This document shows, one piece after another, positions 1 through 34,496 of a stretch of 34,496 nucleotides of DNA. Made by a program: the position numbers and the translations under genes. How positions within the stretch are numbered: position 1 is the first letter of the stretch; every line of letters begins with the position of its first letter. This DNA comes from an uncultured Bacteroidota bacterium (GTDB lineage Bacteria > Bacteroidota > Bacteroidia > Chitinophagales > Saprospiraceae), in NCBI GenBank assembly GCA_937861115.1, contig CALMBD010000117.1, forward strand, positions 1 to 34,496, read 5' to 3'. The notes under the pieces were generated by a model. The model was not told the origin of the DNA and made no database searches. It worked only from the letters and a program-made list of their open reading frames with translations.

Positions 1-1
1 A

Positions 2-139
2 GGCTCTTCCAATGCCAAATGGGTGCTGATGGATTACTTCAATACGGTTGTTCACGTTTTTTACCCGGAGACACGACAATTTTATGAAATAGAAGACCTC
101 TGGAGCGACGCCAAAGCAACGGAGTTCGCAGAAGTATGA
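2..139 (+). CDS. rsfS: Ribosomal silencing factor RsfS, C-terminal fragment
   Basis: This is the last 45 codons of a gene entering from the left edge, ending in TGA at 137-139. The readable part contains KWVLMDYFNTVVHVF and FYEIEDLWSDA, which match the C-terminal part of the RsfS/Iojap family: a hydrophobic strand with the conserved D-Y-x-x-V-V-H-V-F core, then a helix ending in LW-x-D-A. RsfS binds ribosomal protein uL14 and blocks subunit joining when nutrients are scarce. ftsH follows 76 bases later on the same strand with no terminator between them, so the two are probably co-transcribed. The N-terminal half lies outside the window. Family assignment rests on about 45 residues but the motif is characteristic. 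Confidence 0.85.
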   Translation, partial: GSSNAKWVLMDYFNTVVHVFYPETRQFYEIEDLWSDAKATEFAEV

Positions 140-215
140 CTTTTTTAGTTTGGAATTTGAAGTCCTGTATCCCCCCGGATATGCGCTCCAAACGCCAAAC
201 TTCAAACTAAATAGA

Positions 216-2237
216 ATGGAACAGGAACAAAAAAATAAAAATAAACGCGACGACGAGCAAAACGAGCAGCGTGGCGAACAGGGTGGCGACGGGATGCCCC
301 GTTTCAGCTTTATGTGGATTTACATCCTCATCGGCCTCGCATTGCTCGGCCTGCAAATGGCCAAATTCATGGGCGGCTCCCAGAAAGCCACCATGGTAGA
401 TCTCGACAAATGGGCGCGAAAGGGCCATGTGGACCGCCTCGTCATCACCGGCGAGTCGGAAGCCCAGATATACATCAACCGCGACTCGTTGCTCAGCTCC
501 AAAGACCACGAAAAACTCAAGGCGGAATTGAAAGATCCCAATTCCAAATTGCCCCAGTATGTGGTCAATATCGGCAAGCCGGAGGTTTTTCAACCCTGGC
601 TCAAGGAGGTGAACGACGTGCTCCTCAAGGACAAAAAACAAAAGATCATCCCCGAAAACGATCCGCAGACCAACTGGACGTCCACTTTGCTGACCTACCT
701 GTTGCCACTGCTGATCTTTGTGGCGATCTGGCTCATCATCCTGCGCCGCATGGGCGGCGGGGCCGGCGGACCGGGCGCACAGATTTTCAACATCGGCAAA
801 TCGAAAGCCACCCTTTTTGACAACAACACGAAGGTAAACATCACGTTTGCCGACGTTGCCGGCCTCGACGAGGCCAAGGAAGAGGTGATGGAAGTGGTCG
901 ATTTCCTGAAAAATCCGAAAAAATACACCACGCTGGGCGGTAAAATACCGAAAGGTGTGCTGCTGGTTGGCCCTCCGGGCACGGGCAAAACCCTGCTCGC
1001 CAAGGCCGTTGCCGGTGAGGCGGGCGCACCGTTTTTCTCGATCTCGGGTTCCGATTTTGTAGAAATGTTCGTAGGCGTGGGCGCTTCCCGCGTACGCGAC
1101 CTTTTCCGCCAGGCCCGCGAAAAAGCGCCCTGTATCATCTTTATCGACGAGATCGACGCCATCGGCCGGGCACGCGGTCGCGGCGCCATCCAGGGCGGCA
1201 ACGACGAGCGCGAGAACACGCTCAACCAGCTGCTTGTGGAAATGGACGGCTTCCCGACCGATAAGGGCGTCATCCTGATGGCCGCCACCAACCGCCCCGA
1301 TATCCTCGACCAGGCCCTCATGCGCCCGGGTCGCTTCGACCGGCAAATCGGTATCGGCCGCCCCGACCTCAACGGCCGCGCGCAGATATTCGAGGTGCAC
1401 ATGAAAAACATCAAGGTGTCGCCGGAAGTCACCGCCCTGGCCCTGTCGGAAATGACGCCGGGATTTGTCGGCGCCGACATCGCCAACGTGTGCAACGAAG
1501 CCGCCCTGATCGCCGCCCGCCGCAACAAAAAAGCGGTCGACATGGACGATTTTAACTACGCCCTCGACAAAGTGATCGGCGGCCTGGAGAAGAAAAACAA
1601 GATCATCAGCCCCGAGGAAAAGCAGATCATCGCCTACCACGAGGCAGGCCATGCCATTTGCGGCTGGTTCCTTGAATACGCACACCCGCTGGTCAAGGTG
1701 ACCATCGTGCCGCGCGGACTGGCGGCACTCGGCTATGCGCAGTACCTGCCGAAAGAGCAGTACATTACGAGAAAAGAAAAACTGCTCGACGATATCTGCA
1801 TGACCTTGGGCGGCCGTGCCGCCGAATCGGTCATCTTCGACAAGATCAGCACCGGCGCCCAAAGCGACCTCGACCATATCACGCGCCTCGGCTACGATAT
1901 GATCATCAATTATGGTATGAACGAAAAGGTGGGCAACGTGTCGTTTTACTCCCTGCTCAACGAAAGTTATACCCGTCCTTTCTCCGAGCAGACGGCCTAT
2001 CTGATCGACCAAGAGGTTAAAAGGATGATCGATGAGCAGTACGACCGCGCAAAATCACTGCTGCGCGAAAAACGCAAAGAACTTGACGCACTGGCCAAAG
2101 CGCTGCTTGAAAAAGAGGTGCTGCACCGCGCCGACCTCGAGCGTATCATCGGCAAACGCCCCTTTATCGATCCCACACCCGGCGAAAGCGCCAGCGTACC
2201 GGAGGTGCAGCCAGAGCAACGGGATGATGAGGAATAG
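216..2237 (+). CDS. ftsH: ATP-dependent zinc metalloprotease FtsH
   Basis: A membrane-anchored AAA+ protease that extracts and degrades membrane and unstable cytosolic proteins as a hexamer. The 673-residue product has a charged Lys/Glu/Gln-rich N-terminus, TM1 at about 31-50, a periplasmic loop, TM2 at about 153-176, then the AAA module with Walker A GPPGTGKT (252-259), Walker [12 protein letters not shown] and the second region of homology [20 protein letters not shown]. The zinc site HEAGH is at 475-479 and the third-ligand region is [10 protein letters not shown]. The C-terminal tail is acidic. An in-frame TTG lies 66 bases upstream at 150, but the ATG at 216 is preferred because it gives the usual short hydrophilic N-terminus. 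It follows rsfS and is closed by the terminator at 2335-2370. A 601-codon antisense frame across it is treated as a shadow. Confidence 0.97.
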
Positions 2238-2252
2238 GTAATCATTGTTGCT

Positions 2253-2317
2253 TTGTTGCATTGCTGCATTGCTAAATGGCTGCCATGTATCAATGAAACA
2301 ATGCAGCAATGCAACAA
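2253..2317. repeat. Long inverted repeat behind ftsH
   Basis: Two perfectly complementary 19-base arms, TTGTTGCATTGCTGCATTG (2253-2271) and its reverse complement (2299-2317), enclose a 27-base loop that itself contains the small palindrome ATGGC-T-GCCAT. The arms are internally repetitive (TTGCATTG/TGCATTG). It lies 15 bases after the ftsH stop and before a separate classical terminator. No T tract follows it, so it is not itself a convincing terminator. It may be a dispersed intergenic repeat of this genome or an mRNA 3'-end stabilising hairpin. Confidence 0.75.
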
Positions 2318-2334
2318 TATAACAATACGGGTAT

Positions 2335-2370
2335 GCCGCCGCGCTGAGGGTTCAGCGCGGCGGCTTTTTT
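2335..2370 (+). terminator. Rho-independent terminator of ftsH
   Basis: A perfect 13-bp GC-rich stem (GCCGCCGCGCTGA paired with TCAGCGCGGCGGC) has a four-base loop and is followed by six T residues. It sits 98 bases after the ftsH stop and before the promoter-like element of the copper ATPase gene, so it separates the two transcription units. Confidence 0.93.
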
Positions 2371-2433
2371 ATTTCAAACCAACATCACCCCACCCCATGA
2401 CCGCCGTCACCCTGCGCGCGCAACGCATCCGGG

Positions 2434-2441
2434 TATTTTTG
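2434..2441 (+). promoter_or_regulatory. Bacteroidota -7 promoter element for ccoI
   Basis: TATTTTTG is an exact match to TAnnTTTG. It starts 64 bases after the ftsH terminator and ends 18 bases before the ATG at 2460. Its position argues against the longer reading frame that starts at 2397 or earlier. No clear -33 element was seen. Confidence 0.5.
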
Positions 2442-2459
2442 GCGCAAAATCTCACGCGT

Positions 2460-4916
2460 ATGCCGGCAAGTACCCTGCTGCAACCCAAAAACCCGCCCGT
2501 GCAGCAGCACAGCTGCTTCCATTGTCACGATACCTGTCCCGACGATCGCCTGGCCATCGGCGACAAATACTTTTGCTGCGACGGCTGCAAAATGGTGTAT
2601 GAAATACTCAACACCCACAACCTCTGCGAATACTACAACCTCGATGAAAAACCGGGGCAAAGTCTGAAAAACCGCAAAAACGCCAAGGCATACGCATACC
2701 TTGACGACGCCGAGGTGCAGGACAACCTGCTGGAGTTCAACAACGGGCAGACGGCTCAGGTCACCTTCTACCTGCCGCAAATGCACTGCGTCTCCTGTAT
2801 CTGGTTGCTGGAAAACCTGTACAAACTCGACGCGGGCGTCACCCATTCGCGAGTCAATTTTTTGAAAAAGACAGCCACCGTGCAGTTCGACCCGGGCCAA
2901 ACGTCGCTGCGCAAACTGGCGGCCCTGCTCGCCTCTATCGGCTATGCGCCCGAAATCAACCTCGGCGATGTGGACGGCGAAAAAAAGCCCTTGATCAGCA
3001 GGAAACTGGCCTACCAGATCGGCGTGGCCGGGTTTGCCTTCGGCAATATCATGCTGTTCAGTTTTCCCGAGTATGTGGGCATGGACCCCGAAACAGACCG
3101 CTGGTTTGCCGATATTTTCGGATACCTGAGCCTGTTACTGGCCCTGCCGGTGCTGCTGTTCAGCGCCCGCGACTACCTCGTATCGGCCTGGAACGGACTG
3201 CGCACCCGGCACCTGAATATCGACTTCCCGCTGGCGCTCGGTATCCTGGTGCTGTTCGGCCGCAGCGCCTGGGAAATCGTGACCCAAACGGGCGCAGGCT
3301 ACCTCGACTCGTTCGCCGGCCTGATCTTTCTGCTGCTCACCGGCAAGTGGTTCCAGCAAAATACCTGGCAGCAACTGTCGTTCGAGCGCGACTACAAATC
3401 CTATTTCCCGGTAGCGGCCACCGTCGTCAGCGGCAGCGAGGAGACAACGGTGCCCGTCAACCGACTCGTGCCGGGCGATATCATTGTAGTGCGCAGCGGG
3501 GAGATCGTGCCCGCCGACGGTATCCTGCTGAAAGGTTCGGCACGCATCGATTACAGTTTTGTTACCGGCGAATCGGACCCGGTTGTGGTGAAAAGCGGCG
3601 AACGCATCTATGCCGGCGGCAAACAGGCGGGTGAAAGCATTGAAATATCGCTCACGCGCCGCGTTTCACAGAGTTATCTCACGCGGCTGTGGAACGACGA
3701 AGCATTCCAGACCGGTGAAAAAGGGTACGCCACCGTGCTCGCCGACCGGGCAGGGCGTTATTTCACGGGACTGATTCTCGGCGTGGGCGGACTGGCATTT
3801 TTGTACTGGTGGCTGGTACGGGGCGATATGACCGTTGCCGTCAATGCCTTCACCGCCGTCATGATCATCGCCTGTCCCTGCGCCGTCGCGCTGGCGATCC
3901 CCTTCACCCTCGGCAACATCATGCGCATCCTGGGCAAGCACCGTTTTTACCTCAAAAACATACATGTAATTGAGGCATTTTCGGGTATCAACGCCGTTAT
4001 TTTTGACAAAACAGGCACAATCACCAACGTCGCACAGCAGCAATACGACTTTCATGGCGAGCCGCTGGCCTTTGCCGATAAAGTGGCCATCCGCTCGCTC
4101 ACCCGCCATTCGTCGCACCCCCTGAGCCGGCGCTTGTACGAATCCATGCCCGAGGTGCCGGCAGAAGCGCCGGAGCATTTTGAAGAAATACCCGGACTCG
4201 GTATCCGGGGTATCGTGCATGGGCAGGAAATATTGATCGGCTCGGCCATATTTACGGAAGCCGGCGAAGCCCTTGCCGCAGCCAATCCGGGGGCGGTGTT
4301 TGTAAAAACAGGCGGAAAAATAAGGGGTTGCTATGAAGTAAAAAGCCGCTACCGCCAGGGATTGGATGAGGTACTGGACTATTTCAGAACGGCCAATTTT
4401 ACAAAGGCTTCGACCGACCGCTCCAATGTATGGCTGCTTTCCGGCGACCAGGACCGCGAAGCGGCCAGGCTTGCGCCCTTTTTCCCCGATCCCGACACGA
4501 TGCTGTTTGGCCGCACGCCGCAGGACAAACTGGAGTTTGTAAAAAAACTGCAACGCCACGGCCAGCATGTGCTGATGCTCGGCGACGGCCTCAATGATGC
4601 CGGCGCCCTGCGCCAGAGCGATATCGGGATCGTGGTGGCAGAAAACACGAACAATTTTACGCCCGCCTGCGACGCCATCCTCCACGCCGACGAGTTCGCG
4701 CGCCTGCCGCAGTTTGTCCAACTGGCGCGTTCGGGCGTCCGGATTGTGAACCGCGCATATTACATAGCGCTGATATACAATATTGTAGGTCTGTCATATG
4801 CCGTCACCGGCGCTTTGTCGCCGCTGGTAGCCGCTGTATTGATGCCGCTGAGTTCGGTCACGATCGTGCTGTTTGGCGTGGGCATGGGCAACTGGATCGC
4901 GCGGAAAACGCTTTAA
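2460..4916 (+). CDS. ccoI: Copper-translocating P1B-type ATPase, CcoI/FixI type
   Basis: An inner-membrane heavy-metal P-type ATPase; CcoI/FixI members move Cu(I) for cytochrome cbb3 oxidase assembly. The 818-residue product begins with a Cys-rich metal-binding domain (C19-x2-C22, C26, C39-C40-x2-C43). An HMA domain with M108-H-C110-x2-C113 follows, then eight predicted membrane segments, the TGES actuator motif, the CPC transport motif (472-474), the phosphorylation site DKTGT (D516) and the hinge GDGLND (708-713). The N-terminal Cys-rich domain plus a single HMA is the CcoI arrangement. The in-frame ATG at 2397 would add 21 unconserved-looking residues; 2460 was chosen because a -7 element lies between them. 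Neither ccoS nor ccoNOP is in the window. The downstream gene is convergent, 9 bases away. Confidence 0.88.
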   Translation: MPASTLLQPKNPPVQQHSCFHCHDTCPDDRLAIGDKYFCCDGCKMVYEILNTHNLCEYYNLDEKPGQSLKNRKNAKAYAYLDDAEVQDNLLEFNNGQTAQVTFYLPQMHCVSCIWLLENLYKLDAGVTHSRVNFLKKTATVQFDPGQTSLRKLAALLASIGYAPEINLGDVDGEKKPLISRKLAYQIGVAGFAFGNIMLFSFPEYVGMDPETDRWFADIFGYLSLLLALPVLLFSARDYLVSAWNGLRTRHLNIDFPLALGILVLFGRSAWEIVTQTGAGYLDSFAGLIFLLLTGKWFQQNTWQQLSFERDYKSYFPVAATVVSGSEETTVPVNRLVPGDIIVVRSGEIVPADGILLKGSARIDYSFVTGESDPVVVKSGERIYAGGKQAGESIEISLTRRVSQSYLTRLWNDEAFQTGEKGYATVLADRAGRYFTGLILGVGGLAFLYWWLVRGDMTVAVNAFTAVMIIACPCAVALAIPFTLGNIMRILGKHRFYLKNIHVIEAFSGINAVIFDKTGTITNVAQQQYDFHGEPLAFADKVAIRSLTRHSSHPLSRRLYESMPEVPAEAPEHFEEIPGLGIRGIVHGQEILIGSAIFTEAGEALAAANPGAVFVKTGGKIRGCYEVKSRYRQGLDEVLDYFRTANFTKASTDRSNVWLLSGDQDREAARLAPFFPDPDTMLFGRTPQDKLEFVKKLQRHGQHVLMLGDGLNDAGALRQSDIGIVVAENTNNFTPACDAILHADEFARLPQFVQLARSGVRIVNRAYYIALIYNIVGLSYAVTGALSPLVAAVLMPLSSVTIVLFGVGMGNWIARKTL

Positions 4917-4925
4917 AAGGCTCTC

Positions 4926-6098
4926 CTAAAAGCTCCAGCGCGTCCGCAAAAACACCCAGTTCAGGGCGTTTTTTAAAGCCCCCTGTTCGCTTTTGAGCCA
5001 GAACAACTGCCCCGTCAGATCGACGTCCCAGTTTTCCGCAACGGAATACGCCACGGAGGGCACCAGTATGACCAGATGGCCGTTGGGCGAATACACTGCC
5101 GTGAGCGATGCATTGAAAAGCGGTGTAAAAGCGTGGGAGCCGCCAGCCAGAAAAGACAGTTTTCCCGGCATCAGGTTGTCGGGCGACAGGCTGCTCCGGT
5201 TCAAGGCCAACAGGTCGATATCGCCGCCACTTCCCCGGGTATTGATCAGCAGGCCGCCGTTGACGAACCAACTACCGAAGGTAATATCGGCGCTCGTCGT
5301 CGCGCTCAGGCTCATGTTGCCTTCCGCTTTGTCCAGCGGCTGAAAAACCGACACCTCTCCCTTGAAGCCCGCATTGCCGAGGTTGCCGGCCCAGCCCAGC
5401 CCGGCCACCGCCTTGTTGCGGTACAGACCGGCCTGTACCTGCCAGTCGTACTGGCGAAAGTTGCCGCTCAACCGCGCCGCACCGATCCACTTTTTAAAGG
5501 TCTGCGCGGGACTGACGGCCACATCCAGGGCGGAAAAGCCACCCATCTGGTATTGCACCCGAATTGCATCGGCGCCGGGGCGTTCTTCATAGTCGAAATC
5601 GAGAAAATTCCAGGCATTGAACCAGTCGTTGGGGTTCCAGGTGAGCGCTACGGCCCAGTTGATGCGCTGCCGGCCTGCGCGGATATTCCAGCGCCCGCGT
5701 TGCCACTGCGCCCAAAGCCGGTCAGATACCACGCTCCCGATCAGCGCAGGGCGCTTGATGGGTACAAAGGAAAGGTCGGCCAGACCGCCGTCTGCATCGA
5801 GCGCTTCCGCCCAGCCGGGCTGGTAACGCACCCACTCCCCGTAAAAAAGCCGGTTGCGCACTTCGAGGTCGAAGGTCCACTCACTGCCGGGCGTCCATTT
5901 CAGAATCAGGCGGTTGTGAAAAAAACCACCGTTGATCAGGGTATTGGGCTGGTCGGCAAACGCCCAGTTTTGCAGGTTTTTTACATAGCCGCCAAGCGTC
6001 CAATGGGAAATCGAGTCGGATTGGGCAAATACCCGGCAAAGCGGGGCCGTGACGAGCAGCAGCAGCAAAATCCGGCGATATGACAGGCGGGCCAACAT
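4926..6098 (-). CDS. Outer-membrane beta-barrel protein, last gene of envelope operon
   Basis: A 390-residue protein with a clear signal peptide (about 1-25, ending CRVFAQ). The body is an alternating, aromatic-rich strand pattern ending in Trp-Ser-Phe; a terminal Phe is a typical beta-barrel signature. The segment with AGRQRINWAVALTWNPNDWF and FDYEERPGADA resembles large porin-like barrels of the DUF1302/alginate-export type, but I cannot fix the family. The start at 6098 lies 4 bases after the stop of the ABC ATPase gene, so it is the fifth member of the operon beginning at 10074. That context suggests an outer-membrane exit or acceptor for whatever the LolA-like protein and FtsX permeases move. 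Substrate unknown. Confidence 0.75.
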   Translation of the reverse strand: MLARLSYRRILLLLLVTAPLCRVFAQSDSISHWTLGGYVKNLQNWAFADQPNTLINGGFFHNRLILKWTPGSEWTFDLEVRNRLFYGEWVRYQPGWAEALDADGGLADLSFVPIKRPALIGSVVSDRLWAQWQRGRWNIRAGRQRINWAVALTWNPNDWFNAWNFLDFDYEERPGADAIRVQYQMGGFSALDVAVSPAQTFKKWIGAARLSGNFRQYDWQVQAGLYRNKAVAGLGWAGNLGNAGFKGEVSVFQPLDKAEGNMSLSATTSADITFGSWFVNGGLLINTRGSGGDIDLLALNRSSLSPDNLMPGKLSFLAGGSHAFTPLFNASLTAVYSPNGHLVILVPSVAYSVAENWDVDLTGQLFWLKSEQGALKNALNWVFLRTRWSF

Positions 6099-6102
6099 CT
6101 TT

Positions 6103-6813
6103 TTACGAATGGTGCAGACCGGCCGGAGCGGTATCGGAAGCGATGCTCCCGTCGACCAGCGTTATCACCCGCCGGGCGCGGTCGATCACACGCTGGTCGT
6201 GGGTAGAGAACAAAAAAGTCATGTGTTCGTCGGTATTCAGTTTTTCCATGATATCGAGCAGGGTTGAGGCGGAATGGCTGTCGAGGTTGGCCGTAGGCTC
6301 GTCGGCAAGGATAAATTGCGGCTTGGAGGCCAGGGCGCGGGCAACAGCGACCCGCTGCTGCTGTCCACCCGACAGTTGTGCGGGCCGGGCATCCGCCTTA
6401 TCGGGCAGCCCCACGGCAAGCAGCAACTCCTCTACCCGTCGGGAGCGCTCCTGAGCAGGTATTTTTTGCAACAGCATGATGAACTCGATATTTTCACGGG
6501 CCGTCAGCACGGGGATCAGGTTAAAGGCCTGAAAAACAAAACCAATGTTGTGCAACCTGAAATCAATCAGCGCATTCGGAGGTAAAGCGGTAATGTCCGT
6601 ACCATTGATGACCACCTTGCCCGTAGTGGGCTGGTCAAGTCCCCCGATCATGTTGAGCAGGGTCGTTTTCCCCGATCCGGAAGGCCCCACGAGCGCCGTG
6701 AATTCACCGCGCTCCAGGTGGAGGTGGACGCCGTTCACGGCGTTGACAGGGATGGTGTCGGGGTTGTACACCTTCGATAGATTGTGCGCGTCAATGACGG
6801 TTCGGTTTTCCAT
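6103..6813 (-). CDS. ABC transporter ATPase, LolD/MacB family
   Basis: A 236-residue nucleotide-binding subunit with Walker A GPSGSGKTT, Q-loop VFQAFNL, signature LSGGQQQRVAVARAL, Walker B FILADEPTANLD and H-loop STHD, all intact. The sequence groups with the LolD/MacB/FtsE class, which powers mechanotransmission by FtsX-type permeases rather than substrate passage through a channel. The frame opens at a TTG at 6822, but the ATG at 6813 is the better start and leaves a 13-base gap to the upstream permease gene. Both permease genes lie directly upstream in the operon and the beta-barrel gene directly downstream, so this ATPase very likely energises that permease pair. Confidence 0.93.
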   Translation of the reverse strand: MENRTVIDAHNLSKVYNPDTIPVNAVNGVHLHLERGEFTALVGPSGSGKTTLLNMIGGLDQPTTGKVVINGTDITALPPNALIDFRLHNIGFVFQAFNLIPVLTARENIEFIMLLQKIPAQERSRRVEELLLAVGLPDKADARPAQLSGGQQQRVAVARALASKPQFILADEPTANLDSHSASTLLDIMEKLNTDEHMTFLFSTHDQRVIDRARRVITLVDGSIASDTAPAGLHHS

Positions 6814-6826
6814 AACGGTCAACGTT

Positions 6827-8038
6827 TTATGCCCTGATCGCCTCCACCGGTTTTAGGTTGAGTGCTTTCAGGGCAGGAAATATGGCAGACAGAACTGCCG
6901 ACAAGAGTACCAGCCAAATGGTTTGCAAGACATTATTCAAGGGCAAAACAGGGTAAATCACGCTGGCATACCCGAAATCCTGCATGACATCGCCCGCGAC
7001 GCCGGAAAGATCGATCCCCGTTCGGCCCAGCCATTCCACACATATCCACGCGACCAGCAGCCCGACGGGTGCGCCCACCAGTGTCAGCATAACAGTTTCC
7101 AGCATGATCATGCCGAATATCCGGAGCCTGTTCATGCCGACGGCCATCAGCACGCCTATTTCGCGGGTGCGTTCCAGTACGGCCATGAGCATGGTATTGA
7201 TGATCCCGAATGCCAGCGCGATCAGGATAATGACGATGTAGATGATGGTATAGGTATCCAGCGACGAAACCACCAGGGAGGTCTCGGGGGAAATGTCCTG
7301 CCATTTTTCTACTTTCAATCCGGGCAACTGCCCGCTGATGCTGTAAAATGCGGTATCCAGGTCGTCGTCGTGTTGCAGCAATACCGCCGCCTCGTGCGCC
7401 CGTCCGTGCAGGCCCAGCATCCGGTCGAGGTCGGTTTTCAGGACAAATACATTGCGTTCGTCGAGGGGTGTGTTGAAGGATTTGTACAAACCGCACACCC
7501 GAAAGGCGCCGGAAGTGATTGCAGCGGAGGTGTCGAGAAAGGTGAGCACGACTTTTTGTCCCACGCCGAGTTTCATTTTATCGGCCAGGTCTGCGCCTAT
7601 AAAAATTCGGTGCTGCATGGCAGTATCGAGGTATTCGCCTTCGGTCAGAAAATCGCCGAGCTGCCGGGTCGACTGTTCGGCTGCGGGCGAGATACCGTTG
7701 ATCTGCACCCCCCGGCTACCGGAAGCGGTAGCCAGCATCCCGGAGGTAATACTGCGCAACGCGAACGATTTGACGGTCGGTTGTTCGCGCAACACCTGTT
7801 CCACACTGTCTGTATCAAAATGAAACTTCGGCTCCTGTTCATCCGAAAATCCCGGGTGGTGCACCTGGATATGCGACACTTCACGGTCGATGGCGATGCG
7901 CAGCCGCCCGTTGCCCATACCGAAATAGATGGCCATGATAAACGCGCCGGCCCACATGCCGATCGCTACGGACAAAGCGATCAGCAAACTTCGGAAACGG
8001 TTGCGCCATAAATTGCGCCAGGCGATCTGAAAGAGCAT
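6827..8038 (-). CDS. FtsX/MacB-type ABC permease (second of pair)
   Basis: A 403-residue permease with the LolC/E-MacB layout: N-terminal amphipathic segment IAWRNLWRNRFRS, TM1 at about 17-40, a periplasmic MacB-like core domain of some 220 residues, then three C-terminal TM segments with the coupling-helix signature ERTREIGVLMAVGM and the terminal LNLKPVEAIRA. It is the same architecture as the product of 8055-9269 but clearly diverged from it, so the two probably form a heterodimer like LolC and LolE. It lies 16 bases after the first permease gene and 13 bases before the ATPase gene. The substrate cannot be read from sequence; lipoprotein or lipid release is the main precedent for this family with a LolA-like partner. 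Confidence 0.9.
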   Translation of the reverse strand: MLFQIAWRNLWRNRFRSLLIALSVAIGMWAGAFIMAIYFGMGNGRLRIAIDREVSHIQVHHPGFSDEQEPKFHFDTDSVEQVLREQPTVKSFALRSITSGMLATASGSRGVQINGISPAAEQSTRQLGDFLTEGEYLDTAMQHRIFIGADLADKMKLGVGQKVVLTFLDTSAAITSGAFRVCGLYKSFNTPLDERNVFVLKTDLDRMLGLHGRAHEAAVLLQHDDDLDTAFYSISGQLPGLKVEKWQDISPETSLVVSSLDTYTIIYIVIILIALAFGIINTMLMAVLERTREIGVLMAVGMNRLRIFGMIMLETVMLTLVGAPVGLLVAWICVEWLGRTGIDLSGVAGDVMQDFGYASVIYPVLPLNNVLQTIWLVLLSAVLSAIFPALKALNLKPVEAIRA

Positions 8039-8054
8039 GGCCGTCGTATTTGCG

Positions 8055-9269
8055 TCACTGCCGCATGGCAGCGACCGGGTTAAGCCGCATGATCTGTGCC
8101 GCAGGGTAAAAAGCCAGGATCAGCCCTACTGCCAGCACGACCAGCGTTTGTTCTATAAAAATCGGCGCATACAGGGTAGCCGGGAAAATGGCTTCAAACC
8201 CGAAGCGCTCGTATATTTTGGCAAAATCTCCGCCGACACGGATCGGATACCGGGTCAGGTACCACACAATGGGCCAGCTGAGCAGCAAGCCGGTCAGGCT
8301 GCCCACCAGGGCAAGCCATACCGATTCCAGCAATACCATCAGGGCTATTTTGCCCTTGCGCATCCCCAGGGCCACCAGCATGCCGAACTCCCGCCGCCGC
8401 TCCGACAGCATCATCAGCAGGGTGGAAAAAATACCGAAGGAGATCAACAGGTACAGCACGGCGATAAAAATGTACATGCCGACCGTGTCTGTTTTGATAT
8501 GTTGGACGATCTCGGGCATCATTTCTTCCCAGTTCATCACTTCGAGCGTTGCCGGCAAAGCCGCACGCAATGCCGCCTGCGTCTGCCGCAGGTCTCCGGG
8601 ATCGTCGAGGCTGATGGCAAGTGCCGTCGCGCGCTGCGGCGCATCGAGCCAGTATTGCGCCACATGGAGGGGCAGGTAGCATACCCGGTCGTTGAGGTCG
8701 GGAGAGCCGAAATGCAGCAGCCCGGCGATGCGGTACTGTCCGGCGGCGGTGCTGCCGTAGTACCCCTGGCTCAGCAAGACCAGCGTATCGCCTACACCCA
8801 GGCGCAGTTTGGCGGCCAGCCCCTCTGCAACCAGGGCTTCGCCGGAACTGTCCGAAATAAAATTTCCCTGCTCCAGTTTGCTTTGCAATCGAGTCAGGCG
8901 GTCTTCACGGGACGGCTCGATACCCACGACCAGGCATCCGCGGGTTTTTTCGCCTGCAGAGGCCAGGGCGAAGGCTTCCAGGCGTGCGGCGACACCTGTC
9001 ACCCCCGGCGTACGAGACACAGCGTCTCGTATCGAATCATTTATTTCAAAACTGTTGTCCAGCGTCTGCTCATCCCAGTAGCCGTCGCCGTGCACCTGCA
9101 CATACCCTGTGTACAGGCTGACCAGGTTGCGGATCAGGTTGTCGAACACGCCTTTTTGCAGCGAGGTGGTCACCACGGAAAGCATGACCGCGCCTGCTAT
9201 GGAGGCCATCGTGATGAGGGACCGATTGCGGTTACGCCAGATATTTCGCCAGGCGAGGATGCTCAGCAT
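8055..9269 (-). CDS. FtsX/MacB-type ABC permease (first of pair)
   Basis: A 404-residue inner-membrane permease: N-terminal LAWRNIWRNRNRS, TM1 at about 17-38, a large periplasmic domain, then three TM segments with the cytoplasmic signature ERRREFGMLVALGM and a terminal LNPVAAMRQ. This is the four-TM mechanotransmission fold of LolC/E and MacB. Its ATG lies 1 base after the stop of the LolA-like gene, which implies co-translation. The pairing of two different permeases with one ATPase mirrors LolCDE. No MacA-like membrane fusion protein gene is present, which argues against a tripartite drug or toxin exporter and for a carrier-protein handover. Confidence 0.9.
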   Translation of the reverse strand: MLSILAWRNIWRNRNRSLITMASIAGAVMLSVVTTSLQKGVFDNLIRNLVSLYTGYVQVHGDGYWDEQTLDNSFEINDSIRDAVSRTPGVTGVAARLEAFALASAGEKTRGCLVVGIEPSREDRLTRLQSKLEQGNFISDSSGEALVAEGLAAKLRLGVGDTLVLLSQGYYGSTAAGQYRIAGLLHFGSPDLNDRVCYLPLHVAQYWLDAPQRATALAISLDDPGDLRQTQAALRAALPATLEVMNWEEMMPEIVQHIKTDTVGMYIFIAVLYLLISFGIFSTLLMMLSERRREFGMLVALGMRKGKIALMVLLESVWLALVGSLTGLLLSWPIVWYLTRYPIRVGGDFAKIYERFGFEAIFPATLYAPIFIEQTLVVLAVGLILAFYPAAQIMRLNPVAAMRQ

Positions 9270-9270
9270 T

Positions 9271-10074
9271 TCATTTGATTTTGGTCATGTTTTCGGTGGT
9301 AAAAAAACTGTCGGCAATGGGTTTGTCAAACTCCAGGCTCTTGTATTCGATTACTGTCTGGTGCCCTTTTTTATCGGCAGGGGTCATTTCCAGGCGTGTG
9401 GGCAACAGCCGTCCGCCAATTTTTTTGACCTGAGAACCGACCATAACATTGATCAGGTCGCCCGTCTCGTCGTAAAACTCGGCGCGGAGTTGCAGATTGG
9501 TCTGCTGCGTGATCCACAAGATTATTTTTCCCCAGACCACTGCAGCCTCGGGTTTGGGGATCATCTGGATTTTATAACACAAGCTGTCGCCCTGTTTTTC
9601 GGTACCCCAAAGCGAATGTTCGTAGTCGTCGACTACCGAGGATTCTTTTACCAGATCGTCGTTGGTGAAATCGGTGCCCATCCACGACTGGCTCATCATG
9701 GAGGGCGGCAATTTGATGGTTCGTTCCAGAGAAGGCAGCCAGTTCCATACTTCCTTTTTGCGTTTCAGAAAGGCAACGCCCTTGTCCTTGGCGGGTGCGT
9801 TGACGAGCAGCAGGGCATAGTCGGTGCCTTTCATCCAGGCCTTAATCTCCATCGAACGCGTCCACTTGGGTCGCACGGTCGTGATGACCATAGTCGCGAT
9901 GGAGGTCTTCCCGCGGGCATTGTCTTCCGCTTTACGGACAATTTCGCGGGCGTTCTGGGCCTGCGTTGTAGCCACTGAAAACAACAGTGCCACCAGCCAC
10001 ACCGGCGCCAGACATTTTCCGGGCGACCGAACAAAAGAAAAGTGAAAAACCCTGTCAGCGTTTCTTGTTCCCAT
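9271..10074 (-). CDS. LolA-like outer-membrane lipoprotein-sorting protein
   Basis: A 267-residue exported protein of the 'outer membrane lipoprotein-sorting protein' type (LolA-like fold, Pfam LolA_like). The signal peptide is long, with hydrophobic core APVWLVALLFSVATTQA, probably cleaved near residue 40. Family landmarks are the early ARGKTSIATMVITT strand, the central EVWNWLPSLERTIKLPPSMM strand, SWMGTDFTNDDLV and the late SLEFDKPIADSFFT. It would bind lipidated or hydrophobic cargo in the periplasm. An open frame reaches 10164, but the ATG at 10074 was chosen as the first ATG with a sensible signal sequence. It is the first gene of the five-gene operon running to 4926, and a symmetrical element lies just upstream. 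Confidence 0.83.
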   Translation of the reverse strand: MGTRNADRVFHFSFVRSPGKCLAPVWLVALLFSVATTQAQNAREIVRKAEDNARGKTSIATMVITTVRPKWTRSMEIKAWMKGTDYALLLVNAPAKDKGVAFLKRKKEVWNWLPSLERTIKLPPSMMSQSWMGTDFTNDDLVKESSVVDDYEHSLWGTEKQGDSLCYKIQMIPKPEAAVVWGKIILWITQQTNLQLRAEFYDETGDLINVMVGSQVKKIGGRLLPTRLEMTPADKKGHQTVIEYKSLEFDKPIADSFFTTENMTKIK

Positions 10075-10103
10075 GGCAAAATCTTTGCAATTGAACGCAC
10101 AAG

Positions 10104-10152
10104 ATGGGGGGTGTTGTTGCCTTAGGCAATGATATAGCGCAGTATGGGGGGT
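10104..10152. promoter_or_regulatory. Operator-like element upstream of envelope operon
   Basis: Between mnmG and the LolA-like gene, two identical ATGGGGGGT nonamers (10104-10112 and 10144-10152), exactly 40 bases apart, flank the inverted repeat TTGCCT-T-AGGCAA (10117-10129). The arrangement, 30-80 bases upstream of the minus-strand start at 10074, is typical of a regulator-binding region, but no cognate regulator is encoded in the window. No exact TAnnTTTG element was found for this operon. Confidence 0.35.
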
Positions 10153-10167
10153 AATGCGGGTCAACCG

Positions 10168-12033
10168 CTACCGTCCCAGATGGATCAGCAACACGCTCAC
10201 ATCTGCCGGGCTGATGCCCGAAATACGGCTGGCCTGCCCGATCGTACGGGGCTTGTGCCGGGCGAGTTTGTCGCGGGCCTCGGCGCTCAGCGCAGTCAGG
10301 GCGCGGTAGTTAAAGTCTTCGTGCAGGTGCACGTCTTCAAGGCGGCTCATCTTCTGCACCATCTCCTCTTCCTTGCGGATATAGCCTTCGTATTTGATGT
10401 TGATCTCGGCCAATTCCACAAATTCCGTCTCAAAAGGTTGCAGGAAGCGCTGAAGTTCGGGCAGTGCCGCTGCCAGGCTGGCGATGTTCACCTGCGGGCG
10501 CAGCAGGATGTTGTACAGTTTGACCTTTTGCGCTATCGGGGCGGAATCCACGGAGGCCAGGTAAGCGTTCACATCGTCGGGCACGACTGAGGCATTGCGG
10601 AAAAAGGTTTCGATCGCACCGGCGGCTTGTTGTTTGGTTCGTACGCGATCCATACGCGCGTCGGCGCCCTGCATGCCGAGGCGATGCGCAATAGGCGTGA
10701 GGCGCAGATCGGCATTGTCCTGCCGGAGCAGTATGCGGTATTCGGCGCGGCTGGTAAACATGCGGTAGGGCTCCTGCGTGCCCTTGTTCACGAGGTCGTC
10801 GATGAGCACGCCGATATAGGCCTCCGAGCGCTTGAGCACCAGGGGCGCCTCCTCCCTGACGGACAATGCGGCGTTGATGCCAGCCATCATGCCCTGGCAG
10901 GCCGCTTCTTCGTAGCCCGTAGTGCCGTTGATCTGGCCTGCGAAAAACAGGTTTTTCACGAGGTTGGTCTCCAGCGTTAGTTGCAACTGGGTGGGCGGGA
11001 AGTAGTCGTACTCGATGGCGTAGCCCGGCCGGAACATTTTGACGTTTTCGAGCCCTGGTATGGCGCGCAAGGCCTTGTATTGCACATCCTCAGGCAACGA
11101 GGAGGAAAATCCGTTGATATAAATCTCACAGGTGTTGCGGCCTTCCGGCTCGATAAAGAGCTGGTGCGACGACTTGTCGCTGAAGCGGTCGATTTTATCT
11201 TCGATACTCGGGCAGTACCGCGGGCCGACGCCCTGTATGCGCCCGTTGAACATGGGCGACTGATCGAATCCCGTGCGCAGGATATCGTGTACCTTTTGGT
11301 TGGTGTAGGTGATGTGACAGGGCAACTGATCGGTCAGCGGCGGCGTATCGGTATAGGAAAATTTGCCCGTCGGATCATCGCCCGGCTGCACTTCCATTTT
11401 TGAGTAGTCGAGCGTGCGGCCGTCGATACGCGGCGGCGTGCCCGTTTTCATGCGGCCCGCTTCAAATCCCAGCGCCACGAGTTGTTCGGTGATGCCCCGC
11501 GCCGCACTTTCGCCGGCCCGGCCCCCGCCGAACTGTTTTTCGCCGATATGAATGATGCCGTTGAGGAAGGTGCCGTTGGTGAGCACCACGGTTTTGGCAC
11601 TGATGTCGAGCCCCATGCCCGTGCGAACGCCGCACGCGCGGCCGTCCTTTACGATCAGGCCGTTTACCATTTCCTGCCAGAAATCAATGTTCGGGTGCGC
11701 TTCCAGCATCTGCCGCCATTTGAGCGCAAATTGCATTCGGTCGCTCTGCGCACGCGGACTCCACATTGCGGGACCTTTGGATTTGTTCAGCATGCGGAAT
11801 TGTACCATCGTATGGTCGGTCACAATGCCGGAGTAGCCGCAAAGGGCATCCACCTCGCGCACGATCTGGCCTTTTGCAACGCCGCCCATGGCGGGATTGC
11901 AACTCATTTGGGCGATGGTCTGCATGTTCATGGTGGCGAGCAGTACCTTGCAGCCGAGGTTGGCGGCGGCAACCGCCGCTTCACAACCGGCATGACCGGC
12001 TCCCACTACTATGACGTCGTATGTCGGAAACAT
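10168..12033 (-). CDS. mnmG: tRNA uridine-5-carboxymethylaminomethyl(34) synthesis enzyme MnmG
   Basis: An FAD-dependent enzyme that, with MnmE, installs the cmnm5 group on wobble U34 of several tRNAs. The 621-residue length is normal. The N-terminal dinucleotide-binding motif is VIVVGAGHAGCEAA (from residue 8), followed by the family signature NPAMGGVAKGQIVREVDALCG, the GTFLNG and KTGTPPRI motifs, and the C-terminal helical region with IKYEGYIRKEE and ISGISPADVSVLLIHL that contacts MnmE and tRNA. It starts at the ATG at 12033, with an exact -7 element about 108 bases upstream on the same strand. No terminator is evident between it and the downstream envelope operon (93 bases), so read-through is possible. 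mnmE is not in the window. Confidence 0.96.
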   Translation of the reverse strand: MFPTYDVIVVGAGHAGCEAAVAAANLGCKVLLATMNMQTIAQMSCNPAMGGVAKGQIVREVDALCGYSGIVTDHTMVQFRMLNKSKGPAMWSPRAQSDRMQFALKWRQMLEAHPNIDFWQEMVNGLIVKDGRACGVRTGMGLDISAKTVVLTNGTFLNGIIHIGEKQFGGGRAGESAARGITEQLVALGFEAGRMKTGTPPRIDGRTLDYSKMEVQPGDDPTGKFSYTDTPPLTDQLPCHITYTNQKVHDILRTGFDQSPMFNGRIQGVGPRYCPSIEDKIDRFSDKSSHQLFIEPEGRNTCEIYINGFSSSLPEDVQYKALRAIPGLENVKMFRPGYAIEYDYFPPTQLQLTLETNLVKNLFFAGQINGTTGYEEAACQGMMAGINAALSVREEAPLVLKRSEAYIGVLIDDLVNKGTQEPYRMFTSRAEYRILLRQDNADLRLTPIAHRLGMQGADARMDRVRTKQQAAGAIETFFRNASVVPDDVNAYLASVDSAPIAQKVKLYNILLRPQVNIASLAAALPELQRFLQPFETEFVELAEINIKYEGYIRKEEEMVQKMSRLEDVHLHEDFNYRALTALSAEARDKLARHKPRTIGQASRISGISPADVSVLLIHLGR

Positions 12034-12040
12034 TTTTTAT

Positions 12041-12071
12041 GGTGGACGGTAGACGATGAACGGTGGACGGT
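12041..12071. repeat. Short direct repeat in mnmG leader
   Basis: GGTGGACGGT occurs at 12041-12050 and again at 12062-12071 (period 21), with a related GGTAGACGAT between them. The block is purine-rich on one strand, non-coding, and lies in the 5' leader of mnmG. It resembles low-complexity decayed intergenic repeats. No function is supported. Confidence 0.5.
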
Positions 12072-12141
12072 TTATGGCCGGCATTCGTCGTCGTTACCGC
12101 ATGATGCGTCACTAAAACCTGTTTTTTGTGCAAAAAGTTGG

Positions 12142-12149
12142 CAAAGATA
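12142..12149 (-). promoter_or_regulatory. -7 promoter element for mnmG
   Basis: Read on the minus strand the bases are TATCTTTG, an exact TAnnTTTG match, 108 bases before the mnmG ATG. The predicted leader of about 100 bases contains the GGTGGACGGT repeats. Confidence 0.5.
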
Positions 12150-12254
12150 CGGGAAATTGCGGATTTCTAATTGGCACAGGGCCGGAGAACCTTCCGGGGT
12201 AGCGGTTGTTTTGGAGAGCCGGGGCAAATGGTGTTTCCCGCTGATTTCGCCAAT

Positions 12255-12262
12255 TAATTTTG
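12255..12262 (+). promoter_or_regulatory. -7 promoter element for the SGNH hydrolase gene
   Basis: TAATTTTG is an exact TAnnTTTG match ending 29 bases before the ATG at 12292. It is divergent from the mnmG promoter about 110 bases away. A TTTC at 12234-12237 could serve as a weak -33 element. Confidence 0.55.
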
Positions 12263-12291
12263 CCTGCTATAATAATCATAACTAATTCAAT

Positions 12292-12966
12292 ATGAAATAT
12301 TTATTGTTCATAGTTGCCTTGCTTACCGCCACCGCAGCCTGCAACAACGAAACAGGGGACAGCACATCACAGGCGCCGGCAACAGGGCCGGTACAAGCAG
12401 AAAACAAGGCGCCGGTTGTCCGCAAGAACATCCTGTTCTTTGGCAACAGCCTTACTGCAGCGTACCAGTTGCCGCCCGAAAAAGGATTCACCGCACTGAT
12501 CCAGCGCAAAATTGATTCGCTTCAGTTGCCCTATACCTGTATTAATGCAGGGCTGAGCGGGGAAACAACCGCCGACGGGGTCAGCCGGATCGACTGGGTA
12601 CTGGAGCAGCACGTCGATGTGTTTGTGCTCGAACTCGGCGGCAACGATGCCCTGCGCGGTCTGCCCCTGGCGGAAACAAAGAAAAACCTGCAAACCATTC
12701 TGGACAGGGTAAAGGCAAAATACCCGGATTGCAAGATCGTGATCGCCGGTATGATGGCCCCGCCCAACCTCGGCGCCTACGCCGCCGATTTCAGAAAAAT
12801 ATTTCCGGCACTGGCAAAGGCCAACCGCGCAGCCCTTATTCCTTTCCTGCTCGAAGGCGTAGGCGGCGACCCTGCACTTAACCTGCCGGACGGCATACAT
12901 CCGAATGAAACAGGTCAGAAAATCGTGGCAGAAACCGTATGGAAAACCCTCCAACCGGTATTGTGA
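12292..12966 (+). CDS. SGNH/GDSL esterase, TesA-like lipoprotein
   Basis: A 224-residue lipoprotein of the TesA/arylesterase branch of SGNH hydrolases, which hydrolyse acyl esters or thioesters. The signal ends in a lipobox, TATAAC, with C17 as the lipidated residue. Block I reads FFGNSLTAAY, so the usual Gly-Asp-Ser-Leu is Gly-Asn-Ser-Leu with the Ser nucleophile kept. Block II is NAGLSGETTADG, block III LGGNDALRG, and block V DGIHPNETG supplies the Asp and His. All catalytic residues are therefore present. It has its own promoter element and is followed by a separate promoter for the EAD-like gene. Residues 18-45 are a low-complexity spacer after the lipid anchor. It is probably periplasmic or surface-anchored; the real substrate is unknown. 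Confidence 0.88.
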   Translation: MKYLLFIVALLTATAACNNETGDSTSQAPATGPVQAENKAPVVRKNILFFGNSLTAAYQLPPEKGFTALIQRKIDSLQLPYTCINAGLSGETTADGVSRIDWVLEQHVDVFVLELGGNDALRGLPLAETKKNLQTILDRVKAKYPDCKIVIAGMMAPPNLGAYAADFRKIFPALAKANRAALIPFLLEGVGGDPALNLPDGIHPNETGQKIVAETVWKTLQPVL

Positions 12967-13022
12967 CGACAATATCACGCCAATGGCAATGCTTTGACAT
13001 GAAGCCGTATTTAAACTAATCC

Positions 13023-13030
13023 TAACTTTG
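13023..13030 (+). promoter_or_regulatory. -7 promoter element for the EAD-like membrane protein
   Basis: TAACTTTG is an exact TAnnTTTG match, 77 bases before the ATG at 13108. It is flanked by a short inverted repeat, CTAAT (13016-13020) and ATTAG (13032-13036), which brackets the element and could bind a regulator, although five-base arms are weak evidence. Confidence 0.5.
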
Positions 13031-13107
13031 TATTAGATAATTCTTTGGGATACACGCACGTTTTAGCGCTTGTCCTAAGCGAAACCGCCCGTTCAGGAAC
13101 AACATAT

Positions 13108-14709
13108 ATGGATGCGTCACAAACGCTTCCTCTGGTGAAACAACTCATCGGAGAAGGCAACATCGAACAAGCATTGGAACAACTGGTCGTATTGCTCGAC
13201 AGCGACCCGAAATACAGTGAACTCGCCCAGGCCGCCCGGGTTAACCAGGGCGAGCTCTACCAGGTAAAGGCCCAAATCCTGAAAAGCACCATCGCGCCCG
13301 AAGACGCCCGGCTGACCACCAATAAGGTCGCCGACAACGTATTGCAGATCGTCGCCCGGCTGGAAGCGGGCAAACTGACGCTCGGCGAAACGGAAGCCAA
13401 ACCTTCGCGTGCCCAGGCCTGGCGCTATTACATCGCCGGGGGCATTGTCACACTCGCGCTCGCCGTGATCATCTGGCAGATTGTTCAGAAAAACCGGGAG
13501 GGTTGCCCGCAATTCAGCCCCGACACCAAATACAGGGTGATGATCCTGCCTTTCAAGCAAACCGGCGACAAGAACAACTTTGAGCCGGAATTCGAGATTG
13601 CCGACGGACTGAACACCCTGATCAGCAAGACACCGCGCCTGGTCGCCGATGCCGATGTGAACCAGGGTTACGACATCGACAAGAACTACCCCAGTTTTTC
13701 GGAAGCGACCGAGATCGCGCGCAATTGCGGGGTGCAAATGATCGTGTGGGGAAAGATCAACAAGAACAGCGATACGGATTACAAACTGGATGTCTTTTAC
13801 AAACTGCTTGACGAGGGGAATGTACTGGCCACAGGCGACACTACCCTGAGCAACCTGCTAAAGATAAACGATGAGGGCCGACAACTGAGCATGGAGGCCG
13901 TGGTCGTCACCAAACTGCTCTATATCAAACTGGCCAACCAGGCACAGGTGCCGATCACAACAGGTCTGTTCGCCGATATGAAGGCGCCTGCGGAAACGGC
14001 CATGCATACGGCAGCCGATACCAGCTGGATGTTTACGATGCTCGCCCTGGCAGAGAACTTTCAGAACAACAAACAGGACGACAAGGCCATCGACACCTAC
14101 AACAAGGTGCTCGAAATTTTCCCGGAAAATCAGGAGGCCCGCCAGAAACGCGGCGCCCTGCTGTACAAACAAGGGGAATACGCAGCCGCAACCCTCGACC
14201 TTAACCTGGCAGCACCGGATGTGGCAAAGGCCGGCACCGATCTCCTGAAAATACGTTCCGACGCCGCCATCAAGAGCAGCAATCCCGCTCAGGCCATGGA
14301 AGACCTGAACCAGCTCCGGCAAAGCAGCAAGAGCGAAGAACCCTGGCTTAAAGAAAAGTTTGAGGAGGTGCGCGATACCGTAACGGCCTTAAACAAGCGG
14401 CTCGACAAGATTGAGCGAAAGGCAAAAATAAAACCCGGCGACGTAAAGGCGCAACTGGATGCCGGCAAGGTCAATGCCAATCTCGGCCATACAGACCAGG
14501 CCATCAACTTTGCTGACAAAGCGCTGAAGACCAATCCTCAAAATATCGCAGCACACGAATTAAAAATCGACGCACTGCTTGCAAAAGGGGATAGCGCAGG
14601 CGTGGAAAAGGCCATCATCACTGCGGAAAAAAGCGGGGTGAATACCAAATCGATTGAACGGTGGCGCCCGATAATCGACCGGTTGAAACTACCGGAACGA
14701 AAGCAGTAA
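13108..14709 (+). CDS. Membrane protein with EAD11-like domain, TolB/FlgO-like region and TPRs
   Basis: A 533-residue protein with three parts. Residues about 8-86 form a helical domain (LIGEGNIEQALEQLVVLL, then LAQAARVNQGELYQVKAQIL, then NKVADNVLQIVARLE) resembling effector-associated domain 11, an adaptor found in Bacteroidota and cyanobacterial conflict and signalling proteins. A single TM follows at about 106-127, with basic flanks suggesting a cytosolic N-terminus. The C-terminal part opens with a strand KYRVMILPFKQ and an alpha/beta domain to about 260 like the TolB/FlgO-type 'find the weakest copy' domain. TPR-like helices lie at about 308-375 and 450-515. The ATG at 13108 was chosen because upstream codons precede a plausible leader. 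No enzymatic domain was seen, so it probably acts as an adaptor or sensor. The EAD call comes from pattern recognition, not a profile. Confidence 0.7.
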   Translation: MDASQTLPLVKQLIGEGNIEQALEQLVVLLDSDPKYSELAQAARVNQGELYQVKAQILKSTIAPEDARLTTNKVADNVLQIVARLEAGKLTLGETEAKPSRAQAWRYYIAGGIVTLALAVIIWQIVQKNREGCPQFSPDTKYRVMILPFKQTGDKNNFEPEFEIADGLNTLISKTPRLVADADVNQGYDIDKNYPSFSEATEIARNCGVQMIVWGKINKNSDTDYKLDVFYKLLDEGNVLATGDTTLSNLLKINDEGRQLSMEAVVVTKLLYIKLANQAQVPITTGLFADMKAPAETAMHTAADTSWMFTMLALAENFQNNKQDDKAIDTYNKVLEIFPENQEARQKRGALLYKQGEYAAATLDLNLAAPDVAKAGTDLLKIRSDAAIKSSNPAQAMEDLNQLRQSSKSEEPWLKEKFEEVRDTVTALNKRLDKIERKAKIKPGDVKAQLDAGKVNANLGHTDQAINFADKALKTNPQNIAAHELKIDALLAKGDSAGVEKAIITAEKSGVNTKSIERWRPIIDRLKLPERKQ

Positions 14710-14725
14710 ACGATTTCGGGGTGTT

Positions 14726-15220
14726 TTAAAACAACTCCCCCTGCTCCGCAAAACGAACCGGATTCTCGTGCCGGAGCAACTGCATTTTCACATCCAGCCC
14801 GTAGAAATACCCCCGCAACTCGCCTGCCTTCCCGATGACCCGGTGGCAGGGCACCACAATGGCAACCGGATTCGTCCGGTTGGCCAGTCCGACTGCCCGA
14901 ACGGCAGTAGGGTGACCACTCTTCTGGGCAATATCGGAGTAGGAAGTGGTCGTGCCGTAAGGGATTTTCATCAGTTCCGTCCACACCTGCTTGTGAAAAT
15001 CGGACGCGCCGCTCCAGTCTATTTTCAGGTCAAACGCCTGTCGCTTGCCGGCAAAATATTCGCCCAACTGCCTGCTGCAAACAGCAACAGGATGGTCGTC
15101 GGGCAGGCCTTCCGCCGACTCACCGGGAGCCTCTTTTCGATGTACCGTCCGGACGCCGAGTTCGCTTCCGGTAATCTCAAACCAGCCAATCGGGGTAGAC
15201 AGATATGATTTGACGTACAT
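14726..15220 (-). CDS. ogt: Methylated-DNA--[protein]-cysteine S-methyltransferase
   Basis: A suicidal DNA repair protein that removes alkyl groups from O6-alkylguanine. The 164-residue product has a short N-terminal domain and the MGMT/Ogt DNA-binding domain: FHKQVWTELMKIPYGTTTSY, AVRAVGLANRTNP and the active site IVVPCHRVIG with Cys125, followed by GELRGYFYGLDVK. This is the Ogt form without an Ada-type N-terminal regulator. It is the third gene of a minus-strand run with the ABC exporter and the DUF3298-like lipoprotein (30-base gap to the latter), so it may be transcribed from the promoter at 17927. Its 3' end faces the EAD-like gene with only 16 bases between stops. Confidence 0.95.
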   Translation of the reverse strand: MYVKSYLSTPIGWFEITGSELGVRTVHRKEAPGESAEGLPDDHPVAVCSRQLGEYFAGKRQAFDLKIDWSGASDFHKQVWTELMKIPYGTTTSYSDIAQKSGHPTAVRAVGLANRTNPVAIVVPCHRVIGKAGELRGYFYGLDVKMQLLRHENPVRFAEQGELF

Positions 15221-15250
15221 GGGAAGTGCGTTTATGTTTGGTACAGAAGA

Positions 15251-16045
15251 CTACTCCAGCCACCTTTTCTTGTCCGCCGACTGTCCCAGTTGTTCCCAGG
15301 TGAGAAGAATATCTGCGCCGCCGACGGCGTAGGGCGCTATTTCGTAATTGTTGTAGACAAAGAGCAGTCCTTCCGGAACGATGCCGATATTGGCAGGCAA
15401 GGGCAGTGTTTCGATATCGCCGAGCAGCAGTTGTTTGATGTCGTCGCCCGCCTGAAGACCTTTCGCGGCTTTGTATGCCTGCTCCAGCAGAGGCAGTACG
15501 GCAGTGCTGTCTTGAAGCATGTCGGCTACAGCAAGTTCCCGGGCATTTTGGGTAAGATCGAAAGACATTAGCGTCGAGGCTGAATTGGGGTGTGCGCCGC
15601 CGGTGTAGGTGTTGAAATCGATGCGTACCGTCAGCAGTTTTCCGGTATTGGCCAACACATTGCTGGTAACCTGGATATCCTGACCCATCGTATTGTCGGG
15701 GTTTTCGCGCTTCATCCGGACAAAATCGTCGATGAAGCGTGTACCCGTTGAATCCAGCGCCGCTTCAAAGGGAACCGTGGTATTACCCTCCAGTCTGGCG
15801 ATAATGCGTGCCCGGATCAGGTCGCTCACCTGCCGGACAATCTGCGGCGAATTTTCAGCAAACTGAAGGTAGAACACATTGAAATCCGCACACTGATCGT
15901 CGTTGACGCAATAGTGCTTGACAAAATTGCGGGTTTCGAATTGCAGGGGCGTTGTAGCGGCAGGAGCGGGCGTGCCCGGGTTCGACTGACAGGCGGGGAA
16001 CAGGATAAGCGCCAGCAAGGCGCCGGCAAGAAGTTGTTTTATCAT
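15251..16045 (-). CDS. DUF3298/RsiV-like lipoprotein
   Basis: A 264-residue lipoprotein: signal LAGALLALILFPAC with lipidated Cys19, a Pro/Ala/Thr-rich linker, then a domain with IDFNTYTGGAHPNSAS and LFVYNNYEIAPYAVGGADI. These match the DUF4163-DUF3298 pair found in RsiV anti-sigma factors and PdaC; the YTGGAHPN turn and the Y-x-I-A-P-Y-A-x-G strand are the usual landmarks. RsiV and PdaC act at the cell wall (lysozyme sensing, peptidoglycan deacetylation), but this protein has no catalytic domain or membrane anti-sigma part. It may be a cell-wall or lysozyme-binding lipoprotein. It lies 6 bases after the ABC exporter gene, an arrangement suggesting co-translation. Confidence 0.72.
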   Translation of the reverse strand: MIKQLLAGALLALILFPACQSNPGTPAPAATTPLQFETRNFVKHYCVNDDQCADFNVFYLQFAENSPQIVRQVSDLIRARIIARLEGNTTVPFEAALDSTGTRFIDDFVRMKRENPDNTMGQDIQVTSNVLANTGKLLTVRIDFNTYTGGAHPNSASTLMSFDLTQNARELAVADMLQDSTAVLPLLEQAYKAAKGLQAGDDIKQLLLGDIETLPLPANIGIVPEGLLFVYNNYEIAPYAVGGADILLTWEQLGQSADKKRWLE

Positions 16046-16051
16046 GGTATG

Positions 16052-17863
16052 TTATTCGTTTATTTCGGCAGCCGATTGCTTTTCAAACAACTCGGCATAA
16101 TAGCCATTTTGCGCCAGCAGCTCCTCATGCGTACCTGTTTCGGCGACCCTGTGGTTGTCGAGCACGATTATTTTATCAAAGTCAAGCATGGAGTAGATGC
16201 GGTGTGTGATAATGATCCCGGTTTTGTCGGCCAGCGCATTGTCCAGGTAACCCAGGATGCGGCTTTCCGTGTTGGTGTCTACCGCCGAGAGGCAGTCGTC
16301 GAGGATAACCAGGTCGGGCTGTTTGGCAAACGCCCGGGCAATGCTGACGCGTTGCTTCTGACCGCCGGAAAGGGTGACGCCGCGCTCGCCGACAATGGTG
16401 TCGTATCCCTGCGGCAGGTCGATAATATCCTCATGAACAGCCGCGCTTTTGGCATAAAACGCCGCTTCTTCCCGGGTGATATCGTCCTTGCCAAAGGCGA
16501 TATTGCCCAAAATAGTGTCGGAAAACAGGAAAACATCCTGCGGTACATAACCGATCCGGCGACGCAGATTGGCCAGATCGTGCTCCCGAATATCCCTGCC
16601 ATCGATCAGTATCCGGCCCTCCGTGGCGTCGTACATCCGCACGAGCAGGTCGGCAATGGTAGTTTTTCCGCTGCCGGTACGGCCGATAATGGCCATCTTC
16701 TGGCCGGGTAATATTTCAAACGACACGTTTTCCAGGGCTTTTATGCCCGTGTCCGGATAGACGAAGGAGACATTTTCAAATACAACATGACCTTTAATGT
16801 TGGCAGCAGGCAGCCCCTGACCGGCATCCTGTCCCGTAGCGGGATTTTGGATGGTGGGCTGGGTCTGCAGGAATTCGTTGATGCGCTTCTGCGAGGCGGC
16901 AGCCTGTTGGGTCAGGGAGGCGATCCAGCCTATGGCGGTAACCGGCCAGGTGAGCATGTTGATATAAATCACAAACTCGGCGATATTTCCGGCGGTAACA
17001 CCTTTTCCCTGCACCACGAGCAAACCGCCCACGTAAACCGTAATGATGGTACTGACGCCGATCAACAGCGCCATGAGCGGAAAGAAAAATGCATCGATGC
17101 GGATGAGTTTGAGCGAGCGGTTGCGAAACTCCTCGCTTTGTTCGGCAAACCAGCGCCCCATCGCCTGCTCCTGCACATAACTTTTCACCACCCGGATGCC
17201 GCTGTACACTTCCTGGGCCGAACTGGTGAGTACCGATAATTGCTGCTGTATCTTCTCGCTCCGCTTGTTGATAAGCGTACTGACCCAGTAGATCGAGATG
17301 CTCAGAAAAGGCAGGGGCAGCAGCGCCCACATCGTCAGGGTGACGTTGACGCTGAGCATGGAAGAAATGGTCAGGACAAACAAAAAGGTAAGATCGAGGC
17401 CATACAGAATAGTCGGACCCAGGAACATGCGCACTTTTGAGACGTCTTCCGAAATCCGCGACATCAGATCGCCGGTGCTGTTGCGCTTGTAAAACGCCAG
17501 GTCCAGTTTTTCGTAATGGGCGAACACCTCCTTGCGCATGTCGTATTCAATCAGGCGGCTCATGACAATGATCGTTTGCCGCATGAAAAACATGAACATA
17601 CCCATGAGCAGGGCCAAACCGATCACCGCAGCACCAAACCACGCAATTTTACCGCTCAGCTCGCTCATGGCTTCCGGGTGCGCCGCAATACCACCGTGGT
17701 TATTGTAAAAACCCACCTGTTCGACCACTGTATCCAAGGCATTGCGGATAACTTTGGGCTGCCAAACCCTGAACCAGTTGGCGAAACCGACGAAGACAAT
17801 ACCGAGAAGTAAACGCCAGCGATATTTCCGGAAAAATTTTGTGAGATAAGCGAGATGCTTCAT
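16052..17863 (-). CDS. ABC exporter, fused permease-ATPase
   Basis: A 603-residue half-transporter with an N-terminal six-TM exporter domain (about 15-315) and a C-terminal ATPase. The ATPase has Walker A GRTGSGKTT, Q-loop YVPQDVFLFSD, signature LSGGQKQRVSIARA, Walker B LVILDDCLSAVD and H-loop THR. The residue after the Walker B Asp is Asp, not the catalytic Glu, as in the degenerate half of heterodimeric exporters such as BmrCD/YheIH; no second half-transporter lies nearby. Likely substrates are lipids, drugs or peptides. An open frame continues to 17929, but the ATG at 17863 gives the normal N-terminus and lies 63 bases after an exact -7 element. It is the first gene of a three-gene unit. 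Confidence 0.93.
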   Translation of the reverse strand: MKHLAYLTKFFRKYRWRLLLGIVFVGFANWFRVWQPKVIRNALDTVVEQVGFYNNHGGIAAHPEAMSELSGKIAWFGAAVIGLALLMGMFMFFMRQTIIVMSRLIEYDMRKEVFAHYEKLDLAFYKRNSTGDLMSRISEDVSKVRMFLGPTILYGLDLTFLFVLTISSMLSVNVTLTMWALLPLPFLSISIYWVSTLINKRSEKIQQQLSVLTSSAQEVYSGIRVVKSYVQEQAMGRWFAEQSEEFRNRSLKLIRIDAFFFPLMALLIGVSTIITVYVGGLLVVQGKGVTAGNIAEFVIYINMLTWPVTAIGWIASLTQQAAASQKRINEFLQTQPTIQNPATGQDAGQGLPAANIKGHVVFENVSFVYPDTGIKALENVSFEILPGQKMAIIGRTGSGKTTIADLLVRMYDATEGRILIDGRDIREHDLANLRRRIGYVPQDVFLFSDTILGNIAFGKDDITREEAAFYAKSAAVHEDIIDLPQGYDTIVGERGVTLSGGQKQRVSIARAFAKQPDLVILDDCLSAVDTNTESRILGYLDNALADKTGIIITHRIYSMLDFDKIIVLDNHRVAETGTHEELLAQNGYYAELFEKQSAAEINE

Positions 17864-17926
17864 ATGTGAGACCGTGGAAGGAAACCCTGAAAACAGTCTG
17901 AACACAGAACAGTTCCATTTCCGGCA

Positions 17927-17934
17927 CAAAAATA
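17927..17934 (-). promoter_or_regulatory. -7 promoter element for the ABC exporter operon
   Basis: Minus-strand reading TATTTTTG, an exact TAnnTTTG match 63 bases before the ATG at 17863. It lies inside the longer open frame, which supports the shorter start. Confidence 0.5.
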
Positions 17935-17995
17935 CGATCCGCCCCCCTGAATAACCCGAATTAAAACGATTATCTCAACATATCACGCTATAAAC

Positions 17996-18445
17996 ATGCA
18001 ACCTTCCATAACTATCCGCCCGGCAACGGCAGCAGACATTCCCGCCATTCACGCCCTAATGTTCGAATTGGCTGTTTATGAAAAAGAGCCTGAAGCCGTT
18101 CTGACTACCGTAGAGGAGTACCTCCGCGATTTCCGCGACGGGCTATTCGAAAGCCACGTCGCCGAAATGGACGGCGCCGTGGTCGGCATGACGCTCTTCT
18201 ACATGGCCTATTCGTCCTGGAAAGGCAAGATGCTCTACCTCGACGATTTTCTGGTCACCGAAACGCACCGCAGGTACGGCATCGGGCAACTCCTGTTCGA
18301 CGCCTTCATCGCGGAAGGGCGGAATCGCGGCTGCCGACTGGTAAAATGGCAGGTGCTCGACTGGAACGAACCGGCCCTCAATTTTTACCGTAAAAACGAC
18401 GCCATCATCGAGACGGGCTGGTGGAATGTGAAGATGTTTTTTTGA
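17996..18445 (+). CDS. GNAT acetyltransferase, spermidine/thialysine type
   Basis: A 149-residue GCN5-related N-acetyltransferase. The start ITIRPATAADIPAI is a typical first strand-helix. The acetyl-CoA motif A is LDDFLVTETHRRYGIGQLLFDAF, and the C-terminal part has VKWQVLDWNEPALNFYRKND. The W-x-V-L-D-W-N-x-P-A-x-x-F-Y pattern with the upstream YLDDFLV is characteristic of the SSAT/thialysine N-acetyltransferase group, which acetylates small polyamine- or lysine-like amines with acetyl-CoA. The exact substrate cannot be set. It is monocistronic and divergent from the ABC exporter operon, and its 3' end converges on a large T9SS protein gene with a long hairpin between. Confidence 0.9.
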   Translation: MQPSITIRPATAADIPAIHALMFELAVYEKEPEAVLTTVEEYLRDFRDGLFESHVAEMDGAVVGMTLFYMAYSSWKGKMLYLDDFLVTETHRRYGIGQLLFDAFIAEGRNRGCRLVKWQVLDWNEPALNFYRKNDAIIETGWWNVKMFF

Positions 18446-18473
18446 GATGACAGCAGGCAGTGGCATAAAAGAA

Positions 18474-18528
18474 ACGGGGTAAATGATTTAAGGATTTGAT
18501 TATCAAACCTTTAAACCATTTACCCCGT
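18474..18528. terminator. Long bidirectional hairpin between convergent genes
   Basis: ACGGGGTAAATG (18474-18485) pairs perfectly with CATTTACCCCGT (18517-18528). Pairing continues inward almost to a three-base loop with a few mismatches, giving a stem of about 25 bp. On the minus strand it is followed by TTTCTTTT, which suits a terminator for the T9SS gene at 18617-20983. On the plus strand no T run follows, so termination of the acetyltransferase gene there is less certain. The remaining 88 bases to 18616 hold degenerate ACTGCC-like repeats and no gene. Confidence 0.65.
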
Positions 18529-18616
18529 GTACAGAAAATATTTGTGCAATCGGGCCCCACGCCAAACTTCAGGCAATTCGCTCCTACCGCCGCTGCATAC
18601 TGCCCGCTGCTACTGC

Positions 18617-20983
18617 CTACCTTTTCATCACCCGCTGCACATCTGTTCCGCCCGGACCATTGAGGTGCAGGAAGAACATGCCGGGTTGCGTTGATTTATC
18701 CAGATTCAGGTCAGCCTGGTGGTATCCGGCTTCTTTGTTTGCCTGGATCGTCTGCATGATACGTCCGGTCGCGTCGGTCAGGGTCAGCGTAACAGGGCCT
18801 GCTTCGGGAAGGAAGTACGTGGCGCTGAAAGCATCGACGACGGGGTTAGGCTGAATGATGAAGAACTCCGGATTCTTTTTACCGGGATGGCCGGGCAGGA
18901 ACTGCAGCTGCGCATCGAGGGTCTCCATCTGGCGGTTATATGCCTGCGCCGGCGTAATGGCAGAGGTCATCTGCAATACTTCGCTCAGTTTGCCGTCCTG
19001 AAGTGCGGTGAACTGGAGAGAAAAGGCCTTGAATTTGGCATTTTTCGCCTGCACAGTCGGATCGAGCATGGCCGCGTCGTACCAGCATGCCGTCACGCGC
19101 GCCTCTTGAGGTGTAGCCATGAAGTCTGCCGGAACCAGTGCCTGCCCCAGACTAACTGTCGACAGTACCGTGGGGTTGTATTCCAGGGTGAACTGGAAGG
19201 CAGCGATATTGCCCAGGTCAGGCGTGGTGATATCCACATTTACCACATCGCCTGCCTTGAATGTCCTCTCTACCGTGGTAAAAGTGGCCGTCCCTTTTTC
19301 CAGGCTGCGATCGACAGCGTCGGGCAACAAACTTGACTGTACCGATGAACTGTTGATGTCGCCGGTTTTTACGGCTACAAAGTTCGGATCAAAATCAATA
19401 TCACCGCTCAGGCAGAATTTCAGCGACGATGGCGCCGATACCGACCACGGGTTGAGCGGATCCGGGAACACATAACTCGCCGGAATAAATTGCCAGGAAG
19501 TCGTGCCGGCAAAACTGCTTTTCAGACCGAGTATCACTTTAATCATGTCCGACAGGTCGGCAGCCGTCACGTTCGCCGATTTGTCCACATCGGCAGCGAG
19601 CAACTGGTAAGGCGAGGACAGGGAAATGATATCGTCGAGTTGTCCCGCTACGAGCAAGGCATCGAGTGTATTGACCCCATCGATATCCAGTTGGTCAAGG
19701 GCCGGCACCAGTTTGTAGTTGCAGCCTGCCGTCATGCTGCCGAAGGCATACTGTCCGTCGTCGCCGGTTTCAGCCGTGGCAACCGGTTGAGTGCCCTTGA
19801 GCAGGCTGACCGTTACGCCTTGCACTGATTTGGAATTGTCGGTAGCAACCGTGCCTTTAAACGGCGTGGATGGCGGGCAGACGCCTGCGTTGTCCTGCAC
19901 ATCGATGAAGGTCTTGCAAAAATCGGCATTGCCGTAGGCATCTTCTACCCATATTTCCACAAATTGCTTGCCCAGTTCACTGCAATCGAACGTAACCGAG
20001 TGGTTGCCGTCCGGAAAGGTTGTGCCGGCGCCCGCCTTTTGAATGGCGTATTTGATCTGGCTGGTCGGCGTGCAGTTATCGCTGTAGTATTGAATAAAGT
20101 CGGTATCCCAAATAGTGATCATGCCTGTAGGCATGATATTGATACTCAAGCCATTGTGGCAGACAACCGTCGGCGCTTTGCAGTCTTTTACAATAAACTC
20201 AAATTTGCAGATCGCTTCGTTGCCGCATTTGTCATTGGCAATCCACTCGACTTTGTGCGAGCCGTAGGGCAGACCGAATCCGGGCGGGAAACCAATCATG
20301 GCCGACAGCGTATCGCCCTGGGTGCTGGTCACAATAGGCCAGGCCGTGGGTGCGCTGCTGCTGATGAGGGTTTCCATCGAACCGTTGTTGTCCAGATCGA
20401 GAAACAACCGGTAAGTGAGCGTGATATCCGTACCCGAACAGGCATCTTTCACCTTGATGTTCAGGTTGACCGGTCCTTCGCAGTAATCCGTCCAGCCGGA
20501 ATGGTACTGGTTTGGGTCGTTGTCGGTCAGGTCGCAAAAGGTAACCGGACCGGTCGGGCAGTTGAGAAAATACGGCGCCTCGGTATCCACCACCTTGATG
20601 ATCTGCGTGTACTGCAGATAGCCGTGGTTGTACATGTCGCCGGTGACTACAGGCCCGATATCGGTACTCGTCGGGTTGGAGATGTAGTATGGCGATGGCC
20701 AGTTCGGGTCGTAATCGCACCAGTAAAGGAGTTTCCAGGTGCGGAGTATCTTGTAGCAACCACCGGTAGCGTTGGTGTAGAACTTCTGGTCTTTTACCGA
20801 AACGCCGACGTTAAAATTGCAGTTGCCGTACTGCGTGATCACCGGCCAGGTGGTGTCCGGCACGGCGCCACAGCCATAAACGGTCTCGTCGTCGGGAAAC
20901 TTGACCGTGTAGTAGGTGGTTTGGCCGGACAAGGCGGCCACAAAAATAATTGGGAACGCGAAGGAAAGGATTGTACGTATCAT
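18617..20983 (-). CDS. Large secreted T9SS protein with dockerin- and cohesin-like modules
   Basis: A 788-residue secreted protein. Signal peptide about 1-20 (FAFPIIFVAALSG). The Cys-rich N-terminal half has HYR/Ig-like repeats (VDTEAPYFLNCPTGPVTFCD; PYGSHKVEWIANDKCGNEA). A carboxypeptidase-regulatory-like segment follows (FKGTVATD ... GVTVSLLKG). The next region has two calcium-loop-like elements, DIDGVNTLDAL and DVDKSANVTAADL, resembling a dockerin, then a cohesin-like beta domain (FKAGDVVNVDITTPDLGNI, AFQFTLEYNPTVLSTVSL). The last 75 residues are a T9SS type A sorting domain (IIQPNPVVDAF ... GMFFLHLNG ... RVMKR). It is therefore exported through the outer membrane and attached or released. 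No enzymatic domain was seen; an adhesive or matrix role is plausible. Confidence 0.88.
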   Translation of the reverse strand: MIRTILSFAFPIIFVAALSGQTTYYTVKFPDDETVYGCGAVPDTTWPVITQYGNCNFNVGVSVKDQKFYTNATGGCYKILRTWKLLYWCDYDPNWPSPYYISNPTSTDIGPVVTGDMYNHGYLQYTQIIKVVDTEAPYFLNCPTGPVTFCDLTDNDPNQYHSGWTDYCEGPVNLNIKVKDACSGTDITLTYRLFLDLDNNGSMETLISSSAPTAWPIVTSTQGDTLSAMIGFPPGFGLPYGSHKVEWIANDKCGNEAICKFEFIVKDCKAPTVVCHNGLSINIMPTGMITIWDTDFIQYYSDNCTPTSQIKYAIQKAGAGTTFPDGNHSVTFDCSELGKQFVEIWVEDAYGNADFCKTFIDVQDNAGVCPPSTPFKGTVATDNSKSVQGVTVSLLKGTQPVATAETGDDGQYAFGSMTAGCNYKLVPALDQLDIDGVNTLDALLVAGQLDDIISLSSPYQLLAADVDKSANVTAADLSDMIKVILGLKSSFAGTTSWQFIPASYVFPDPLNPWSVSAPSSLKFCLSGDIDFDPNFVAVKTGDINSSSVQSSLLPDAVDRSLEKGTATFTTVERTFKAGDVVNVDITTPDLGNIAAFQFTLEYNPTVLSTVSLGQALVPADFMATPQEARVTACWYDAAMLDPTVQAKNAKFKAFSLQFTALQDGKLSEVLQMTSAITPAQAYNRQMETLDAQLQFLPGHPGKKNPEFFIIQPNPVVDAFSATYFLPEAGPVTLTLTDATGRIMQTIQANKEAGYHQADLNLDKSTQPGMFFLHLNGPGGTDVQRVMKR

Positions 20984-21136
20984 GCGGATGGGATGTTTAG
21001 TTGCTGGCGAAAGTAATTTACCGGCAAGACGACATCAGCATCCACCCGAGGGGGAAATCGTCAGATAGACGACGTATTGCTAAAATTAACGATTGCGACA
21101 AGGTTAAATACCTGCATTCGGGTACTAAAGTGCTGG

Positions 21137-22282
21137 TCAGTCCACAATCATGGACACCTTGTCCAGATCCTGCTGCACAGTATGTTCGGGCAATTCCCTG
21201 AATTCGTACTGCTGATTGCGCAATTGTGGCACAAAACCCGCCTCGCGTATGGCCTGCTGTATACCATCGGCCGTAAAGCGGAAACGTGCGCCGGCAGCCG
21301 ATACCACATTCTCCTCGATCATGATGCTGCCAAAGTCGTTGGCGCCCGCATGCAGGCACACCTGCGCCACCTGTTTGCCGACCGTGAGCCAGGAGGCCTG
21401 AATATTGACGATATTGGGCAGCATGATGCGGCTCATGGCAATCATCCGTACATATTCATCACCGGTGACGGCGTTGCGCGCGCGTTTGAGTTTTTTCAGG
21501 ATCGTGTCTTCATCCTGGAAAGGCCAGGGGATGAAGGCCAGAAAACCCTTGGCATCTTCCGGTTTCTCACTTTGTACCTGGCGGATAGCGGCAAAATGCT
21601 CCATGCGCTCGAGATTCGTCTCGATATGGCCGAACATCATCGTCGCAGATGTAGTGAGCCGGAGCTGGTGTGCGGCGCGCATCACGTCGAGCCATTCCTG
21701 TCCGCCGCACTTTCCCTTGGAGATGAGCCGGCGCACCCGGTCGCTGAGAATTTCCGCGCCGGCGCCGGGCAGTGAGTCAAGTCCGGCAGCTTTGAGTTCT
21801 TTCAGCACGTCGTAATGGCTCATACCCTCCAGTTTGGCCACGTGGGCAATTTCCGGCGGACCGAGAGCGTGCAGTTTCAGCGTCGGATAAAGTTCCTTCA
21901 ACTGGCGAAACAGATCGGCGTAGAACCGCAGCCCGAGATCGGGGTGATGCCCCCCTTGCAGCAACAGTTGTTCGCCGCCGAACTGAAATGTTTCTTCTAT
22001 CTTTTGTTTGTACTCCTCTATGGTCGTGATGTACGACTCCTCGTGGCCCGGCCGACGGTAAAAGTTGCAAAACTTGCAGTTGGCAATGCACACGTTGGTC
22101 GTATTCGAGTTGCGGTCGATGATCCAGGTGACGGTATTGCCGGGCACGTGATGCTTTTTGATGGCATTGCCGACGTGCATCAACTCGGCGGTGGAGGCGT
22201 TTTCAAACAAAAAAACACCCTCCTCGGGGGAGAGCCATTCGAGGCGCAGGGCGCGGTGGAGGAGTTCGGATATGTTCATCAT
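21137..22282 (-). CDS. mqnC: Cyclic dehypoxanthinyl futalosine synthase MqnC
   Basis: A radical SAM enzyme of the futalosine route to menaquinone; it cyclises dehypoxanthine futalosine. The 381-residue protein has the [4Fe-4S] motif C65-x3-C69-x2-C72 (NVCIANCKFCNFYR) and strongly conserved blocks EQLLLQGGHHPDLG, LHALGPPEIAH, LDSLPGAGAEIL, TTSATMMFGH, GFLAFIPWPFQ and NDFGSIMIEENVVSAAG. Upstream in-frame codons to 22363 read through palindromic repeats and are rejected. The double ATG at 22282/22279 gives the expected start MNISELLHRALRLEWLSPEEG. The leader contains the CCGGAATGG palindromes starting 20 bases upstream. No other mqn gene is in the window. Presence of this pathway implies menaquinone as respiratory quinone, in line with the copper ATPase. 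Confidence 0.95.
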   Translation of the reverse strand: MMNISELLHRALRLEWLSPEEGVFLFENASTAELMHVGNAIKKHHVPGNTVTWIIDRNSNTTNVCIANCKFCNFYRRPGHEESYITTIEEYKQKIEETFQFGGEQLLLQGGHHPDLGLRFYADLFRQLKELYPTLKLHALGPPEIAHVAKLEGMSHYDVLKELKAAGLDSLPGAGAEILSDRVRRLISKGKCGGQEWLDVMRAAHQLRLTTSATMMFGHIETNLERMEHFAAIRQVQSEKPEDAKGFLAFIPWPFQDEDTILKKLKRARNAVTGDEYVRMIAMSRIMLPNIVNIQASWLTVGKQVAQVCLHAGANDFGSIMIEENVVSAAGARFRFTADGIQQAIREAGFVPQLRNQQYEFRELPEHTVQQDLDKVSMIVD

Positions 22283-22301
22283 TGATGATACCACTTTGTA
22301 C

Positions 22302-22399
22302 ACCGGAATGGCATTCCGGCAAAACAACACTGAGACTTGTACCCCGGAATGGTATTCCGGCAAAACAACACTGAGACCGGAATACCATTCCGGGGTACA
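22302..22399. repeat. CCGGAATGG palindromic repeat cluster upstream of mqnC
   Basis: There are three related palindromes. The first is CCGGAATG-G-CATTCCGG (22303-22319). The second starts 41 bases later at 22344 and, together with the following CAAAACAACACTGAGA, forms a near-identical direct repeat of the first unit. The third (22377-22393) is inverted relative to the second, so 22338-22360 and 22377-22399 are perfect 23-base inverted arms around a 16-base loop. It lies in the presumed mqnC leader. It may be a second REP-like family or an RNA regulatory structure. Confidence 0.85.
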
Positions 22400-22412
22400 T
22401 TTTTAAAGAAAC

Positions 22413-22447
22413 AAAAAAGCGAAGGTAAGGTTGGGGGATCAACCTTA
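22413..22447 (-). terminator. Possible terminator of the RAYT gene
   Basis: TAAGGTTG and CAACCTTA form an 8-bp stem with a six-base loop (22426-22447). On the minus strand a TTTTTT run (22413-22418) follows seven bases after the stem, a longer gap than usual. It lies 56 bases downstream of the RAYT stop, beyond the 3' REP palindrome. Confidence 0.4.
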
Positions 22448-22451
22448 GGTT

Positions 22452-22486
22452 TAGTGACGGGGTGACTTTGAGTCACCCCGTCACTA
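22452..22486. repeat. REP-like 35-nt palindrome, 3' side of RAYT gene
   Basis: Arms TAGTGACGGGGTGACT and AGTCACCCCGTCACTA (16 bp, perfect) around TTG. It lies 17 bases beyond the RAYT stop. Compared with the other two copies, positions 5-6 are GA paired with TC. Confidence 0.93.
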
Positions 22487-22503
22487 CTCTGATGAAGGCA
22501 GAT

Positions 22504-23079
22504 TCAACAATTCCTTAGCCAAAGCCACAGTGCACAAAGTCCCGCGCCGTAGCCCGCATAATCTTTCGCCGACGAATAAACCCAATCCTCCGGCTTGAGT
22601 ACTAAATGCGCTTCTACGGGGTTATTGTGGATGTACAAAAAACACTGATAGCCGTAGTCGCTTGCCGCACCGAAGCGATATTTTTTGTAATCCGTGTCCG
22701 TAATCAACGGTGGTATCCAGCCATCTTTGGCCTTGGTTTCTTCTCTAAAAAGACTCCCACTCCGATTTTCCTGCTTATTGATGGCGCGCGTATAAGAGCG
22801 CAGCAAAATGCCAATGGATTCATTGAGCGTCATGGCCCGCCCACTCGTAATCATAGTATCGGGGTGACTTGAAGTCACCCCGATACTAATATGCCGGACA
22901 TAAAAAAGCCAATGAAAATGGTTCGGCATGAGGCAATACGCCAGAAAATCGCCGTAAGGCAACAGGTGTTTGCGCATTTTTCGCAGGAAGAACAGGTAAT
23001 TTTCATCCTTGAAAAAAATAGGTTGACGGTTGTTCCCCTGGTTGTAGATGTGGAATATCGTGTCCGGGTAAAAAGTCAT
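22504..23079 (-). CDS. REP-associated tyrosine transposase (RAYT, Y1/IS200-like family)
   Basis: A 191-residue Y1-type HUH endonuclease. It has the family start FYPDTIFHIYNQGNNRQPIF, the FLAYCLMPNHFHWLFYV core with the HUH metal motif H54-F-H56, the helix LNESIGILLRSYTRAIN, SGSLFREETKAK, and the C-terminal YIHNNPVEAHLV (catalytic-Tyr region) plus PEDWVYSSAKDY. It is full length and without frameshift, so potentially active. Residues 64-75 (ISIGVTSSHPDT) are encoded by a palindrome of the same family as the flanking ones, inserted between the HUH strand and the next helix; this is a variable loop, so activity could survive. RAYT enzymes bind and cleave REP hairpins as single strands. A weak CATCTTTG at 23158-23165 (minus) may be its -7 element. 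Confidence 0.9.
   Translation of the reverse strand: MTFYPDTIFHIYNQGNNRQPIFFKDENYLFFLRKMRKHLLPYGDFLAYCLMPNHFHWLFYVRHISIGVTSSHPDTMITSGRAMTLNESIGILLRSYTRAINKQENRSGSLFREETKAKDGWIPPLITDTDYKKYRFGAASDYGYQCFLYIHNNPVEAHLVLKPEDWVYSSAKDYAGYGAGLCALWLWLRNC
22854..22888. repeat. REP-like 35-nt palindrome inside the RAYT coding region
   Basis: Arms TAGTATCGGGGTGACTT and AAGTCACCCCGATACTA (17 bp, perfect) around a single G. Positions 5-6 are AT paired with AT. It is translated in frame as part of the RAYT protein without a stop codon. Its 35-base length is the same as the outer copies. Confidence 0.93.
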
Positions 23080-23106
23080 ACCATTTGATTTAGTGCTAAT
23101 ATTACC

Positions 23107-23141
23107 TAGTAACGGGGTGACTCAAAGTCACCCCGTTACTA
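23107..23141. repeat. REP-like 35-nt palindrome, 5' side of RAYT gene
   Basis: Arms TAGTAACGGGGTGACT and AGTCACCCCGTTACTA (16 bp, perfect) around CAA. Positions 5-6 are AA paired with TT. It lies 27 bases upstream of the RAYT start codon. The remaining 95 bases to the MATE operator hold no gene. Confidence 0.93.
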
Positions 23142-23236
23142 CACTTATGGCTTACTACAAAGATGAAATTTTTTCTCCAAATTCGCTTGTTGGGAACTAA
23201 GATCGGGGAATCGTCGTTTTTGCCGTTCCCGTATCA

Positions 23237-23251
23237 CCAACCGGCGGTTGG
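23237..23251. promoter_or_regulatory. Candidate operator for the MATE exporter gene
   Basis: The perfect inverted repeat CCAACCG-G-CGGTTGG (7-bp arms) ends 13 bases upstream of the -7 element of the MATE gene, so it covers the -33 region. A repressor binding there would block transcription. No regulator gene is adjacent. Confidence 0.4.
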
Positions 23252-23264
23252 CGGCACTTTAAAT

Positions 23265-23272
23265 TACCTTTG
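23265..23272 (+). promoter_or_regulatory. -7 promoter element for the MATE exporter gene
   Basis: TACCTTTG is an exact TAnnTTTG match ending 27 bases before the ATG at 23300. The in-frame TTG at 23270 overlaps this element and is rejected as a start. Confidence 0.6.
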
Positions 23273-23299
23273 CGCGCACTGCGATTCCTACTTCCTTCT

Positions 23300-24715
23300 A
23301 TGACTGAAACAAAAACACTCGAAACCCGGCTCCAACGCATCGGCAGGGTAATACGCCAGGCTGTTCGCGGCGACGAGCAGGAGTTTACTACCGGCAGTAT
23401 CGACCGCGCTATTGTGCTGCTTTCCATCCCGATGATTCTCGAGATGGCCATGGAATCGCTTTTTGCCGTCGTAGATGCCTTTTTTGTGGCCAAAATCAGC
23501 ACAGAAGCCGTGGCCACCGTCGGCCTGACGGAGTCGATGCTGACGCTGGTATATTCCGTCGCTATCGGGCTGAGCGCCGCAGCAACCGCAATGGTGGCCC
23601 GGCGGGTGGGAGAGGGCAACCGCGAAGCAGCGGCCAAAGCAGGCGCACAGGTTATTTTGATCGCCTTGATCCTTTCCATCCTTATCGCTATCCCGGGCTA
23701 CTTTTTCGCAGATGACATCCTGCGCCTGATGGCCCGCGACCAGAGTGTAGCAGACAACGGCGCCGCCTTCACCAGGCTGATGCTCACGGCAAACCTGCCC
23801 ATCCTCCTGCTTTGGATGCTCAACGGTATCTTCAGGGGCGCCGGCGACGCCAGTACGGCCATGCGTGCGCTCTGGATCGCCAACGGCGTGAATATCGTGC
23901 TCGACCCCCTGTTCATTTTTGGTATCGGGCCTTTCCCGGAACTGGGGCTGCTGGGGGCCGGCGTAGCCACGACAATCGGCCGGTCATTAGGCGTTTGTTA
24001 CCAGTTGTGGCACCTGTTCCGGGTCGGAAAAATTGTAAAAATCCATCTGCAATACCTGAAGCCCCAACTGGATACGATCGGGCGGCTGCTCCGGCTCGCG
24101 GCAGGCAGCACGGGGCAGTATCTCATCGCTTCGGCCAGCTGGATTTTCATGATTTATATCCTTGGGCAAATCAGCAAGGAAGTGACGGCAGGCTACACCA
24201 TCGCCATTCGCATCGTGATATTTGCCCTTTTGCCCGCATGGGGGATGTCGAACGCGGCGGCCACGCTGGTGGGCCAAAACCTCGGCGCCGGACATGCCGA
24301 CCGGGCTGAAAAATCCGCCTGGCGGGCAGGTTTTTTCAACATGATCTTTTTGGCGTTTGTGGGTATGTTTTGCGTGATTGCCGCGCCGTTTTTGATAAAA
24401 CTTTTCACCCAGGAGCCAACTGTAGTGGAGGCGGGGGCGCTGGCCCTGCGCATTCTGGCAGGCGGCTACGTGTTCTACGGTTGGGGCATGATCCTGTCGC
24501 AAGCCATCAACGGTGCAGGCGACACACGTACGCCCACCTTATTGAATTTTATCTTCTTCTGGCTGGTGGAAACCCCGCTCGCGGCACTGCTTGCCCTGCA
24601 CTTGGGCTGGGGACAAACAGGCGTTTACTGGGCCATCGTCATCGCTGAATCCGGCATGGCACTCGCAGCGATATGGGTGTTTAAAAAAGGAAGGTGGAAG
24701 TTAGTGAAGGTGTAG
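23300..24715 (+). CDS. MATE-family efflux transporter
   Basis: A 471-residue, 12-TM multidrug and toxin extrusion protein made of two six-TM halves, exporting cationic drugs or metabolites in exchange for Na+ or H+. Landmarks are GSIDRAIVLLSIPMILEMAMESLFAVVD at the start, VATVGLTES, GLSAAATAMVARRVGEGNREAA in the first half, the matching GMSNAAATLVGQNLGAGHADRAEKSAW in the second half, and FRGAGDASTAMRAL/INGAGDTRTPTLLN as the internal repeat. The N-terminus carries about 35 cytosolic residues. The ATG at 23300 fits the promoter at 23265. The small lipoprotein gene follows after 45 bases and may be co-transcribed. Confidence 0.95.
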   Translation: MTETKTLETRLQRIGRVIRQAVRGDEQEFTTGSIDRAIVLLSIPMILEMAMESLFAVVDAFFVAKISTEAVATVGLTESMLTLVYSVAIGLSAAATAMVARRVGEGNREAAAKAGAQVILIALILSILIAIPGYFFADDILRLMARDQSVADNGAAFTRLMLTANLPILLLWMLNGIFRGAGDASTAMRALWIANGVNIVLDPLFIFGIGPFPELGLLGAGVATTIGRSLGVCYQLWHLFRVGKIVKIHLQYLKPQLDTIGRLLRLAAGSTGQYLIASASWIFMIYILGQISKEVTAGYTIAIRIVIFALLPAWGMSNAAATLVGQNLGAGHADRAEKSAWRAGFFNMIFLAFVGMFCVIAAPFLIKLFTQEPTVVEAGALALRILAGGYVFYGWGMILSQAINGAGDTRTPTLLNFIFFWLVETPLAALLALHLGWGQTGVYWAIVIAESGMALAAIWVFKKGRWKLVKV

Positions 24716-24760
24716 CGTTATTATCCGTTTTTTAAGTTCTTTGCAGGTAAAACACATGTT

Positions 24761-25120
24761 ATGCGTCCGTTTTTTACCCTACTCCTTCTGCTTTTTTTCT
24801 TTGGCTGCGGCCGGCAGGAAGCCTCCCGTTACGACAAAATAGCCCACGCCTATTGCGAATGCGCTGGCAAATTGGTCGAAATGAACCAAAAAGCGGAATC
24901 GCTGGCAAACACCCCGGACAGTACCGGCGCTTTTCAGGAAAACCTCCGGTTGATCCAGGATGAATACGAAAAAACAAAGACCTGCACGGCAACCATCATT
25001 GCCCAGTTTGGCAAGTTAAAAGCGGCGGAACTGGACTCGGTAAAACTGGCGCTTGGCATCGAAAAATGCCAGGCACTGTCCAAACAGGACGATCTGTTGC
25101 AGGAAATGCTCGGCGAATAA
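24761..25120 (+). CDS. Small Cys-rich lipoprotein, unknown function
   Basis: A 119-residue lipoprotein not assigned to a family. The signal is a short basic start and a very hydrophobic core (FFTLLLLLFFF) with lipobox FFGC. The mature part is helical and charged, with a C-E-C pair in YCECAGKL and further single cysteines (KTCTAT, EKCQAL). The helical Cys pattern resembles other small Bacteroidota lipoproteins of unknown role. It lies between the MATE gene and folB, with only 11 bases to folB, so it is probably in one transcript with folB. The ATG at 24761 directly precedes the signal sequence. Confidence 0.75.
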   Translation: MRPFFTLLLLLFFFGCGRQEASRYDKIAHAYCECAGKLVEMNQKAESLANTPDSTGAFQENLRLIQDEYEKTKTCTATIIAQFGKLKAAELDSVKLALGIEKCQALSKQDDLLQEMLGE

Positions 25121-25131
25121 ATATTGCGCTC

Positions 25132-25677
25132 ATGGCTCTGATATCACTGGAAGGAATGCGATTTCACGCCTATCACGGCGTGTACGAAGGCGAACAAACG
25201 CTCGGCTGCGAGTACGTGGTCGATGTGGTCGTCAACACGAATACCGAAAAAGCGGTCAAGGACGACAAGGTTGAACTGACGATGAATTACGAAACGATCT
25301 ACCATATCTGCCGTATGGAGATGGAGCAGCCGCGCAAACTGATTGAAACGGTGGTCGCGTCGATCGTGAAAAAAATGAAGTTCCAGTTTTCCGAAATGCA
25401 GGCGCTGCGGGTGCGGATCAGCAAACTCAACCCGCCGCTGGGCGGGCGCGTGCAGGCAGCGTGGGTGCAGGAAGAACATGATTTCATCAACGAATGCCCC
25501 CGCTGCAAAAAGAAGTTCATCAACTACGACTCCGGCGATTGCTGGCTGCGCTTCCCCAACCTGCACCCTGCCACCAAGGAAACCCTTCTGCGGCAATTCA
25601 ACGGCAAATGCCTGTGCGACGCCTGTCTAAAGTTTTATGTGGGAGATGTGCCGTCAACAGACCTGCGCAAGCCCTGA
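25132..25677 (+). CDS. folB: Dihydroneopterin aldolase FolB with C-terminal Cys-rich extension
   Basis: Residues 1-115 are a complete FolB, which converts dihydroneopterin to hydroxymethyl-dihydropterin in folate synthesis. Landmarks are LEGMRFHAYHGVYEGEQ with Glu21, MNYETIYHI with Tyr53 and VRISKLNPPLGG with catalytic Lys98. FolB is normally about 120 residues. Here about 60 extra residues follow, with six cysteines (C122, C125, C137, C160, C162, C165) in the order CPRC, GDCW, KCLCDAC, resembling the small 'cysteine-rich CWC' proteins and likely to bind zinc. The fusion is in frame with no stop. The ATG at 25132 is chosen because the upstream frame overlaps the lipoprotein gene. It ends 2 bases before the convergent mtaB stop. 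Confidence 0.92.
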   Translation: MALISLEGMRFHAYHGVYEGEQTLGCEYVVDVVVNTNTEKAVKDDKVELTMNYETIYHICRMEMEQPRKLIETVVASIVKKMKFQFSEMQALRVRISKLNPPLGGRVQAAWVQEEHDFINECPRCKKKFINYDSGDCWLRFPNLHPATKETLLRQFNGKCLCDACLKFYVGDVPSTDLRKP

Positions 25678-25679
25678 AG

Positions 25680-27035
25680 TCAGGAAAGTACCGGGTGACC
25701 CGCCAAGACCTCCGCAACACAGGCCTCCCCGTCGGCGGTCAGGTCGCCCAATAAAACAGGCGCAATGGTGTTGACCATGCCGGCCTCGAAAGGCATTTCC
25801 ACTTTTACATAATTGTCGGTGAACCCGCTCATCAGGTCCGGGTTTTTGTGCTGCTCCAGCAATACGGGACGCGTCGATCCGGTGTGCGCGGCGTAAAAAG
25901 CGCGGCGTTTCATTTCCGACAACCCGCGCAGGGCATGGTTGCGGCGTTTGCGCTCTTCCTGCGCCACCACGCCCTGCATATCTGCTGCGGGTGTATTGGC
26001 GCGTTCCGAGTAGGTGAACACGTGCAGGTACGACACATCGAGGTCCTGCAAAAAACGATAGGTCTCCAGAAAATCGGCTTCCGTTTCACCGGGAAAACCG
26101 ACGATTACGTCGCAACCGATACAGGCATGCGGCATCAGGCGTTTGATCGTCGCCACCCGTTCGGCATACAGGTCGCGGCGGTAACGGCGGCGCATGTCGC
26201 GCAACTGCTTGTCGTTGCCCGACTGCAGCGGCACATGAAAATGCGGCATAAAACGCCTGCTTTCGGCTACAAAGGCGATGACCTCGTCGGTCAGCAGGTT
26301 GGGTTCGATGCTGCTGATGCGGAAACGGTCCAGTTCATCGATCGCGTCCAATGCACGGATAAGGTCGATGAACAGCGCCTCTTTTTTGGGCTTCATGCCC
26401 TCGATCACGGCCGTCCCGTTGCCGAAATCGCCGAGGTTTACACCCGTCAGCACGATTTCCCGGGTGCCCATGGCGGCGATCTGCCGGGCATTGGCCACGA
26501 CGTTTTCTACCGTATCGGAACGGCTCGCGCCACGCGCCATGGGAATGGTGCAAAACGAACATTTGTAATCGCAGCCGTCCTGCACCTTCAAAAAAGAGCG
26601 CGTGCGGTCGCCAAAGGAAAACGAGGCAGAAAAAGTATTCACATCGCGCACTTCGCCGGCATGCACCATGCCTTTGCCTTGTGCCTTGGACAAATCGTCG
26701 ACGTAATCGAGGATGCGGAATTTTTCACCCGCGCCCAGTACCAGGTCCACACCGGGTATGTCGGCAATTTCCTGCGGCTTCAACTGGGCGTAGCAGCCCG
26801 TCACCACCACGAATGCGCCGGGATGGCGGCGCAACGCCTGCCGGACGATCTTTTTGCATTCCTTGTCTGCCTGCTCGGTTACGGAGCAGGTATTGAGCAC
26901 ATAGATATCGGCGCCGTCGTCAAATTTCACCGGAAGATAGCCGCTGCCCTCGAAGAGCCGCGCCAGGGCGGAGGTCTCCGAATAGTTCAGCTTGCAGCCG
27001 AGGGTGTGAAAAGCGACAGTGCGCGGTGTGGCCAT
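25680..27035 (-). CDS. mtaB: tRNA t6A37 methylthiotransferase MtaB
   Basis: A radical SAM methylthiotransferase that converts t6A37 to ms2t6A37 in tRNAs reading ANN codons. The 451-residue protein has the N-terminal UPF0004 domain with three cluster cysteines (C14 in TLGCKLN, C50 in LNTCSVT, C81 in VTGCYAQ), the radical SAM motif C155-x3-C159-x2-C162 (GCDYKCSFCTIP) and a C-terminal TRAM-like strand domain. TLGCKLNYSE and ARGASRSD separate it from MiaB and RimO. The frame runs up to 27116, but the ATG at 27035 is the conserved start and lies 88 bases after an exact -7 element. The preceding PagL-like gene is on the same strand, 109 bases upstream. Confidence 0.94.
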   Translation of the reverse strand: MATPRTVAFHTLGCKLNYSETSALARLFEGSGYLPVKFDDGADIYVLNTCSVTEQADKECKKIVRQALRRHPGAFVVVTGCYAQLKPQEIADIPGVDLVLGAGEKFRILDYVDDLSKAQGKGMVHAGEVRDVNTFSASFSFGDRTRSFLKVQDGCDYKCSFCTIPMARGASRSDTVENVVANARQIAAMGTREIVLTGVNLGDFGNGTAVIEGMKPKKEALFIDLIRALDAIDELDRFRISSIEPNLLTDEVIAFVAESRRFMPHFHVPLQSGNDKQLRDMRRRYRRDLYAERVATIKRLMPHACIGCDVIVGFPGETEADFLETYRFLQDLDVSYLHVFTYSERANTPAADMQGVVAQEERKRRNHALRGLSEMKRRAFYAAHTGSTRPVLLEQHKNPDLMSGFTDNYVKVEMPFEAGMVNTIAPVLLGDLTADGEACVAEVLAGHPVLS

Positions 27036-27123
27036 TTTATTCCGGTTATTGATTGCTCCCTTTGACACACGCCGGTTAATGGTTGATCCTAACCACCGTA
27101 TCGGTGTAGTGAACAAAGGGCCG

Positions 27124-27131
27124 CAAAAATA
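27124..27131 (-). promoter_or_regulatory. -7 promoter element for mtaB
   Basis: Minus-strand reading TATTTTTG, an exact TAnnTTTG match 88 bases before the ATG at 27035 and just after the stop of the PagL-like gene, which makes mtaB a separate transcription unit. Confidence 0.5.
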
Positions 27132-27144
27132 CGGACTTTTTCGC

Positions 27145-28263
27145 TTAAAAAGCCAGCCCTGCGTTCATGGAAATATACTCGGCAGTTGCCGCATGGGCCT
27201 TAAGGGCAACGCCCATATGTGGTTTTAATTCCGTTTTGAACAAGGCCGGGAAATAGTACCGAATGGTCAGTTTGCTGTACTGGCGTTTGAAGACGTATTG
27301 GTTGAACGAACCGCCTACGTAGGCGCCCATCTGCAATTGAATGCCGAAGTTGCCAAAAAGAAATTCATCGGCAACAAAGAGCGCCAGCCTGGTGGCGCCT
27401 TTGCGGGCCTCCGCTTCGTTCTCAAAGTCCGCAATTTGTTGTCCGAATACAAAAACCGCTTTGTTGAACTCGTAATCGACGCCCAGCAGCGCCCGGTTTA
27501 CCTTGTTGAAACTGAAATAACCTGCAACCGAGGCCGTCCGGATCGGGTATTTCGGACCATCAAAAACAGCGTATTCAATGAAGGCCATGCCCCCCTGTAT
27601 TGTGGCGCCCCAGCGTCTGCCGGCCTTTTTTTCGCTTGCCGCGGGGACAAAATCCTTTTCACGCACCGGCTTCGGCGACCACGATATCCCCGCATAACCG
27701 GAAGGCAGGTTGATGCCGTAGTTGGGCAACGCCGCGGCCCCGTTGGAAAAGTGGGTCAGGCCCGCGCCCGCGTGTACACGCAGGTGGTCGCTGAGGCGCA
27801 GTTCGCCGCCGAGCCGGAACTGGGTGATGTTGTTCCAGTGCGAGCCGATGGCGTTCTGTCCGGGGTTTTCAAAGTAATCATATGGATTGCTCACCCAGGC
27901 CAGGCCCGTGCCCAGGCGGAAAAAAGCCGTAAAAATACCGCTGCGGAAGATGGGGATGGACAGGTTGGGCAGCAGGCCGTATCCGTCGCCATGCGAGCCG
28001 GCGCCAAAATGCATATGCACCACCGACACCCCGAAAACGGGATACCGCTGCCACTGATGCCAGTCGCGGCGGCCGTTTGTCTGGAACCTCAGGCCGAGTT
28101 CCTGCCCCCATTGCAGGGCGCCGGTTTGGGTGGTGAGTTTTGGGGTGTGGCGCCAGATGGCGCCGAGGTGCCCGGATGTCTCAACCGACATTTGTGCAGC
28201 AACGGTACCCAGCCACAAACAGGTCAGGGCGGTCAGCCAGTTATTTTTTCTGCAATTCTTCAA
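27145..28263 (-). CDS. PagL-like lipid A 3-O-deacylase (acyloxyacyl hydrolase family)
   Basis: A 372-residue outer-membrane beta-barrel protein. The signal peptide is WLTALTCLWLGTVAAQ. The body alternates strands and ends in Leu-Ala-Phe. The motif GLTHFSNGAAALPNYGIN carries the His-x-Ser-Asn of the PagL active site, so hydrolysis of the ester-linked 3-acyl chain of lipid A is the likely reaction. The length is roughly double that of Pseudomonas PagL, as commonly seen in Bacteroidota homologues. There is no ATG near the signal peptide: the frame is open to a GTG at 28314, but TTG at 28263 gives Lys-Asn-Cys-Arg-Lys directly before the hydrophobic core and is my choice. It overlaps the upstream gene by 23 bases, implying translational coupling. 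Confidence 0.72.
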   Translation of the reverse strand: MKNCRKNNWLTALTCLWLGTVAAQMSVETSGHLGAIWRHTPKLTTQTGALQWGQELGLRFQTNGRRDWHQWQRYPVFGVSVVHMHFGAGSHGDGYGLLPNLSIPIFRSGIFTAFFRLGTGLAWVSNPYDYFENPGQNAIGSHWNNITQFRLGGELRLSDHLRVHAGAGLTHFSNGAAALPNYGINLPSGYAGISWSPKPVREKDFVPAASEKKAGRRWGATIQGGMAFIEYAVFDGPKYPIRTASVAGYFSFNKVNRALLGVDYEFNKAVFVFGQQIADFENEAEARKGATRLALFVADEFLFGNFGIQLQMGAYVGGSFNQYVFKRQYSKLTIRYYFPALFKTELKPHMGVALKAHAATAEYISMNAGLAF

Positions 28264-29674
28264 TTTTATCGAGGAGCCACTTCTTGGGTGTGGTGGAAGA
28301 TACAGCCATGACACGCTGCTGAAAAGCGGCTATGGCAGCGGGATTGGAGGTGTCGAGCGTCGTCAGTTTTTTCACAAAATTCAGGAAACTGTTGTACTCC
28401 CGTTTCAGGGATTTGGACATAACCTTGTTGCGCCGCAGGAAAATGCGGAAACTGTCGATCAGCGAGTCGAGTGCGAGGTATTCTCCGAGTTCATAGTAGG
28501 TGCGCAGCAGGATAAGTTTGGAACCCAGTGAATATACCACATCGCTGTATTCGACATTGCGCAGCAGTTCGATGACCTTGTCGTATTTCCTTTGGTGCGA
28601 ATACAGGTTGGCAAGATTGAACGTACGCGCATTTTCCCTAATTCCCGAAGGCAGGCACTCTGAGTATTCCTGAATAAAGTTTTCCGCCCATTCAAATTCT
28701 CCCACCCGCAGGCTTATGGTGATCATGTTTTTGAATACCCCTTCTGACAACTGGCCGTTCTCGAGCAGGATACCGAGGTTAATAATGCTTTGAAAAAGAC
28801 TGAAAAAGACCTGGTAATAATCCGTTTTACCCTGGTTGACTTTAAATGCGCAGTAATTCTGTGCGATGTAATAACATTCCCGCAAATCCTCCTTGGTCAG
28901 CTTGTCCGCATATTTTTCGAGGTTTTTTAGCAGGTGCCTGAAGTGCTGTTCTTCGTCCGGTTCAGTCAGGCAAAGAATTACATCCTGATAAATCGAAACC
29001 AGCGGCAGGTCGGAAAACGGGGACTGGCGGATGTAGTCCCAAAAACCGGGAATGACCAGCAGCTCCTGCTGTGTCGACCGAAATCCCCTGAAAATCAGCC
29101 AGGCAACATAAAATTTCAGTTTCTGAACGACATAAAAATAATCCAGCGATTGATCGGCAGGCAATAATTTGTTCATGAAATCTGCCGTAGCCACCACCTT
29201 GGATGCTCGGTTATACACATTCCAGTGCATCCTGAACTGCGATAAATAATACCAGGTAGACTGTCCGGGCGCGGCATCGAGCTGTCTCCTGATCTGGCGT
29301 TCCACGCCGGAAAGATGTTTTTGTAATTCGGGCTTTTCCAGCACCTGTTGCAATTCAAGTGCTTCAGACAGCGCATCCTGTCTGCGCGCCTCTTCAGTCA
29401 GAAAATGCATAGCCAGTTGGCCTAACTCCGACGAAATACGCCGCATATGCGCATTGTCAAACTTTTTTCCAGGGTAAAGCGCCTTCCACACACCCTGTTT
29501 ATCCAGCTTCATTTCAAGATTATCTTCCGTCCGCAGCGCAGTATTGAGCAGCCCAAAAAGCCGCACCAGATCCTCCTGTTCATTGAAATAAGGGGAAAGC
29601 AAAAACTTCCGGAACCGGTTGAGTTCGTACTTTGAAAAGGTCCGGAGCAGAGACACAAGTTTTTCGCTTACCAT
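28241..29674 (-). CDS. Helical repeat protein of unknown function
   Basis: A 477-residue cytosolic-looking protein with no signal peptide or TM segment. It is almost wholly alpha-helical with TPR-like helix pairs (for example ENARTFNLANLYSHQRKYDKVIELLRNVEY and LLRTYYELGEYLALDSLID). The N-terminus, VSEKLVSLLRTFSKYELNRFRKFLLSPYFN, is distinctive and looks like a conserved module. I do not recognise a named family. It may be a scaffold; no catalytic motif is visible. Its stop overlaps the PagL-like gene by 23 bases, so the two are probably translated from one message. The promoter was not found; the 208 bases between it and the divergent T9SS gene lack an exact TAnnTTTG. Confidence 0.75.
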   Translation of the reverse strand: MVSEKLVSLLRTFSKYELNRFRKFLLSPYFNEQEDLVRLFGLLNTALRTEDNLEMKLDKQGVWKALYPGKKFDNAHMRRISSELGQLAMHFLTEEARRQDALSEALELQQVLEKPELQKHLSGVERQIRRQLDAAPGQSTWYYLSQFRMHWNVYNRASKVVATADFMNKLLPADQSLDYFYVVQKLKFYVAWLIFRGFRSTQQELLVIPGFWDYIRQSPFSDLPLVSIYQDVILCLTEPDEEQHFRHLLKNLEKYADKLTKEDLRECYYIAQNYCAFKVNQGKTDYYQVFFSLFQSIINLGILLENGQLSEGVFKNMITISLRVGEFEWAENFIQEYSECLPSGIRENARTFNLANLYSHQRKYDKVIELLRNVEYSDVVYSLGSKLILLRTYYELGEYLALDSLIDSFRIFLRRNKVMSKSLKREYNSFLNFVKKLTTLDTSNPAAIAAFQQRVMAVSSTTPKKWLLDKIEELQKK

Positions 29675-29882
29675 ACGCTAAAATAGATTTCCCCTAAAAG
29701 GGCATTTTAACACGCTGTAAATCAAATTTTTAGTTAAGAACCATACCAAAAATTTTCCCGGCAAGTTATTGAAAATGTCTTTGAACTTCCTCCGGAAATT
29801 GCTAACCTTTGTAGAATCAAAATGTTCTGTAACCCAACGAACCGCCGTATCATCCTGTCTTGTGAAAATAACGAACAAAAAT

Positions 29883-32210
29883 ATGCACGGTAACCGCTAC
29901 ACTTTTGACTGGAAAATTGCTGCCGTCTTATTTGCGTCTATACTGACTGCCGCAAAATTGTCCGCCCAATGTGAAAGGGTGGGTTGGGTAGTATCTGTTA
30001 CCCCGGACTGCGGGGCCAAGATCATCGATCTGGACAACGGCAATATCCTGAAGGCAGTCGCCGGCACAGACGACCTGACCGGCAATCAGACCATCCGATT
30101 TTCTGCTGCCGCTGCAACAATACCGGCCGGGTGCACCTCCGAAGGGCTGGAAGTGGTGAAACTGACCTGTGTATCGGATACACTTCCCTGTGAGGCGAAG
30201 TTTACCCACGCTACCAGCAACGTCAACTCCTTCAATCTTACCTTCGATGCCGATGTATACGATCCTTCTACCCAAACCTGCAAATGGGATTTTGGCGACG
30301 GCGCTACAGCAGAAGGGAAAACGGTGCAACACACCTTTCCCTATGAAGGTTTTTTTACGGTTTGCCTCTCTGTTTCAGATAGTTACGGGTGCTCGTCGGA
30401 ACTGTGCAAGGATATTTTTGTAAGCGCCCAAAATCCCAACTGGTGCGATCACGACATTTACGTAACGGCGATCGGCAATCAGTTGTATGGCAAGGTATTC
30501 GCTACCGCGAACACGACGGGGGTACTGAATTCTGTCAAATGGTTCGACAGCAAGTCGAACCAGATACTGGCAGAGACACCCAATTTCACGTATCAACTCC
30601 CCGGAAAAGGCACCTATCTGATTTGCGCTCAATATACCGTTGTTGATTCGGTCAGCGGCGCCACTTGTACCACTACCCGTTGCCGGCAGATTACACTGGC
30701 CGAACCGGGTTGTATTAATCCGGCCATCACGGTCGGTGTAAGCAATAATTGCCCGTCGCTGTACGCTCCGGTATGTGGTTGCGATGGATTTACCTACGGG
30801 AATGAATGCGAGGCCATGACTTCGGGTGTTTCGACCTGGTGGGCCGGCGAATGCGGCGCCAGTAGCGGCGCCTGTGTGGCCGATCTCAAGATCGATCTGG
30901 TCAATGCCAATCCCGACGACGGATACACTTTTAGATTTACCAACCTTTCCGCAGGTGATTTCGCCTATCTCCAGCTTGATTTTGGAGACGGCAGTCCGCT
31001 GGTAGAATTGTCGCAATGGGACACCCTGACCCACTTTTACGAAGTGGAGGGTATTTACCGGACCAACCTCACAGCCTGGAAAACCAACGGTTGTGTATCG
31101 TCTGTTACCCGCCTGCTCATTACAGATACCTACAGCATGTGCCCGGGCAACCTGCCTGCCGGAACCGACTATGTGATGCCCGGCGACGCAAACGGCGACT
31201 TGAAAGCCAATGTATACGACTTGCTCAACCTGGGGCTTGGTTATGCCACGATCGGAGCGCCGCGCCCCAATGCAACGACGGCATGGACGCCCCAATTTGC
31301 CCCAAACTGGCAGGAGTCTGTCATAACCGGCGTGAATTTTAAACACCTGGACTGCGACGGAGACGGAAAAATTCTCGATTTCGACGCCGATCCGATCGAA
31401 CAACACTACCTCCCGATAGACACCACGGATATTGCGTGGACGCCCGGTTTGCCGAAGGTTCGGGTGAAATTTACCGATGATACAATCTATATCAACCCCA
31501 ACAACCCTCAAAGCCTGATCGAGTTCAGCGCTGATGTATTTGTGGGCAGTACCAGCGTACCCGTCCTGAATTTGTTTGGCCTGGCCTTCACCCTGCGGTA
31601 CCCTGAGTTTATCAACCACGACCCCGAAACGTTTTATTATTCCGACCTGATGGGCTCCAATACCCATTGCCTCTTCATGGCAAAGGATAATTATGCCACC
31701 AAGCAACTGGATATGGGTTTTGCCCGAAAAAACGGACAAAGCGTAAACGGGCACGGCCGTGTTGCCAAGATCAATTTCTCTACTGATTTTATCATCATTG
31801 TAGATGTGATCGACCGGGCAGAAAACAGCGGGCTTATTCCCATCACCATACCTGTCCAAGGCATTAGAGCCATCGATGCCCAGGGAAACGTCAAAGAACT
31901 CTCTGTCCCGCTTGAACTGGATACTATCTGGGTGAAAATGGTACAGACGACCCCGGCAAGCGAGCCCGCGTTTGGTCAACACGTCGTTGTTTTCCCCAAT
32001 CCGGCGAGCGATGTCGCCACTGTTTTTACCGGCGACCTGGAAGTAGAGCAGATCGAGGCCATTAATGCATTGGGACAAACCATACATACCCTCTTGCCTT
32101 CGGCCGGCCGGAGCACACAACTGAATGTTGGCAACTGGCAGGAAGGCTTCTACACCTTGCGTATTCAAACCACTTCCGGCGCTGTCGAACGGCGTCTGAT
32201 CGTGAAATAA
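29883..32210 (+). CDS. Secreted T9SS protein with PKD, Kazal and dockerin-like modules
   Basis: A 775-residue exported protein. Signal peptide 1-29 (WKIAAVLFASILTAAKLSAQ). PKD domain 1 at about 130-180 (CKWDFGDGATAEGKTVQHTF). A Kazal-type inhibitor domain at about 290-325 (CPSLYAPVCGCDGFTYGNEC, six Cys in the expected order). PKD domain 2 at about 345-415 (LDFGDGSPLVEL). A dockerin-like region at about 430-505 (MPGDANGDLKANVYDLLNLG; DCDGDGKILDFDAD). A cohesin-like beta region follows, then a T9SS type A sorting domain over the last 70 residues (VVFPNPASDVATV ... GFYTLRIQT ... RRLIVK). The frame continues upstream to 29769, but only the ATG at 29883 puts the signal peptide at the N-terminus. 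Likely surface-attached; the Kazal domain suggests binding or inhibition of serine proteases. Confidence 0.9.
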   Translation: MHGNRYTFDWKIAAVLFASILTAAKLSAQCERVGWVVSVTPDCGAKIIDLDNGNILKAVAGTDDLTGNQTIRFSAAAATIPAGCTSEGLEVVKLTCVSDTLPCEAKFTHATSNVNSFNLTFDADVYDPSTQTCKWDFGDGATAEGKTVQHTFPYEGFFTVCLSVSDSYGCSSELCKDIFVSAQNPNWCDHDIYVTAIGNQLYGKVFATANTTGVLNSVKWFDSKSNQILAETPNFTYQLPGKGTYLICAQYTVVDSVSGATCTTTRCRQITLAEPGCINPAITVGVSNNCPSLYAPVCGCDGFTYGNECEAMTSGVSTWWAGECGASSGACVADLKIDLVNANPDDGYTFRFTNLSAGDFAYLQLDFGDGSPLVELSQWDTLTHFYEVEGIYRTNLTAWKTNGCVSSVTRLLITDTYSMCPGNLPAGTDYVMPGDANGDLKANVYDLLNLGLGYATIGAPRPNATTAWTPQFAPNWQESVITGVNFKHLDCDGDGKILDFDADPIEQHYLPIDTTDIAWTPGLPKVRVKFTDDTIYINPNNPQSLIEFSADVFVGSTSVPVLNLFGLAFTLRYPEFINHDPETFYYSDLMGSNTHCLFMAKDNYATKQLDMGFARKNGQSVNGHGRVAKINFSTDFIIIVDVIDRAENSGLIPITIPVQGIRAIDAQGNVKELSVPLELDTIWVKMVQTTPASEPAFGQHVVVFPNPASDVATVFTGDLEVEQIEAINALGQTIHTLLPSAGRSTQLNVGNWQEGFYTLRIQTTSGAVERRLIVK

Positions 32211-32230
32211 GGATTACCTGTATCCTGTTG

Positions 32231-32297
32231 AAAATGCCTTTCCGGCCGGGTTTGCCTGAGAAAACGACCTGAACCCGGAAAGGCATTTTTGTTTTTT
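32231..32297 (+). terminator. Rho-independent terminator of the Kazal/PKD gene
   Basis: AAAATGCCTTT and CCGGGTT in the left arm pair with AACCCGG and AAAGGCATTTT on the right, with a four-base CCGG bulge. T-rich sequence follows (TTTTTGTTTTTT). It begins 20 bases after the stop at 32210. Confidence 0.85.
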
Positions 32298-32322
32298 CGG
32301 GAAACGCCGTTGTTTTGTCGTG

Positions 32323-32330
32323 TACTTTTG
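32323..32330 (+). promoter_or_regulatory. -7 promoter element for the MBL hydrolase gene
   Basis: TACTTTTG is an exact TAnnTTTG match that ends 29 bases before the ATG at 32360 and lies just after the terminator of the previous gene. Confidence 0.55.
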
Positions 32331-32359
32331 AACCTGCCGGAAAACAGCCGCAATTACTT

Positions 32360-33001
32360 ATGATAAAAATTCAAGCGTTCGAGTTCAGCCCTTTTGCCGA
32401 AAACACCTACGTCATCTATGACGATACTTCGGGGGAATGCGCCATTTTTGACCCCGGCTGCTACACGGCAGAAGAAAGGGATACGCTGAAAAATTTTATC
32501 GAAAAAAACAACCTGCGCCCTGTCAGGCTGATCAACACGCACTGCCACCTCGACCATGTGTTTGGCAACGGTTTCGTTGCGCGCACCTGGGGCCTGGGTC
32601 TGGAAATACACCACGGCGAATTGCCTGTATTGGAGCGCTTCCCCCAGGTGTGCCAGATGTACGGCGTTCCGTTTACAGACGATATGCCCGTCCCCGAGCG
32701 TTTTCTGGAGGCCGGCGACGTGGTAGAATTCGGCAAGGTCAGACTTAATGTTTTGTTTACGCCGGGGCACTCGCCGGCCAGCATATCGTTTTATTGCCGC
32801 GAAGAGGGTTTTGTGATCGCCGGCGATGTGTTGTTTATGGAAAGCATCGGCAGGACCGACCTGCCCGGCGGCGACTTTGATACCCTGATTGCCAGTATAA
32901 GAACGCAATTGTTTACACTGCCCGACGAAACGGTCGTTTATCCCGGACATGGGCCGGCAACGACAATCCGGCACGAGAAAGAATACAATCCCTTTTTGTA
33001 G
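32360..33001 (+). CDS. Metallo-beta-lactamase fold hydrolase, glyoxalase II-like
   Basis: A 213-residue cytosolic MBL-fold enzyme of the glyoxalase II/YcbL type. The metal motif is INTHCHLDHVFGNG (H-x-H-x-D-H), with further ligands in FTPGHSPASI, the GDVLFMESIGRTDLPGGD block and the C-terminal VYPGHGPATTIRHEKEYNPFL. The short length (no C-terminal helical glutathione domain) argues for the YcbL-like branch, which hydrolyses small thioesters. The frame is open up to 32315, but the ATG at 32360 gives the standard start IKIQAFEFSPFAENTYVI and follows the -7 element. The OppB-like permease gene starts 21 bases after its stop and is probably co-transcribed. Confidence 0.92.
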   Translation: MIKIQAFEFSPFAENTYVIYDDTSGECAIFDPGCYTAEERDTLKNFIEKNNLRPVRLINTHCHLDHVFGNGFVARTWGLGLEIHHGELPVLERFPQVCQMYGVPFTDDMPVPERFLEAGDVVEFGKVRLNVLFTPGHSPASISFYCREEGFVIAGDVLFMESIGRTDLPGGDFDTLIASIRTQLFTLPDETVVYPGHGPATTIRHEKEYNPFL

Positions 33002-33022
33002 CCATCCTCAGCCGTTTGGAAT

Positions 33023-34429
33023 ATGCTCAGATATATCGTTAAACGAACACTGCTGGCCATACCGACGCTACTGCTTATTTCCATGACGGTATTCGGGTTG
33101 AGCAAATGCTCGCCGCGCGATACCCTTGTCGATTCGGGCGATGCTGCGCCACTTGGCAACAGTGGCCAGGTGCAGGAGTCAGCCATACGCATCAGAGCAG
33201 CGCTGGAAGGCCTGGACAAACCGGTGTTTTACTTCGATGTAAGTCCCGCCCCGTATCCCGATACCGCATACCGCATATTTCCTTATTCAAGGCGCGCGCG
33301 CCTGCTGAACCTCTGCGCCCAAAGCGGCGATTGGCCTGCAGTCAGTCGCTATGAGTCGGCGTTAATCAGGGTCTGGGGTGTCGCTTCCGGTTTGTCCGAC
33401 ACACTGCACCATGCCGGTGCTTTCCGGCTTGCTGTTTCGGATATGGTCAAGTGCAACCATATTGCCCTGTTGCCCGCGATGTTCGACAGTATTCAGGTGT
33501 CGCTGCAACAACTGCCTGCAAATGCCTATCCTGCGGGCTTGCTTACAAACCTTGAGGCTCAAATCCACACCCTCCGGCAGAGCGACGGCGCCTGGAAAAT
33601 GTACCGGCCCGCCTTTCACTGGTACGGTACGGACAACCAGTATCACCACTGGATCTCCGGATTTGTTACCGGCGATCTCGGTTTGTCGCGGCTAACGCAA
33701 ATACCTGTATGGGAGTCACTTATGTTTGCTTTGCTGTCTACGCTGGTAATCAACGGCCTGGCGATCTGCATCGCCTACCTCATCGCCATACCGCTTGGTG
33801 TTGCGATGGCCCGGCGGCGAAACAAGCCCTTCGATCGCCTTACCGGCTGGACCCTGCTTTTGCTATATGCGACGCCGGCTTTTTGGATGGGCGGGCTGCT
33901 GATCCTCCTTTTTGCCACGCCCGATTGGGGGCTTTTCTGGATCAAAGGCATCGCGATCGAGTCGTGGAAAGGCAGCGGCCTGACTTTCGGCGCCTGGTGC
34001 CGGCACAATGCCGACAAGTTTATACTGCCCATCGCCACGCTGAGCCTGCACGCACTGGCCGTTCTGGCGCTGCAGATGCGCGGGGGCATGCTTGAAAATA
34101 TCCGGCAGGATTATATACGCACGGCCCGGGCCAAGGGAGTGCCTGAAAACAGCGTGTATTGGCGCCACACCTTTCGCAATGCGCTTTTCCCGGTCATTAC
34201 CATATTTGCCGGGTTGTTTCCGGCTGTATTTGCCGGTTCGCTGGTTGTGGAATCCCTGTTTCAGTTTCCGGGAATAGGCATGAAAACCCAGGAGGCGTTT
34301 TTAAGCGCCGACTATCCGGTATTGTTTGCCATACTGATGATGGCTGCGGCCCTGACGATAGCGGGAAGTTTGATTGCCGACTTACTGTATGCCTGGGCAG
34401 ATCCCAGGGTTCGCTTTGACAAGCAGTAG
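33023..34429 (+). CDS. OppB/DppB-type ABC permease with large periplasmic insertion
   Basis: A 468-residue inner-membrane permease of the peptide/nickel class. TM1 is at about 9-29 (KRTLLAIPTLLLISMTVFGL). Five TMs follow from about 233 with the binding-protein-dependent transport signature RTARAKGVPENSVYWRHTFRNALFPVI and the end EAFLSADYPVLFAI. Between TM1 and TM2 there are about 200 residues, versus roughly 70 in E. coli OppB. This segment is helical, and its SGFVTGDLGLSR end is the normal pre-TM2 motif. The insertion makes the protein about 160 residues longer than OppB. No OppC, ATPase or binding protein gene follows: the stop at 34429 is followed by a hairpin that reads as a terminator for the opposite strand. 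Confidence 0.9.
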   Translation: MLRYIVKRTLLAIPTLLLISMTVFGLSKCSPRDTLVDSGDAAPLGNSGQVQESAIRIRAALEGLDKPVFYFDVSPAPYPDTAYRIFPYSRRARLLNLCAQSGDWPAVSRYESALIRVWGVASGLSDTLHHAGAFRLAVSDMVKCNHIALLPAMFDSIQVSLQQLPANAYPAGLLTNLEAQIHTLRQSDGAWKMYRPAFHWYGTDNQYHHWISGFVTGDLGLSRLTQIPVWESLMFALLSTLVINGLAICIAYLIAIPLGVAMARRRNKPFDRLTGWTLLLLYATPAFWMGGLLILLFATPDWGLFWIKGIAIESWKGSGLTFGAWCRHNADKFILPIATLSLHALAVLALQMRGGMLENIRQDYIRTARAKGVPENSVYWRHTFRNALFPVITIFAGLFPAVFAGSLVVESLFQFPGIGMKTQEAFLSADYPVLFAILMMAAALTIAGSLIADLLYAWADPRVRFDKQ

Positions 34430-34440
34430 AACTTACAGAT

Positions 34441-34480
34441 AAAAAACCAAAACGCCCCTGTTGCGCGAGCAACAGAGGCG
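34441..34480 (-). terminator. Terminator of a minus-strand gene beyond the right edge
   Basis: CGCCCCTGTTGC (34453-34464) and GCAACAGAGGCG (34469-34480) form a 12-bp stem with one mismatch and a GCGA loop. On the minus strand it is followed by TTTTGGTTTTTT. It therefore ends a transcript entering from the right. No stop codon of that gene lies inside the window. It could also block read-through from the permease gene. Confidence 0.75.
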
Positions 34481-34496
34481 AAGGATAATTTGAGTT

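Follow-up and report, generated by a model that had tools for sequence, protein, structure and literature searches.

Copy-specific, complementary arms in the palindromes of a Bacteroidota RAYT locus and their possible origin by template switching

Introduction

It is standard practice to take covariation between the sides of a stem as evidence for a selected fold. The locus described here, on a 34,496-nt stretch of DNA from an uncultured bacterium of the Saprospiraceae (the window, by which we mean that whole stretch), carries a RAYT gene with three 35-nt palindromes around and within it, whose arms vary from copy to copy and pair perfectly in each. A preliminary description took this covariation as what is expected if the folded single strand is the selected form. 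The locus thus raises the question of how the arms are matched, by selection for pairing or by the copying of one arm from the other, and a dispersed, multi-copy hairpin family makes these two explanations testable in bacteria.

The RAYT gene and its palindromes in the window

The gene at the center of the locus is a RAYT, as had been proposed; the REP_Tyr_transpos profile (NF047646) matched all 18 aligned members of the family, the window protein included, at E <= 1e-3. The window protein itself scored 39.1 bits (E 6e-10), which is below the curated cut-off of 80 bits, and a profile match to the TnpA_REP structure 4er8 was obtained at E 0.005; Pfam Y1_Tnp matched 5 of the 18 members, the window protein not being among them. 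The HUH motif reads NHFH (residues 53–56; 22912–22923) and the candidate catalytic tyrosine is Y149, within YIHNNP. In the alignment of the 18 members (A1), H54 and H56 are invariant and Y149 is nearly so. W166 is also invariant and is followed by V in the window protein, by E in 11 of 18 members and by Q in 1 of 18, so that to regard it as the W of the WQ motif of subclass 2.4 is a guess. The reading frame of the window gene diverges from the family after AKDYAG (window 22504–22545), and family-like residues (TLC..LAKELL) are found in another frame, which may mean a slightly degraded copy or a miscalled base.

Table 1. Features of the RAYT island in the window.
Feature	Position	Strand	Remarks
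35-nt perfect palindrome, 3' side of the RAYT gene	22452..22486		TAGT GA CGGGGTGACT ttg AGTCACCCCG TC ACTA
RAYT (TnpA_REP, Y1 HUH transposase) ORF, 191 aa	22504..23079	-	HUH motif and candidate Tyr
35-nt perfect palindrome, in frame within the RAYT gene	22854..22888		Pair AT/AT, spacer tga, codons 64–76
35-nt perfect palindrome, 5' side of the RAYT gene	23107..23141		Pair AA/TT, spacer caa

The three palindromes were confirmed at their positions (Table 1), each with 16-nt arms and 0 mismatches, and the variable pair at positions 5–6 (GA/TC, AT/AT, and AA/TT) was the same as reported before. Their centers were also said to differ, which holds (TTG, TGA, and CAA), but the TTGAA given earlier counts paired bases as spacer. 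The TTG of the 3' copy is the reverse complement of the CAA of the 5' copy. The window contains 7 matches to CGGGGTGACT with up to 1 mismatch, where 2.0 would be expected and 1 of 100 shuffles gets 7; the 6 exact matches are the six palindrome arms, and the folding z-scores of the three palindromes as single-stranded DNA are -9.2 to -9.6; the six exact matches and the z-scores are well beyond chance. The matches in Rfam, to models of microRNAs and small RNAs, all stayed below threshold, and we read them as chance matches on hairpins. The middle palindrome is translated in frame as about SIGVTSSHPDT and sits where the internal hairpins of the RAYT group usually do.

A second palindromic repeat lies directly beyond the first palindrome (window 22296–22399), where CCGGAATnnnATTCCGG occurs three times, as two tandem 41-nt units and one inverted unit. 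Among the fetched loci, this repeat was found only in those that span the same site.

A hairpin family of the genus

If the island has a REP sequence of its own, as the preliminary description suggested, further copies would be expected, outside genes and with complementary arms. As to number, this was borne out in a congener, which carries 92 copies, and hardly in the window's own genome (5.71 Mb), where exact CGGGGTGACTNNNAGTCACCCCG occurs 5 times, 3 of them in the window, and a search with a shorter core at up to 3 mismatches added 1 match with 1 mismatch and 2 with 3 mismatches, the last two being excluded from the copy count. Placement and pairing agreed with expectation. All three own-genome copies outside the window lie outside the long ORFs and adjoin a gene 3' end, two between convergent gene ends and the third shortly after the first gene of a tandem pair (shorter overlapping ORFs of the opposite strand being disregarded), and the arms remain complementary in nearly all copies.

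Among 60 genomes, the window's own included, a RAYT was detected at E <= 1e-10 in 29, and GGTGACTNNNAGTCACC in 16, all of them of the window's genus, while the reversed-pattern control was found in 0 genomes of the genus and once each in two other genomes of the order. This RAYT has a hairpin family of its own, confined to the genus among the 60 genomes. Copies number 92 in G006, 31 in G021, 24 in G010, 18 in G026, and 5 in G000; dispersed, and amplified in some genomes, the hairpins look like a mobile element family. Within the genus, GGTGACTNNNAGTCACC was present in 9 of 11 genomes with a RAYT at E <= 1e-29 vs. 7 of 26 without one (Fisher p 0.003, relatedness being ignored and the E-value limit having been chosen after the list was seen). 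Many of the G006 copies (L170–L199) lie inside a larger shared unit (gttgcggta, the 35 nt, then agcttggcgctttgcc), so that the G006 element lies in, or carries, another repeat. G016 has a different core, GTCATCNGATGACTNNNAGTCATCNGATGAC, with 91 copies (<=3 mismatches) and 0 in five other genomes searched. A separate inverted repeat of the ACCGCAGAGGCGC type (L134, L151, L306, L307, L318) is found repeatedly in G021, G017, and G029, where it and the RAYT hairpins share sites.

The best 80 of 542 named RAYT loci, a few of which repeat genomes already in the set, all bear Bacteroidota-type titles except one "uncultured bacterium." A hairpin of score >=13 was found within 300 nt or inside the gene in 42 of these best 80 of 542 loci, and no such hairpin in the other 38. 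In the same best 80 of 542, hairpin density near the RAYT genes was 14 times that of distant flanks, and ACTnnnAGT stood at the exact center of 51 of 80 near-RAYT hairpins. An internal hairpin was present in 19 of the best 80 of 542 relatives, and 18 of 20 such hairpins start at codon index 63–71.

The window's own genome has three further RAYTs, of which L008 is flanked by two 74-nt perfect palindromes (1273–1346 and 2190–2263) that start with TAGTGGTGGCACAT and show mirrored differences; the relatives L018 and L050 have palindromes of 82–98 nt, most with similar ends and different middles. L009 has palindromes of the ACCTATAAGGTTTT type, and at L007 no hairpin of the size sought was found, only imperfect repeats by eye. 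The frame of a RAYT fragment in G037 (L060) reads repeated TFEVSDIYNIYNN, like several tandem palindromes within the gene, and at a second locus of that genome (L013) a single palindrome has this core. In G008, a RAYT gene contains a nested palindrome of 95 nt (L062, 1394–1488), the arms of which repeat a shorter hairpin of the same family.

Outer arms are specific to the copy

Pairing was measured by the distance k from the palindrome center in 46 of the 92 copies of G006, all 31 of G021, and 50 of the 91 of G016. In G006 the 35-nt element ends at k=17, where pairing is 0.72, and at k=18 pairing is already down to background, at 0.33; it stays at 0.71–0.90 up to k=32 in G021 and at >=0.80 up to k=42 in G016. 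When the left arm was set against the right arm of another copy as a control, pairing was mostly about 0.3 (0.24–0.59 beyond the core). Extended arms are common in G021 and in G016 but rare in G006, and G000 has none: arms reach at least 3 nt past the element in 26 of 31 copies of G021 (by 4–42 nt), 5 of 46 of G006, and 0 of 5 of G000, and 49 of the 50 examined copies of G016 (of 91) extend 3–44 nt past a 31-nt core, with arms up to 59 nt. The arms of 10 of the 31 G021 copies are identical to those of the window's first copy.

These outer arms are largely unrelated to each other. Left arms differ between long-armed copies by 62% on average in G021 (22 of 31 copies) and by 65% in G016 (39 of 50), whereas the two arms within one long-armed copy disagree at 0.8 and 1.4% of positions, respectively, a within-copy mismatch of about 1% that comes from copies picked for their long arms. 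When all copies are taken, short-armed ones included, the unpaired cells amount to 17% in G021 (k=18–28) and 9% in G016 (k=17–40); for arms taken from different copies the figure is roughly 70%. Subfamilies exist among the G016 arms, and some pairs are identical, indicating that part of the outer arm is inherited and that not all of it is fresh flank. Two such palindromes with 40–41-nt arms and a common core are also present in Spirosoma arboris HMF4905, the record of which is titled as a strain, and their outer arms of about 28–30 nt differ from each other.

At one site of G021 (L133), an arm was found to run through the end of a host gene. Two convergent genes, one through each arm, both end in VLV and a stop codon there. 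The C-terminus of the right-hand gene (KKVLV, then stop) is alike in G017 (RKVVI, then stop) and G029 (RKVVM, then stop), and G029 is without the palindrome at the stop, having a different hairpin about 20 nt past it; that arm therefore reads as host gene. The left gene has a C-terminus that is variable among the orthologues seen, and the other arm, from which the left gene has its last codons and stop, reads as an inverted copy of the host gene end. The element is present at the same gene end in G017, with a shorter arm and a different neighbor gene, so the G017 contig may be rearranged or chimeric at this point.

Mirrored and one-sided changes in orthologous copies

Three orthologous copies could be compared between G021 and G017. 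Of their 73 arm pairs, 64 are unchanged, 5 carry mirrored changes (3 of which come from a single site), and 4 carry one-sided changes, 3 of them at the outermost one or two pairs. The flanks of the three sites (about 100 nt or more aligned) are 76–96% identical, and compared with the 5 mirrored changes seen, chance would give 0.24 at a divergence of 10% (P 6e-6) and 1.4 at one of 24% (P 0.014). The G017 arms at these sites are separated by N gaps, which means that they were read apart. Two comparisons are excluded from the 73 pairs: L136 at 1156 vs. L219 at 1495, which has an indel (by eye, 1 mirrored and at least 1 one-sided change), and L164 vs. L222, in which a 15-nt difference may represent either inverted copying or a tandem duplication.

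Some spacers are inverted. TTG has become CAA within the coding palindrome of two RAYTs whose loci are about 90% identical (L261 vs. L265), CAA has become TTG upstream (L261 vs. L266, the latter with a decayed coding palindrome), and GCC has become GGC between L164 and L222. The spacers of L070/L218 and L133/L215 are not inverted, and other orthologous spacers merely differ. An inverted spacer could also arise if the hairpin flipped as a whole. The comparison of orthologues thus shows both marks of template-switch hairpins, mirrored changes and inverted spacers, in small numbers and with some spacers uninverted.

No clean empty site was found for L133, L134, L151, or L158 in G017 or G029. At L134 both relatives carry another inverted repeat, and at L158 the end of the G017 contig falls within the palindrome, and a match in G029 was obtained for one flank only. 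The G029 site of L151 is without either arm and the G017 site is filled with repeats and Ns; the arm sequence may have come with the core or before it. The nearest to a before/after pair is L133, though the neighbor differs in G017 and another hairpin is present in G029.

How the arms are matched

The best explanation, to which we give a probability of roughly 0.55, is that the island is a REPtron of the 2.4 type whose arms are matched mainly by template-switch re-synthesis of one from the other. The mechanism is most likely replication template switching at the RAYT hairpin, because its known footprints include substitutions mirrored between the arms, arms made perfect whatever their sequence, a lengthened stem, and an inverted spacer; template switching was described to homogenize the arms of inverted repeats and to invert spacers (PMC8604942; PMC8794818, in the parts available). 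The conserved hairpin tip, ACTnnnAGT with a G+C-rich inner stem, would presumably be recognized by the RAYT. At a replication fork, the nascent strand may fold back on the hairpin or hop to the other arm, copy it, and return, and if one arm were re-synthesized from the other in this manner now and then, the arms would stay complementary. A mutation in one arm would be turned into a mirrored pair and the spacer could be inverted, and copying past the hairpin foot would produce an inverted copy of the adjoining DNA, by which the palindrome would grow copy-specific arms. The role of fork and polymerase, the direction of copying, and the recognition of the core by the RAYT are what we infer here. 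Such templating suggests how RAYT hairpins stay perfect and lengthen, and how they can change the C-termini encoded by the genes beside them. Why extension is common in G021 and G016 and not in G006 and G000 is not accounted for by plain template switching. The SbcD profile (TIGR00619), compared with tolerance of long palindromes, gave no readable pattern (of 60 genomes, 11 exceed the cut-off, 35 have weaker matches, and 14 have none), and G000, G006, G016, and G021 all have weak matches.

We also put forward, tentatively and at somewhat less than even odds, the more general proposal that RAYT-type hairpins are seeds of self-extending palindromes, their sides being copied repeatedly by template switching at the fork or by the RAYT, with covariation as a by-product. 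If this is true, neighboring host DNA is converted into inverted arms that match perfectly over up to about 59 nt, neighboring gene ends are rewritten, and the hairpin recognized by the RAYT is perfected anew.

The reading of the preliminary description, that covariation shows the folded strand to be selected, is not supported in this form, since the copy-specific outer arms, the host gene end, the mirrored substitutions, and the inverted spacers are explained more simply by templating. Selection for pairing, with the folded strand (DNA for the RAYT, or RNA) as the selected form and the arms matched by stepwise compensatory mutations, an explanation also suggested for REPINs, is unlikely to be the main cause. 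Compensatory changes have been described for REPIN spacers (PMC3116915, in the part available), the exact central position of ACTnnnAGT in the hairpins near RAYTs, noted above for the best 80 of 542 loci, fits a selected fold, and the 4 one-sided changes among 9 changed orthologue pairs are what stepwise change would leave. Mirrored changes also recur at outer stem positions across 82 copies, but there (k=9–16) the 656 cells include 88 double changes against 15 unpaired ones, a ratio that speaks against selection, although with 51 distinct 35-mers among the 82 copies the cells do not count as independent events. Pairing is equally good in outer arms that have no relation to those of other copies, a host gene end among them, and selection would have to act on copy-specific arms in copy after copy. 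Moreover, G021 keeps its 31 copies while the palindrome of its sole RAYT at E <= 1e-10 is built on a different core.

That last observation also weighs against copying primed by the RAYT itself, in which a nick at the hairpin foot on single-stranded DNA would let the 3' end fold back and prime on the adjoining strand, and insertions or excisions would thereby create new inverted arms from the flank; G021 is a long-armed genome. TnpA_REP cuts single-stranded DNA beside its own hairpin (PMC8266576, in the part available), the hairpins are concentrated near RAYT genes in the best 80 of 542 loci, as given above, and extension varies by genome as an element-specific process would. However, orthologous copies change mirror-fashion in place, for which transposition is unnecessary, and G006, with 92 copies and a RAYT with the same core, has mostly unextended arms; we consider this explanation quite improbable. 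An artefact, in which assemblers turn back on themselves at palindromes and so invent an inverted copy of the flank, is very improbable indeed. It is true that G021 is titled as a MAG, that G016, G017, and G006 consist of 560–660 contigs each, and that G017 contigs or scaffolds break or carry Ns at these palindromes. However, arms across N gaps are each joined to a unique flank of their own and still complement one another, with mirrored changes, long internal palindromes leave the RAYT frame open (L014, 101 nt; L019, 85 nt), the S. arboris record titled as a strain has two such palindromes, and G006, likewise in 560 contigs, is unextended in 41 of 46 copies.

Comparison with known systems

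Judging from its motifs and layout, the window island appears to be a REPtron of the subclass 2.4 / RAYT group 4 kind. TnpA_REP proteins of subclass 2.4 were described in Bacteroidetes and Cyanobacteria, with REPs that flank tnpA_REP and insert in frame inside it (Quentin et al., 2018; PMC6006769, in the part available), so that the layout seen here was already published for this subclass. The NHFH and YIHNNP of the window protein fit the NH[IFV]H and YIxNNP of that subclass (Table 1 of PMC6006769), and the middle palindrome lies in frame between HUH and Y. The feet of the window hairpins are TTAG, ATAG, and CTAG, unlike the GTAG/GTGG foot described there, and since they have neither GTAG nor GTGG, we do not class them as canonical GTAG REPs; a GTAG foot is present in the copies of some relatives (L011, L132, L180). 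Growth of the palindrome into copy-specific arms is unmentioned in the available part of that paper.

REPINs are likewise RAYT-associated hairpin families with compensatory changes (Bertels and Rainey, 2011; PMC3116915), but a REPIN, as defined in the available text, consists of two inverted REPs around a spacer, whereas the unit of the window is one perfect palindrome with a 3-nt spacer. The GTAG/CGTC intragenic REPs (Di Nocera et al., 2013; PMC3733652) resemble the present family in that they occur in ORFs, with a terminal TAG as stop, and are sited after genes and between convergent genes; copy-specific outer arms are absent from the account available to us. In the open-licence literature (supplements excluded), we found no report of copy-specific, flank-derived arms on REP/RAYT palindromes, nor of RAYT-hairpin covariation read as templated.

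Outside the REP systems, the long, perfect coding palindromes of Nematomorpha mitochondria (2019; PMC6649704) have arms that evolve in concert, and template switching was proposed for them; they differ in being mitochondrial and in having both arms encode conserved protein, and no transposase is named in the part of that paper available. Similar in process are template-switch hairpins (Monttinen and Loytynoja, 2022; PMC8794818) and the homogenization of arms with inversion of the spacer in yeast (Abraham and Hazkani-Covo, 2021; PMC8604942), in which one event makes or perfects a stem, mirrors its changes, and may invert its spacer. As far as the available parts of these papers go, those hairpins are single sites in RNA or protein genes, whereas the palindromes described here form a dispersed family with tens of copies per genome.
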